Shown here in pieces: positions 1 through 64,000 of a stretch of 64,000 nt of DNA. This DNA comes from Rhodocyclales bacterium. Its GTDB lineage: Bacteria > Pseudomonadota > Gammaproteobacteria > Burkholderiales > Rhodocyclaceae. The translations under genes and the position numbers were made by a program. Within the stretch, counting starts at the first letter, position 1; each line of letters opens with the position of its first letter. The notes under the pieces are model-generated. The model saw only the letters and a program-made list of their open reading frames with translations. It was not told the DNA's origin and ran no database searches. The stretch covers positions 1 through 64,000 of the forward strand of contig JAPLQX010000031.1 in assembly GCA_026399435.1 (NCBI GenBank), given 5' to 3'.

Positions 1-2
1 CG

Positions 3-1055
3 GCGCTGCTGCTGCTCGGTTGGGCGTGGAATCCGAATTCGGGTTTTTCGGGAATTGGCGGTCTGTTTTCGCGCTACTGGATGTCGATCGGCCTGCCGGT
101 AGAGCAATGGCTGCAGTCGCTGTCCAATCTGGCGCTACAGGAAGAAGACCCTCAGGCTTTTCTGGAACAGGCGTGCGCGAGAATGGGGCAGCGTCTGCCT
201 TGGGTTACGGGAGGCGAATGGATCGCAGGCGGAAGCAGCGGACGTTTCGGCGTGACCAGTGAGCGCCGCTGGGAGTTCAGCCATGGCGGCATGGTTCTCG
301 TTCTCTACACCCTGCAATCGCTGTCGCCGACGCTGCTGTGGCACCTCAACCTGCTGGCGCAATTTCTTGCGCAGCTTTATGCCGACAAGCGGCGCGCACT
401 GGCCTTGAAGCAGTTGTCCTACATGCAGGCCATTCACGAGACCGGAGCGCGGCTCACGCATGACGTGAAGAACCTGCTGCAGTCGCTGAATGCGCTTTGT
501 TCGGCGGGCATCGAACCGGGTGCCGAGTCCTCGCTGGAGTATCGATCGCTGTTGCGGCGCCAGTTGCCGGCAATCACCGAGCGGCTTGCCGAGACCCTGG
601 CAAAACTCAGCGTACCGCAGAGCATCTCGTCTGCGCGCCGGGTTAGCGCTGCCGAGTGGTGGCGTGATCTTCGCCAGCGAATGGCGACCCTGGACTGGAT
701 AGATTTCAAGGCGGCTGCATCGATTGCCGGAGAGCTCCCGGCAGAAGTGTTTTCCGGTGTCGCCGACAACCTGATTCGCAATGCCGCCGAAAAGCACTTG
801 CGGGAGCCGGAACTGCGTGTGCAGCTTGAACTGGTGCGCAACGATTCCGGGTTTGAACTGATCGTCTGTGACAATGGCTCTGCCATGGCGGCAGACATTG
901 TGTCGCGGCTGTTTGTCGGTCCCGTGGCTTCAGATACCGGCTACGGGATCGGGCTCTATCACGCGGCGCGCTATGCACAAGCTGCCGGCTACCGGCTGGA
1001 ACTCGCCGAGAATCGCACAGGCCGGGTCTGCTTCCGGCTGGCGCTGGCGACCTAG
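3..1055 (+). CDS. Sensor histidine kinase, C-terminal part (5' end outside window)
   Basis: Frame is open from the window edge (ALLLLGWAWNP...); H-box-like THDVKNLLQSLN and C-terminal ATPase pattern DNLIRNAAEK...DNGSAM...GYGIGLYHA. Confidence 0.8.
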   Translation, partial: ALLLLGWAWNPNSGFSGIGGLFSRYWMSIGLPVEQWLQSLSNLALQEEDPQAFLEQACARMGQRLPWVTGGEWIAGGSSGRFGVTSERRWEFSHGGMVLVLYTLQSLSPTLLWHLNLLAQFLAQLYADKRRALALKQLSYMQAIHETGARLTHDVKNLLQSLNALCSAGIEPGAESSLEYRSLLRRQLPAITERLAETLAKLSVPQSISSARRVSAAEWWRDLRQRMATLDWIDFKAAASIAGELPAEVFSGVADNLIRNAAEKHLREPELRVQLELVRNDSGFELIVCDNGSAMAADIVSRLFVGPVASDTGYGIGLYHAARYAQAAGYRLELAENRTGRVCFRLALAT

Positions 1056-1141
1056 TTCCGGTTCGCATTAGAACCGATACTTTGTCGACTGCGCCTTGCC
1101 GTGCTACAGCACTGTCTTCGGCTTGTCTTCGCGTCTCGCTT

Positions 1142-2461
1142 CTACTGCGAACCGGAATAATCGTCTTCGCTGCCGGCCGCGCCCTTGCGTCCGATCAGGC
1201 GATACACCGTCATGTTGCCCTTGCCCTTGAGGTAGATGGTTTGCGGTTCGTGAAAATCGAAGTTCGCCGCCAGGCGGTGGTAAGTCGTGGTGTCGCACTG
1301 GATCATGCCGGGCACGCCTTCCGAAGTGATCCGGCTGGCGATGTTTACCGTGTCGCCCCATAGGTCGTAGATGAATTTTTTCTTCCCCAGCACGCCGGCG
1401 ACAATCGGGCCGGTGCCGATGCCGATGCGAATCTCGAGCTGTGATGCATTGACGGAAAAATCGCGCCGCAGCATATCGCGCATCGCCACGGACATGTCGG
1501 CGATTGCAGCCGAATAATCGCCGGCATCTTCATTCAGTCCGCCGGCTACCATATAGGCATCGCCGATGGTCTTGATCTTTTCCAGCCCGAACTGTTCTGC
1601 GAGTTCGTCGAAGGCGGAAAATATCCGGTTCAACATGGAGAACACCTGTGACGGCGACATGTTGGCCGCCACCTGCGTGAAATTCACGATGTCGGCAAAC
1701 ATCACCGTGACGTCGGCAAAACCGTCGGCGATCGTCTTGCTGGAGTTCTTCAGTCGTTCCGCAATGGGGCCGGGAAGGATGTTGAGCAGCAGTTTTTCGG
1801 AGCGCTCCTGCTCGATCTTGATCAGTTGGTGGGCTTCTTCGAGGCTTTCCTGGATCTTGCGCTTTTCTTCTATCGAAAGGCGCAACAGCAGGTAGATGAT
1901 GGTCGCCACCGAGATGAAGTTGAGCGCAAAAAAGACCACCGTGGTCCGTATCGGCACGTTGGACTTCTGCCCGAGCAGCGAGTCGGCAAGAAAGTAATCA
2001 ACGGCCCCGGACAAGGCAGTCAGCGCAACCCACGCAATGAACCAGGCAATCGACTGCCCCACGCCGATGCACAGGATGGCACCGATGGGGGCGAGCAGGC
2101 CCCACAGCACCACGCCGCTGGTGGAAATGATGGTGCCGCCGGCCCACTGCGCGACGAAGGGCAGGAACAGGAACAGTCCCAGTTGGCTGACGCGGAAAAA
2201 ATCGAAATTCCGCGACTGGATGTAGAAGACCATATTCCCCACCAGCAGCAGCTGGAAGGTAAAGGGTATGGTGGTCGAGAATTGGGGGCCGAGAATGGAG
2301 TAGATGCCAACCCACAGCATGATCCCCACGCTTGCAAGTCCGGTGGCAAGCATCAGCAGCGACTTGTTCAGTCGCAGTTCCTCGCCGTCGTCGGGCTCGA
2401 TGCCGGCGTTGTGCAGCCTTTCCAGAAAGCGCTGCGACACCTTTGATTCGCGGGAGTTCAT
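1142..2461 (-). CDS. Membrane-bound class III adenylate/guanylate cyclase
   Basis: Hydrophobic N-terminal half; cyclase core VTVMFADIVNFTQVA, KIKTIGDAYMVAGG, WGDTVNIASRI. Confidence 0.88.
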   Translation of the reverse strand: MNSRESKVSQRFLERLHNAGIEPDDGEELRLNKSLLMLATGLASVGIMLWVGIYSILGPQFSTTIPFTFQLLLVGNMVFYIQSRNFDFFRVSQLGLFLFLPFVAQWAGGTIISTSGVVLWGLLAPIGAILCIGVGQSIAWFIAWVALTALSGAVDYFLADSLLGQKSNVPIRTTVVFFALNFISVATIIYLLLRLSIEEKRKIQESLEEAHQLIKIEQERSEKLLLNILPGPIAERLKNSSKTIADGFADVTVMFADIVNFTQVAANMSPSQVFSMLNRIFSAFDELAEQFGLEKIKTIGDAYMVAGGLNEDAGDYSAAIADMSVAMRDMLRRDFSVNASQLEIRIGIGTGPIVAGVLGKKKFIYDLWGDTVNIASRITSEGVPGMIQCDTTTYHRLAANFDFHEPQTIYLKGKGNMTVYRLIGRKGAAGSEDDYSGSQ

Positions 2462-2613
2462 GAAACGGCTTCGGGCGGCAGGTCAGGCGGCCAATTAGTT
2501 CGCATACTTGAAGTGTCGCGGAATCGACAGGAATGGTCAAGAATGATCGTGGGCGGCCCGCCAATCGGGCAACTCCTTGCTCCCCAACGCAAATTGGTGT
2601 TGAATGCCCGCCC

Positions 2614-2997
2614 ATGGCTGAGGCAAAGAAATACGAAATAGCGGTCGCGGTGGCGACCCATTATGTTACGGAGCAATCCGATCCGGCGATCGATCGCCAT
2701 GTCTTCGCCTATACCGTCACCATCAGCAACACCGGCAACGTGCCTGCACAGCTGATATCCAGGCACTGGATCATTACCGACGCCGGAGGCCATGTGCAGG
2801 AAGTGAGAGGTCTGGGGGTCGTCGGCCACCAGCCTCTGCTGGCGCCCGGGCAGAGTTTTGAATACACCAGCGGCTGTCAGCTTGCCACGGCGGTGGGCAC
2901 CATGAAAGGCAGTTACCAGATGACGGCCGAGGATGGCGTGCAGTTCGAGGCCCCGATCGCGGAATTTGTGCTCTCGATGCCGCGCGTGCTGCATTGA
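2614..2997 (+). CDS. apaG: Co2+/Mg2+ efflux protein ApaG
   Basis: MAEAKKYEIAVAVATHYV...YTVTISNTGNVPAQLISRHWIITDAGG...EYTSGCQL...MKGSYQM, typical ApaG; internal ATG chosen over ORF start. Confidence 0.92.
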   Translation: MAEAKKYEIAVAVATHYVTEQSDPAIDRHVFAYTVTISNTGNVPAQLISRHWIITDAGGHVQEVRGLGVVGHQPLLAPGQSFEYTSGCQLATAVGTMKGSYQMTAEDGVQFEAPIAEFVLSMPRVLH

Positions 2998-3593
2998 GCC
3001 TCAAGCACAGCTACACGCTGGTCGCACCGTTCTACGATGCATTCCTGACGGCTGCCACGCGCGGTGCGCGCAAGCGCAGCCTGGTGGCACTTGCCGATGG
3101 TCCGCCACGCGACGTGTTGCTGCTGGGGGTGGGCACCGGGCTCGATCTGCCGCATCTGCCGGCGCAGCATCGCTATGTCGGCCTCGATCTCACGGCCGCC
3201 ATGCTCAAGCGCGCCCGCCCGCGTGTCGCCGGCCTGCACTTCACGCCCCTGCGTGGCGACGTCCAGCGTCTGCCGTTTCACGATGCCAGCTTCGACGTGG
3301 CGGTGCTGCACCTGATCCTCGCCGTGGTACCAGCGCCGACTCTTTGCCTGGCCGAGGCGGTGCGCGTATTGAAGCCCGGCGGACAGCTTCTGGTATTCGA
3401 CAAGTTTCTGCGGCGTGGTGAAGCCGGCTGGAAGCGCGTCCTCAATCCGCTGACACGTCACGTCGCGACACGCCTGGATGTGGTTTTCGAAGATGTGCTG
3501 GATGCTGTCGGCGGGCTCACGGTGACGGCCAACGACGCGGCTCTGGCCTCGGGGTGGTTTCGCCTGATCCGTTTGACGAAGTCTACTTTTTGA
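2994..3593 (+). CDS. Class I SAM-dependent methyltransferase
   Basis: VLLLGVGTGLDLPHL (motif I), LDLTAAMLKRAR; TTG start overlapping the apaG stop. Confidence 0.8.
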   Translation: MSLKHSYTLVAPFYDAFLTAATRGARKRSLVALADGPPRDVLLLGVGTGLDLPHLPAQHRYVGLDLTAAMLKRARPRVAGLHFTPLRGDVQRLPFHDASFDVAVLHLILAVVPAPTLCLAEAVRVLKPGGQLLVFDKFLRRGEAGWKRVLNPLTRHVATRLDVVFEDVLDAVGGLTVTANDAALASGWFRLIRLTKSTF

Positions 3594-4229
3594 CGGCGAT
3601 CGAAATGATGCGCCCGCGCGGTTTGGGCAAATAGGCCCCGGCAAGTTGCCGGTTGCGCTCCTGCAGTCGCCACCAGACCCGGAGGCCGAGCAGGACGCCC
3701 ACCATGAGGGCATAGACCAGAGGCTTGCTGAGGTCGGCCTTGACCATCCACGAGTAGTGCAGCACGGCCAGGAGGCCGATCAGGTAGACGCTGCGATGCA
3801 GTTCCTGCCAGCGGCGGCCGCCGAGCTTGCGGATGGCGAAGGCATTCGAGGTCGCCGCCAGCGGCACCAGTAGGGCGAAGGTGATCATGCCGACGGTGAT
3901 GAAGGGGCGCTTCAGGATGTCCTTGGCGATCGCCGGCCAGTCGAAGAACTGGTCGAACCACAGATACGTGGTCAGATGCAAGGTCGCGTAGAAGAATACG
4001 AACAGCCCCAGCATGCGGCGCAGGCGGCCGAGCCAGGCCCATCCGGAGTATTTGCGCAACGGCGTCACCGTCAGTGTGATCAGGAGAAAATTCAGCGCCC
4101 AAGTGCCCAGGCCGCGCGTCACGGCCTCGATCGGGTTGGCGCCCAGCGTGTCGGCCTGCACGCCCCAGGCGTACCAAGCCAGCGGTGCGAGGCAGACGAT
4201 AAAGAGCGGCGGCTTGATGAAGCTTGGAT

Positions 4230-4233
<4 letters not shown>
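3583..4233 (-). CDS. msrQ: Protein-methionine-sulfoxide reductase heme-binding subunit MsrQ
   Basis: Ferric-reductase-like TM protein ([51 protein letters not shown]); TTG start overlaps the msrP stop. Confidence 0.85.
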
Positions 4234-5153
<920 letters not shown>

Positions 5154-5289
5154 GATGGCTCTCGATCTCGGACAAGTGTACTGCTTTGACGCGCAAGCTC
5201 TGCGAACCTTACAGCGGTCACTTGACCGACAGGGCGTCGCACAGCTAGAATAACTGACTTATTTACTCAACTATTTAGCAGGTCATCCC

Positions 5290-5613
5290 ATGGACATCAA
5301 GCAGAAAATTCACGATACCGTTACCGGCAACCCGGTGGTGCTCTACATGAAGGGTACGCCGCAGATGCCGCAGTGCGGCTTTTCCGCGCGTGCAATCCAG
5401 ATTCTGCAGGCATGCGGCGTCAAGAATCTTGTTACGGTAGATGTGTTGACCGATCCGGACGTCCGCCAAGGCGTCAAGGACTACGCCAACTGGCCTACCG
5501 TGCCGCAACTCTATATAAGCGGCGAGTTCGTCGGCGGCAGCGACATCATGACCGAGATGTATCAGTCGGGTGAGCTGCAGAAGCAGCTGGACCCGATCGT
5601 CAACGCTTCCTGA
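5290..5613 (+). CDS. grxD: Monothiol glutaredoxin, Grx4 family
   Basis: KGTPQMPQCGFSARAIQIL with CGFS active site; WPTVPQLYISGEFVGGSDI. Confidence 0.92.
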   Translation: MDIKQKIHDTVTGNPVVLYMKGTPQMPQCGFSARAIQILQACGVKNLVTVDVLTDPDVRQGVKDYANWPTVPQLYISGEFVGGSDIMTEMYQSGELQKQLDPIVNAS

Positions 5614-5614
5614 T

Positions 5615-6532
5615 TTACCGTTTCAGTGCTCTCAGCAGTCCTTCGATCATGCGTTGCGCCTGTCCAAGATAGGCGCTGCCGAACAGGTTGAAGTGATTGA
5701 GGATGTGGTAGAGGTTGTACAGCGGCTTGCGCGCCTCAAAGCCTGAGTCGAGCGGCCACGCGGCCCGGTAGGCGGCAAAAAAACTGGTAGGAAAGCCGCC
5801 GAATAGTTCCGCCATGGCGATGTCGGCTTCGCGGTCGCCGTAGTAGCAGGCTGGATCGAAGATCACCGGCGTGCCGTCACGGGTTTGTGCGACATTGCCC
5901 GACCACAGATCGCCGTGCAGCAGGCTTGGTGCCGGCTGGTAGTCGATGAAGAGGCCGCCGATGCGTTCGATGATGGCGTGGCTTTTCGCCACCAGCGATT
6001 TGTCCATGCCGTTTTGCAGGGCGAACTGCAGTTGCGGGCGCAAGCGGCGCTCGCCGAAGAAATGCGGCCAGCCCGGATGCGGCGCATTGGATTGTGGCGT
6101 TGCGCCGATGAAATTGTCCTCGTGCCAACCGAACGAGTTTCCGGTCACACGATGCAGTTGTGCCAGCGAACCGCCCAGCCGGGCGCCGCCTGCCCGATCC
6201 AGCGTTGCCAGATCGAGATACTCAAGCACCAGAAAGGCTCGGCTTTCGGTTTGGCCCAGGGTGACGAACGTCGGCGTTCTCACTACGCCGGTGGCTGCGA
6301 GCGCTTGCAGTCCCTGCGCTTCCGCAGCAAACATTGGTGCGGCGCCAAGCGTGTTGGCCTTTACGAAATAGTGGCGGCTGCCGTCGTCAATGTGCCAGGC
6401 GCGATGAATCGAGCCGCCGCTGACACGGCTGGCCGAATGGGGACTGAAAGGGGTTCCGGTGCGCCCGGCAATCGCCGTCGCAATGGAGTCGAATTCGGCG
6501 CTAGATTCGGGCGTCAAAGCGTCCGACGTCAA
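5615..6532 (-). CDS. Fructosamine kinase family protein
   Basis: GGSIHRAWHI...YFVKAN...LLHGDLWSGNVAQ...VIFDPACYYGDREADIAMAELFGGF. Confidence 0.85.
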   Translation of the reverse strand: MTSDALTPESSAEFDSIATAIAGRTGTPFSPHSASRVSGGSIHRAWHIDDGSRHYFVKANTLGAAPMFAAEAQGLQALAATGVVRTPTFVTLGQTESRAFLVLEYLDLATLDRAGGARLGGSLAQLHRVTGNSFGWHEDNFIGATPQSNAPHPGWPHFFGERRLRPQLQFALQNGMDKSLVAKSHAIIERIGGLFIDYQPAPSLLHGDLWSGNVAQTRDGTPVIFDPACYYGDREADIAMAELFGGFPTSFFAAYRAAWPLDSGFEARKPLYNLYHILNHFNLFGSAYLGQAQRMIEGLLRALKR

Positions 6533-7842
6533 AGCGATGCCAGGCGGGCATTGGCATCAGCCAGGCGACCGGCGACGACGTCAAGAAAGCCCTGATAGAA
6601 ATGCATCCGGCAGACGTCCGAGGCGTGTTGCAGGGCCTGCGCCGAAATGGTGACGACGCGCGTGGCGGTCTGTGCCACCACGTCGGCGCCGCGGGTGTGT
6701 TCGCCGCGGCGGATGATGGCCATTTCGCCAAAGCATTCGCCGGCTGCCAGCGTTCCCAGCGAATGGCCGCTTTTCGACACTGTCAGTTCCCCGTCGAGCA
6801 CGAACGCAAAAAAATCGCCACGTTCGCCATCCCGCATGATCACGGTGCCGGTCGCAACTTCGTCCCAGCGCGAGAAGCGCACCACTTCCCATAGGTGGAC
6901 ATCGGAAAACTCGTTGAAGAAATGCAGTGCGCGCAGGGCTTCGAATTTCTCGCTGTCCGGAAATGCCTGGCGTTGAGCCAGGAGTTGCTTGTTGCGGAAG
7001 GATTGGGCGAGATCGTGGGAAAACTCTTCCCAGCTCTGGTAGCGCGCCTCGATTTCCTTCTGCATGGCGCGGGCGACCACGGCATCCAGACTCGTCGGCA
7101 TGTCGGCGCGGAAGGTCGAAGGCGGAGGCGGATCGGTATTGCAGATCTGATAGATCATGCCGTAGTTGGATGTCGACTGGAACGGCAGCCGCCCGGTGAG
7201 CAACTGGTACATCACCACGCCCAGGGAGTAGATGTCGGTCTGGTGGTTGAGCGCCATGTCGCGCACCTGCTGGGGCGACATATAGGCCGGTGAGCCGACA
7301 CCCGATACCTGGGTGCGCGTCTGTTCGGAACTGGTCAGCATGGCCGCGCCAAAGTCGGAGATCTTGATGTCGCCGCTGGCCCGCTCGACGCTGTCGCCCG
7401 CGTTGACCAGCAGGATGTTCGCCGGCTTGATGTCGCGATGGGTAATGCCGGCGCGAAATGCATAGTCGAGTGCGCGGGTGCACTTGAAGATCATCTCCAC
7501 CAGGCGATCGACCGGCAGCAGTGCGCTGGGGGTGCAGAAGGGTTCGAGGGTGCCGCCCCTGACATATTCCATGACGACGTAGCTCTGCTCTTCGTCCACC
7601 ACGGCGTCGAAAATCTGCACGATGTGCGGATGCATGAGCTTTCCGGCCAGCGAAGCCTCGGTCATCAGCAGATTGCGGTAGAGCCGGCCGCGTTCCTTGT
7701 CGCGCAGCACCTCGGGAAAGATTGCCTTGACCGCGACTTCGCGCTCGGCAAAAGGATCGAAGGCGAGGTAGACGATGGAGGTGGCTCCCTCCCCGAGCTT
7801 CTTGCGAATCTCGTACTTGCCGATGCGCTCGGGAATGGCCAT
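6529..7842 (-). CDS. Hanks-type Ser/Thr protein kinase with C-terminal cyclic-nucleotide-binding domain
   Basis: Kinase motifs GEGATSIVY, ITHRDIKPANILL, DFGAAM; C-terminal cNMP domain DGERGDFFAFVLDGELTVSK...GECFGEMAIIRRGEHTRGADV. Confidence 0.88.
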   Translation of the reverse strand: MAIPERIGKYEIRKKLGEGATSIVYLAFDPFAEREVAVKAIFPEVLRDKERGRLYRNLLMTEASLAGKLMHPHIVQIFDAVVDEEQSYVVMEYVRGGTLEPFCTPSALLPVDRLVEMIFKCTRALDYAFRAGITHRDIKPANILLVNAGDSVERASGDIKISDFGAAMLTSSEQTRTQVSGVGSPAYMSPQQVRDMALNHQTDIYSLGVVMYQLLTGRLPFQSTSNYGMIYQICNTDPPPPSTFRADMPTSLDAVVARAMQKEIEARYQSWEEFSHDLAQSFRNKQLLAQRQAFPDSEKFEALRALHFFNEFSDVHLWEVVRFSRWDEVATGTVIMRDGERGDFFAFVLDGELTVSKSGHSLGTLAAGECFGEMAIIRRGEHTRGADVVAQTATRVVTISAQALQHASDVCRMHFYQGFLDVVAGRLADANARLASL

Positions 7843-7852
7843 CGATCAGTGA

Positions 7853-9256
7853 TCAGAGCCGCGCGCGGGATCGTGCAATGGCAGCCCGCACCTGTGCCGG
7901 TGCGGTGCCGCCGAAGTGATCGCGGGCCGCCAGCGAACCGGCCACGGTCAACACGGCGAATGCGTCGTCGGCAATCAGCGGAGAAAACGAGCGCAGTTCG
8001 TCGAGCGTCAGGTCCGGCAGGTCGCAGCCACGCGCCTCGCAGGTGCGCACGGCGCGGGCCACCGCTTCATGCGCATCGCGGAAGGGCAGGCCCTTCTTCA
8101 CCAGATAGTCGGCAAGATCCGTCGCGGTGGCGTAGCCCTGACGCAATGCCGCGGCCATTGCCTCCGGTATGACGCGAATGCCCGGGACCAGGTCGGCAAA
8201 GATGCGCAAGGTATCGATCAGCGTGTCGGCCGTGTCGAACAAGGGCTCCTTGTCCTCCTGGTTGTCCTTGTTGTAGGCCAGCGGCTGGCCCTTCATCAAG
8301 GTCAGCAGGCCCATCAGATGCCCGAAGACACGGCCGGTCTTGCCGCGCGCAAGCTCCGGCACGTCCGGGTTTTTCTTCTGCGGCATGATCGACGAGCCAG
8401 TGCAGAAGCGGTCGGCAAGATCGATGAAGCCGACGCGGGGGCTCATCCACAGGATCAGTTCTTCCGAGAAACGCGAGACGTGGGTCATCACCAGTGACGC
8501 GGCCGCACAGAACTCGATGGCGAAGTCGCGATCGGAAACGGCATCCAGCGAATTCTCGCAGACGGACTCGAAGCCAAGTTCCCGCGCCACGGCCTCGCGG
8601 TCGATGGGGAATGTGGTACCGGCGAGTGCAGCGGCGCCCAGCGGCAGGCGATTGACGCGACGGCGGCAGTCGGCGAAGCGCTCGCGGTCGCGGCGCAGCA
8701 TCTCGAAATAGGCCAGTAGATGGTGACCGAAGGTCACCGGCTGGGCCACCTGCAAATGCGTGAAGCCGGGCAGCGGCGTGTCGACGTGGGCTTCCGCCTT
8801 GTCCAGCAGCGCCTGCTGGAAATTGCGCAGCAGGCCGTCGATGTCGTCGATGGTGTCGCGCAGCCAGAGCCGGATGTCGGTGGCCACCTGGTCGTTGCGC
8901 GAGCGACCGGTGTGCAGCCGCTTTCCGGCGTCACCGACCAGGGTCGTTAGACGCTTTTCGATGTTGAGATGCACGTCCTCGTCGTCGAGATTCCAGTTGA
9001 AACTGCCGGCTTCGATCTCCGTGCCGATCGCCGCCATGCCCTGCTCGATGGCTGCCAGGTCGGCGGCGGCGATGATGCCTTGCCGGCTCAGCATTCGCGC
9101 ATGCGCCAGGGACGCCCGGATGTCCTGCCGCCACATGCGGCGATCAAAGAACACCGAAGCGGTGTAACGTTTGACCAAGTCGGAAACGGGCTCGGAAAAG
9201 CGGCCGGACCACGCTGTCTGGGTTGATGGAGACGCCGGTAGTTTTGGTTCTGTCAT
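7853..9256 (-). CDS. argH: Argininosuccinate lyase
   Basis: [40 protein letters not shown] signature. Confidence 0.95.
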
Positions 9257-9324
9257 AATCGGGTTGCCATGTCAGCTGGCATTGCGTTCGGTAAAAACAC
9301 TGGAAAATCAAAGGTGACGGGCAA

Positions 9325-10356
9325 TTGAGCCAAGTACCAAGTATAAGGGAAAACCCTTCGCCGTCCGGCCTGCCGGACTTCGGCAGGCTTGGCATTTGGT
9401 GGCGCGTGCTGCTGGCCGTGAATTGCGGGGCCCTGCTGGGCACTCTGGCGGCAAATCGTGAGTGGCGCCTTTTTGTCGCTGAATTTGCTGAACTGGCGGC
9501 GCTGATCGAACCGGTGACGCTGGCCAGTCTCCTCCTGCTGAGCCTTGCGAGCGACTGGTTTGCGCGTCTGCCGAAGCGGCTCGGCGCCATGCTGGTGGTC
9601 CTCCTGGTGCTGCTGGTGACGGCCGCGGTGCGCAGCCTGTTTGCGGCGATGCATTTGATCGAGCCGGATGTGGCGGGATTCAGTCGGATTTCCCTGTGGG
9701 CGGTGATCGGCGTCGTGCTGCTGCTCGGGTGGTTCGATCTGAGCGGACGGACGCGGTCGCCCGCCCTGGCCGAGGCACGTTTGCTGGCGCTGACCGCGCG
9801 TATCCGGCCGCACTTCCTGTTCAATGCACTGAATGCCGTTCTCGGCGTGATGCGCTCTGATCCGCGTCGAGCCGAGACGGCACTCGAGGAACTGGCAGAC
9901 CTGTTTCGTGTGCTGATGCGGGAGAATGCCGATCTGGTTCCGCTATCGGAGGAAATCCAGGTGGCGCGGCAGTACATCAATCTCGAGCGCCTGCGACTGG
10001 GCGAGCGCATTCGCGTGACGTGGGACATGACGGCCTGCCCACCGGACCCCCTGGTGCCGCCTCTGATGTTGCAGCCCTTGCTGGAAAACGCCGTCTATCA
10101 TGGCATCGAGCCGGCGACGGACCCAGGCGAGATCATCATCCGTTTCGAACGCAAGAATTCCCGGCTGCGGATCGAGCTTTCCAATCCGACAGCCGCCGCC
10201 GACAAACATACGCATGGCAATCAGATGGCCCTGGCCAATATCCGCGAACGACTGATGTTGTTCTTCGATCTTGAGGCGACGATGACGACCCAGATCGACG
10301 CAGGCCGCTTTTGCGTTTCGATCGAGTTTCCCTATCGCCCGGTGACGGCCAGATGA
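9325..10356 (+). CDS. LytS/AlgZ-type sensor histidine kinase
   Basis: ARIRPHFLFNALNAVLGVMRSDP His_kinase motif; PPLMLQPLLENAVYHGIEP; TTG start. Confidence 0.85.
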   Translation: MSQVPSIRENPSPSGLPDFGRLGIWWRVLLAVNCGALLGTLAANREWRLFVAEFAELAALIEPVTLASLLLLSLASDWFARLPKRLGAMLVVLLVLLVTAAVRSLFAAMHLIEPDVAGFSRISLWAVIGVVLLLGWFDLSGRTRSPALAEARLLALTARIRPHFLFNALNAVLGVMRSDPRRAETALEELADLFRVLMRENADLVPLSEEIQVARQYINLERLRLGERIRVTWDMTACPPDPLVPPLMLQPLLENAVYHGIEPATDPGEIIIRFERKNSRLRIELSNPTAAADKHTHGNQMALANIRERLMLFFDLEATMTTQIDAGRFCVSIEFPYRPVTAR

Positions 10357-11120
10357 ATGCCGGATTGCGACTCCTGCTGGTCGATGACGAGGCTCCGGCG
10401 CGTGCGCGTCTGCGTGACCTGCTGGGCGACATCGCTGCCGAAGTCCCAAGCACGGTCGTGGCCGAGGCGGCTGACGGATTTGCCGCTCTGGAACGGGCGC
10501 AAGCCGGCGACCTCGACGTGGCTCTGATCGACATTCGGATGCCGGGCATGGATGGCGTGGAACTTGCCCGCCATCTGGCACGGCTGCCCGCGCGACCGGC
10601 CGTGATCTTCGTTACGGCCTTCGACAAGTACGCGGTGCAGGCTTTCGAATTGGCGGCGCTGGACTATCTGGTCAAGCCGGTACGCGCCGCCCGCCTGGCC
10701 GACGCATTGCGCAAAGCCGGACGTCGTGCGGACGATGCAGCCCGTCTCGAACAGTCGGCGCTGGCAGTGCGGCGAAACCTGCCCTGCCTCGAGCGCGGTC
10801 GCATCCTGCTGGTACCCGTGGCCGAGATCCTCTACTTCAAGGCGGAACAGAAGTACGTCACCGCGCGCACCGCCGAGCGCGAGTATCTTCTCGAAGAATC
10901 CCTGGTGCATCTTGAGACCGAATTCGCCGAGCGCTTCCTGCGCATCCATCGCAACTGCCTCGTCGCGCGCAGTGCGGTTACGGGAGTCGAGCGCGCCGCT
11001 GACGAAGGCGATACCGAGGCGCACTGGCAAGTGATCCTCGATGGACTTGCCGAGCGCCTGCCGGTCAGTCGCCGGCAGTGGCCGCAGTTGAAGGCTCTGC
11101 TCAAGCTCCAGGGACAATGA
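10353..11120 (+). CDS. LytTR-type response regulator (AlgR-like)
   Basis: Receiver LLLVDDEAPARARL...ALIDIRMPGMDG; LytTR domain ILYFKAEQKYVTART...FLRIHRNCLVAR; overlaps the upstream kinase. Confidence 0.88.
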   Translation: MNAGLRLLLVDDEAPARARLRDLLGDIAAEVPSTVVAEAADGFAALERAQAGDLDVALIDIRMPGMDGVELARHLARLPARPAVIFVTAFDKYAVQAFELAALDYLVKPVRAARLADALRKAGRRADDAARLEQSALAVRRNLPCLERGRILLVPVAEILYFKAEQKYVTARTAEREYLLEESLVHLETEFAERFLRIHRNCLVARSAVTGVERAADEGDTEAHWQVILDGLAERLPVSRRQWPQLKALLKLQGQ

Positions 11121-11254
11121 AGGACGGGAATGTTTCGGGACCATTTTGCCGGGCACGGTCGCGAATCGCAGGCCGGACCGCAGCGTAGTTTCGTTGACGC
11201 CGACACACGCGCCGCCTAACATCGCGCCTTTGCTTCAGCAACTTTACCTCCACT

Positions 11255-12223
11255 GTGGACATCGCCAGCCTGTATGCCCCGATTGACGCCGACATGCGCG
11301 CGGTTGACGCCGTCGTCCGGGAGCGACTGCATTCCGACGTGGTGCTGGTTCGCCAGGTCGCCGAGTACATCATCTCCGCCGGCGGCAAGCGCATGAGACC
11401 CGCGCTGGTGCTGCTTTCCGCGAGCGCCTGTGGTTACTCGGGAACCCGCCATCACGAGTTGGCCGCGGTGGTCGAGTTCATCCATACGGCCACGCTGCTG
11501 CACGATGATGTAGTCGACGAGTCGTCGCTGCGGCGCGGCCGCGACACCGCCAACGCGGTGTTTGGCAACCCGGCCAGCGTGCTGGTCGGTGATTTTCTGT
11601 ACTCGCGGGCCTTCCAGATCATGGTCGGCGTCGGCAGCATGCGCGTGATGCAGGTGCTTGCCGACGCGACCAACATCATCGCCGAGGGGGAAGTACTGCA
11701 ACTGATGAACTGCCGCAACGCCGATATCGAGGTCGATGCCTATCTCCGCGTGATTCGCTACAAGACCGCCAAGCTGTTCGAAGCTGCCGGGCGGCTTGGC
11801 GCCATTCTCGGCAACGTGAGCCCGGAGATCGAGGAGGCCATGGCGGCCTATGGCACGCACATCGGCACTGCATTCCAGTTGATCGACGATGTGCTCGACT
11901 ACTCGGGGAAGGAGGCGGAAACCGGCAAGCATCTCGGCGACGATCTGGCCGAAGGCAAGCCGACCCTGCCCTTGATTCATGTAATCCAGCACGGCAGTGC
12001 GCCGCAGGCCGCGCTGGTTCGCGGTGCCATCGAAAACGCCAGCAGTGACAGTTTTGCCGAAGTACTGGCGGCGGTGCGTTCCAGTGGCGCGCTCGATGCC
12101 GCGCGCCGGCAGGGCGTCGACGAGGCCGAGATGGCCAAGGCGGCACTGGCGCCGCTGCCGGATTCAAAGTTCAGGGAAACGCTGCTACAATTAGCAGACT
12201 TTGCGGTGCAACGAAGTTTTTGA
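11255..12223 (+). CDS. ispB: Octaprenyl diphosphate synthase
   Basis: GGKRMRPALVLLSA, LLHDDVVDESSLRRG, LIDDVLDYSGKEAETGKHLGDDLAEGKPTLPLI. Confidence 0.92.
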   Translation: MDIASLYAPIDADMRAVDAVVRERLHSDVVLVRQVAEYIISAGGKRMRPALVLLSASACGYSGTRHHELAAVVEFIHTATLLHDDVVDESSLRRGRDTANAVFGNPASVLVGDFLYSRAFQIMVGVGSMRVMQVLADATNIIAEGEVLQLMNCRNADIEVDAYLRVIRYKTAKLFEAAGRLGAILGNVSPEIEEAMAAYGTHIGTAFQLIDDVLDYSGKEAETGKHLGDDLAEGKPTLPLIHVIQHGSAPQAALVRGAIENASSDSFAEVLAAVRSSGALDAARRQGVDEAEMAKAALAPLPDSKFRETLLQLADFAVQRSF

Positions 12224-12309
12224 CCGCCGCAATGTTTGCAAGGATGACCCCACGGGCCGAACTTTTCAGCCTGTTCCCGCAATGTCCTTCCTTGCCACCA
12301 ACTTGCCAT

Positions 12310-12386
<77 letters not shown>

Positions 12387-12409
12387 ATCTGCTGCGGGAG
12401 GCTGATGCC

Positions 12410-12628
12410 GTGGCGAAATTCCTCCTGTTCATTGTCGTGCTCGCGGTGATCTATGCACTGGTGCGCGCGTCAAAGCGACGCAGCAAGCCGCCACCCGCGG
12501 CACGCGCGCCCGAGGCGATGACGCGATGCGCGCATTGCGGGGTGCATTTCCCCAGCGCCGAGTCGGTACGCGACGCCGAGCGCGACTACTGTTGCGAAGA
12601 TCATCGACGCCTGGGAGTGCGGTCTTGA
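12410..12628 (+). CDS. Small PP0621-like protein (N-terminal TM, Cys-rich C-terminus)
   Basis: [18 protein letters not shown]...[17 protein letters not shown]...YCCEDHRR. Confidence 0.7.
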
Positions 12629-14211
12629 GCGCGCAGACTCTGGTGCCGCAGGAAACCGACGCAATCGACTCCTTCTGGCGTTCGCTGCGCTTCTTCTCGA
12701 TCTACCGCTTGTCGATCGCCGTCCTGTTTCTGGTCGCGGCGCTTGTCTTTGGCGATACGGTAAGTCTTGGCACGCAGGACGCCCGCCTGTTCGGCCGCGT
12801 TGCCGCGGTCTATCTTCTGCTGGCCATCGGCTTTCTTGTGGCATTGCTGCGCCGACCGCGCCGCTTCAACCTTCAGCTTTCGGTGCAGGTGGCCGTCGAC
12901 ATTGCCGCACTGACGCTGATGATGTTCGCCAGCGGAGGACAGAAGAGCGGGATAGCGGTCCTCCTGCTGGTGGTGGTGGCCGGTGCCGGCCTGGTCGGGC
13001 AGGGACGGATGACGCTGTTTTACGCCGCGCTGGCCTCGGTGGCCATGCTGCTGGAAGAAAGTTGGCGCGCCTTGACCCTGGAAGCCGATCCGGGGGACTT
13101 CGTGCGTACCGGAATCATCAGCATCGCCTTTTTCGGCACGGCGATAATCGCCCAGTTGCTGGCGCGGCGGGTGGTTGCCAACGAGACACTGGCACGGGAG
13201 CGGGGGCGGGAACTCAACGACCAGTTGCGGATCAGCGAGCGGATCATTCGCGACATGGAGGACGGAGTGCTGGTGGTCGATGGTGACGGCCGGGTGCGAC
13301 TGCTCAACCCGCGCGCCCAAGCGCTGCTGGATGTGTCCGCATCGGATGGCACCGAACTGGCAGCGCTTTCCGCAGAACTGGCGGATCGCTACCGGATGTG
13401 GTGCGCGCAGCCCGTCGAAATGGTGGAGATGCTGCGCCAGGAAGGCGGGAGCCTGTTGCGTGTGCGCTATCTGCCCGCGGCCGAGACCGGTGGGCATGCG
13501 CTCATTTATCTGGAAGACATGGAGCGGGTACAGTCCCAGGCGCAGCAACTGAAGCTCGCTGCCCTTGGCCGGCTGACGGCAAACATGGCGCATGAGATCC
13601 GCAATCCGCTGGCCGCTATCAGCCATGCGGCGGAACTGCTTGCCGAGGAGGACACCGATCCCCTGCATCAGCGTCTTGCCCGGATCATTCATGACAACAC
13701 CCGTCGTCTCAACCGGCTCGTGACCGAAGTACTGGAACTCGGTCGTCGCGATCGCGCGCAACCCGAAACCCTGCGCTGGCGCGCCTTTCTTTCGGGATTT
13801 CTGGAGGAATTGGCATTGCACGATGCCTCGGCTGCCAAGCGCATACATGTTGGCGAGGGGGATGTCGAACTGCGTTTTGACCGGGGGCACCTTTATCGCG
13901 TGCTGTGGAACCTGCTGGCAAATGCACTGCGCCATGCCAGCGCGGCGGACGGCGCGGTGCGATTGGAGGCAAGGGCTGTCGCTGCAGCCAATGGCGTGGA
14001 ACTGCATATCATTGACGATGGTCCGGGGGTCGATGAGGCGCAGCGCAACCAGGTATTCGAACCTTTTTTTACGACGCATGGCGCCGGCACCGGGCTGGGC
14101 CTCTATATTGCGCGTGAATTGTGCGAGGCGAGCGGCGCCCATCTCGAACTGCTGGATGAGCGGCCGGGAGCCCATTTCCGTATCTCCGCGGAAGGAGTCG
14201 TATGTCGCTGA
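12625..14211 (+). CDS. pilS: PilS-type sensor histidine kinase
   Basis: Six hydrophobic segments, PAS-like region, ANMAHEIRNPLAAISHAAELL H-box; adjacent NtrC-type regulator; TTG start inferred. Confidence 0.82.
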   Translation: MSAQTLVPQETDAIDSFWRSLRFFSIYRLSIAVLFLVAALVFGDTVSLGTQDARLFGRVAAVYLLLAIGFLVALLRRPRRFNLQLSVQVAVDIAALTLMMFASGGQKSGIAVLLLVVVAGAGLVGQGRMTLFYAALASVAMLLEESWRALTLEADPGDFVRTGIISIAFFGTAIIAQLLARRVVANETLARERGRELNDQLRISERIIRDMEDGVLVVDGDGRVRLLNPRAQALLDVSASDGTELAALSAELADRYRMWCAQPVEMVEMLRQEGGSLLRVRYLPAAETGGHALIYLEDMERVQSQAQQLKLAALGRLTANMAHEIRNPLAAISHAAELLAEEDTDPLHQRLARIIHDNTRRLNRLVTEVLELGRRDRAQPETLRWRAFLSGFLEELALHDASAAKRIHVGEGDVELRFDRGHLYRVLWNLLANALRHASAADGAVRLEARAVAAANGVELHIIDDGPGVDEAQRNQVFEPFFTTHGAGTGLGLYIARELCEASGAHLELLDERPGAHFRISAEGVVCR

Positions 14212-15581
14212 AGAATGAGCGCCGGCCTCGCGGTCGTGGCGAAGCCAAGCGTGTGCTGGTCGTCGACGACGAAGCGGACATCCGCGAACTGCTCGACCTC
14301 ACCCTGGCGCGCATGGGCCTGCACGCGGATTGCGTCGGCTCCATCGCCGAGGCGCGCCGCATGCTGGCCACTCAGCGCTACCAGTTATGCCTGACCGACA
14401 TGCGCCTGCCCGACGGCGAGGGCCTGGAACTGGTGCGCCACATCGCCGATGCCGTGGCTGATTTGCCGGTGGCTGTGATTACCGCGCATGGCAGCGCGGA
14501 GAACGCCGTGTCTGCGCTGAAGGCCGGTGCATTCGACTACATCGCCAAGCCGGTCTCGCTAGAGCAGTTGCGGGGCATGGTCAAGTCGGCGCTGGAGTTG
14601 CCCAACCCTGATCCGGCGGGCGAGACAGGCGGCAGCGGTGAGATGCGTGGCTTGCTCGGCGAGTCGCCGGCAATCGAGCAGGTGCGCAAGCTGATCGACC
14701 GCGTGGCACGAAGTCAGGCGCCGGTACATATCACCGGTGAGTCGGGAAGCGGCAAGGAGCTTGCGGCGCGGCTGATCCATAACCTGGGCGCCCGGCGCAG
14801 CCGCGCGTTTGTTCCGGTGAACTGCGGGGCAATTCCGGAAAACCTGATGGAGAGCGAGTTTTTCGGTTACCGCAAGGGCGCATTCACCGGCGCCAGCGAT
14901 GACCGTGAAGGCTTTTTCCATGTCGCCGACGGCGGCACGTTGTTTCTCGACGAGGTAGCGGAGCTGCCGCTGACGATGCAGGTCAAGCTGTTGCGTTCGA
15001 TCCAGGAAAAGCGGGTGCGCAAGGTCGGCGCCACGAGCGAGGAAGCCGTCGATGTCCGGCTGATCTGCGCGACGCATCAGGACCTGAAGATGCTGGTCGA
15101 GCAGGGACGGTTCCGCCAGGATCTATTCTATCGACTCAATGTCATCGAGCTGCGCATGCCGGCCTTGCGGGAGTGCCGCGAGGACATTCCGATGCTGGCG
15201 CGGCACATACTGGACCGGCTGGCGCGGGATGCCGGCTTGACCCCGCCGCCGCTGACATCGGCTGCTCTCGATGCCTTGCAGAGCTATCCCTTCCCGGGCA
15301 ACGTGCGTGAGCTCGAAAACGTGCTGGAGCGGACGCTGGCCTTGATGGCGGATAACCGCATCGATGTGGCTGATCTGAATCTGGCGCCTGCCCAATTGCC
15401 GGGTTTGGCTTCCACTGCGGCCGACGGTTCGCTGCAGGATCACCTCGATCAAGTGGAGCGGCAGGCAATTTTTGATGCCCTCAAGAAGTCGAACAACAAT
15501 CGTACCGCGGCCGCCAGGCTGCTCGGCCTCACCTTCCGCTCCCTGCGCTATCGCATGGCGCGACTCGGAATGAACGAGTGA
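14202..15581 (+). CDS. pilR: PilR-type sigma-54-dependent response regulator
   Basis: Receiver RVLVVDDEADIRELL; AAA+ GESGSGKELAARLIH, GAFTGASDDREGFF; Fis-type HTH at C-terminus. Confidence 0.88.
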   Translation: MSLKNERRPRGRGEAKRVLVVDDEADIRELLDLTLARMGLHADCVGSIAEARRMLATQRYQLCLTDMRLPDGEGLELVRHIADAVADLPVAVITAHGSAENAVSALKAGAFDYIAKPVSLEQLRGMVKSALELPNPDPAGETGGSGEMRGLLGESPAIEQVRKLIDRVARSQAPVHITGESGSGKELAARLIHNLGARRSRAFVPVNCGAIPENLMESEFFGYRKGAFTGASDDREGFFHVADGGTLFLDEVAELPLTMQVKLLRSIQEKRVRKVGATSEEAVDVRLICATHQDLKMLVEQGRFRQDLFYRLNVIELRMPALRECREDIPMLARHILDRLARDAGLTPPPLTSAALDALQSYPFPGNVRELENVLERTLALMADNRIDVADLNLAPAQLPGLASTAADGSLQDHLDQVERQAIFDALKKSNNNRTAAARLLGLTFRSLRYRMARLGMNE

Positions 15582-16129
15582 GGCAAATGCAGGCGGCGGC
15601 AAACGACGCGGGCTGGCTGCCCACTGCGCGGCAGATGCCTTCGCCGAATTGCGATGAGCGACCCGCCGATGAAACGGTGCGACTGGCCGTCATTCATGCG
15701 ATCAGTTTGCCGCCCGACGAATTCGGCGGACCGGGAATCCTCCAGCTCTTCACCAATTGTCTCGATCCGGAGGCGCATCCCTATTTTCGCGAGATACAGG
15801 GCTTGCGGGTATCGGCCCACTTCCTTGTCCGCCGTGACGGCGAACTGATCCAGTTCGTTCCCTGCTCCCGGCGGGCGTGGCATGCCGGTGTTTCGACTTG
15901 GCAGGGGCGCGAGAACTGCAACGACTTTTCCATCGGCATCGAGCTCGAGGGCTGCGACCAGCTTCCGTTTGAAGACGCCCAGTATCGGACCCTCAACCGC
16001 CTGCTCGCGGAACTGCGTCGCCGTTATGCGCTGGAAGCGGTGACTGGCCACAGCGATATCGCACCGGGGCGCAAGACTGATCCTGGTCCGTTCTTCGACT
16101 GGAGTCGGGTGCACGACGCGGACAGTTGA
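15578..16129 (+). CDS. ampD: 1,6-anhydro-N-acetylmuramyl-L-alanine amidase AmpD
   Basis: LAVIHAISLPPDEFGG, AWHAGVSTWQGRENCNDFSIGIELEG, VTGHSDIAPGRKTDPGPFFDW. Confidence 0.93.
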   Translation: MRQMQAAANDAGWLPTARQMPSPNCDERPADETVRLAVIHAISLPPDEFGGPGILQLFTNCLDPEAHPYFREIQGLRVSAHFLVRRDGELIQFVPCSRRAWHAGVSTWQGRENCNDFSIGIELEGCDQLPFEDAQYRTLNRLLAELRRRYALEAVTGHSDIAPGRKTDPGPFFDWSRVHDADS

Positions 16130-16197
16130 TTGTCGCAAAGCTGCAACGTCAATTTGCGTCGCAGCTTCAGAAAACTCTTGCAGTCAAAAAAAGCAAC

Positions 16198-16244
16198 CAC
16201 TACAATTAGTGCGAAATCGTCGATGGCCTACTAGATATAGTAGG
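16198..16244. promoter_or_regulatory. Two tandem NrdR-type boxes
   Basis: CACTACAATTAGTG (16198-16211) and CCTACTAGATATAGTAGG (16227-16244); dyad centres 31 bp apart. Confidence 0.6.
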
Positions 16245-16888
16245 TCGTCGTGCAGAGGGGGCGATACGTTGCCATAGCGTCCCGATCATCACCGGCTTCA
16301 TGAACACAAAGACGGGAGATCTGAATGCAAGATGCCTTGGGCGCCGACTTCACCGACTTCAATCGGATCGCCCAACCGTCTTGTCTTGATCTTCGCACGG
16401 ATCATCGTCTGCATTCCGTCTCCGGTAGCTCATCCACTCCCCTGATCCAGACGACTGCTTGTCGCGCCAATGCGCTGACCGGTATTTTGCCGGGCCGGCG
16501 TTTGCTCGCGTCAAGGTCTCGGCGGCATTCGCGTCGCGTTGCCAAATTGCAGTGGCCGGAGTTCGGCATTGGTCTGGTATTCGATGGCGGGCTCGCTCGA
16601 CCCTCAACGAAGGGCACGATGAGCGCTTGGTACCGCGCGAATCCGATCCGATCCCGCTGTCGCCGCGTGGGACAAGGGCAACGCGCTGCACGCGGCCGCC
16701 TAAATATGATGATTGATTGTTCGTGCGTTTGTCATTGGCAGTTTCAAAACGAAGTGATAGGCGGATAAACGTGAGGAATTCGTCGCTTTCGATTGCATCG
16801 GAGCGTTGGATAATCCGTGCTAGCCCAGACGGGTGGCAGTAAAAAGTAGTGGTGGTTCTTTCCTGTTAATTTGTTAAGGAGGTTCAAC

Positions 16889-17425
16889 ATGGCTGATACC
16901 AAGAAAGCCAAGAAGCCGGCCGCAAAGAAGGCTGCGGCTAAGCCCGCCGCTAAGAAGTCTGCGGCCCCGAAGAAGCCAGTTGCCAAAAAGCCGGCTGTAA
17001 AGAAGGTTGCTGCCAAGAAACCGGCAGCGAAGAAGGCTGTTGCCAAGAAGCCGGCAGCGAAGAAGCCTGCTGCGAAGAAGGCTGCACCGAAGAAGGCTGC
17101 TGCGAAGAAGCCTGCTGCCAAGAAGGCTGCACCGAAGAAGGCTGCTGCGAAGAAGCCTGCTGCTAAGAAGCCGGCCGCCAAAAAGCCTGCTGCTAAGAAG
17201 CCGGCTGCGAAAAAGCCTGCTGCCAAGAAGCCGGCCGCCAAAAAGCCTGCTGCAAAGCCTGCTGCAAAGCCTGCTGCGAAGAAGGCCGCACCGAAGAAGG
17301 CTGCTGCAAAGCCGGCTGCGAAGCCCGCTGCCGCTGCTGCACCTTCGACTGCAGCTGCACCCGGCATCAAGTCCTCGCTGAATCCAGCGGCGGCTTGGCC
17401 GTTTCCCACCGGTTCCCGTCCCTGA
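16889..17425 (+). CDS. Lys/Ala/Pro-rich histone H1-like DNA-binding protein
   Basis: MADTKKAKKPAAKKAAAKPAAKK followed by many KKPAAKK/KKAAPKK repeats and non-repetitive tail LNPAAAWPFPTGSRP; AGGAGG-type SD upstream. Confidence 0.85.
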   Translation: MADTKKAKKPAAKKAAAKPAAKKSAAPKKPVAKKPAVKKVAAKKPAAKKAVAKKPAAKKPAAKKAAPKKAAAKKPAAKKAAPKKAAAKKPAAKKPAAKKPAAKKPAAKKPAAKKPAAKKPAAKPAAKPAAKKAAPKKAAAKPAAKPAAAAAPSTAAAPGIKSSLNPAAAWPFPTGSRP

Positions 17426-17481
17426 CGGAAGCAACGGCCTGCGTTTAGTCTTCCGGGACTGATCGCGGCCTAGTGGATAGC

Positions 17482-17511
17482 AAGCGCGTGCTGTTAAGTC
17501 AGCACGCGCTT
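17482..17511 (+). terminator. Rho-independent terminator after the histone-like gene
   Basis: Perfect 11-bp stem AAGCGCGTGCT/AGCACGCGCTT, 8-nt loop, followed by tcttttat. Confidence 0.85.
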
Positions 17512-17523
17512 TCTTTTATGTCC

Positions 17524-17658
17524 GAGTCCCTTTGGGCGAGGACGGTATCCCCCGGTGGGATATGTCGCCGGCCCGCGAAGCGGAATCTCCGGCGTGCAAA
17601 GCACGAGTCCCTTTGGGCGAGGACGGTATCCCCTGGTGGGATATGTCGCTGGCCCGCG
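17524..17658. repeat. Direct repeat, two 54-bp copies with 81-bp period
   Basis: gagtccctttgggcgaggacggtatcccccggtgggatatgtcgccggcccgcg at 17524-17577 and 17605-17658, two mismatches; partial inverted copy (ggataccgtcc) just after. Confidence 0.85.
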
Positions 17659-17761
17659 TCCGAGTGGATACCGTCCCTACGGGACATAAAGCGGAATTGA
17701 CGGCCCCCGAAGGGGAAACCCCGTCACGCAAAGCGAAGGCGCGCAAAGCCCGAGTCCCGGG

Positions 17762-18922
17762 TTACCTGGAATTCAGGAACGCCGCCATGCGGGCGAGGCC
17801 TTCCTTGATCTGAGCCCGCTCGATAGTGTAGGCAAAGCGCATGTGGCGTTGTGGCGCATTGCTGCCAAAGTCCAATCCTGGCGTGGCTGCCACGCCTGCC
17901 TCCGTGAGCAGTTCCTGACAAAGGCTGAAGCTGTCGTCGGCGAATCCGCTGCAGTCGGAATACACATAAAACGCACCGCGCGGCTCGGCAGCGATCTTGA
18001 AACCGAGTTCGCGCAGGCCGGGCAGGAGAACATCCCGGCGCAAGGAAAATTCGCGGCGACGGGCTTCGAGAATGGCCGTGGTTTCCGGCTGAAAGGCCGC
18101 CAGCGCGGCATGCTGGGCGACGGTCGACGGTGCAATGTAGAGGTTTTGCGCGAGCTTCTCGATCTCGCGCACATAGCGCTGCGGCGCCACCAGCCAGCCC
18201 AGGCGCCAGCCGGTCATGCCAAAGTACTTGGAGAAGCTGTTGATGACGAAGATGTCGTCGCTGATTGCCAGCGCGGAGCGGGCGTCGACTCCGTAGGTGA
18301 GCCCGTGGTAAATCTCGTCAACCAGCAGGGTGCCGCTCCGCGTCGCGACGACCCGGGCCAGCGCCGCGAGGGTGTCATGGTCGAGTAGGGTTCCCGTCGG
18401 ATTGGCAGGTGAAGCCACCAGCAGCCCTCGCGTTCTGTCCGTCCATGCCGCGGCAAGCTGCTCTGCCGTGGGCTGGTAGTTCGACGCCGCCTCGACTGCA
18501 AGCGACACCGGCTTGCCTTCGAGCAGGCGCACGAAATGCCTGTTGCAGGGATAGCCGGGATCGGGCAGCAACCATTCGTCGCCTGGATTGACCAGAACGC
18601 CGAGTGCGAGCAGCAACGCACCGGAGGCGCCGGCAGTGACAACGATTCGTGCCGGCGAGACCTCGAGGCCGTAGCGCGTGTGATACCAGCTGCTGATCGC
18701 CTCGCGCAGCTGCTGCAGGCCGAGCGCCGCGGTGTAATGCACGTGTCCGCCGGAGAGGAAGCGTTGGGCCGCTTCGAGAATCGGGTCGGCAGTCGCGAAG
18801 TCGGGTTCGCCAACCTCCATGTGAATGATCGACCGGCCTTCTGCTTCGAGCGCCTGGGCGCGCGCCATCAATTCCATGACATGAAACGGCGCGATCTGCG
18901 CCATCCGTGCGGCGATGTTCAT
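17762..18922 (-). CDS. PLP-dependent aminotransferase, class I/II
   Basis: HMEVGEPDFATADPI, VTAGASGALLLAL, SPANPTGTLLD, NSFSKYFGMTGWRLGWLVAP. Confidence 0.88.
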   Translation of the reverse strand: MNIAARMAQIAPFHVMELMARAQALEAEGRSIIHMEVGEPDFATADPILEAAQRFLSGGHVHYTAALGLQQLREAISSWYHTRYGLEVSPARIVVTAGASGALLLALGVLVNPGDEWLLPDPGYPCNRHFVRLLEGKPVSLAVEAASNYQPTAEQLAAAWTDRTRGLLVASPANPTGTLLDHDTLAALARVVATRSGTLLVDEIYHGLTYGVDARSALAISDDIFVINSFSKYFGMTGWRLGWLVAPQRYVREIEKLAQNLYIAPSTVAQHAALAAFQPETTAILEARRREFSLRRDVLLPGLRELGFKIAAEPRGAFYVYSDCSGFADDSFSLCQELLTEAGVAATPGLDFGSNAPQRHMRFAYTIERAQIKEGLARMAAFLNSR

Positions 18923-18939
18923 TCAGTTCTCCAAGAAAA

Positions 18940-18973
18940 AATCGGCCGCCTTGCGCGAAGCAGGCGGCCGATT
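18940..18973 (-). terminator. Rho-independent terminator downstream of pckG
   Basis: AATCGGCCGCC...GGCGGCCGATT perfect 11-bp stem; minus strand continues TTTTTTC. Confidence 0.8.
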
Positions 18974-19021
18974 CATTTTCGCCGTGATGCCAGCGCCAGC
19001 GCGCTGCGTCCTTTGGAACTG

Positions 19022-20854
<1,833 letters not shown>

Positions 20855-21124
20855 GACGCGAAAATCTCCACTCTGATTGTGAATTCGCGCCGGTCAGCCG
20901 CGCGATCGGGGGGTGGGGATCGGCGCGGCTTCCGGCAGTCAGCGGCGAGGGCGGGGTGGCCCGGGTCGCGGAGCTAAATGAGCCGACAATTATCCCACAA
21001 CCGACTGCTGCACGTGGCGTCTCGGTTCGAGCCGCGCGGTGGGCACGGATCGGATTCGTCCGGGTGGGTGATGTCCGCTTGGGCGACACAACCGCGAATT
21101 GCGCTGCGAAATACCTTGTGTGCG

Positions 21125-21148
21125 AAAGTCGGCGCTGGCGGCACGGCG
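21125..21148 (+). repeat. REP-like dispersed element copy
   Basis: aaagtcggcgctggcggcacggcg; near-identical copies at 31017, 48577 and (inverted) 48876-48899. Confidence 0.65.
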
Positions 21149-21184
21149 ATACAATCGCAGTCAAAGCACACAGGAGAAGGTTTC

Positions 21185-23467
21185 ATGGACGAACGTATTC
21201 GCGCGGCGGCACTGGAATATCACCGCAGCCCCAAACCCGGCAAGATTGCCGTTACCCCGACCAAGGCGCTGACCAGCCAGGCCGATTTGTCGCTGGCCTA
21301 TTCACCCGGCGTCGCCGCCGCTTGCGACGAGATCGTGCGCGATCCCGCCACCGCGGCCTTGTATACCTCGCGTGCCAATCTGGTGGCCGTCATCACCAAC
21401 GGCACGGCGGTGCTTGGACTGGGCAACATCGGGCCGCTGGCCGGCAAACCGGTGATGGAAGGCAAGGGCGTGCTGTTCAAGAAGTTTGCCGGTGTCGACG
21501 TCTTCGACATCGAGATCGCCGAGAACGACCCCGACAAGCTGGTAGACATCATTGCTTCGCTGGAGCCGACCTTTGGCGGCATCAATCTGGAAGACATCAA
21601 GGCGCCCGAGTGCTTTTATGTCGAAGCCAAGTTGCGCGAACGGATGAAAATTCCGGTCTTCCACGACGACCAGCATGGCACCGCGATCATTGCCAGTGCC
21701 GCCGTGCTGAACGGCATGCGGGTGGTCGACAAGGACATCGCCAAGGTCAAGCTGGTCTGCTCGGGCGCGGGCGCGGCCGCAATCGCCTGCCTCGATCTGC
21801 TGGTCAGCCTCGGCCTCGATGCGAAAAATGTTTTCGCGGTCGACAGCAAGGGCGTGATTCACGCCGGGCGCGAGGGGCTGGACCCCTCCAAGCAGCGTTA
21901 TGCACAGGTGACGGATGCGCGCTCCCTCGCTGATGCAATTGTCGGCGCCGACATTTTCCTCGGCCTGTCCGCGGGGGGCGTGCTGAAGCCGGAGATGGTC
22001 AAGACCATGGCGCGCGATCCGCTGATTTTGGCGATGGCCAATCCCGATCCGGAAATTCGTCCGGAAGATGCCAAGGCCGTGCGCCCCGACGCCATCATCG
22101 GCACCGGTCGTTCGGACTATCCGAATCAGGTCAACAATGTCCTCTGTTTCCCTTACATGTTCAGGGGCGCGCTGGACGTCGGCGCAACGACCATCAACGA
22201 GGCAATGAAATTGGCCGCGGTGAGGGCGATTGCAGAACTCGCGCACGCCGAGCAATCGGAGGTGGTGACCGCTGCCTACGGCACGGAGGATCTCTCCTTC
22301 GGTCCCGAGTACCTGATCCCGAAGCCTTTCGATCCCAGGCTCATCATCAAGGTTGCGCCGGCCGTGGCTCAGGCCGCGATGGATTCAGGTGTCGCCACGC
22401 GGCCGCTGGCCGACATGGATGCGTATGTCCAGCAGCTGAACGACTTCGTCTATTCGACCGGGCTGCTGATGCGCCCCGTGTTCAGCGCCGCGAGGAAGAA
22501 GCCTGCCCGGGTGGTTTTCTGCGAAGGCGAGGACGAGCGCGTGTTGCGCGCGGTGCAAACCGTGTGCGACGAGGGCCTGGCACTGCCGATATTGATTGGT
22601 CGCCCCGAGGTGGTGGACAAGAGCATCGCCCGTCATGGCCTGCGGATTCGCGCCGGCGAGCATTTCGAGCTGGTCAACCCGGATTTCGATCCGCGCTACA
22701 AGGAGCTCTGGCAGGATTACCACGGCATGATGGCGCGCAAGGGCGTCAGCATCGAATACGCCAAGCGCGAGATGCGCCGGCGCACCACGCTGATCGGCGC
22801 CATGCTGGTGCGCCACAACTATGCTGACGCGATGCTCTGCGGAACCTTCGGCAAGCATTCCCTGCATCTGCGCTACATCGAGACCGTGATCGGCCTGAAG
22901 CCGGGGATCGAGAATTTCTACGCCATGAACATGCTCGTCTTGCCGCGCCGCACGCTGTTCATCGGTGACACCTATGTCAATTACGATCCGACGGCCGAAC
23001 AGCTCGCGGAGATGACCCTGCTGGCGGCCGACGAAGTCGCGCGCTTCGGCCTGGCGCCGAAAGTGGCGCTGCTGTCGCATTCGAGTTTCGGCACCGAGGA
23101 CACGCCGACGGCAATCAAGATGCGCCGCGCGCTGGAAATTCTGCGCAGCATCGCACCGCAACTGGAAGTGGATGGCGAGATGCACGGCGATGCGGCGCTT
23201 TCGGAAGACATTCGGCAGCAGGTGTTTCCCGATTCGACGCTGAAGGGCCAGGCCAACCTGCTGATCATGCCGACGCTGGATGCCGCCAATATCTCTTTCA
23301 ACCTGATCAAGACCTCGGCGGGTGACGGGCTGACGGTGGGTCCGCTGCTGCTCGGCGCGGCGCGTCCGGTGCATATCCTGACGCCGACCGCGACCGTCAG
23401 GCGGATTGTCAATGTCACCGCCCTGTTGTCAGTCGAGGCGCAGCAGCAGGCCAAGAGCGGGAGTTGA
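21185..23467 (+). CDS. maeB: NADP-dependent malic enzyme with C-terminal phosphotransacetylase-like domain
   Basis: [48 protein letters not shown]-terminal PTA_PTB-like half. Confidence 0.92.
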
Positions 23468-23605
23468 TGGTTTCTTGACTTGAGTTAATGTGGTTGGCGA
23501 GTTTTGACGCTTAACTCCTTTATTTGCATAGAAAACTGCCTGTACCACTTATTTCTGAGGGGATATCCTCTGCTAGAATGAGCCGATTGCAGGAGGGTCA
23601 TCTCC

Positions 23606-24559
23606 ATGAAAAAAGCATTACTGATGTTGTTGGTGGCTGCAACTGTCGGCGCTGGCGTGACGCCGATTCAGGCTGAGGCCGCCACCAAAAAGAAGAAGGC
23701 AGCTGCCGCCAAGGCCCCGCGCGTATCGATGCAGATCACCGCCAGGCACAAGGTGCGTACCCATACCGCACGGCGCGGGGCGTCGTTTGATGATGCGCAG
23801 CATCTTGCATTGCAGTCGTCGGCCGCGCTGGTGCTGGATCAGGCCACCGGTGCCGTCCTGTTCGAAAAGAATCCCAACGTCGTCTTGCCGATCGCGTCGA
23901 TCACCAAGTTGATGACGGCGATGGTCGTGCTCGACGCCAAGCCCGACCTCAACGAAACCCTGGCCATCGGCGACGAGGATGTCGATGTCCTCAAGGGAAC
24001 GCGTTCGCGCCTCAAGGTCGGCACCCATCTGGTGCGAGAGGAAATGCTGCGCCTGGCCTTGATGTCTTCGGAAAACCGCGCGGCTTCTGCCTTGTCGCGC
24101 CACTATCCCGGCGGTCGGGAAGCCTTCGTTGCCGCCATGAACCAGAAGGCGCAGCTGCTAGGTCTGGTCGATACGCGGTTTCAGGATCCGACGGGCTTGA
24201 CCGCGGCCAATGTCTCGAGTCCGCGTGATCTGGCGAAAATGGTCGACGCCGCGCACCAATACCCGCTGATTCGCGAGTTTTCGACGACGTCGGAAGGCGA
24301 GTTCAGCATCGCCGGCCGGCCGCAGCAGTTCCGCAACACCAATACTCTGGTCAAGAGCCCGACCTGGGAGATCGGCCTGTCCAAGACCGGTTACATCAAC
24401 GAGGCTGGAAAATGCCTGGTGATGCAGGCCTGGCTCAACAACAAGCCGACCATCATCGTGCTGCTCGACTCCTGGGGCAAGATGACCCGCATCGGCGACG
24501 CCAACCGCATCAAGCGCTGGGTCGAGAGCGCTTCGCTGGCAAGGGCGAGCGCCGGCTGA
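23606..24559 (+). CDS. pbpG: D-Ala-D-Ala endopeptidase / penicillin-binding protein 7-like
   Basis: Signal peptide, PIASITKLMTAMVVLDA (SxxK), SSENRAASAL (SxN), LSKTGYINEAGKC (KTG). Confidence 0.88.
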   Translation: MKKALLMLLVAATVGAGVTPIQAEAATKKKKAAAAKAPRVSMQITARHKVRTHTARRGASFDDAQHLALQSSAALVLDQATGAVLFEKNPNVVLPIASITKLMTAMVVLDAKPDLNETLAIGDEDVDVLKGTRSRLKVGTHLVREEMLRLALMSSENRAASALSRHYPGGREAFVAAMNQKAQLLGLVDTRFQDPTGLTAANVSSPRDLAKMVDAAHQYPLIREFSTTSEGEFSIAGRPQQFRNTNTLVKSPTWEIGLSKTGYINEAGKCLVMQAWLNNKPTIIVLLDSWGKMTRIGDANRIKRWVESASLARASAG

Positions 24560-24579
24560 TACTTGCCGCCACGCGATCG

Positions 24580-24601
24580 AAGGCCTCCTGCGGGAGGCCT
24601 T
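24580..24601 (+). terminator. Rho-independent terminator after pbpG-like gene
   Basis: AAGGCCTCC-tgcg-GGAGGCCTT followed by ttcg. Confidence 0.75.
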
Positions 24602-24739
24602 TTCGCTTCCGGCGTGCTGCGCGGAAAGCCCCGCGGGCTGCTAGAATTGCGAGCAAAATCATGCTGCTGCAGGACTGTCGCGGCGGACCAGCACGCAGTA
24701 CTTTCCCAGTCATTCCATTCTCCCTCGATCGGTCGTTCA

Positions 24740-25690
24740 GTGAGCCCAGCACCTTCCCCTGCATTCCCCCCCGAGCGCATCGTCATCGCCACGCGCGAAT
24801 CCCGGCTGGCCTTGTGGCAGGCCGAGCATGTGCGCAGTCTTTTGCAACAACTGTATCCGGCCTGTCAGGTCGAGCTGTCCGGCATGACCACTCGCGGCGA
24901 CCAGATTCTCGATCGCCCTCTGTCCAAGGTCGGCGGCAAGGGCCTGTTCGTCAAGGAACTCGAGGCCGCGCTGCTCAACGGCGTCGCCGATCTCGCCGTG
25001 CACTCCATGAAAGACGTGCCGATGCAGATGGAGCCGGAGTTCTCGCTGGTTGCCATCGGTCCGCGCGAAGTGCCGCTGGACGCCCTGGTGTCGAGCAAGT
25101 ACGCCAGCCTGGAGGACATGCCGCCCGGCGCCGTGGTCGGCACCTCCAGCCTGCGCCGCGAGGCCCAGCTGCATGCACGTTACCCCTGGCTCGCCGTGAC
25201 GCCCCTGCGTGGCAATCTCGACACGCGCTTGCGTAAGCTCGACGAAGGCCAGTTCGACGCCATCATTCTCGCTGCGGCGGGCCTCAAGCGCTTGGGCTTG
25301 GGCAATCGCATCCGCGCCGTGCTGCCCGCCGAGGATTCGCTGCCCGCAGCGGGGCAGGGTGCGCTGGGGATCGAAGCGCTGGCCTCGCGTCCCGAGGTAG
25401 CCGCCTGGCTCGCGCCCCTGAATGACCCGGATACCGCCGCCTGCGTGCGCGCCGAGCGCGCCGTGTCGCGCGCACTGGCCGGCAGTTGCGAAGTTCCGCT
25501 GGGGGCCTTCGCCGAAATGCGTGCGGGCAGCATATTCCTGCGCGGCTTTGTGGCGTCACCCGATGGCACGCGCATGGCATATGCCGAACTCAGCGGCAGT
25601 TCCGCCGATCCCGAAGCACTCGGTCTTAAATTGGCGGAAGAACTGCGCAAGCAGGGCGCCGCCGAAATTCTCGCAGCGCTGGGGAGCTAA
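24740..25690 (+). CDS. hemC: Hydroxymethylbilane synthase
   Basis: [45 protein letters not shown] start inferred inside the ORF. Confidence 0.93.
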
Positions 25691-25692
25691 GC

Positions 25693-26475
25693 TTGTCGCT
25701 CGCCGGCCGCCATGTCGTGGTGACACGTCCGGCCGGGCAGGCGGCGCATTTCGCCACGGCATTGACCGAGGCGGGGGCGATACCGGTGCTCTACCCGGTG
25801 CTGGAAATTCACGATCTCGAGGATCTTGCGCCGCTGCTCGATGTGGCGATTCGCCTCGACGGTTTCGACCTCGCGGTGTTCGTCAGCCCCAACGCGATAG
25901 AGAAGGCGCTGAACGTCATCCTGCCGCGCCGGTTATGGCCCGCCACGCTGCGTGTCGCGGCGCTGGGCAAGAGCAGCGAACGCGAACTGGCGCGCCATGG
26001 CATTCACGACGTCATCTCGCCGCCGCTGCGCTTCGATTCCGAAGCCTTGCTGGAACTTCCCGAGCTGATCGATGTACGCGGTCGCCGCGTGATCATTTTT
26101 CGCGGCGACGGCGGCCGCGAGTTGCTCGGCGAGACACTCAAGGCGCGCGGCGCCACGGTCGAGTACGTGACCTGCTATCGCCGCGGCCAACCGCAACTCG
26201 ACCCCGCGCCCCTGCTCAAGCTGTGGGAGGAAGGGCGGCTCGACGCCGTGACCCTGACCAGCAGCGAAGGCCTGCGCAATTTTTTCGACATGGTCGGTCG
26301 TCTCGGCCAGGCCTGGCTGAAAAAGACGCCGGCGTTCGTGCCGCATCAGCGCATTGGCGAACAGGCCGAGGCCCTGGGCCTGACCAAGGTGATCGCGACC
26401 GAACCCGGCGATGACGGTTTGATGGCCGGACTCGTGCAATACTTCGCATCTCATGGAAACTCCCGTTCAAACTGA
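25693..26475 (+). CDS. hemD: Uroporphyrinogen-III synthase
   Basis: GRHVVVTRPAGQAAHFATAL; hemC-D-X-Y order. Confidence 0.85.
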   Translation: MSLAGRHVVVTRPAGQAAHFATALTEAGAIPVLYPVLEIHDLEDLAPLLDVAIRLDGFDLAVFVSPNAIEKALNVILPRRLWPATLRVAALGKSSERELARHGIHDVISPPLRFDSEALLELPELIDVRGRRVIIFRGDGGRELLGETLKARGATVEYVTCYRRGQPQLDPAPLLKLWEEGRLDAVTLTSSEGLRNFFDMVGRLGQAWLKKTPAFVPHQRIGEQAEALGLTKVIATEPGDDGLMAGLVQYFASHGNSRSN

Positions 26476-27508
26476 TTCGGCACCCGCCACCGGCCGTTGG
26501 CGCGATGCCTGGCGCCGTCCGTCCGTGCGGGTGCTCGTCGTCGCGATTGTGGTGGTCGTCGCGCAATGGGCCGATACCCGCATCCAGGTCACGAGCCTCC
26601 AGCAGGAACTTGCCCGGCGCCTCGCCGAAGGCGACGCGATGGTCAAGGAAGGACGCGCCCTTGCCCGGCAGAGCCATGAAGCGCTGGCGGCCTTGCAGAC
26701 CAAGGTCGGCGCGCTGGAAGCGAAGCTGGCCGAAACGCAGAGTCAGGCCGTGGCGCTGGAAGCCATGTATCAGGAACTCTCCAGCAGCCGCGACGAACGC
26801 GTGCTGGCGGAAGTCGAGCAGGCCGTGGTCATCGCCATGCAGCAACTGCAGTTTGCCGGCAATGTCGAGGCGGCGCTGATTGCGTTGCAGGGCGCCGACG
26901 CCCGTCTTGCCCGCTCGGTCCAGCCGCAATTCCTGCCCGCGAGAAAACTTATCGCGCGCGACATCGAGCGCCTCAAGGCGACGCCGGGTGCCAATGTCAC
27001 CGGCTTGTCGCTGAAGATCGAAAGCGTGGTGGCCGCCATCGACAGCTTGCCGCTCGCCTATGAGCAACGGCCCAAGGCAGAGACGACGAAGCCGGCAGTT
27101 CCTGCGAAGCCGGCAAGCGTGGATTACTGGCGCGAACTGGGCGCCGACTTGTGGCGCGAATTGAGGCAGCTGATTCGCCTCGAGCGCATCGATCAGGGCG
27201 ACCCGGCGCTGCTTTCGCCCACCCAGAGCTTCTTCCTGCGCGAGAACCTCAAGCTGCGCCTCCTCAATGCGCGCCTGGCGCTGCTGCAGCGTGATGGCAA
27301 GACTTTCCGCGAAGAGATCCGCCAGTCGCGCGAGCATCTTGATCGCTACTTCGACGGCCGCGCCAAATCCGTACAGGCCGCGCAGGGAACCCTGAAGACG
27401 CTGGCGACCACCGATGTCAGCTTCGACTTGCCCGGTCTCGCTGAAACCCTCACCGCTCTGCGCAATCTGAAGTTCGCCCGCGAGCGGGGCGCGGGCGCTG
27501 CCCGGTAG
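26453..27508 (+). CDS. hemX: HemX-type uroporphyrinogen-III C-methyltransferase-like membrane protein
   Basis: One TM helix then coiled-coil; position between hemD and hemY; overlaps hemD. Confidence 0.8.
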   Translation: METPVQTDSAPATGRWRDAWRRPSVRVLVVAIVVVVAQWADTRIQVTSLQQELARRLAEGDAMVKEGRALARQSHEALAALQTKVGALEAKLAETQSQAVALEAMYQELSSSRDERVLAEVEQAVVIAMQQLQFAGNVEAALIALQGADARLARSVQPQFLPARKLIARDIERLKATPGANVTGLSLKIESVVAAIDSLPLAYEQRPKAETTKPAVPAKPASVDYWRELGADLWRELRQLIRLERIDQGDPALLSPTQSFFLRENLKLRLLNARLALLQRDGKTFREEIRQSREHLDRYFDGRAKSVQAAQGTLKTLATTDVSFDLPGLAETLTALRNLKFARERGAGAAR

Positions 27509-27516
27509 CCTTCGCG

Positions 27517-28701
27517 ATGCGCGCCGTGCTCTGGTTGCTGATTCTCGCCGCGGCGGCGGTGGGCCTTGCGCTCGCCGCGCGCTACAACGACGGCTACGTG
27601 TTGCTGGTGCTGCCGCCGTGGCGTGCCGAGGTTTCCCTCAATCTGTTCCTGCTGGCTTCCACCGCAGGCTTCTTTCTGATTTACCTGCTGGCGCGCGCCG
27701 TCAGCCACACGCTCGGACTGCCGCGCGCGGTGGCGGAATTTCGCCGGCGGCGGCGACAGGAAAAAGCCGCGCTTTCCATGCGCGATGCCTGGCGCCTGTT
27801 GCAGGAGGGCCGCTACGGCCACGCCATGCGTTGTGCCGAGAAAGCCTGGCCGGATCAAGCTCGCACAGGCATGCTGGCACTGGCCGGCTGGCGCGCCGCA
27901 CACGCCTTGCGCGATGCGGAGCGCACGGCGGAATGGGCAAGGCGCGTACGCGAGCACGACAGCGCCGGCTTGCGCGCGGCCCGCCTCATGACCGAAGCCG
28001 AATTCGCCCTGGAAGACCGCCGCTTCGAAGATGCCCGCGATGCCCTGAACCAGTTCGCTGCGGCTGAAGGCCGGCATATTGCCGCCTTGCGCCTGAGCTT
28101 GCGTGCCGAACAGGGCCTGGGCAACTGGCGCGAAGTGGCGCGCCTGGTGCGCCAGCTCGAAAAGCATCAGGCGCTGACTGCCGAACAGGCCGCACCGATT
28201 CGCAGCCGCGCCGTGCGCGAAGCCCTGCGCGGTTTGCGCGACGATCCTGCGGGGCTCATGCGCTACTGGCGCGAGCTGGATGACGCCGACCGCGGCGAAG
28301 CCTCGCTGGCGCTGGAAACGGCGCGCACACTGATGGCCGCGGGCGACTGCCGCGAGGCCCAGCGCGTGATCGAGGACGCGCTCGACGAACACTGGGATAC
28401 CTCGCTGGTGCTGGCCTACGGCGAGTGCGGCCGGCCCGGCGAACCCGCCGGCGACGTCCTCGGACGCATCGCGCAGGCGGAAAAATGGCTGCAGCGCATG
28501 CCGCGCGACGGGGCCTTGCTGTTTACCCTGGGTCGGCTGTGCCGCCAGCAGCAGCTGTGGGGCAAGGCCAGGAGCTATCTGGAAGCCGCGCTGGCCATCG
28601 CGCCGTCACGTGCCACCCATATCGAACTCGCCCAGCTGCTCGACCAACTCGAAGAGTCGGCGCTGGCGATACGCCACTACCGCGCGGCAGCGGTGCTCTG
28701 A
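27517..28701 (+). CDS. hemY: HemY, heme-biosynthesis-associated TPR protein
   Basis: VLLVLPPWRAEVSLNLFLLASTAGFFLIYLLARA N-terminus and TPR-like C-terminal part. Confidence 0.85.
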   Translation: MRAVLWLLILAAAAVGLALAARYNDGYVLLVLPPWRAEVSLNLFLLASTAGFFLIYLLARAVSHTLGLPRAVAEFRRRRRQEKAALSMRDAWRLLQEGRYGHAMRCAEKAWPDQARTGMLALAGWRAAHALRDAERTAEWARRVREHDSAGLRAARLMTEAEFALEDRRFEDARDALNQFAAAEGRHIAALRLSLRAEQGLGNWREVARLVRQLEKHQALTAEQAAPIRSRAVREALRGLRDDPAGLMRYWRELDDADRGEASLALETARTLMAAGDCREAQRVIEDALDEHWDTSLVLAYGECGRPGEPAGDVLGRIAQAEKWLQRMPRDGALLFTLGRLCRQQQLWGKARSYLEAALAIAPSRATHIELAQLLDQLEESALAIRHYRAAAVL

Positions 28702-28792
28702 CATAGCAGCATCGCAAGAGTCGGCGCTGGTGAAACCGCGACTGATGCTGCCGCGGGAATCAATGCGACCCCTTATTGCTCCATTGAATGGA

Positions 28793-29695
28793 TCACGCAG
28801 CATCCGAGAGACGACGGTGCCAATCGGAAACATTGGAATTGTCCAGAAAGCTTGCAAGCTCGCTAAGGCCGCTACGCTGGAAAGTTGGGCGCTGAAGTTG
28901 ACGTACAAACAAATCGCGCCGCGACTCGTTCGACACGACGAAGAAGCGGTTTGCTCCCGGACACGTTAGCAGCACGTCATTGAATCTCAGCAAGCCCGAA
29001 TAGACCGGTGTCGAATGTTCGACCTCGAAGGCGGCGGCAATGGCATCGTGCTTGTGATCAACCCAGATCACGTCGATTTCGGATGCAAACCGTGTTCGTT
29101 CTTCTATGTAAGCTGGTAGGGAACCTATCAGAGGAAATGGTCGCACTAGCTTCCAGTCGAGCAGTTCAACATTGTTCGGTGGTACATACACGCCATAACC
29201 TTTCAACGCCCCGATGCCGCCTATCAGAGTTTGCGCTTGGCAGTGGCTCAGATTTAGCGCGAAAATATGCGAGTCTTGGCCCTCCACAGAGGACAGGGCA
29301 TCAAGACCGCCAAAAGCGTCAACATTGAAATGGCCGACCCTCGGTAGATACAGTTCCTTTGTACTTGAACTGTAAGCAATCTGGACCTTGTATTGGCCAT
29401 CTGACGCCAGTGGAGATTGCCTGATTACTGCCTCAAAATCTCCGTACGGAATGAACAGTGGCGATTCTCGGTCAGTGAAGAAACAAAGGTACGCGTGATG
29501 CCCATCAAGGGCATTGAGGTCAACTTTGCGAAGGCCATAAAACGCCACCCCTTTGTCATGTATCTTCGAGTAGCGCAGATAGACCCGGACACCACCGCGT
29601 AGCTCGACGAGAGATTGGCTCCCGGGTAATCTTGTAATTGATCCAAAGCGTCCCTCTATCGCAGCCAGCAGGTCTTTCTTGTAGTCGTTTGCCAT
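28793..29695 (-). CDS. Hypothetical protein with possible PD-(D/E)XK nuclease-like C-terminal region
   Basis: C-terminal IDVIWVDHKHDAIAAAFEVEHSTPVYSGLLRFNDVLL has a D...(E)xE spacing suggestive of the fold; lower-GC patch; N-terminus not recognised. Confidence 0.5.
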   Translation of the reverse strand: MANDYKKDLLAAIEGRFGSITRLPGSQSLVELRGGVRVYLRYSKIHDKGVAFYGLRKVDLNALDGHHAYLCFFTDRESPLFIPYGDFEAVIRQSPLASDGQYKVQIAYSSSTKELYLPRVGHFNVDAFGGLDALSSVEGQDSHIFALNLSHCQAQTLIGGIGALKGYGVYVPPNNVELLDWKLVRPFPLIGSLPAYIEERTRFASEIDVIWVDHKHDAIAAAFEVEHSTPVYSGLLRFNDVLLTCPGANRFFVVSNESRRDLFVRQLQRPTFQRSGLSELASFLDNSNVSDWHRRLSDAA

Positions 29696-29758
29696 AGCGT
29701 CAGTGACTCGACTCACCAGTGATGAGGGGTCTATCTGTTTTCGACATCGCCCGGCAGA

Positions 29759-30142
29759 CTAGACGGCCCTGATCAAGCCACCGTAGGCGGCGACCTTTGG
29801 GTCGGCAGTGAGCAAGACAAGTGGTTCGACAATCGACTGTGCCACCAGCAATCTGTCGAATGGGTCCTTGTGGTCATTGAGAAGTGGCAAGCGGGCGACT
29901 TGCGCCGCGTGAGTGGCGACAATCGGCAGTTCAACGAAACCGCTGGCGACGATGGCGCGCGCCATTTCTTCCGGATCGGCCTTGATCTTGCCGATGGCCG
30001 ACTTGATTGCAATCTCCCAGATCGAGGCCGCCGAGACGAAGACTTCAGTCGCTTCGGAAATGGTGTTTCGTGCTTCCTTGCTCAAGCGCCGGCTGTCGGT
30101 TACGGCCCAGATGAAGACGTGAGTATCCAGCAATATCCTCAC
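29759..30142 (-). CDS. PIN-domain toxin (VapC family)
   Basis: VRILLDTHVFIWAVTDSRRL...SAASIWEIAIK...HKDPFDRLLVAQSIVEPLVLLTADPKVAAYG; GTG start. Confidence 0.88.
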   Translation of the reverse strand: MRILLDTHVFIWAVTDSRRLSKEARNTISEATEVFVSAASIWEIAIKSAIGKIKADPEEMARAIVASGFVELPIVATHAAQVARLPLLNDHKDPFDRLLVAQSIVEPLVLLTADPKVAAYGGLIRAV

Positions 30143-30143
30143 G

Positions 30144-30380
30144 TCAACGGCCCTCGAACCCGGCCAGCACTTCGTCCGGCAACGGGGCATCGAAATCCGC
30201 CGCGACGCGAACCTTGCCCTTGAGAACACCGAAGCGTATCGCACGCTTTACAGGCTGAATGGCTGTCAGCCGCGCGACCTGCTTGCCGCCGCGCGCGATG
30301 ATGACGTCCTGGCCCGATTCGGCCAATTCGACGTATTTCGAAAACTGGGTTTTTGCTTCGTAGATATTGACTTGTTCCAT
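30144..30380 (-). CDS. Phd/YefM-type antitoxin
   Basis: MEQVNIYEAKTQFSKYVELAESGQDVIIARGGKQVARL; one nt upstream of the PIN toxin start. Confidence 0.88.
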   Translation of the reverse strand: MEQVNIYEAKTQFSKYVELAESGQDVIIARGGKQVARLTAIQPVKRAIRFGVLKGKVRVAADFDAPLPDEVLAGFEGR

Positions 30381-30406
30381 GTCCTGCTCCTTGCCACTTG
30401 ACCAGA

Positions 30407-30437
30407 TCTAGTCTAGTCTTGTCTTGGTTTATGTCAA
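30407..30437 (-). promoter_or_regulatory. Promoter/operator of the Phd-VapC module
   Basis: Minus strand TTGACA (30437-30432), 16-bp spacer, TAGACT (30415-30410), overlapping pentamer iteration TCTAG-TCTAG-TCTTG-TCTTG (30407-30426). Confidence 0.5.
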
Positions 30438-30455
30438 GCGCCTGTTTCGGTACAG

Positions 30456-30989
30456 CTAGGCCGGCAACTCGATCCATTTCGGCGCGATCCCGCGCGCGGT
30501 GAGCCAGTCGGCCAGGGCGTAGCCCGTGCCGGCGGGCCAGCACTTCAGGTCTTCGGGACGGAACAATCTGTATTCGGCGAGTTCCGGAGACAGCACGATC
30601 TCGCCGCTGGCGACCACGTGGTAGGCGATGATGATCTGGTTCATGCGCTGGAAGTCATACACGCCGACCAGGCTGGGCGCATCGACGCGCAAACCGGTTT
30701 CTTCGAGGACCTCGCGGGCGATTCCCTCGTGCGGCGTTTCGCCGGCTTCCATGAAACCGGTGATCAGGGCGAACATGCGGCCCTGCCATGCCGCGTTGCG
30801 CGCCAGCAGCACCCGCCCATCGCGGTCCGCCATCTCGATGATCGCAGCGAGCACCGGCGTCGGATTGTTCCAGTGGGTCCAGTCGCAGGCCGGGCAGCGC
30901 AGCCGGACCTTCGGGCCGCCGTCTTCCATCGCGGAAAGAAGCTGCAGGGGCGCTGCACAATTGGGGCAGAAGTTGAATTGGTGATCCAT
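30456..30989 (-). CDS. NUDIX hydrolase with N-terminal zinc-ribbon
   Basis: CPNCAAP...CPACDW zinc ribbon; GFMEAGETPHEGIAREVLEETGL NUDIX box. Confidence 0.88.
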   Translation of the reverse strand: MDHQFNFCPNCAAPLQLLSAMEDGGPKVRLRCPACDWTHWNNPTPVLAAIIEMADRDGRVLLARNAAWQGRMFALITGFMEAGETPHEGIAREVLEETGLRVDAPSLVGVYDFQRMNQIIIAYHVVASGEIVLSPELAEYRLFRPEDLKCWPAGTGYALADWLTARGIAPKWIELPA

Positions 30990-31016
30990 GTAATGCCTCG
31001 GACAGGGAGTCGCCGG

Positions 31017-31040
31017 AAAGTCGGAGCTGGCGGTACGGCG
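31017..31040 (+). repeat. REP-like dispersed element copy
   Basis: aaagtcggagctggcggtacggcg, 2 differences from the 48577 copy. Confidence 0.6.
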
Positions 31041-31048
31041 CTCGCCGC

Positions 31049-31963
31049 CTATAGCCAATCGCGCGGCGGCAGGAAGTCCGTGTAGAGCTTGGCTTCGTCT
31101 GTGCCTGCCTCGGGCTGCCAGTCGTAGCGCCATTTGACGATGGGCGGCAGCGACATCAGGATGGATTCGGTGCGGCCGCCTGATTGCAGGCCGAACAGCG
31201 TGCCGCGATCCCAGACCAGGTTGAATTCGACGTAGCGTCCGCGCCGGTAGGCTTGGAAATCCCGCTCGCGTTCGCCGTAGGGCAGGTCGCCGCGGCGTTC
31301 GATGACGGGCAGATAGGCGGCGGTGAAATGGTCGCCGACGCTCTGTGTCAGCGCCTGGCAGCGCTGAAACGGAGTTTCGCCACCCTCGCCGCCCTCGTTG
31401 AGGTCGTCGAAGAAAATGCCACCGATGCCGCGGGCCTCGTTGCGGTGCTTGAGAAAAAAGTACTCGTCGCACCATTTCTTGTAGCGCGAGTGCACCTCGG
31501 GGCCGAAGGGCGCCAGGGCGTCATTGCAGGTCTGGTGGAAGTGCCGGGCGTCATCCTCGAAGCCATAATAGGGAGTCAGATCCATGCCGCCGCCGAACCA
31601 CCACACCGGTTCCTCGCCTTCCTTCTCGGCGACGAAGAAGCGCACGTTCATGTGCGAGGTCGGGCAGAAGGGGTTGCGCGGGTGCAGTACCAGCGAGACG
31701 CCCATGGCTTCCCAGCGGCGACCCTCCAGTTCGGGACGATGCGCGGTTGCCGAGCCGGGCATCCGGGCGCCCTTGACGTGCGAGAAATTGACGCCGCCGC
31801 GTTCGAAAACCCGGCCTTCTTCGATCAGGCGGGAAATGCCGCCGCCGCCCTGGGGCCGGTCCCAGGCGTCGCGTAAAAAAGGCGCGCCTTCAAGGACTTC
31901 GAGTTCGCCGACGATGCGCTGCTGCAGACCGGTGAAATAGTCTCGAATCGACGCAATGTTCAT
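31049..31963 (-). CDS. hemF: Oxygen-dependent coproporphyrinogen-III oxidase
   Basis: MNVRFF...[65 protein letters not shown]. Confidence 0.95.
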
Positions 31964-32459
31964 CAGATCTCTGGGAGCTTCATCGCCAGCACCGTGTCGC
32001 TCTGGCGGCTGCGGAAATCGTTGAGCTTCTGCGCCAGTTCGCGGCCGAAATCGTCGTTGGCCGTGGCGATGATGGCGATCGCGGTGAGCGCCGCGTTGGC
32101 GGCGCCGGCTTCGCCGATGGCGAAGGTCGCGACGGGGATGCCTTTCGGCATCTGCACGATGGACAGCAGGGAATCGAGGCCGTTGAGGTGCTTCGACGGC
32201 ACCGGCACGCCGAGCACCGGGACGATGGTCTTCGCCGCCAGCATGCCGGGCAGATGCGCTGCGCCACCGGCGCCGGCGATGATCGCGCGCAGGTCGCGTT
32301 CCTGGGCCACGGCGGCGTAGTCGAACAGCAGGTCGGGCGTGCGGTGGGCGGAGACGACGCGCGCCTCGTAAGGCACGCCGAATTCCTTCAGCATCTGCGC
32401 CGCTGCCTGCATCACGGGCCAGTCCGAATCCGAGCCCATCACAATTCCGACCAGAGGTT

Positions 32460-32463
<4 letters not shown>
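31963..32463 (-). CDS. purE: N5-carboxyaminoimidazole ribonucleotide mutase
   Basis: [68 protein letters not shown]. Confidence 0.95.
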
Positions 32464-33311
<848 letters not shown>

Positions 33312-33353
33312 GTCGTGTTCCGCGTTGTTGTTTCGGATTCGTCGGGGATGTCG

Positions 33354-33995
33354 TCAGGCGTGTGCGGGCGCCGGGTTGCTCGAATTCGCGCCGAGTTGTT
33401 TGGCCACCGCCTCGCGACCCGCAGCGAAGGCCTGGCGATTCGCCTCTACCACCTGCTCGCCCTTGCGCGCGAAGCGCTTGACGATGCAGGCCAGCAGCAC
33501 GTCCGGCGAGAAAGGCAGGTAGTCGGCGATGGCGCCCAACATGACGGTATTGCCGAGCCGGATCTCGCCCAGATCGCGCGCGATCGACATGGCATCGAAG
33601 GAGACCACGCGGCGGCCGGCGGCGCGCATCTGGCCGGTCGGATCTTCCGGGTAATCGAACAGGCCGAGCTCGACCACGGGCGGCACCAGCTTGGCGTTGT
33701 TCACCAGCGCAAGGCCGTCGGGTCGCAGATAGTGCGACCAGCGCAGCGCTTCGGCGCCCTCGAAGCCGAGCAGCACCTGCACAGTTCCCGGCTCGATCTG
33801 CGGAGAGAGCACCTTGCGACCGAAGCGCAGATGCGAAGTGACCACGCCGCCGCGCTGGGCCATGCCGGCCACTTCGGTTTTCTTGACGTCGTGCCCTTCG
33901 GCGATGGCGGCTTCGGCGAGAATTTCGGTGGCCGTCATGACGCCTTGGCCGCCGATGCCGCAGACGAGGATGTTGGTGATGTCGTTCTGGCTCAT
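33354..33995 (-). CDS. iorB: Indolepyruvate oxidoreductase subunit beta (KOR gamma-type domain)
   Basis: NILVCGIGGQGVMTATEILAEAAIAEGHDVKKTEVAGMAQRGG; next to iorA. Confidence 0.88.
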   Translation of the reverse strand: MSQNDITNILVCGIGGQGVMTATEILAEAAIAEGHDVKKTEVAGMAQRGGVVTSHLRFGRKVLSPQIEPGTVQVLLGFEGAEALRWSHYLRPDGLALVNNAKLVPPVVELGLFDYPEDPTGQMRAAGRRVVSFDAMSIARDLGEIRLGNTVMLGAIADYLPFSPDVLLACIVKRFARKGEQVVEANRQAFAAGREAVAKQLGANSSNPAPAHA

Positions 33996-35884
33996 GTCTT
34001 GACGATATGGATCGGGATGTCGCGCCGCGGCACGTGCTGGATCGCGTCCGGCGCGCAGGGCTGGACGCACAGTCCGCAACCGGTGCAGGCCTGGTTGTCG
34101 ATATTGACGAAGGCCAGTTCGACTTCCTTGCCGGAGGGCTTGATCACTTTCTCGCGGTGCGTGACGTGGATCGCCGGGCAGCCGACCTCGATGCAGTTGC
34201 CGCAGCCGGTGCACTTGTCTTCCTCGACCAGGTAGGGGCGGAAGGGCTTGAAGTCGTCGATCAGCACGCAGGGCCGACGGGCGATGATCACCGAGGGACC
34301 GTCGATCTTGATTTCGTCGCGGATGGTCTTGAATAGCACGGGCAGTTCGTAAGGGTCCACCACCTTGATGCGTTCGTTGGCGACGCCGAGCGCCTCGACC
34401 ACCTTGGCCAGATCGACGCGCGGCGCTTCGTTACCGTGGATGTCGCGGCCCGAAGCCGGCGTCGCCTGGCCGCCGGTCATGCCGGTGGTGTTGTTGTCGA
34501 GCAGCAGGACGGTGACGTTGCCCTTGTTGTAGGTGATGTCGAGCAGGCCCTGCATGCCCATGTGCATGAAGGTCGAATCGCCGATTACGGCGATGATCCG
34601 CTTGTTCTTGTCGACCGCGCCGCGACCCTTGTCGATGCCCAGCGCAACGCCCATCGTGGCGCCCATGCAGATTGTCGTGTCCAGCGCATTCCACGGATGG
34701 CCCGCGCCGAGGGTGTAGCAGCCGATATCGCCGGAGACGATGATGTTCTTGATCTGCGACAGCGTGTAGTAGATGCCCATGTGCGGGCACGACGCGCACA
34801 GCGTCGGCGGCCGCGGGAAGATTTTGACCGGTGCCGCGGCAGGCGCCGGCGGCGGCACTTCCTTGCCGAGCAGGCGATCCACCGCAGGGATCAGCACCTG
34901 CGGCGACAACTCGCCCATCCGCGGCAGCATATCCTTGCCGTGGCAGGCGATGCCCGCAGCCTTGATTTCCGTTTCGAGCAGCTGCTCGGTTTCCTCGACC
35001 ACCAGCAACTGGTCGCACATCTCCGCCAGCGCGCGCATCTTTTCCGGTGGCCAGGGGTAGGAAAAGCCCAGCTTCAGCACCGGCGCATCCGGAAAGGCTT
35101 CCTTGACATGCATGTAGGCAGGGCCGGAGGCGACGAAGCCGACGCTGCGGTCGCTGCCCGGCTCCAGCACGTTGAGCGACGATGCTTCCGACACGCCGCG
35201 CAGGGTCTCGTCGCGCCGGAACAGGCTGGGGATGCGGGTCTTGGCGTGGGCCGGAACCATCACCCAGCGCTCGGGATTCTTGACGAAGCCGGCGGGTTCG
35301 TGCGCCACGCGCTCGCCGACGACGACCAGACCCTTGACGTGGCAGATGCGCGTGGTGAGGCGCAGCAGTACCGGGGTTTCATATTGCTCGGAGAGGCCGA
35401 AGGCAAACTTCGTCATCTCGTAGGCTTCCTGCGAGTCCGCCGGCTCGAGCACCGGGATGTGCGCGAAGCGGCCCCAGAAGCGCGAATCCTGTTCGTTCTG
35501 CGACGAGGACATGCCGACGTCGTCGGCCACCGCAACCACCAGGCCGCCATAGGCGCCGGTGATGGTCATGGTCATCAGGCAATCGCTGGCGACATTGAGG
35601 CCGACGTGCTTCATGGCGCAAAAAGCCCGGGCGCCGGTCATCGAAGCGCCGAGCGCGACCTCCATCGAAACCTTCTCATTGACCGACCATTCGGCGTGGA
35701 GATCGGGATAGCGCGCCAGCGACTCGATGATTTCCGTCGCGGGGGTGCCGGGATAGGCGGCGGCGACGCGCACGCCGGATTCCCATACGGCGCGGGCAAC
35801 GGCTTCGTTGCCGGACAGCAGAAGCCGGCTGGTGGAAGGTGGGGGTGCCAACGGGTTTGACAACTGAGGCATGACGGCGGCCAT
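33992..35884 (-). CDS. iorA: Indolepyruvate ferredoxin oxidoreductase subunit alpha
   Basis: TPP enzyme, GDIGCYTLGAGHPWNALDTTICMGA, two C-terminal 4Fe-4S motifs CTGCGNCIEVGCPA and CTGCGLCVQPCAPDAI. Confidence 0.9.
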   Translation of the reverse strand: MAAVMPQLSNPLAPPPSTSRLLLSGNEAVARAVWESGVRVAAAYPGTPATEIIESLARYPDLHAEWSVNEKVSMEVALGASMTGARAFCAMKHVGLNVASDCLMTMTITGAYGGLVVAVADDVGMSSSQNEQDSRFWGRFAHIPVLEPADSQEAYEMTKFAFGLSEQYETPVLLRLTTRICHVKGLVVVGERVAHEPAGFVKNPERWVMVPAHAKTRIPSLFRRDETLRGVSEASSLNVLEPGSDRSVGFVASGPAYMHVKEAFPDAPVLKLGFSYPWPPEKMRALAEMCDQLLVVEETEQLLETEIKAAGIACHGKDMLPRMGELSPQVLIPAVDRLLGKEVPPPAPAAAPVKIFPRPPTLCASCPHMGIYYTLSQIKNIIVSGDIGCYTLGAGHPWNALDTTICMGATMGVALGIDKGRGAVDKNKRIIAVIGDSTFMHMGMQGLLDITYNKGNVTVLLLDNNTTGMTGGQATPASGRDIHGNEAPRVDLAKVVEALGVANERIKVVDPYELPVLFKTIRDEIKIDGPSVIIARRPCVLIDDFKPFRPYLVEEDKCTGCGNCIEVGCPAIHVTHREKVIKPSGKEVELAFVNIDNQACTGCGLCVQPCAPDAIQHVPRRDIPIHIVKT

Positions 35885-36101
35885 GGTGCGCTCTCGGATA
35901 AGGGAAAAAATAAACCTGCGCCGGGAGTTCCCATCCACGCAGGTCATCGTCAATCGAATCCACTCGAATTATCCGGATTTGAGACCCCTGCGTCCAGTAT
36001 GGGTTCCAGGTCTGTCCGGCCTCACGGAGCACCAAAGGCGAGCGATAAGTCTTTGCGAGGCCCGCCGCAGAAGCCTTTATGAGCGTGCCGGATTTCTGCC
36101 T

Positions 36102-36107
36102 TATAAT
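36102..36107 (+). promoter_or_regulatory. Candidate -10 element upstream of the tusE-like gene
   Basis: Consensus TATAAT about 50 nt upstream of the ATG; -35 not convincing. Confidence 0.35.
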
Positions 36108-36158
36108 CCGACAAAAATAGTCAAGTAATATCCCCGAACCCCAATAGAGAGAACGAAA

Positions 36159-36488
36159 ATGATCAACGTAAATGGACGCGAAATTGAAACCGACGCCGAG
36201 GGCTACCTCGCCTCGCTGGACGACTGGAGCGAAGACGTCGCGAAGGCCCTCGCCGAGCGCGACCAGCTTGCCCTTGCCGACGAGCACTGGCAGGTGGTGC
36301 GCTGGATTCGCGACTACTACGCGGAAAACGGCACCGCGCCGAATCTGCGTGTCATGTCGAAACTGATCGGCGGCTCGCTCGGCGATCAGTTCGGCGACAA
36401 GAAATACCTCTTTGACCTGTTCCCCTACGGCCCCGCCAAGCAGGCGGCGCGTTACGCGGGAATGCCCAAGCCTACCGGTTGCGTATAG
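36159..36488 (+). CDS. TusE/DsrC-family sulfur relay protein
   Basis: GYLASLDDWSEDVAKALAERDQL...W.VVRWIRDYYAENGTAPNLR...GMPKPTGCV with only the penultimate Cys. Confidence 0.88.
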   Translation: MINVNGREIETDAEGYLASLDDWSEDVAKALAERDQLALADEHWQVVRWIRDYYAENGTAPNLRVMSKLIGGSLGDQFGDKKYLFDLFPYGPAKQAARYAGMPKPTGCV

Positions 36489-36505
36489 GGGGCAATCGCA
36501 TCAAG

Positions 36506-36683
36506 GAAGCTCCCTCCCCTTCAAGGGGAGGGCGGGGTGGCGCGCAGCGGTCGGGTCGAGCAGCCACGGAGAAGCTCCCTCCCCTTCAAGGGGAGGGCTG
36601 GGGTGGGGATGGGGCCAAACAGCCAACAAGCCACGCCTTTGCACTCCATCCCCCTCCCTGCCTCCCCCTTGAAGGGGGAGGAG
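36506..36683. repeat. Cluster of CCCTCCCCTTCAAGGGGAGGG palindromes (two direct, one inverted)
   Basis: gaagctccctccccttcaaggggaggg at 36506 and 36571; inverted variant ccctccctgcctcccccttgaagggggagg ending about 36683. Confidence 0.85.
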
Positions 36684-36810
36684 AAAACGAACACGACACC
36701 TGATTTTCCCCAACCGCAATTGGCGGCATAATCCCGCTTGCCCGGAACACGAATAAGAACGGGCCCCATCAACGCGGACGGACCGGTTGGTATCGAACCG
36801 GCGTGGACAG

Positions 36811-39267
36811 ATGACCAGCGACAGCAATCCGGGCCCACTAGCCTTGACCGATCTCAAACCCGTCGATGCGCGGGCGCTGTATCGCCGCTGCGATCCCGCG
36901 CTGCTGGATTTCGAAACTTCCGACCAGTTGCCGCCGCTGGCAGAAATTTTCGGCCAGGCGCGCGCGGTGGAAGCCGTGCGTTTTGCCATCGACATCGATC
37001 GTCCCGGCTACAACCTGTTCGTCCTCGGCGAACCGGGCAGCAGCCGTCACGACGATGTGCGCGAACTGCTGGCGGCAAAGGCGGCCAGCCTGCCGGCGCC
37101 CGACGACTACTGCTACGTCAACAATTTCGCCGATAACCAGTCGCCGCGCGTCCTGACGCTGCCGCCTGGGCGCGGTGCCGATCTGCGGCGCGACATGCAG
37201 CGGCTGATCGAGGAACTTGAGCCCGCCATCTCGGCGGCCTTCGACAGCGAGGACTTTCGTTCCCATGCCGAGGCGATCCAGAACGAATTCAAGGAACGTG
37301 AAGCCGGCGCCCTGAACCATCTCGGCGACGAATCCAGGCAGCAAGGCATCGCACTGATACGCACGCCGCAAGGCTTCGCCTTTGCGCCGCTCGCCGGCGA
37401 GGAACCGATGAGCCCGGATATATTTGCCGCGCTGGCCGACGAGGAGAAGCAGCGTCTGGGCCACGTGATGGAGGAGTTCGGCGAACGCCTGCAAAAGCTC
37501 ATGCACCAGTTCCCGCGCTGGCGGCGGGAAATGCAGGGGCGGCTCAAGCAGCTCGGCCGCGACACCATGAGCCTGGCCATCGGCCACCTGATCGACGAGC
37601 TGAAAGAGCGCTACGCCGGGCTGGTGAACGTGCTGAGCTTTCTCGATGAGGTACTGGCCGACATCGTCGAGTACGGCGAAAGCCTGCGCGAACAGCACGG
37701 GGACAGCGAGGGCTTCGAGCTGACCGGCGACGGCCTTTCGGTGCAGCGCTACCAGGCCAATCTGCTGGTCGATCACGGCGGCAGCAAATCGGCCCCGATC
37801 ATCAGCGAGGACAATCCGACCTTTCCCAATCTGCTGGGCCGGGTCGATCACCTTGCCCACATGGGCACCCTGGTCACCAATTTCACCCTGATCAAGGCGG
37901 GCGCCCTGCATCGTGCCAACAGCGGCTTCCTGATGCTCGATGCGGACAAGCTGCTGCGTCAGCCCTACGCCTGGGATGCCCTCAAGCGCACCCTCAAGGC
38001 CGGGGAAATCCGTATCGAATCGCTCGAGCGAACACTGGGTTTCGGCAGCGGCCTGCCCCTGGTGCCGGAGCCGATCGCGCTGTCGTGCAAGGTCGTGCTG
38101 TTCGGCGAGCCGATGCTTTACTACCTGCTGAAAGAATACGATCCGGAATTCAGCGAGCTGTTCCGCGTCGCCGCCGATTTCGAAACCGACGTCGAGCGCA
38201 GCGACGACAACACGCGACGCTTTGCCCGCAGAATTGCCGACCTGTGCCGTCGCGACGGCTTGCGCCCCTTCGAGCGCGCCGCCGTGGCGCGCGTGATCGA
38301 GCAGTCGGCGCGCTTCGTCGGCGATGCGCAACGGCTATCGACCAACACGCAGCACATCGTCAATCTGCTGCACGAGGCGGAGCATTGTGCCGTCCGCGCC
38401 GGTCGCGCCACGGTCGGTCCCGATGATGTCGAAGCGGCGCTGGCGACCCAGGTCCGGCGCCACGATCGCTTGCGCGACCACTATCAGCAGGCGATCCTGC
38501 AAAACACCTTGCTGATCACCTCGAGCGGCGGCCATGTCGGCCAGATCAACGGCTTGGCCGTGATCGATCTCGGCGATTTCCGCTTTGCCCATCCGGTGCG
38601 CATCACCGCCACGGTGAGGGTGGGCGAAGGCGACGTCATCGACATCGAGCGCGAAACGGAAATGGGCGGTCCGATCCATTCCAAGGGTGTGATGATCTTG
38701 TCGTCATTTCTCGCCACGCGCTATTCCAGCCAGGTGCCGCTGTCGCTCTCGGCGAGCCTGGTGTTCGAGCAGTCCTACGGCCCGGTCGAAGGCGACAGCG
38801 CCTCCCTGGCCGAGCTCTGTGCCCTGCTTTCGGCATTGTCCGGGGCGCCGATCGACCAGTCGCTGGCGATCACCGGTTCGGTCAACCAGTTCGGCATGGT
38901 CCAGGCCATCGGCGGGGTCAATGAAAAAATCGAAGGCTTCTTCGACATCTGCCGCCTGCGCGGGCTCACCGGTCATCAGGGCGTGCTGATTCCCGAAGCC
39001 AACCTGAAGAACCTGATGCTGCGCCAGGATGTGGTGGCCGCCGTCGCGGAAGGAAAGTTTCGCATCCATGCCGTGGCCAGCGTCGAGCAGGCCATCGAAC
39101 TCCTCACCGGCATTGCAGCCGGCGAACCGAATGATGATGGCGTCGTGCCGGAGGGCAGCATCAATTATCTGGTCGCGACACGGATGATGGAGATGTCGCA
39201 AGTGCGGCAGTCATTCGCCGGCGGCGGCAAGCGCAAGCGCCGGGCCAGGGCCGAGCCCCGCAGCTAG
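36811..39267 (+). CDS. Lon-family ATP-dependent protease (LonB-like, AAA + Ser/Lys peptidase)
   Basis: AFDIDRPGYNLFVLGEPGSSR-type N-terminus, GGVNEKIEGFFDICRLRGLTGHQGVLIPEANLKNLML Lon C-terminal domain. Confidence 0.85.
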   Translation: MTSDSNPGPLALTDLKPVDARALYRRCDPALLDFETSDQLPPLAEIFGQARAVEAVRFAIDIDRPGYNLFVLGEPGSSRHDDVRELLAAKAASLPAPDDYCYVNNFADNQSPRVLTLPPGRGADLRRDMQRLIEELEPAISAAFDSEDFRSHAEAIQNEFKEREAGALNHLGDESRQQGIALIRTPQGFAFAPLAGEEPMSPDIFAALADEEKQRLGHVMEEFGERLQKLMHQFPRWRREMQGRLKQLGRDTMSLAIGHLIDELKERYAGLVNVLSFLDEVLADIVEYGESLREQHGDSEGFELTGDGLSVQRYQANLLVDHGGSKSAPIISEDNPTFPNLLGRVDHLAHMGTLVTNFTLIKAGALHRANSGFLMLDADKLLRQPYAWDALKRTLKAGEIRIESLERTLGFGSGLPLVPEPIALSCKVVLFGEPMLYYLLKEYDPEFSELFRVAADFETDVERSDDNTRRFARRIADLCRRDGLRPFERAAVARVIEQSARFVGDAQRLSTNTQHIVNLLHEAEHCAVRAGRATVGPDDVEAALATQVRRHDRLRDHYQQAILQNTLLITSSGGHVGQINGLAVIDLGDFRFAHPVRITATVRVGEGDVIDIERETEMGGPIHSKGVMILSSFLATRYSSQVPLSLSASLVFEQSYGPVEGDSASLAELCALLSALSGAPIDQSLAITGSVNQFGMVQAIGGVNEKIEGFFDICRLRGLTGHQGVLIPEANLKNLMLRQDVVAAVAEGKFRIHAVASVEQAIELLTGIAAGEPNDDGVVPEGSINYLVATRMMEMSQVRQSFAGGGKRKRRARAEPRS

Positions 39268-40265
39268 TCTTTCATCGTCAGTACCGCCGCTCCCTGGAAT
39301 TCGCCGCGGCGCAGTTGCGCCAGCGCCTCGTTGGCCTGCGCCAGCGGAAAGCGGACGACTTCGGTGCGGATCGGCACCCGCGGCGCGAGGTCGAGGAATT
39401 CGAGGCCGTCGCGCCGGGTCAGGTTGGCCACCGAACGGATGCTGCGCTCGCCCCAGAGGATCTCGTAGGGGAAGGCGGGAATGTCGCTCATGTGGATGCC
39501 GGCACAGACCACGCAGCCGCCTTTTTCCAACTGGCGCAGGGCCACTGGCACGAGGGCTCCGGCCGGGGCGAAGATCAGCGCTGCATTGAGTGGCGTCGGC
39601 GGGTTTTCGTCGGTGCCGCCGGCCCAGGCGGCGCCGAGGCGGCGGGCAAACTCCTGGCTGGCGGTATCTCCCGGACGGGTGAAGGCATGGAACTCGCGTC
39701 CCTGGAACTTCAGCACCTGGGCGACGATATGGGCGGCGGCGCCGAAGCCGTAGATGCCTATCCGGCGCGACTCGCCGGCCATGCGGAGGGCGCGGTAGCC
39801 GATCAGGCCGGCGCACAGCAGCGGCGCCAGCGGCGCGGCGTCAACCTCGTTGGGCAGCGGGAAGCAGTAGCGCGCATCGGCCACCGTGTATTCGGCATAG
39901 CCGCCGTGGATCTGGTAGCCGGTGAAGCGTGCCGCGTCGCAAAGGTTTTCGCGACCGCTGGTGCAGAAACGGCATTCGCCGCAGGTCCAGCCGAGCCAGG
40001 GTACGCCGACGCGCTGGCCGGGCACGAAACCGGCAACCTTCTCCCCGATGGCCGCGACGCGGCCGACGATCTCGTGACCGGGAATCATGGGCAGCACGGG
40101 ATGCGGCAACTCGCCGTCGACCAGATGCAAATCCGTGCGGCAAACCCCGCAGGCTTCCACTTCGATCAGGAGGGTGCCGCCGCCCGGTTGCGGCACCGGC
40201 AGCTCGGCCATGCGCAGCGGCGTCCCAGGCCGGTCGAGGAGCATGGCGCGCATGCGCGCTTTCAT
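39264..40265 (-). CDS. Zinc-dependent alcohol dehydrogenase family protein
   Basis: CGVCRTDLHLVDGELPHPVLPMIPGHEIVGRV; four-Cys zinc loop CGECRFCTSGRENLC. Confidence 0.88.
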   Translation of the reverse strand: MKARMRAMLLDRPGTPLRMAELPVPQPGGGTLLIEVEACGVCRTDLHLVDGELPHPVLPMIPGHEIVGRVAAIGEKVAGFVPGQRVGVPWLGWTCGECRFCTSGRENLCDAARFTGYQIHGGYAEYTVADARYCFPLPNEVDAAPLAPLLCAGLIGYRALRMAGESRRIGIYGFGAAAHIVAQVLKFQGREFHAFTRPGDTASQEFARRLGAAWAGGTDENPPTPLNAALIFAPAGALVPVALRQLEKGGCVVCAGIHMSDIPAFPYEILWGERSIRSVANLTRRDGLEFLDLAPRVPIRTEVVRFPLAQANEALAQLRRGEFQGAAVLTMKD

Positions 40266-40320
40266 GTTCGGACTTTTACGGCGTCAGCTCATCGACCGGG
40301 CCTGGCCCGGTCAGTGGCCG

Positions 40321-40557
40321 CTAGCATTCGGTGACGATCTGGATGTATTCCCGGTTCAAGTCGATGAACGGAGCGCTGAGAACCTTGCGGCCTGTCTCCC
40401 CCGCTTCGAAGACCTCGACATCCATGACTACGAGGAACGCCTTCGATTCAAGCATGAAGTCCGTAACGCGGGCCCCGGGCAGGACGTCGATGTAACCAAC
40501 GATGCGGTATGCCCCCGTCAAAATCGTCACTTTGGTCTTGTTCTCATGCGTAGTCAC
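40321..40557 (-). CDS. Small conserved hypothetical (DUF6812-like)
   Basis: KVTILTGAYRIVGYIDVLPGARVTDFMLESKAFLVVMDVEVF; family assignment by memory only. Confidence 0.55.
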   Translation of the reverse strand: MTTHENKTKVTILTGAYRIVGYIDVLPGARVTDFMLESKAFLVVMDVEVFEAGETGRKVLSAPFIDLNREYIQIVTEC

Positions 40558-40862
40558 GAAATTCTCCTCTCAGTCAGCCAGGTGTCGACGTGCTTCGGGT
40601 CCGGCCCCGATGTCGCGGCCGGAAATCCAATTCACTCGTGATGATACAGCCATGTGCCCGCGGCGTTGTCGGCGGGCGGTCTGGCTGTTGCGATACAGGT
40701 GTGGCATGCATCCAATATCGACCACAATTCCCGCGGTTTTTGCCGTTTCAGACCCTTCGGGTTTATGAAAAACTGGTCCATGCAGAGGAATGAACCGACA
40801 CAGGCGTGCATACAAGTCGGTCACTCGTCCGTTCAGCGGGCGAACTCCCCGGGAGACACATA

Positions 40863-41021
40863 ATGAGCACTTCATTCTCTTTCAAGGAACTTCGCGGTGC
40901 GATTCGCGCCTGGCGGCGTTATGGATTCTTCTCGCTCAATCAGCGCGAAGCGGAGATCATCGACGCCGTGTATGCCCGCCTCACGTCGAGGCCGCTCAGG
41001 AAATTGTCGACAGCCAGATAG
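40863..41021 (+). CDS. Small hypothetical protein (52 aa)
   Basis: Good SD cggggagacacataATG; MSTSFSFKELRGAIRAWRRYGFFSLNQREAEIIDAVYARLTSRPLRKLSTAR. Confidence 0.45.
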   Translation: MSTSFSFKELRGAIRAWRRYGFFSLNQREAEIIDAVYARLTSRPLRKLSTAR

Positions 41022-41058
41022 CCGTATCCCTCCGCATCCGGTTCGATGCCAGGCACCG

Positions 41059-41310
41059 TCATCCGGCGCCGAGTTTCTTCTGCAGATAGGCCACCACGTC
41101 ATCGAGGGTGATCAGCTTGGCGTAGTCGGCTTCGGGAATCTCCACCTTGAGTTTCTCGTGGAGCCCGAGCAGGAAATTCAGCCAGTCCATCGAGTCCAGG
41201 TCCACCTGGCTGCGCAGCGTGCGGTCGCCGCGCAACTCGTCGACCTCGACCTCGGGCGCGATCGACAAGAGCGTGGCCAGTGCCACGGCACGGATTTCGG
41301 CATCAGTCAT
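41059..41310 (-). CDS. Acyl carrier protein
   Basis: VDLDSMDWLNFLLGLHEKLKVEIPEADYAKLITLDDVVAYL; phosphopantetheine Ser in DSM. Confidence 0.88.
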   Translation of the reverse strand: MTDAEIRAVALATLLSIAPEVEVDELRGDRTLRSQVDLDSMDWLNFLLGLHEKLKVEIPEADYAKLITLDDVVAYLQKKLGAG

Positions 41311-42530
41311 TTTTCCAGGTCCTCCGGATGTTGCAGCAATTCATTCAGTTCGAGCAGGAACAGCGCGCCACGATGGCCGTCCGAAACGCGGTGGTCGGCC
41401 GAGAGGCTGGTGGTCACCACCGGCAGCACCTTGAGTCCGCCGTTCTCGGCCCAGGGCCGCTCGGCGACGCGGCCGAAGCCCACCAGCGCCACCTGCGGCG
41501 GCGTGATGACGCCGAACACCGAGTTCGAGCCCTGGTCGCCGAGATTGGTCACGGTGATCGTCGGCTCGTTCATCTCGGAGCTGCGCAGCGAGCCGGCGCG
41601 CGTGCGCTTCACCAGATCGGTCAGCTCCTGCATCAGCACCGTCAGCGGCTTGCTGTCGGCTTGCAGCAGCGCCGGCGCGATGAGCCCGCCCTGGCGCAGC
41701 GAAATCGCCACGCCCAGATTGATGGCGGCAACCGGGACGAAGCCGCCGTCACGCCAGTAACCGTTGAGCTCGGGATAGCGCTTCAGCGCCATGGCCACCG
41801 CCTTCAGCAGCAGCGCCGCCGGCAGCAGGCGCTCGGCCATCGGCCGCTGCACATTGGCCACCTGCAGCCAGGCCAGTGCATTCGCGAGCGGAATATCTTC
41901 GGCGACGTAGTAGTGCGGAATCTCGCGCTTGGAGCGGCTCATCGCGGCGGCGATGGTCTTGCGCATGTCCGCCGTCTTTGCCGCCTGTTGTGCCGCGGCC
42001 ATTTGCGCCGCGGATTTCTCCACCACCGGCGCTGCCCTGGGGGCGGCCGCCGCTTTCTCCACGTCCTCCAGCGTCACCGCGCCATGCGGGCCGGTGCCGG
42101 TGATGCTGTCGAGATCGACGCCCTTTTCTTCCGCATGCTTGCGTGCGGCGGGCGAGATCATGCGCCGCCCCGGGCCGGTGGGTGCAGCGGCAGGAGCCGG
42201 TGCAGCCACAAGCGCTGCGGCTGCAACCGCCGGCGCCGCCTTGGGCACCGGCATCGCCGTACCGCCGACGCCGACTCCTGCGGGGGCGGTCTCGCCCGCT
42301 GCGAGCAGCAGAGCCATCACGGTGCCCACCGGCATCTTCCGCCCGATCTCGGCGATCAGTTGGTGGACCGTTCCCTCCTGCCAGCTTTCGACATCTACTG
42401 CGGTCTTTGTGGTGTCGACCACGGCCACGACCTGGCCCTTCTTCACCGTGTCGCCAACGCCGACTTTCCATTCGAGCAGGGTGCCCTCGTCCATGTCGGA
42501 GCCCAGTGCAGGCAACTTGAATTCGATCAT
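41307..42530 (-). CDS. 2-oxoacid dehydrogenase E2 (dihydrolipoamide acyltransferase)
   Basis: Lipoyl domain [13 protein letters not shown], peripheral subunit binding domain [31 protein letters not shown], catalytic [10 protein letters not shown]. Confidence 0.92.
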
Positions 42531-43501
42531 GCGAAAAATCCTTTGACGGCGGCGACGATCTTTTCCGCCTGTGGCAGGGCGGCTTCTTCCATGTGCCTGG
42601 CGTAGGGAATCGGCACTTCCTCCGAGCAGACCCGCGCCACCGGCGCATCGAGCTCGTAGAAGGCGTTCTCCATGATGCGCGCCATCACCTCGGCGGCGAG
42701 GCTGCCGGTGCGCCAGCCCTCATCGACCACCACGGCGCGGCGGCACTTGGCGACCGAGGCCATGATGGTCGCGGTATCCAGCGGACGCAGCACGCGCAGG
42801 TCGAGCACTTCCGCGTCGATCCCCGCCGCTGCGAGTTGCTCCGCGGCGGCCAGCGCCTTGGGCAGCGAACCGCCGTGGGTGATGATGGCGACATCCTTGC
42901 CAGCGCGTCGCACCTTGGCCGAGCTGATGTCGACGCTCCAGTCGTCGGGCAGCTCGCCTTCCATGTTGAACAGCCCGGCGTGCTCGAAAATCACCACCGG
43001 GTCGGGATCGGCCAGCGCCGGGGCGAGCATGCCGCGCGCATCCTCGATGGTGGCGGGCGCCAGCACCTTGATGCCAGGGATGTGCGCGTACCATCCTTCG
43101 AGGCTGTGCGAATGCTGGGCGGCTAATTGGCGCCCCGCTCCTGTTGTCATGCGGATCACCAGCGGCACCGAGAATTGTCCGCCCGACATGTGGCGGAAGG
43201 TCGCCGCGCTGTTCACGATCTGGTCCAGCGCCAGCAGGCTGAAGTTGACCGTCATCACCTCGACGATGGGCCGCATGCCGCCCAGCGCCGCGCCGATGCC
43301 GGCGCCGACGAAGCCGAGTTCGGACAGCGGCGTGTCGCGGATGCGCTCCGGCCCGAATTCGTCGAGGAAGCCCTTGGAGAAGGCGTAGGTGCCGCCGTAC
43401 ATGCCGACGTCCTCGCCCATGAGGAACACGCGCGGATCGTTGGTGAGGGCTTCGTGCATCGCCTCGCGCATGGCCTCGCGGTAGTTGAGTTTGCGGCTCA
43501 T
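42527..43501 (-). CDS. 2-oxoacid (pyruvate/acetoin-type) dehydrogenase E1 beta subunit
   Basis: [57 protein letters not shown]. Confidence 0.9.
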
Positions 43502-44499
43502 GATGTGTGCAGGTCCTTGAGCAGGTCCTCGATCGGCTCCCAGGTGCCGGCCTCGGCGAAGGCGACCGCCGCGGCCACCTCGGAATTTGCTGCCGCATCG
43601 ATAGCGAGGAATTCCTCTTCGCTCAGTTTGCCCCCGGCCTTGAGCCGGGCCGAGAACGTGTGGATCGGCCCGCGCGTCTTCCATTCCTCTACCTCGGCCT
43701 TCTGCCGGTAGAGCTCGGCGTCGAACATCGAGTGGGCGCGGAAGCGGTAGGTCTGGTACTCGACGAACAGCGGCCCCTCGCCGACACGCACTCGCTGCGC
43801 GGCCTGTTTCGTGACCTCATGCACCGCGACGATGTCCATGCCATCGACCTTTAGCGCCGGCATGTTGTAGGACGCCGCCTTGACGCAGAGATCGGTCTGC
43901 GATTCGGCGCGTTCGATCGATGTGCCCATGCCGAAGAGATTGTTCTCGCAGCAGAACAGCACCGGCAATTTCCATAGCGCCGCGAGGTTCATCGATTCGT
44001 GGAAAGCGCCTTCGGCCACTGCACCGTCGCCGAAGAAGCAGGCGGTGATGCGTTTCTCGTTCTGCATCTTCGTGGCCAGTCCCAGCCCGACAGCCAGCGG
44101 CAGCCCGCCGCCGACAATGGCATTGCCGCCGAACAGCCGCGTCGCCTTGTCGAACAAATGCATCGAGCCGCCGCGGCCGTGCGCGCAGCCTTCGCGCTTG
44201 CCGTACATCTCGGCCATGATCGCGCCCATGTCCATGCCGCGCACCAGCGCGTGGCCATGCTCGCGGTAGGTGGCGACGATGTTGTCCTCGGGCGATAGCG
44301 CGTGCAGCGCGCCGACCGCCGTCGCCTCCTCGCCGATGTAGAGGTGCAGGAAGCCTCGAATCTTGCCGGCGCCATACATTTCGGCCGCCTTCTCTTCCAT
44401 GCGGCGGATGCGCACCATGTCGGCCAGCAGCCGCAGGGCGAAGTCCTTCTTCCAGGGTACGGCGCCGGCCGGCGGCGCTGCGGCGTGATGATCTGTCAT
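43498..44499 (-). CDS. 2-oxoacid (pyruvate/acetoin-type) dehydrogenase E1 alpha subunit
   Basis: [65 protein letters not shown] (TPP motif). Confidence 0.92.
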
Positions 44500-44500
44500 G

Positions 44501-46267
<1,767 letters not shown>

Positions 46268-46424
46268 GCCTCCCTCGCTCCCTTTTCTGGAAATATAGCC
46301 CCTTCCGTGCGCGGGGGGAAGGCAGCCATATCGGCTCCTGGATGCACGGCGACAATCAACGCGCGCCGACACAGGCGGTAAACTGCGCAGCTTGATTGCA
46401 AGCCCTCATTCAGCCGGAGCCGCC

Positions 46425-46742
46425 GTGACGCCATCGAAAGAAGAACTTGAAGCCAAGGCAAGGCATTTCGCCAACACCGTATTCGTGATCGGGGCGGGCG
46501 TCATGATGCTGGCCGCATCCCTGCTGCAAGCCTTTGCCGCAAGCCGACTGGGAGCACACGGAGGCGACATCGCCTTTGTCGTCGCCACCCTCTGCATCCT
46601 CGGGCTCGCCTCAAAGAGGGCGAGCTTCGCGCTGTTTGCGATCGAGCGGCAATGCGCGAAATATGGCCACGTGCCGCGCGAGGGTTCGTCGGTCTGCAGC
46701 CGCTGCTTTCAGACCATTGCGGACAAGAGCCGGACGGATTGA
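46425..46742 (+). CDS. Hypothetical membrane protein with C-terminal CxxC
   Basis: Two hydrophobic segments; VCSRCFQTIADKSRTD; GTG start inferred. Confidence 0.5.
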   Translation: MTPSKEELEAKARHFANTVFVIGAGVMMLAASLLQAFAASRLGAHGGDIAFVVATLCILGLASKRASFALFAIERQCAKYGHVPREGSSVCSRCFQTIADKSRTD

Positions 46743-46786
46743 GTACGATTGGAAGCGGAGAAAGCCGCCGTGCGGATCGGACGCTG

Positions 46787-47800
46787 ATGGCCATGCGCAT
46801 CGAACACATTCGCCAGCGCCTGCGCGGCCATGGCGCCCTGCCGTGTCACGAGGAGCGCATCCTCAGGGCATGGACGCGGGCGCTGCCGCTCGACAGCGGG
46901 TCGGTGCCGCCGCAGGATTTTTTCCCCTTGAGCATCCGCGCCGCCCTGCCTGGCCTGGCGGCGGAACTCGACGGCCTGGCGCGGGTACGCTCGGAGCATG
47001 TCGGCAATGACGGCTCCGCGCGCCTGCTGGTGGAACTCGGCGATGGCCAGACGGTGGAGAGCGTGCTGCTGCCGAAGGACGGCGTCTGCGTCTCGACCCA
47101 GGTCGGCTGCGCGGTGGGCTGCACCTTCTGCATGACGGGCCGCGACGGCTTGCTGCGCCAGCTCGGCAGCGCCGAGATCGTCGCCCAGGTGGTGCTGGCC
47201 CGCGCCCGCCGCGCGGTGAAGAAGGTCGCGTTCATGGGCATGGGCGAGCCGGCGCACAACATGGACAACGTGCTCGAAGCCATCGACCTGCTCGGCACCG
47301 CAGCGAACATCGCGCACAAGAACCTGGTGTTCTCCACCGTCGGCGACCGCCGCGTGTTCGAGCGGCTGCCGCGCGAACGCGTCAAGCCGGCACTGGCGCT
47401 GTCGCTGCATTCGACGCGCGCCGAACTGCGCGCGCAACTGCTGCCGAAGGCGCAACGCATCGATCCGGCCGAACTGGTGGAACTGGCCGAACAGTACGCC
47501 CGCGCCACCGGCTATCCCATCCAGTACCAGTGGACGCTGCTCGAAGGCATCAACGACGGCGACGAGGAACTTGCCGGCATCGTGCGGCTGCTCGCTGGCA
47601 AGTACGCGGTGATGAACTTCATTCCCTACAACGAAGTGGAGGGGCTCGCTTACCGTCGCCCCTCGTGGGAGCGCGCGGCGGTGATGTCGCGGCACCTCCA
47701 TCGCCACGGCATCCTCGCCAAGCTGCGCCAGTCGGCCGGGCAGGACATCGACGGCGGCTGCGGCCAGTTGCGGGCTCGCAGCATCGCACAAGCCGCCTGA
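46787..47800 (+). CDS. RlmN-family radical SAM RNA methyltransferase
   Basis: CVSTQVGCAVGCTFCMTG (CxxxCxxC), MGMGEPAHNMDNV, DIDGGCGQLR. Confidence 0.88.
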   Translation: MAMRIEHIRQRLRGHGALPCHEERILRAWTRALPLDSGSVPPQDFFPLSIRAALPGLAAELDGLARVRSEHVGNDGSARLLVELGDGQTVESVLLPKDGVCVSTQVGCAVGCTFCMTGRDGLLRQLGSAEIVAQVVLARARRAVKKVAFMGMGEPAHNMDNVLEAIDLLGTAANIAHKNLVFSTVGDRRVFERLPRERVKPALALSLHSTRAELRAQLLPKAQRIDPAELVELAEQYARATGYPIQYQWTLLEGINDGDEELAGIVRLLAGKYAVMNFIPYNEVEGLAYRRPSWERAAVMSRHLHRHGILAKLRQSAGQDIDGGCGQLRARSIAQAA

Positions 47801-47891
47801 AAGTTCCCGAAGAGACGCACTGCGCCGGCGCTGACGGGGCGGTGGTTGCCGACGCCGGGCTTCAAGTCTGTAAGGGGCGCCCCCTTGGCTA

Positions 47892-48212
47892 TTGATTGTC
47901 ACATGCCTTGCAATATATATATTCGTATATATAATCGATGACATAAACTTTACGTGGAAAGCCGTCAAGCGCACGGCCAACCTGAAAAAGCACGGCTTTG
48001 ATTTCTCGGATGCCGAGGAAGTTTTCAACGGGCCAACCTTCACCGTGGAAGATGCTCGTGAATACGACGGCGAGCAGCGATTCAACTCCACCGGCTTTCT
48101 GGGTATGGCCATTGTGACGATCTGCCACACGGAAACCGAAGACGAAATACATATCATCTCCATGCGAAAGGCGGACCCCCATGAAATCGACACCCTCTCC
48201 CGCTACCTCTAA
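47892..48212 (+). CDS. brnT: BrnT-family toxin (true start uncertain)
   Basis: FTWKAVKRTANLKKHGFDFSDAEEVFNGPTFTVED...RFNSTGFLGMAIVTICHTE...IISMRKADPHE. Confidence 0.85.
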   Translation: MIVTCLAIYIFVYIIDDINFTWKAVKRTANLKKHGFDFSDAEEVFNGPTFTVEDAREYDGEQRFNSTGFLGMAIVTICHTETEDEIHIISMRKADPHEIDTLSRYL

Positions 48213-48462
48213 GCCACCCCGCCTGCGGGTGGGCCTGAAGGATGTCAGCCGCGATGAATTCTCGGCGGCCGTCAATGAACGGCTCGGCAAGCAGCGCGTT
48301 TCGATCATGCTGGATGGTTCGGTTATTGCGTTCTTCAAGGCGAAGGCCGGAGAGCGAGGCTATCAGACGCTCATCAATCAGGCTCTCCACCAAGCCATGA
48401 CTGGCGAGCAGATTGAATCCACCTTACGCCGCGTAATCCGCGAAGAACTGCATACGACTTGA
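48181..48462 (+). CDS. brnA: BrnA-family antitoxin
   Basis: VSIMLDGSVIAFFKAKAGERGYQTLINQALHQAM; overlaps brnT 3' end. Confidence 0.85.
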   Translation: MKSTPSPATSKPPRLRVGLKDVSRDEFSAAVNERLGKQRVSIMLDGSVIAFFKAKAGERGYQTLINQALHQAMTGEQIESTLRRVIREELHTT

Positions 48463-48574
48463 GGCAGGGTCGAGGCAGTGGAGTTCGAGAGCTTCGAGGA
48501 AATCGAAAATCGATTCGAAGCCGCCCCTTACTGCCAATCGGTAGTTGCCCACATGCAGCATTGCGCAAACCGGC

Positions 48575-48899
48575 TGAAAGTCGGCGCTGGCGGGACGGCG
48601 AGTAACGGCTGATTTGTCTCAGTTCGGTCCCAAGCGGTTCCGGTCGAGCCATACAACACCTCCAGTTTGTTGGATGGAGGTGTCAACTATGTCGGGTGAT
48701 GGGTTAGAAGGCTTCACGTTGTTACTTGATGCTGTAGCGTTCAAAAATTTCACGGTACCAGTTCTGTTCATTTCCACGGTTCTTCAACATTGAGTCTGAT
48801 CAGGCTCCTCTGCCGGCCCTGCATGGCCAGCCGACCGGTGCGGGCGTGAAGCAGTGCTTCGCGACATCTCCCGCACCGTCCCGCCAGCGCCGACTTTCA
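48575..48899. mobile_element. Candidate MITE-like element bounded by a perfect 24-bp inverted repeat
   Basis: tgaaagtcggcgctggcgggacgg (48575-48598) and its exact reverse complement (48876-48899); low-GC interior with hairpin ACACCTCCA/TGGAGGTGT. Confidence 0.5.
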
Positions 48900-48951
48900 A
48901 GGGAGTCAGCCGCAAAGCAACGCGAATCAAGCCGAAGCCGCCCTCGTATTC

Positions 48952-50124
48952 CTATGGCGATGCTATCGATCCGTCCTCCGGAGCGAATTCCAGGCCGACG
49001 ACCCGGTCGCGCCCTTCCTGCTTGGCGCGGTACAGCGCCTCGTCGGCACGGCCGATCGCGGCGTCCACTGACGCTTCCGCCGTGCCGCTGCAAGCAGCGA
49101 TGCCGATACTGATGGTGATTGCGCGCGGCAGATCGCCCAATGGGCGTTGCGACACCGCCCCCCTGAGCCGTTCGGCGATCATGATCGCCTTCTCCATGGT
49201 GGCTCCGGGTAGAACGACGCAGAATTCCTCTCCGCCATAGCGTCCTGCCAGGTCCTCTATCCGGAAGCAGCGCTTGACGACCGCGGCGAAACCGACCAGC
49301 ACCCGGTCGCCGGCCTGGTGACCATATTCGTCATTGACGCGCTTGAACAGATCCAGGTCCATCATCAACACGGCGTGCGGCGATTGCAGCCTGCGCGCGC
49401 GGGCGAACTCGCGCTCGGCGAGCTCGCAGAACGCCCGCCGGTTGAACAGTCCGGTCAACGGATCGGTGGTCGCCAATTCGTAGAGTTTTGCCGCGGCACG
49501 CTCGCGGTGCATGAGAAGGAAGGCCAGGGGTATAACGATGGTGCTGGCGAACAGAACGATAAAGGCCGCCGCATGCATATTGTTGGTAGCGAACACGTTG
49601 GGATACAGGTCCGGCCTCAGCCATATGTCCACCGCTCGCATCATGAGCATGACTGCGCTGGCGAAACACGCCAACGCGAGCATCCAGCGGGCCGGGCCCG
49701 CGCGAGGCCCGAGACGGGTGGACTCAATCGCCATTGCGCCAAATATCATGGCCAATGCAACGCCCATCAGGAGCGTCACGTCACCGTAGTCCCTCACCAG
49801 GGGAATCAGGAGCGCAAAAACCAGCGGTCCGGGAGCAATGAGAAGCAGCCGGGGCGCGGTGCGGTCATTGAATTCGATGAGTCCGGCCAGCAAGGTGCAG
49901 AGACCGGCAACCAGCATCGCGTCGGCTAGCGCTACCCCAACCAAGTCCGGCAGCACCCCGCGTGCAGCCACCAACACCCAGCCAAGGGCGAGCAAGCCAA
50001 GGCCTGCGTTCCATTTCACGAATCCTGCGGCGCGACCCATTTTGGTCCCTACCGCGAGAGTGATAGCCATCAGCACCGAGCTCACGACGAGCATGACGAC
50101 GATGGTGCGCATGTCGAGGATCAT
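48952..50124 (-). CDS. Membrane-associated diguanylate cyclase (GGDEF)
   Basis: TTDPLTGLFNRRAFCELAE, DLDLFKRVNDEYGHQAGD, RYGGEEFCVVLPG; RIED I-site five residues before GGEEF. Confidence 0.92.
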   Translation of the reverse strand: MILDMRTIVVMLVVSSVLMAITLAVGTKMGRAAGFVKWNAGLGLLALGWVLVAARGVLPDLVGVALADAMLVAGLCTLLAGLIEFNDRTAPRLLLIAPGPLVFALLIPLVRDYGDVTLLMGVALAMIFGAMAIESTRLGPRAGPARWMLALACFASAVMLMMRAVDIWLRPDLYPNVFATNNMHAAAFIVLFASTIVIPLAFLLMHRERAAAKLYELATTDPLTGLFNRRAFCELAEREFARARRLQSPHAVLMMDLDLFKRVNDEYGHQAGDRVLVGFAAVVKRCFRIEDLAGRYGGEEFCVVLPGATMEKAIMIAERLRGAVSQRPLGDLPRAITISIGIAACSGTAEASVDAAIGRADEALYRAKQEGRDRVVGLEFAPEDGSIASP

Positions 50125-50230
50125 TTGGACACGACTTCCATTTTTGCGTGATCGACGACCACCTCGCGGGCCAGCCTGTGCCTCATCGCGGCCATCGCAT
50201 CGGGAATCGAAGAATCGAACGACTCCGCGC

Positions 50231-51853
50231 TCAGTTCTCCTCCGCCACCATCCTGATCGCGCCGCAGGGGCACTCGGTGGCGCAGATGCCGCAGCCTTTG
50301 CAGTAGTCGAAGTTGAACTTGAAACGCTTGCCGGGGCCGAGCTTGATCACGGCGTTGTCGGGGCAGACGCCGTAGCAGTTGTCGCACTCGAAGCAGTTGC
50401 CGCAGGACATGCAGCGGCGCGCCTCGAACAGCGCATTGGTTTCGTCGAGTCCGCCCAGCACTTCCTCGAAGGTGGACTGGCGGCGGATGATGTCGAGCAC
50501 CGGGCGCACGGTCTTCGGCGCGTCGGAGTAGTACCAGGAATTCATCCGCTCGATGGTGGCGATCTCGGCCTTGGGCAGCGGCGCGTACTGCTCGCCGCGC
50601 AGCCAGGCGTCGATCGCGCGTGCGGCCTTCTTGCCATGGCCGACGGCGACGGTGACGGTGCGCTCGTTGCCGGCCATGTCGCCGCCGGCGAAGACGCCGG
50701 GGTGGCCGGTCATCATGCCGGCATCGACCTTGATCATGCCGCCTTCGACGACCAGGCCCGGCACGTTTTCGAGCAACGAGAGGTCGGCGTCCTGGCCCAA
50801 TGCCAGTACTACGGAGTCGGCCTCGATGCGTTCGAATTCGCCGGTCGGCTGCGGGAAACCCTTGTCGTCGAGCGCCATTTTCTCGACCATGATGTCGGAC
50901 TCACCGGCTTCCTTGATGGTCGTCAGCCACTTGATCGAGATGCCTTCCTGCAGCGCCTCCTCGACCTCGAAATCGTGCGCCGGCATCTTGTCGCGGGTGC
51001 GGCGGTAGACGATGATCGCCTCTTCCGCGCCGAGGCGTTTGGCGGTGCGCGCGACGTCGATGGCGGTGTTGCCGCCACCGTAGACCACCACCTTGCGGCC
51101 CAGCATCGGCGCGTCGTGGCCTTCCATGCCGCGCAGAACGGCGACCGCATCGAGCACCTTGTTGGCATCGCCGGCGGGGATGTAGGCGCGCTTGGCGATG
51201 TGGGCGCCGACGCCGAGGAACACGGCATCGAAGCCATCCTTCATCGCCTGCTGCACATCGGTGACCTTGGTCTGCAACTGGATTTCCACGCCGAAATCAA
51301 TGAGCCTCTGGATCTCGGCATCGAGCACGTCGCGCGGCAGGCGGTACTTGGGGATACCGAAGCGCATCATGCCACCCGCGAGCGGCCCCGCTTCGTAGAT
51401 CACCGCCTTGTGCCCCATGCGGGTCAGGTGATAGGCCGCGGAAAGGCCGGCCGGGCCGGAACCGACTACCAGCACGCGCTTGCCGGTAGCTGCTGCCGGC
51501 GGCGCGAATTTCCAGCCTTGCTTGCGTGCCTCGTCGCCGAGGAAGCGCTCGACCGAATTGATGCCGACGGCGGAATCGACATGCTGCCGGTTGCAGCCGC
51601 CCTCGCAGGGGTGGTAGCAGACGCGGCCCATGATCGCCGGCAGCGGATTGTTCTCGACCAGCGCGTGCCAGGCTTTTTCGTAATCGCCGGCTTCGGCGTG
51701 GAACAGCCAGCCCTGGATGTTCTCGCCGGCGGGGCAGGCGGCATTGCAGGGCGGCAGGCGGTCGACGTACTCGGGGCGGAAGGTGCGCCAGGAACCGGTG
51801 TGGTTGGCCAGCGAGGAACCCGGGTCGAGGGTGATGGCGAAGGGTTTGTCCAT
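50231..51853 (-). CDS. GltD/PadH-like FAD-NAD(P)-dependent oxidoreductase with N- and C-terminal Fe-S motifs
   Basis: CNAACPAGENIQGWL, VVGSGPAGLSAAYHLTRMGH, CMSCGNCFECDNCYGVCPDNAV, CKGCGICATECPCGAI. Confidence 0.88.
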   Translation of the reverse strand: MDKPFAITLDPGSSLANHTGSWRTFRPEYVDRLPPCNAACPAGENIQGWLFHAEAGDYEKAWHALVENNPLPAIMGRVCYHPCEGGCNRQHVDSAVGINSVERFLGDEARKQGWKFAPPAAATGKRVLVVGSGPAGLSAAYHLTRMGHKAVIYEAGPLAGGMMRFGIPKYRLPRDVLDAEIQRLIDFGVEIQLQTKVTDVQQAMKDGFDAVFLGVGAHIAKRAYIPAGDANKVLDAVAVLRGMEGHDAPMLGRKVVVYGGGNTAIDVARTAKRLGAEEAIIVYRRTRDKMPAHDFEVEEALQEGISIKWLTTIKEAGESDIMVEKMALDDKGFPQPTGEFERIEADSVVLALGQDADLSLLENVPGLVVEGGMIKVDAGMMTGHPGVFAGGDMAGNERTVTVAVGHGKKAARAIDAWLRGEQYAPLPKAEIATIERMNSWYYSDAPKTVRPVLDIIRRQSTFEEVLGGLDETNALFEARRCMSCGNCFECDNCYGVCPDNAVIKLGPGKRFKFNFDYCKGCGICATECPCGAIRMVAEEN

Positions 51854-51854
51854 T

Positions 51855-52871
51855 TCAGTGGTCCCCTTTGCGGGCCTGCAGCCCGTACTTGCGGATGTTC
51901 TTGTCGGCCAGCGCCTGGATATGCGCAATCGTTTCGACCGCAGGCGTCTTGCCGAACAGGTGGGCGTAGCGCTTCTGCGGCCGCAGGTAGTCTTCCACCG
52001 GCAGTGGCCGCCGTATCGCCAGCACCGACTTTATCTCTCCGTGCTCGGCCTCGAATACCGGGAAGATGCCGGTTTCCTTGGCCAGGCGCGCCATCTTGAT
52101 GGTGTCGTGCGAGGCCGTGCCCCAGCCCAGCGGGCAGGGCACCAGGATGTGGATGTAGCGTGCCCCGCGGAATTCCATGGCGCGGCGGACCTTGGCTTCG
52201 AGGTCGCGCAGGTCGGCCACGGTGGCGGTGGCGACGTAGGGGATCTCATGCGCCATGGCGATGGCCGGCAGGAACTTGCCCTGGCCGAAGACGTTGCCGG
52301 GCGCGGGCCCGACGGCCATGGTGGTGGCGGTGCGCGCCGCCGGCGGTGTCGCCGAGGAGCGTTGCACGCCGGTGTTCATGTAACCGCCGTTGTCATAGCA
52401 GATGTAGAGGACATCGTCATTGCGCTCGAACATGCCGGACAGGCAGCCGAAACCGATGTCGGTGGTGCCGCCGTCGCCGCCCTGGGCGACCACCCGTGTC
52501 CTGGGGGTCTGCGTCAGGCCCTTGACCTTGAGTGCGGCGGCGATGCCGGTGGCGACCGCCGCCGTGTTGCCGAACAGCGAATGGATCCACGGAATCTGCC
52601 ATGAGGTTTCGGGGTAGGGCGTCGAGAACACCTCGAGGCAGCCCGTGGCATTGGCCGCGATGACCTGACCGTCGGTCGCCTCCATCGCGGCGTCGATCGC
52701 GTAGCGCGCGCCGAGCGCCTCGCCGCAGCCCTGGCAGGCGCGATGGCCGGAGTTGATCGAGTTGAAGCGCTTCGTGCTGGCCTGCACGCTGCGTTCTTCG
52801 GGCGGCAGAAGGCGGTTGCCGACGGTGAAGGTGCCGGTCTGGTAGAACTTGACGGGTTGGAAGCTCATCAC
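51855..52871 (-). CDS. 2-oxoacid:acceptor oxidoreductase, TPP-binding beta subunit
   Basis: SGHRACQGCGEALGARY, ANATGCLEVFSTPYPETSW, VAQGGDGGTTDIGFGCLSGMFERNDDVLYICYDNGGYMNTG. Confidence 0.88.
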   Translation of the reverse strand: MMSFQPVKFYQTGTFTVGNRLLPPEERSVQASTKRFNSINSGHRACQGCGEALGARYAIDAAMEATDGQVIAANATGCLEVFSTPYPETSWQIPWIHSLFGNTAAVATGIAAALKVKGLTQTPRTRVVAQGGDGGTTDIGFGCLSGMFERNDDVLYICYDNGGYMNTGVQRSSATPPAARTATTMAVGPAPGNVFGQGKFLPAIAMAHEIPYVATATVADLRDLEAKVRRAMEFRGARYIHILVPCPLGWGTASHDTIKMARLAKETGIFPVFEAEHGEIKSVLAIRRPLPVEDYLRPQKRYAHLFGKTPAVETIAHIQALADKNIRKYGLQARKGDH

Positions 52872-52878
52872 CGTTCCC

Positions 52879-54132
52879 TTAGTAGTTGCGCGCGGCGACG
52901 ACGCCCACGTCGCGCAGCAGGTTCTCGGCCACCGGGCCGGAGCGGCGGTGTGCCTTCTCGCGCTCGAGCTGCTTGTTGACCATGTTCCAGTCGAGGTCGA
53001 GGAAGGTCAGCGGCTCCAGTGCGTCCTGCTCGGCCTGGCGGAACAGGCCGTGCAGCGACTTCTTGGTGATGGCGCGCCCGCCGAGGCCGGCGATCACGGT
53101 ATAGCCGTGCATGTGCAGGCCGGACAGCGCCATGCGCACGTTGGTGGACAGGATGCCGCCCAGCCCCACCGCCATGCTCTTTTCCAGCACCACAACACGC
53201 TTGGCGCCCTGCAGGCTTTCGCGCACGCGTGCCAGCGGGAAGGGACGGAACAGGGTGATGCCGAGCACGCCGATCTTGTGACCCGCGTCGCGCATCTCGT
53301 CGATCACGTCCTTGATGGTGCCGAGCACCGAGCCCATGGCGACGATGATGGTCTCGGCGTCCTCGGTGCGGTAGGTGTGGGTCAGCCCGCCGCTGTCGCG
53401 GCCGAACACCGACTTGAACTCCGCCGCATAGGACGGAATCAGCTCCAGCGCCTCCATCTGCTTGGCATGGGCCAGGTAGCGCACTTCCATGAAGGCCTCG
53501 GGGCCGACCATGGCGCCGATCGACACCGGTTCGCCGGGATCGAGCATCTGGCGCGGCACGTACTTCGGCAGGTAGGCGTCGACCTGCGCCTGGGTCGGCA
53601 TGTCGACGCGCTCGTAAGCGTGGGTGAGGATGAAGCCGTCCATGCAGACCATTACCGGCAACGACAATTCCTCGGCGAGGCGGAAGGCCTGGATGTGCAG
53701 GTCGAGCGCCTCCTGGTTGGTTTCGGCGAACAGCTGCAGCCAGCCCGAATCGCGCTGCGACAGGGCGTCGGAATGATCGTTCCAGATGTTGATCGGCGCA
53801 CCGATTGCGCGGTTGGCCACGGTCATGACGATCGGCAGGCCGAGGCCGGAGGCGTTGTAGACCGCCTCGGCCATGAACAGCAGGCCTTGCGAGGCCGTCG
53901 CCGTGTAGCTGCGCGCGCCGGCGGCGGACGAGCCGATGGCCACCGACATGGCGGCGAATTCGGATTCGACGTTGATGAACTCGCAGGGGCTGAGCGTGCC
54001 GTCCTTGACCATTTCGCCCAGCGCCTCGACGATGTGGGTCTGCGGCGAAATCGGATAGGCGCAGATCACTTCGGGCCGGCACATGGCGACGGCTTCGGCG
54101 ACGGCGCGGCTGCCTTCCATTTGCTTAAGCAT
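52879..54132 (-). CDS. 2-oxoacid:acceptor oxidoreductase alpha subunit
   Basis: GSRAVAEAVAMCRPEVICAYPISPQTHIVEALGEM, FINVESEFAAMSVAIGSSAAGARSYTATASQGLLFMAE. Confidence 0.9.
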   Translation of the reverse strand: MLKQMEGSRAVAEAVAMCRPEVICAYPISPQTHIVEALGEMVKDGTLSPCEFINVESEFAAMSVAIGSSAAGARSYTATASQGLLFMAEAVYNASGLGLPIVMTVANRAIGAPINIWNDHSDALSQRDSGWLQLFAETNQEALDLHIQAFRLAEELSLPVMVCMDGFILTHAYERVDMPTQAQVDAYLPKYVPRQMLDPGEPVSIGAMVGPEAFMEVRYLAHAKQMEALELIPSYAAEFKSVFGRDSGGLTHTYRTEDAETIIVAMGSVLGTIKDVIDEMRDAGHKIGVLGITLFRPFPLARVRESLQGAKRVVVLEKSMAVGLGGILSTNVRMALSGLHMHGYTVIAGLGGRAITKKSLHGLFRQAEQDALEPLTFLDLDWNMVNKQLEREKAHRRSGPVAENLLRDVGVVAARNY

Positions 54133-54721
54133 GCTCGGTTTCCTTTCTGCGAGCCTCGTCCATCTCGGCCTTGACAATCGCATAGGCTTCGCGGGCGGCG
54201 GCGATGTTGCCCTCCGCCACCTTGCCCTTGAACCGTTCGTTGATCGCCTTGATCACCGACTCGAGCTGCAGCACTCCTGCCACCGCGGCAAAGCCGCCGA
54301 GCAGAGGCACATTCGGAACCGGCCGGCCGACGTGCTTCAAGGCCAGCTCCATCGCCGGCACCGTGCACAGCCGCTCATGGCGCCAGTCGCGGATCATGTC
54401 GCCCAAGCCCAGTTGATCGAAAGTCTTGCTGGTATTGATCAGGATGTAGCCGTCCTTCTTGAGGCCGGCGAAGACATCGACCTGATGCAGCAGGGTCGGG
54501 TCCTGGATGATGATTGCATCAGGCTCCATGATCGGCTCGCGCAGGCGGATTTCCTTGTCGTCGATGCGGCAGAAGGCCACCACGGGCGCCCCCATCCGCT
54601 CGGAGCCGAAACTGGGAAAGGCCTGGGCATGGCGCCCCTCGTCGAAAGCCGCCACCGACAACATCTCGGCCGCGGTCACCACACCCTGGCCGCCGCGACC
54701 GTGAATTCGAACCTGGAACAT
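54125..54721 (-). CDS. 2-oxoacid:acceptor oxidoreductase gamma subunit
   Basis: VRIHGRGGQGVVTAAEMLSVAAFDEGRHAQAFPSFGSERMGAPVVAFCRID. Confidence 0.9.
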   Translation of the reverse strand: MFQVRIHGRGGQGVVTAAEMLSVAAFDEGRHAQAFPSFGSERMGAPVVAFCRIDDKEIRLREPIMEPDAIIIQDPTLLHQVDVFAGLKKDGYILINTSKTFDQLGLGDMIRDWRHERLCTVPAMELALKHVGRPVPNVPLLGGFAAVAGVLQLESVIKAINERFKGKVAEGNIAAAREAYAIVKAEMDEARRKETEHA

Positions 54722-54859
54722 GACTCCTCCTGAGGTTGCGATACCAAGGCGACTTTACCCCTTCGCGCGCCGAACGGGAATACGTGAAAACCGCTAGTTG
54801 AAGCCTGCGCCGGCTTCCGACCGGTAGAATCACGCCTTTATCCGCATTCAAGACAAAGC

Positions 54860-55927
54860 ATGAAGCACATTACCGACGACGTCCGCATCCGCGAGATCAA
54901 GGAACTCTCACCCCCCGGGCACATCCTGCGCGAGTTTCCGGCCACCGATCTGGCGGCGGAAACCACCTACGAGGCGCGCCAGGCGGTGCATCGCGTGTTG
55001 CACGGCGCCGACGGCCGCCTGGTGGTGGTGGTCGGACCCTGCTCGATCCATGACTACGACGCGGCGATGGAATACGCGCGCAAGCTGCGCGCGGAGGCCG
55101 CGCGATTTGACGACGACCTGCTGATCCTGATGCGCGTGTATTTCGAGAAGCCGCGCACCACGGTGGGCTGGAAGGGGCTGATCAACGACCCGCGCATGGA
55201 TGGCAGCTTCCGGATCAATGACGGCCTGCGCCTGGCGCGCAAGCTGCTGTGGGAAGTCAATGAGCTGGGCCTGCCTTGTGCCACGGAATTTCTCGACACC
55301 ATCACGCCGCAATACACGGCGGACCTGATCAGCTGGGGCGCGATCGGCGCGCGCACCACGGAATCGCAGGTGCATCGCGAACTGGCCTCGGGCCTTTCCT
55401 GTCCCGTTGGTTTCAAGAACGGCACCGACGGCAACATCAGGATCGCCGTCGATGCGATCAAGGCTGCGGCCAGTCCCCATCATTTTCTGTCGGTGACCAA
55501 GGCGGGCCACTCCGCCATCGTGTCCACCAACGGCAACGAGGACTGCCATGTCATCCTGCGCGGCGGCAAGACGCCGAATTACGACGCCGCGGCGGTCGAT
55601 GCCGCGTGCACCGAGCTGGGCAAGGCCGGTCTTGCGGCGCGCGTTATGATCGACTTTTCGCATGCCAACAGCAGCAAGCAGTTCAAGCGCCAGATCGACG
55701 TCGCGCGCGATGTGGCGGCGCAGATGGCGGCCGGCGAAGACCGCATCTTCGGCGTCATGATCGAGTCGCATCTCAAGGAAGGCCGGCAGGATCTGACGCC
55801 GGGCAAGCCGCTTGAATACGGCGTTTCGGTCACCGATGCTTGTATCGGCTGGGATGACACGCTGGTCGCGCTGGAAATTCTCGCCGACGCGGTGAAGGCT
55901 CGCCGCATCGCCCTCGCCGACAAGTAA
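54860..55927 (+). CDS. aroG: 3-deoxy-7-phosphoheptulonate synthase
   Basis: VVVGPCSIHDYDAAMEYA, MRVYFEKPRTTVGWKGLINDP, GFKNGTDGNIRIAVDAI, DFSHANSSKQ. Confidence 0.95.
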   Translation: MKHITDDVRIREIKELSPPGHILREFPATDLAAETTYEARQAVHRVLHGADGRLVVVVGPCSIHDYDAAMEYARKLRAEAARFDDDLLILMRVYFEKPRTTVGWKGLINDPRMDGSFRINDGLRLARKLLWEVNELGLPCATEFLDTITPQYTADLISWGAIGARTTESQVHRELASGLSCPVGFKNGTDGNIRIAVDAIKAAASPHHFLSVTKAGHSAIVSTNGNEDCHVILRGGKTPNYDAAAVDAACTELGKAGLAARVMIDFSHANSSKQFKRQIDVARDVAAQMAAGEDRIFGVMIESHLKEGRQDLTPGKPLEYGVSVTDACIGWDDTLVALEILADAVKARRIALADK

Positions 55928-55936
55928 GCCGCAAGC

Positions 55937-57649
55937 ATGACCGGCCGCCTGTTCGCCGCGCTGCTGGTCCTGACGCTGGTTTTCCGCTTCTGGCTGGCGG
56001 CGGCGTTTCCGATCACCGGCGACGAGGCCTATTTCATCTGGTGGGGCTGGAAACCGGACTGGGGCTTCTACGACCATCCGCCGATGATCGGCTGGTGGCT
56101 CGCTGCGCTGCTGAAGCTGAGCGACGCCGAATGGTGGCTGCGTCTGCCGGTCATCCTGCAGCCGGCGCTGCTTGCCCTGGGCGTGTATTGGGCGCTGCCG
56201 CGACTGGTCGCCGGAACTGGGGGTGCCCCCGGCCGGGAAGAATCGTCCCGGCCGCCCCCCATGGGGGCCAAGTCGTTCTTGGGGCGGCCCGGCGAACGAC
56301 TTGACGACGAACGCCGGCTGTGGGCGGCCGTGCTGGTGCTGCTGGCGCCGGTGAGTGTCTGGAACGTGTTCATCACCACCGACACGCCGCTGATCTACTT
56401 CAGCGTGTTTTCCGGACTGGCATGGATACGAGTCTCCCGCGACGGCGAAGGGGATGGAACGCGCAGTCGCGCTTGGCACTGGTATCTGGCCGCCGGCCTG
56501 CTGCTGGCGGGGGCGGTGCTCTCCAAGTATTTCGCGGCGATTCTCGGCTTCGCCTATCTGGTGGATGTGCTGAGGCGGCGCAAGTCCGGCGCATGGACCG
56601 GGCTGGCCATCGCCTATGCCTGCACGCTGCCGGCGCTGGCCCTGATGGCCTGGTGGAACAGCGGCCATTGCTGGCCGAACTACATGTTCAACTTCGTCAA
56701 TCGCCACGGCGATGCCGGCTGGTCGCTGAAGACGCCGCTGCTCTATGTGGTGACGCTGATTTATGTGCTGGGGCCGCCGGTGCTTTGGCTGGCGTGGCGC
56801 AATCGCCGCGTTGTGGGGCCGGCTTCAGCCGGCCAAGGAGTTGATGGCGGTGTAGGGCCGGCTTCAGCCGGCCAAGGAGTTAATGGCGGACTAAAGTCCG
56901 CCCTACGGTCCGCCCTACGGTCCGCGCCACCGCAATCGGCGCTCGGCACGCTGGCGTGGGTGCCCTTCGTGCTGTTCGCCGGGCTTTCGCTGGTGAAGCA
57001 GATCGGCCTGCACTGGCTGCTTTCCTTCGTGCCCTTCGCCCTGATCTGGCTTGCGCTGCGCCTGACACCCGTCAGCTTGCGCCGTCTCGGCCTGTTCTTC
57101 GCCGGATTTGCGCTTGCGCACATTGCCGGCATCCTGGTCGTATCCCGCGTGCCGCTGGAAACCTGGCAGAAGACCCGGCTTTACGACGGCATCGTGCTGA
57201 GCTTTGAACATCAGGCGCTGGCCACGGAACTGCAACCGTATCGTCAGGACTGGGTGCTGGCGATGGACGGCTATTCGAATGCCGTGACACTGGGCTACAA
57301 CCTGCGCCAGTACGTCGTGGTCTTCGGCGAGGCGTCGAGCCATGCCCGGCACGATGATCTGGTGACCGATTTCCGCGCACTTGCGGGGCGCAACTTCCTG
57401 ATCCTGAGGAAGTCCGCACCGAACCTGGACGACTACCGCAAGTATTTCCGCCAGGTCAGTGCGGACAGCTTCGAGATACGCGGCGCGCGCTTCTGGCGGG
57501 TGAAGGGCGAGAGCTTCGACTATGCGGCCTATCGCGACGGGGTGCTGGCGGTCGTCAGGCAGAAATACTATGCGATTCCGGCCTGGTTGCCGCAAACTGC
57601 GTGCTACATGTGCGATCGATATTTCCCGGGGGAAGCATGCCGTCGTTGA
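55937..57649 (+). CDS. GT39/ArnT-like integral membrane glycosyltransferase
   Basis: FPITGDEAYFIWWGWKPDWGFYDHPPMIGWWLAALLKL (catalytic DE near first loop); multiple TM segments. Confidence 0.85.
   Translation: MTGRLFAALLVLTLVFRFWLAAAFPITGDEAYFIWWGWKPDWGFYDHPPMIGWWLAALLKLSDAEWWLRLPVILQPALLALGVYWALPRLVAGTGGAPGREESSRPPPMGAKSFLGRPGERLDDERRLWAAVLVLLAPVSVWNVFITTDTPLIYFSVFSGLAWIRVSRDGEGDGTRSRAWHWYLAAGLLLAGAVLSKYFAAILGFAYLVDVLRRRKSGAWTGLAIAYACTLPALALMAWWNSGHCWPNYMFNFVNRHGDAGWSLKTPLLYVVTLIYVLGPPVLWLAWRNRRVVGPASAGQGVDGGVGPASAGQGVNGGLKSALRSALRSAPPQSALGTLAWVPFVLFAGLSLVKQIGLHWLLSFVPFALIWLALRLTPVSLRRLGLFFAGFALAHIAGILVVSRVPLETWQKTRLYDGIVLSFEHQALATELQPYRQDWVLAMDGYSNAVTLGYNLRQYVVVFGEASSHARHDDLVTDFRALAGRNFLILRKSAPNLDDYRKYFRQVSADSFEIRGARFWRVKGESFDYAAYRDGVLAVVRQKYYAIPAWLPQTACYMCDRYFPGEACRR
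56216..56302 (+). repeat. Palindromic repeat block inside the glycosyltransferase CDS (block 1)
   Basis: ggccggga..tcccggcc and AAGTCGTTC(56270-56278)/GAACGACTT(56294-56302); encodes TGGAPGREESSRPPPMGAKSFLGRPGERL. Confidence 0.8.
56815..56925 (+). repeat. In-frame palindromic tandem repeats inside the glycosyltransferase CDS (block 2)
   Basis: 39-bp unit gggccggcttcagccggccaaggagttgatggcgg... at 56816 and 56855, then ggcggactaaagtccgcc and two ccctacggtccg units; encodes VGPASAGQGVDGGVGPASAGQGVNGGLKSALRSALRSA. Confidence 0.9.
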
Positions 57650-58533
57650 TGCCGTCGTTGCTGCGTCTGATGCGCCCGCACCAGTGGCTGAAGAACGGCT
57701 TCGTCTTCGTCGGGCTGCTGTTCGGCCACGCCTGGACCGACCCGGTCAAGCTCGGGCAGGCGCTGGCCGCCTTTGCCGCCTTCTGCCTGCTGGCGTCCGC
57801 CGTGTATGTGATGAACGATCTGATCGACCGCGAGCAGGATCGGCTGCATCCGAAGAAGAAGAGCCGGCCGCTGGCGGCGGGCACGGTGAGCGGCCCTGCC
57901 GCCCTTACCCTCGCCGCGGTGTGCCTGATTGCCGGTGGCACCATCGCCTGGCAGTTCGCCGGCTCGGCGCCATGGATCTTCTTCGCCTATGTCGCGCTCA
58001 ACGTCGCGTACAGCTTCGGCCTCAAGCACGTCGTCATCCTCGATGTCTTCATCATCGCCTCGGGCTTCATGCTGCGCATCCTGGCCGGCACCCTGGGCCT
58101 CGGCATCGCACCGTCGCAGTGGCTGCTGCTGTGCGGCCTGATGCTCACGCTGTTTCTCGGCTTCGCCAAGCGCCGCGCCGAACTCAACGCGCTGCTGGCC
58201 GACAGTGCCGGTCACCGTCGCGTGCTGGAACACTACACGGCACCCATGCTCGACCAGTTCATCGGCATCGCCGCGGCGGGAACGGTGATCTCCTACGCGC
58301 TCTATACGGTGAGCGCGGAGACCATGGCCCTGCACGGGACGCGCGGCCTGATCGCGACCGTGCCCTTCGTGCTCTACGGCATGTTGCGCTACCTGTGGCG
58401 TCTGCACACCCGCGGCGGCGGCGGCGATCCGGCGCAGGAACTGCTGACCGATCCGCATCTTCTGGCGGCGACGGCGGGATGGCTCTTGTTGGTGCTGGCC
58501 CTGCTGGGCGGGGCTATAATGCCAAAGCCATGA
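57637..58533 (+). CDS. UbiA-family prenyltransferase, decaprenyl-phosphate phosphoribosyltransferase-like
   Basis: LMRPHQWLKNGFVFVGLLFGHAW, YVMNDLIDREQDRLHPKKKSRPLAAG, NVAYSFGLKHVVILDVFIIASGFMLR. Confidence 0.85.
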   Translation: MPSLMPSLLRLMRPHQWLKNGFVFVGLLFGHAWTDPVKLGQALAAFAAFCLLASAVYVMNDLIDREQDRLHPKKKSRPLAAGTVSGPAALTLAAVCLIAGGTIAWQFAGSAPWIFFAYVALNVAYSFGLKHVVILDVFIIASGFMLRILAGTLGLGIAPSQWLLLCGLMLTLFLGFAKRRAELNALLADSAGHRRVLEHYTAPMLDQFIGIAAAGTVISYALYTVSAETMALHGTRGLIATVPFVLYGMLRYLWRLHTRGGGGDPAQELLTDPHLLAATAGWLLLVLALLGGAIMPKP

Positions 58534-59060
58534 GTTCGATCGATAAAATCCCCAACGTCGAGTATCTCGGCGATGCCACGCCCTTCGTCGGCCGCATCCG
58601 CGAGATCATCGAGGTCATTCAGCTGTTCGAGGACTTCGAAGCTGACGAGCTGGAAGGGCTCGCGCGCTACATGCGCTGCTACCGCGCGCCGCTGGGCACA
58701 GAAATCATTCGCGAGGGCGACGACGGGGACTTCATGCTTCTGCTGCTGGATGGCGCCGTCGAGATCGTCAAGAAGGACGTGCGCGGGCTGCCGCAGATCA
58801 TGGGCAGTGCCGGTCCGGGCAAGACGCTGGGCGAGATGTCGCTGATCGACGGCGAGCCGCGTTTTGCCAGCTGCGTTTCGCTCGATACCGTCGAAATCGC
58901 CGTGCTGAATCGCGAAGACCTGTCGCGCATGATTACCGAAGAACCGCGCATCGGCGTCAAGCTGCTGATGGAATTGCTGATGCTGCTCAATCAGCGGCTG
59001 CGCAGCGTCAGCGCGCAACTGATGGATTGCGTGGAAGCGCGGCGTTCGCGCATTCGCTAG
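58530..59060 (+). CDS. Stand-alone cyclic-nucleotide-binding domain protein
   Basis: REGDDGDFMLLLLDGAVEIVKKD...GPGKTLGEMSLIDGEPRFASCVSL; ATG overlaps the upstream stop. Confidence 0.88.
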   Translation: MSSIDKIPNVEYLGDATPFVGRIREIIEVIQLFEDFEADELEGLARYMRCYRAPLGTEIIREGDDGDFMLLLLDGAVEIVKKDVRGLPQIMGSAGPGKTLGEMSLIDGEPRFASCVSLDTVEIAVLNREDLSRMITEEPRIGVKLLMELLMLLNQRLRSVSAQLMDCVEARRSRIR

Positions 59061-59083
59061 CCGGCCTGCCCCCGCGCCTGGGT

Positions 59084-59698
59084 TCAGCGCGGGACCGGGA
59101 ATACCGGAAACACCCCTGCATCGTCGCCGTGGTCCAACAACAGGGAACGCACCCGCCCCTGCCAGTTCTCGCGGAATTGGGCCGTTTCTTGCTGTGTGGC
59201 GCTCCCGTCGAGGCACTTCTGCATCAATTCGACGGTTTGCGGCGCGAAGGGAACGCCTTGCATGCGCGCCGCGACATCGACCGCCTGGCCGGTATCCACC
59301 CGCGTGAAGCGGATCTCTTCGGCGACGTCGGCGGAAAAATAGAGCAGCTTGCGTCGATCGAAACGCCCGCCGATGCCCTTGAAGCCTGTGTCATGCGTGG
59401 CGCCGGTGAGCATGGCGACGACATTGGCGATAACGCCGGTTACGCCCGACAACAGATCCTGGCGGAACTCAACGCGAATCCCGCCGCGTTGCGGCAATGA
59501 ATCGGGATACAGGCTGGTCAGCGCCTTCAGCGTCATCCAGTAGGCAGCGGCAACCGTCGGGCAGGAGTGGCCGGCCAGCTTGACGGCATCGATGTAGTGG
59601 TACTCGATGCGGCCGTTCTCCGCGGCGCCGAGGAACTCGGCCAGCGGGTCATATACGGTCAGGCTGCGCACCTGGCCGTAGAAGGCCGGCGTCTGCAT
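59084..59698 (-). CDS. FmdE-like domain protein (hypothetical)
   Basis: YIDAVKLAGHSCPTVAAAYWMTLKAL resembles the FmdE GHxCP region; remainder hypothetical. Confidence 0.6.
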   Translation of the reverse strand: MQTPAFYGQVRSLTVYDPLAEFLGAAENGRIEYHYIDAVKLAGHSCPTVAAAYWMTLKALTSLYPDSLPQRGGIRVEFRQDLLSGVTGVIANVVAMLTGATHDTGFKGIGGRFDRRKLLYFSADVAEEIRFTRVDTGQAVDVAARMQGVPFAPQTVELMQKCLDGSATQQETAQFRENWQGRVRSLLLDHGDDAGVFPVFPVPR

Positions 59699-59708
59699 CC
59701 CGTTGATC

Positions 59709-59960
59709 CTATTTCTTCTTGACGAAGTCGATAACGATATTGCCGGGTTCACGCTGCTTGTAGGTGATTTCCACCGCGTCACCGTAGCGTTGCACGAGCT
59801 GGTCGAGCAGCGGCAGGGGATCGTGGTCATTGACGAAACGCATTGTCTCGCCGGCGCGCAACGCATCCAGCGCGCCGAAAATGGCGGCGTGGCGAAAGCG
59901 CTTGGCAATGCCGCGGGCGTCGAAGGGATAGATTGAATCGGGGGAGAGATGAACGTGCAT
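59709..59960 (-). CDS. DUF2249 domain protein
   Basis: IYPFDARGIAKRFRHAAIFGALDALRAGETMRFVNDHDPLPLLDQLVQRYGD..; SD aggaag upstream. Confidence 0.82.
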   Translation of the reverse strand: MHVHLSPDSIYPFDARGIAKRFRHAAIFGALDALRAGETMRFVNDHDPLPLLDQLVQRYGDAVEITYKQREPGNIVIDFVKKK

Positions 59961-59991
59961 GGCGTGGCTTCCTGTGGGTTGGGGTGAGGCC

Positions 59992-60033
59992 ACTATGCAC
60001 CTTCGCCGATGCCGGAGAATTGATGTAAATCAT
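59992..60033 (-). promoter_or_regulatory. FNR/DNR-type activator box plus -10 of the DUF2249 operon
   Basis: TTGATgtaaATCAT at 60020-60033 (9/10 of TTGAT-N4-ATCAA) and minus-strand CATAGT at 59997-59992, class II spacing. Confidence 0.65.
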
Positions 60034-60113
60034 TTATAAAACAAAAACTTAAAACCATACTAATAAAGTAGGCTTTTACCCTCGGTCGCCGTGTTCCCGG
60101 CGCCGACTTCCAA

Positions 60114-60665
60114 TCAGGCGTGCTTGCCTTTCTGCCACAGGACATCGTCGCCACCCGCTGCCTTGTTCAGCCAGCGGCCAAGGACGAAGAGCAGATCGGA
60201 GAGGCGATTGAGATATTGTCGTCCGGCGTCGGATACGGTTTCTTCGGCGGCCAGCGCCACCGTTACGCGTTCGGCACGGCGGCAGACGGTGCGCGCCAGA
60301 TGAGTGAGCGCCGCGGCCCGGTTGCCGCCGGGCAGAATGAATTCCTTGAGCGGTCCGAGGTCGGCGTTGTAGTGGTCGATGGCGGCTTCCAGTCGCGCCG
60401 GCTGCGTGGCTTTCAGCAGCACCGCACCGGGGATCGACATTTCGCCGCCGAGATCGAACAGGTCGTGCTGGATGCCGGTGAATAGCTCACGCACGTCGGC
60501 GGGAAGTTCTTCGCACAGAATCACGCCGATCAGCGAATTGAGTTCATCCACGTCGCCCATCGCGGCGACGCGCGCCGAATTCTTCGCCGTGCGTGAACCG
60601 TCGCCGAGGCCCGTGGTACCGGCGTCGCCGGTACGTGTGTAGATTTTTGAGAGGCGGTGTCCCAT
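60114..60665 (-). CDS. PduO-type ATP:cob(I)alamin adenosyltransferase
   Basis: [80 protein letters not shown]. Confidence 0.93.
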
Positions 60666-60725
60666 GGTGGGTGATCCTGTCGTTGGGGAAGTGCCGGATT
60701 ATTGCAGAAGCGAACAAGTCCTCCG

Positions 60726-63338
60726 TCAGGCCTGATTGGCCACGGCGTGGTCGACCTCCGGCGCGTCGGCGCCCGAATGCACCACCAGCACCGCGCAGCC
60801 CATGCTGCCGATGATGCGGCCGGCGATACCGCCGCCCCACTGGTGATGGCTGCCGATCACCACCAGGTCGGCGCCAATTTCCCCCGCTGCCTTGGCGATG
60901 ACCTGATCGGGCGAGCCTTCGGCGACGAGGGTGTTGCACTCGATGCCTTCAAGTTTCATCTGCCCCGACTGGTATGCCAGGTCCTCCTCTGCCTTGTCGC
61001 GGGCCTTGCCCGGAGCGACGGTGGCGATCAAGGTGACAGGCGTGCGGGTGGTCCGGGCAATCTGCGTCGCGATTTCCGTGATACGGTCGCTGTCTGGCGA
61101 AGCGTCGCTGGCGACCAGGATGCGGTTCTGCCACATTTTCGATTGCCAGCCGGCGATCAGCACGTGACAGTGCGCCTGGGCAATGATCTGCTCGGCGATG
61201 TCGCCGACCAGGCGCTCCTTGAGATCGCCGCGCGGCGGCCGGCGGCCGATGATCAGAATGTTGGTGTCGGCCGCTGTCGCGGCAGCGATCACTTCCTTTA
61301 CCGGCTGTCTGCCGAGACGCACGATTTCCTCGGTGTCGACGCCGGCTACCAGTGCGGCACGCGTGGCGACGGCTAGACGGGCGCCGGCCATTTCCTCGTC
61401 CTCCGCGCCCGGGATGGAAGTCATCACATCGAGTGTGACGCCGAAGCTTCCGGCCAGCGCGATGGCGATTTCCTGCGGCGCATGGCTGAACTCGCTGCCG
61501 TCCGTGGCCAGCATCAGGCGCAGGCGGCGGAAGCCGTCGGGCAGCAGCTTGCCGTGGCAGGGCCGGAAGATACGAGCTTTGCAGGTGCGGCAGATATCCG
61601 GGTCGAGCGTCCAGTACAGCGCACTGGTTACGTCCGTCATCACCGGGAAAAAGGCGCCTTCGCCGATGTCGTGCGTATAGCCGCCCTGGCGCAGGAATTC
61701 GTAGTTGGGCCGGTTGAGGCGATAGAAGTACAGGCCGCCACCCAGGCGCCGTCGCCGGCGCGCCTCCTGGGCCAGGATTTCCCCGCCGGCGATGTCGATG
61801 CGGACGATGCTGGCCGCCGCGATCAGCACCGACTTCTGTTGCGGGTTGTCCTCGTCGATCTGCTGCAGGGCGGACTGCACATAGCTGGAGGAGCCGAAAT
61901 AGACCGAGCCGTTGATGCGTACGATCCTGAGTTGCGGGCATTCCGGCCGGCCCGTGGCGCGTACGAAGTGGTAGGCGCCTTGCTCGGGCGCGGGAACCAC
62001 GGGCACGATTTCCGGCTTCGAAGTGCGGTAGAGATACATCACCAGCGACAGGAACACGCCGAGGAAGATTCCCGCTTCGAGGTTGAACAGCGTACCGATC
62101 AGGGTCGCGGCAAGGATTGCCGACTCAGCCTTGCTGGTGTGCCAGATGTGGCCGATGTGATGGAAATCGATCAGGCCCCAGGCGACCAGGAAGAGAATGC
62201 CGGCCATCGCCGCGTTCGGCAGATAGGCGGCTAGCGGCGCCACAGCGAGCAGGATCAGCACCAGTGCGATTGAGGCAAATACCGATGCGAGCGGTGTCCT
62301 GGCACCGGCCTCGTAATTCACTCCGCTGCGGTTGAAGGAGCCGGAGGATGCGTAGGCCGAAAAGAAGGCGCCGACGATGTTCGACAGGCCCTGGCCGATG
62401 AATTCCTGGTTGCCGTCGACGCGCTGCTCGGAGCGCACTGCGATGGCGCGGGCGATCGAGACCGCCTCGGTGAGGGCCAGCATGGTGATGACCAGAGCCG
62501 GGCCAACGGTGTGGCGCAGGGAATCCAGCGAGAAGTCCGGGGTCGATAGCGGCGGCAGGCCGGCCGGCAGCGCGCCGACCGTCCTGATTCCGGTGACGGC
62601 CTGGCCCAGCCAGAGATTGAGCGCCTCGGCGAACAGGCTGCCGACGATCATGGCTGCGATCATGTAGGGAATCTTCCGGACGTAGCGCTTGGTCAGGATA
62701 CCGGTGGCCAGCGTGGCCGCACTGACAGCGAGCACCCACGGGTTGATGTCGGCGAACTGAACGACCAGCTGCCGCATGATCTCGTAGAAGGGCGTGCCGC
62801 GCGGGATGTCGATGCCAAAGAAGTTCCGCACCTGGCTGGCTGCGATGAGGATCGCCGCACCGGCGGTGAAGCCGATAACCACGGTGTGCGAAATGAAATT
62901 GACCAGGGCGCCCATGCGCGCGAGGCCAAGGGTTAGCTGGAAGACCCCAACGAGGAAGGTCAGTGTCAGCACCATCTGGATGTATTGCGCCGATCCCGGC
63001 TCGGCCGAGTGGGAGAGTGCGGCGAAGACCGCGATGGAGATCGCAGTGGTCGGCCCGGACACGAGGTGCCAGCTTGATCCCCACAGGGCGCCGATCACCG
63101 CCGGCATCATGGCGGCGTACAGGCCAAATTGCGGGGGCAGGCCGGCGATGGTGGCGAAAGCCACGCCTTGCGGAAGAACGATCAGGGCGCCGGTCACGCC
63201 GGCGACGAGATCGTCTCTGGCGGTGCCGCGGGTGACCATCGGCCACCAGAGAAGAAAAGGGAAAAATCGGCGCAACAGATTTGTGGATGGCTTCACGAAG
63301 AATTCAACAAGACGAGACGATAAACGCGAAAGGGACAA
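60726..63338 (-). CDS. SulP-family anion permease fused to STAS and two universal-stress (UspA) domains
   Basis: SulP core GLYAAMMPAVIGALWGSSWHLVSGPTTAIS; STAS-like INGSVYFGSSSYVQSALQQI; Usp domains RLMLATDGSEFSHAPQE... and RILVASDASPDSDRITE...DLVVIGSHHQWGG. Confidence 0.9.
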   Translation of the reverse strand: MSLSRLSSRLVEFFVKPSTNLLRRFFPFLLWWPMVTRGTARDDLVAGVTGALIVLPQGVAFATIAGLPPQFGLYAAMMPAVIGALWGSSWHLVSGPTTAISIAVFAALSHSAEPGSAQYIQMVLTLTFLVGVFQLTLGLARMGALVNFISHTVVIGFTAGAAILIAASQVRNFFGIDIPRGTPFYEIMRQLVVQFADINPWVLAVSAATLATGILTKRYVRKIPYMIAAMIVGSLFAEALNLWLGQAVTGIRTVGALPAGLPPLSTPDFSLDSLRHTVGPALVITMLALTEAVSIARAIAVRSEQRVDGNQEFIGQGLSNIVGAFFSAYASSGSFNRSGVNYEAGARTPLASVFASIALVLILLAVAPLAAYLPNAAMAGILFLVAWGLIDFHHIGHIWHTSKAESAILAATLIGTLFNLEAGIFLGVFLSLVMYLYRTSKPEIVPVVPAPEQGAYHFVRATGRPECPQLRIVRINGSVYFGSSSYVQSALQQIDEDNPQQKSVLIAAASIVRIDIAGGEILAQEARRRRRLGGGLYFYRLNRPNYEFLRQGGYTHDIGEGAFFPVMTDVTSALYWTLDPDICRTCKARIFRPCHGKLLPDGFRRLRLMLATDGSEFSHAPQEIAIALAGSFGVTLDVMTSIPGAEDEEMAGARLAVATRAALVAGVDTEEIVRLGRQPVKEVIAAATAADTNILIIGRRPPRGDLKERLVGDIAEQIIAQAHCHVLIAGWQSKMWQNRILVASDASPDSDRITEIATQIARTTRTPVTLIATVAPGKARDKAEEDLAYQSGQMKLEGIECNTLVAEGSPDQVIAKAAGEIGADLVVIGSHHQWGGGIAGRIIGSMGCAVLVVHSGADAPEVDHAVANQA

Positions 63339-63388
63339 TTGTAACGCGCCGGCGGAGCCCCTCCGCTCGGCGCGTCGCCAAAGGCATA

Positions 63389-64000
63389 TCAGGAACGGAC
63401 GGTGAGTACCGCGCGGTCGGCGAAGCCGATAACGCGCTCGGCGATGCTGCCCATCAGCAGGCGGTCGATGCCGGTGCGGCCGTGAGTACCGACGACGATC
63501 ATGTCTGCGTCGGCCTTGCGCGCTTCTTCGACGATGACCTGGTCCGGACGGCCTTCAGCAACGATGCCGACGACCGTGATGCCGCGATCCAGGAATGCGG
63601 CCTTGATTCGTTCGACGGCGAGCACGCCCTCGTGTCGTCGCTGCTCGTTGTGATGAGGCGAGATGACGGAAAGCGCTATCAGCGGCACCTTGAAGCGCTG
63701 CGCAAGTTGCCCGGCGGCCCAGGCGGCGGCGTCGCCATGGCGCGAGCCGTCGGTGGCGACCAGGATGCCATTGCCCTTGAGCGTAACGCCGCGCGGCACC
63801 ACCAGCACGTTGCAGGGCGCATGGCCGATGACCAGCGACGTGGCATCGCCCACCAGTCCGCGCGCCAGCCCGCGCCGCCCGCGCCGGCCCATGACGATAA
63901 GGTCGGCACGGTATTCCTCCGCCGCCTCGACGATGCCGCGGTAGGGGTCGTCGGCTTCGGTGACCACGATTTCGTGCTCAAGCCCCGCCGCCGCCGCGTC
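63389..64000 (-). CDS. Tandem universal stress protein (5' end beyond window)
   Basis: ADLIVMGRRGRRGLARGLVGDATSLVIGHAPCNVLVV and GILVATDGSRHGDAAAW...ADMIVVGTHGRTGIDRLLMGSIAERVIGFADRAVLTV; frame open to window edge. Confidence 0.88.
   Translation of the reverse strand, partial: DAAAAGLEHEIVVTEADDPYRGIVEAAEEYRADLIVMGRRGRRGLARGLVGDATSLVIGHAPCNVLVVPRGVTLKGNGILVATDGSRHGDAAAWAAGQLAQRFKVPLIALSVISPHHNEQRRHEGVLAVERIKAAFLDRGITVVGIVAEGRPDQVIVEEARKADADMIVVGTHGRTGIDRLLMGSIAERVIGFADRAVLTVRS

Follow-up and report, generated by a model that had tools for sequence, protein, structure and literature searches.

How a glycosyltransferase (GT) gene comes to contain palindromic blocks and still encodes an uninterrupted protein is the question raised by this locus, which lies in a 64,000-nt stretch of DNA (the window) from an uncultured Sulfuritalea-like bacterium, known from an assembly in 57 contigs that is 81% complete. 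The original prediction described two blocks in the gene as dispersed, intergenic-type repeat DNA that keeps the frame open. All the repeats it named were located within the coding sequence, with slightly shifted limits (Table 1); the GT gene has received two short hairpin-forming mobile repeats, unrelated to each other, and has kept its reading frame. The 570-aa frame, with a GDEAYF motif near the N terminus, runs uninterrupted through both inserts and encodes the peptides that had been given. In an AlphaFold model of the protein (pTM 0.85) both inserts are low-confidence coils or loops (pLDDT 44-62) with confident helices on either side, and the model and the orthologue alignment agree with the expected position between transmembrane segments, namely in a linker or loop between predicted helices. 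We consider it very probable that the blocks are two different non-autonomous palindromic repeats that were independently inserted in loops of the GT and are near-neutral and inherited.

Table 1. Features of the glycosyltransferase gene and its two inserts, in window positions.
Feature	Position	Strand	Basis or remark
CDS, 570-aa polytopic glycosyltransferase (PMT_2, GT39/ArnT-like)	55937-57649	+	domain match, orthologue alignment
DAHP synthase gene	54860-55927		neighbour of GT gene
UbiA-family gene	57601-58533		neighbour of GT gene
Block 1, 84-bp three-hairpin insert encoding TGGAPGREESSRPPPMGAKSFLGRPGERLDD region	~56222-56305	- (relative to most in-gene copies)	absent in orthologues
Helix C, GGCCGGG-AAGAATCGT-CCCGGCC	56231-56253	.	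stem varies between copies, compensating changes
Helix C as given in the original prediction, GGCCGGGAAGAATCGTCCCGGCC	56231-56253		sequence
Helix B, GCCCCCCATGGGGGC	56254-56268	.	sequence/structure
Helix A, arms CAAGTCGTT / AACGACTTG	56269-56303 (arms 56269-56277, 56295-56303)	.	sequence/structure
17-nt core CTTGGGGCGGCCCGGCG inside helix A	56278-56294		core in every other genus genome searched
39-bp direct repeat	56808-56846 / 56847-56885		tandem duplication holding REP units 1 and 2
Palindromes GGCCGGCTTCAGCCGGCC	56817-56834 and 56856-56873		sequence
REP unit 1, GTGG-tagged, GTGGGGCCGGCTTCAGCCGGCC	56813-56834	+	sequence, genome matches
REP unit 2, GTAG-tagged, GTAGGGCCGGCTTCAGCCGGCC	56852-56873	+	sequence, genome matches
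Inverted GTAG REP, GGCGGACTAAAGTCCGCCCTAC	56885-56906	-	like arrangement at intergenic copies
Palindrome GGCGGACTAAAGTCCGCC	from 56885		sequence
Two 12-bp CCCTACGGTCCG units (at 56901 and 56913), REP-cluster tail	56901-56924	.	related tails at intergenic copies

The gene was compared with 71 related loci and in an alignment of orthologues; judged by the GT, the genome stands closest to Sulfuritalea MAGs (82% identity), and MAGs make up many of the genomes compared. Block 1 was missing at its site from every full-length GT orthologue in the direct comparison, and tblastn of the GT did not find it in 26 other genus genomes, the match breaking at residues 93-95/122-124 wherever both sides were covered. 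Close to the block-1 site, one related locus (L114) contains a different, unrelated insert. Measured against empty orthologues, block 2 extends over ~56811-56930 and corresponds to residues ~291-332, inserted where a short linker joins two predicted membrane helices. Among the Sulfuritalea GT orthologues a REP insert was present in the same linker in just one other MAG (L060), where it has more forward units than in the window and a different frame near its end, and overall is still in frame; the GT carrier pattern of G217, from a second genome collection, is the same as that of L060.

Copies of the blocks in the window genome were counted from searches and retrieved stretches of that genome, which gave one other full copy of block 1 and six other loci matching block 2 DNA. 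The sole other full copy of block 1 found there (80-bp, 89%, E 1.6e-23) lies in frame, in opposite orientation, inside the gene for PEP carboxylase (PEPC). None of the six block-2-like loci (E <= 1.5e-5) lies in a coding frame, and most have direct and inverted units; codon-frame analysis of their flanks shows that genes end or run elsewhere, never through the repeat. Because of the block 1 copy and the six block 2 loci at these E values, both repeats are far beyond chance. Neither segment is therefore unique in the genome, and orthologues lack the inserted residues save for the one block-2-like insert; both outcomes support the original prediction, which holds in its main points. The notion of intergenic-type DNA suits block 2 as it stands; for block 1, the one other full copy that the searches gave in this genome is itself inside a gene. 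A PEPC hit was obtained in 28 genus genomes, and the insert, with a net length of 87 nt, was present in the window genome and G117 only; in the 26 empty ones the tblastn hits are split at residues 103/131, and those read directly show LLGSRxxLQE-type sequence. Comparison with empty sites revealed no target-site duplication at block 1, either in the GT or in PEPC.

By its tag, stem and unit arrangement, block 2 belongs to the GTAG-REP clusters (BIMEs), elements of an already known kind. Its direct units are two copies of GTRGGGCCGGCTTCAGCCGGCC in the 39-bp tandem, followed by a GTAG palindrome in inverted orientation and a tail of two units. An unpaired GTAG or variant tag stands at the end of each short palindrome (GTAG at 56852, GTGG at 56813 and CTAC, the inverted GTAG, at 56903-56906), and its copies are dispersed, intergenic at the six other loci, and mostly combine direct with inverted units. 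In a related MAG (L100) the linker that holds block 2 carries an in-frame palindrome, CGTCATTCCCGC..GCGGGAATGACG (CGTCATTCCCGCGAAAGCGGGAATCC...GGATTCCCGCTTTCGCGGGAATGACGA, peptide VIPAKAGIQ...DSRFRGND), an example of the CGTC-tagged palindromes (ATTCCCGC..GCGGGAAT type) that are absent from the window GT gene; this loop is therefore a repeated landing place. Two other MAGs (L068, L106) have in that linker a short related insert, PAKRNPxxAER, possibly from another repeat family.

Block 1 belongs to a different family, of which nine copies could be aligned over 83 nt, gap-free and with 96% of cells paired, in three main hairpins with double (compensating) changes at 7 pairs. The covariance model matched block 1 at 56225-56307 on the minus strand, and a survey with it gave family members in 76 of 399 genomes and in 28 of 68 Rhodocyclaceae genera. 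Two subclasses were distinguished: one of 83 nt, with arms CAAGTCRWT, and one of 79 nt, which is mostly intergenic-looking in the loci examined. Rfam 15 gave no family above threshold in the window save a tRNA and no credible one in the related loci that were searched, and an open-literature text search for the core sequence found no paper; as far as these searches go, block 1 looks like an undescribed repeat family. Three known identities were considered for it and rejected: GTAG or CGTC REP, the family consensus being without such a tag; MITE, with no target-site duplication at the GT and PEPC sites and no parent element found; and structured RNA of Rfam 15, with no match to a curated family.

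A codon-usage score, trained with Sulfuritalea-type genes, served to assess the coding frame on either side of each copy, and host gene families were confirmed by Pfam/NCBIfam. The element is read through in a single frame in PEPC, RsmB, TIGR02678/DUF2398, pyruvate dehydrogenase (PDH) E2, FlhF, UreD, a phage terminase and the window GT; in the terminase it is a variant of the element that lies inside the large subunit gene (L246:758-1822). The insertions have dispersed with the frame retained, and some are shared between species: RsmB (rRNA methylase) copies occupy one common site in 3 species (L190, L197, L201), those in TIGR02678/DUF2398, a family that we take to be part of Wadjet-type defence operons, one common site in 2 genera (L191, L199), and PEPC copies occur in 2 species (L009, L192). 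In 5-FTHF cyclo-ligase the upstream frame is open through the element and the downstream score is ambiguous. Weaker in-frame cases comprise a DUF7064/7065 protein, two proteins that hit no family, a putative M48-peptidase-like C terminus read from the translation, and an ECF sigma N terminus whose true start may lie downstream of the element. Among the loci of the 83-bp class that were examined, no copy was recognised as breaking a gene. The peptide TSxSPGRPKxDLAPxGGG recurs in six homology-supported genes, while the GT, UreD and terminase read the other strand; PEPC, RsmB, TIGR02678, PDH E2, 5-FTHF ligase and FlhF have the +0 frame in common, and the +1 frame is open in 9/9 copies, yet no use of it was seen.

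In species pairs that share an insert, pN was 0.03-0.15 and pS 0-0.26 within the insert, compared with pN 0.02-0.08 and pS 0.22-0.38 in the flanks. With pN about equal to or above pS, amino-acid constraint is therefore not visible in block-1-type inserts. Total insert divergence was lower than flank synonymous divergence, most strongly in PEPC, where 90 nt differ at 2 positions; the numbers are small. This slower-than-synonymous change was noted for RsmB, TIGR02678, PEPC and the GT (window, L060). Since fully neutral inserts should diverge like synonymous sites and these diverge less, some DNA-level constraint or repair may be at work, and the slow change could result from DNA-level constraint, from palindrome self-correction or from exchange between lineages.

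The low divergence, which lacks codon periodicity, and the strong predicted structure with covariation would also agree with a segment kept for a role in the mRNA, such as a pausing or processing hairpin. We find this improbable, however: the functions of the host genes are unrelated, the element is found in either orientation, each site is empty in most genomes, and the Rfam search points the same way. It is also hardly to be expected that block 1 is programmed for coding sequence, through a mobilising system that favours genes or a codon phase. Although the majority of the best-scoring copies are in frame in genes, with +0 common and the open +1 frame not seen in use, the frame preference is explicable by selection on the encoded peptide, intergenic copies of the 83-nt class lie upstream of glnB-, mutL-, guaB- and dnaG-like genes (named from translation), and bacterial genomes are mostly coding, the numbers being small. 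Still less credible, and very unlikely in our judgement, is that the inserts serve the protein as adaptive loops and only happen to be encoded by palindromic DNA: the one +0 frame in six proteins and the persistence of the RsmB and TIGR02678 inserts across species would suit it, but the pN values, the occurrence of the same sequence in unrelated proteins, in several frames and between genes, and the compensation of stem changes at the DNA level all speak against it. An artefact of MAG assembly or binning can be practically discarded, despite the fragmented and incomplete assembly, as the PEPC insertion and a block-2-like insertion each occur in another genome, the RsmB sites in three genomes, and repeats of ~80-110 bp are shorter than a typical read.

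The 17-nt core of block 1 has a wider distribution than the element itself, with 5-40 exact copies in each of the 25/25 genus genomes searched and 0 in reversed controls, and in the window genome it stands nearly always between copy-specific complementary arms. Many core copies form the last hairpin of an abundant ~110-nt three-hairpin element between genes, which ends arm-CTTGGGRCGGCCCNGCG-arm (loci L026/L320, L336, L325, L013/L350, L356 and ~20 others of G000); its right arm is the target sequence, often a Shine-Dalgarno sequence and ATG, and its left arm the inverted copy of that target. No Rfam family corresponds to this element. The sucA-sucB spacer, readable in 13 genomes, is without it in 10 and contains it in 3. 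At L336 a copy of the target CGGAGAAAT flanks the element on either side and a third, inverted one adjoins the core, and the same pattern, with target GCGGCATGA, was obtained at a second locus by comparing the start sites of L350-L369; at the two loci with empty relatives, the best-preserved copies show a 9-bp direct target duplication. In a count of 25 copies, a few rows of which are orthologous, internal arm and right flank matched in inverted form over at least 6 nt in 92%, against 8% in mismatched pairs, and direct duplications of at least 6 nt were present in 32%, against 10%. It looks as though the ~110-nt element contains its insertion site in inverted form, and this inverted copy may be made at insertion, arise by palindrome correction or be selected as a hairpin occluding the ribosome site. 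Tentatively, and with more doubt than confidence, block 1 might have branched off, in a form compatible with coding sequence, from a new superfamily of mobile palindromes that share the core CTTGGGRCGGCCCNGCG. Its ~110-nt members would duplicate the target (9 bp in the best-preserved copies) and leave an inverted target copy across the core, so that the last hairpin of each copy would include the site at which that copy inserted, in many cases the next gene's ribosome-binding site and start codon.

Returning to the reading of two near-neutral inserted repeats, block 1, as a member of a Rhodocyclaceae-wide family of ~83-87-bp three-hairpin elements, and block 2 would have entered loops of the GT independently, each mobilised by a putative enzyme acting in trans, and the block 2 cluster would also gain and lose whole REP units. 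Wherever it was measured, the net length gained is divisible by three, and several frames are open; therefore, 28-29 mostly hydrophilic residues are added and the rest of the protein is left intact. Selection would purge gene-breaking insertions, and those in permissive loops would persist as near-neutral decoration, inherited and with DNA slow to change, on proteins that presumably still function. Neither repeat was found nearby in 30 loci read around Y1-transposase genes of the genus, and neither of the two Y1_Tnp genes in the window genome, at its 81% completeness, is a RAYT flanked by block-2 units. At L295 (G000:C30) two tandem Y1-transposase (RAYT-like) genes have AAAGTCAAATGACTCTGACCCC-type flanks, without GTAG units or core.

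Palindromic repeats that have spread in frame through essential enzymes are best known in Rickettsia, and genome reduction is frequently invoked there. In the present case a different bacterial family does likewise with an unrelated element, in central enzymes (PEPC, PDH E2, rRNA methylase), and many sites are empty, so the effect of the added segment on fold and activity is testable with natural plus/minus pairs.

Among known systems, block 2 resembles the GTAG-tagged REPs and BIMEs defined by Di Nocera et al. 2013, who list intragenic cases in Thauera and O. terrae (PMC3733652): in common are the GTAG tag, the short perfect stem, the clustered direct and inverted units, the intergenic copies between convergent or co-directional genes and an in-frame intragenic case. 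The likeness is one of description; the host genus was not encountered among theirs, and no RAYT gene flanked by block-2 units was found. ERIC/IRU and Correia/NEMIS MITEs are, like block 1, short and non-autonomous, and their in-frame fusion with ORFs is known (PMC2229807); they have terminal inverted repeats, whereas block 1 has three consecutive hairpins and no target duplication. Block 1 differs from the Rickettsia palindromic elements (RPE; Ogata et al.; reviewed in PMC2229807 and PMC10969869) in its hosts, Betaproteobacteria that as far as known are not obligate intracellular, in its length of 83-87 bp versus 105-150 bp and, as set apart from RPE-4/-6 by description, in a consensus that starts CTCACAAGTC and is missing the CGTC end motif. 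The likeness to RPEs that the original prediction saw, in another lineage and with another sequence, is borne out by the block-1 family: as with RPEs, copies are in frame in many unrelated conserved proteins, the frame and peptide recur, insertion sites are common to species and intergenic copies also exist. By analogy, then, the real parallel to the Rickettsia RPEs is block 1 and not block 2, and block 1 behaves like an RPE, a likeness of conduct rather than of identity.
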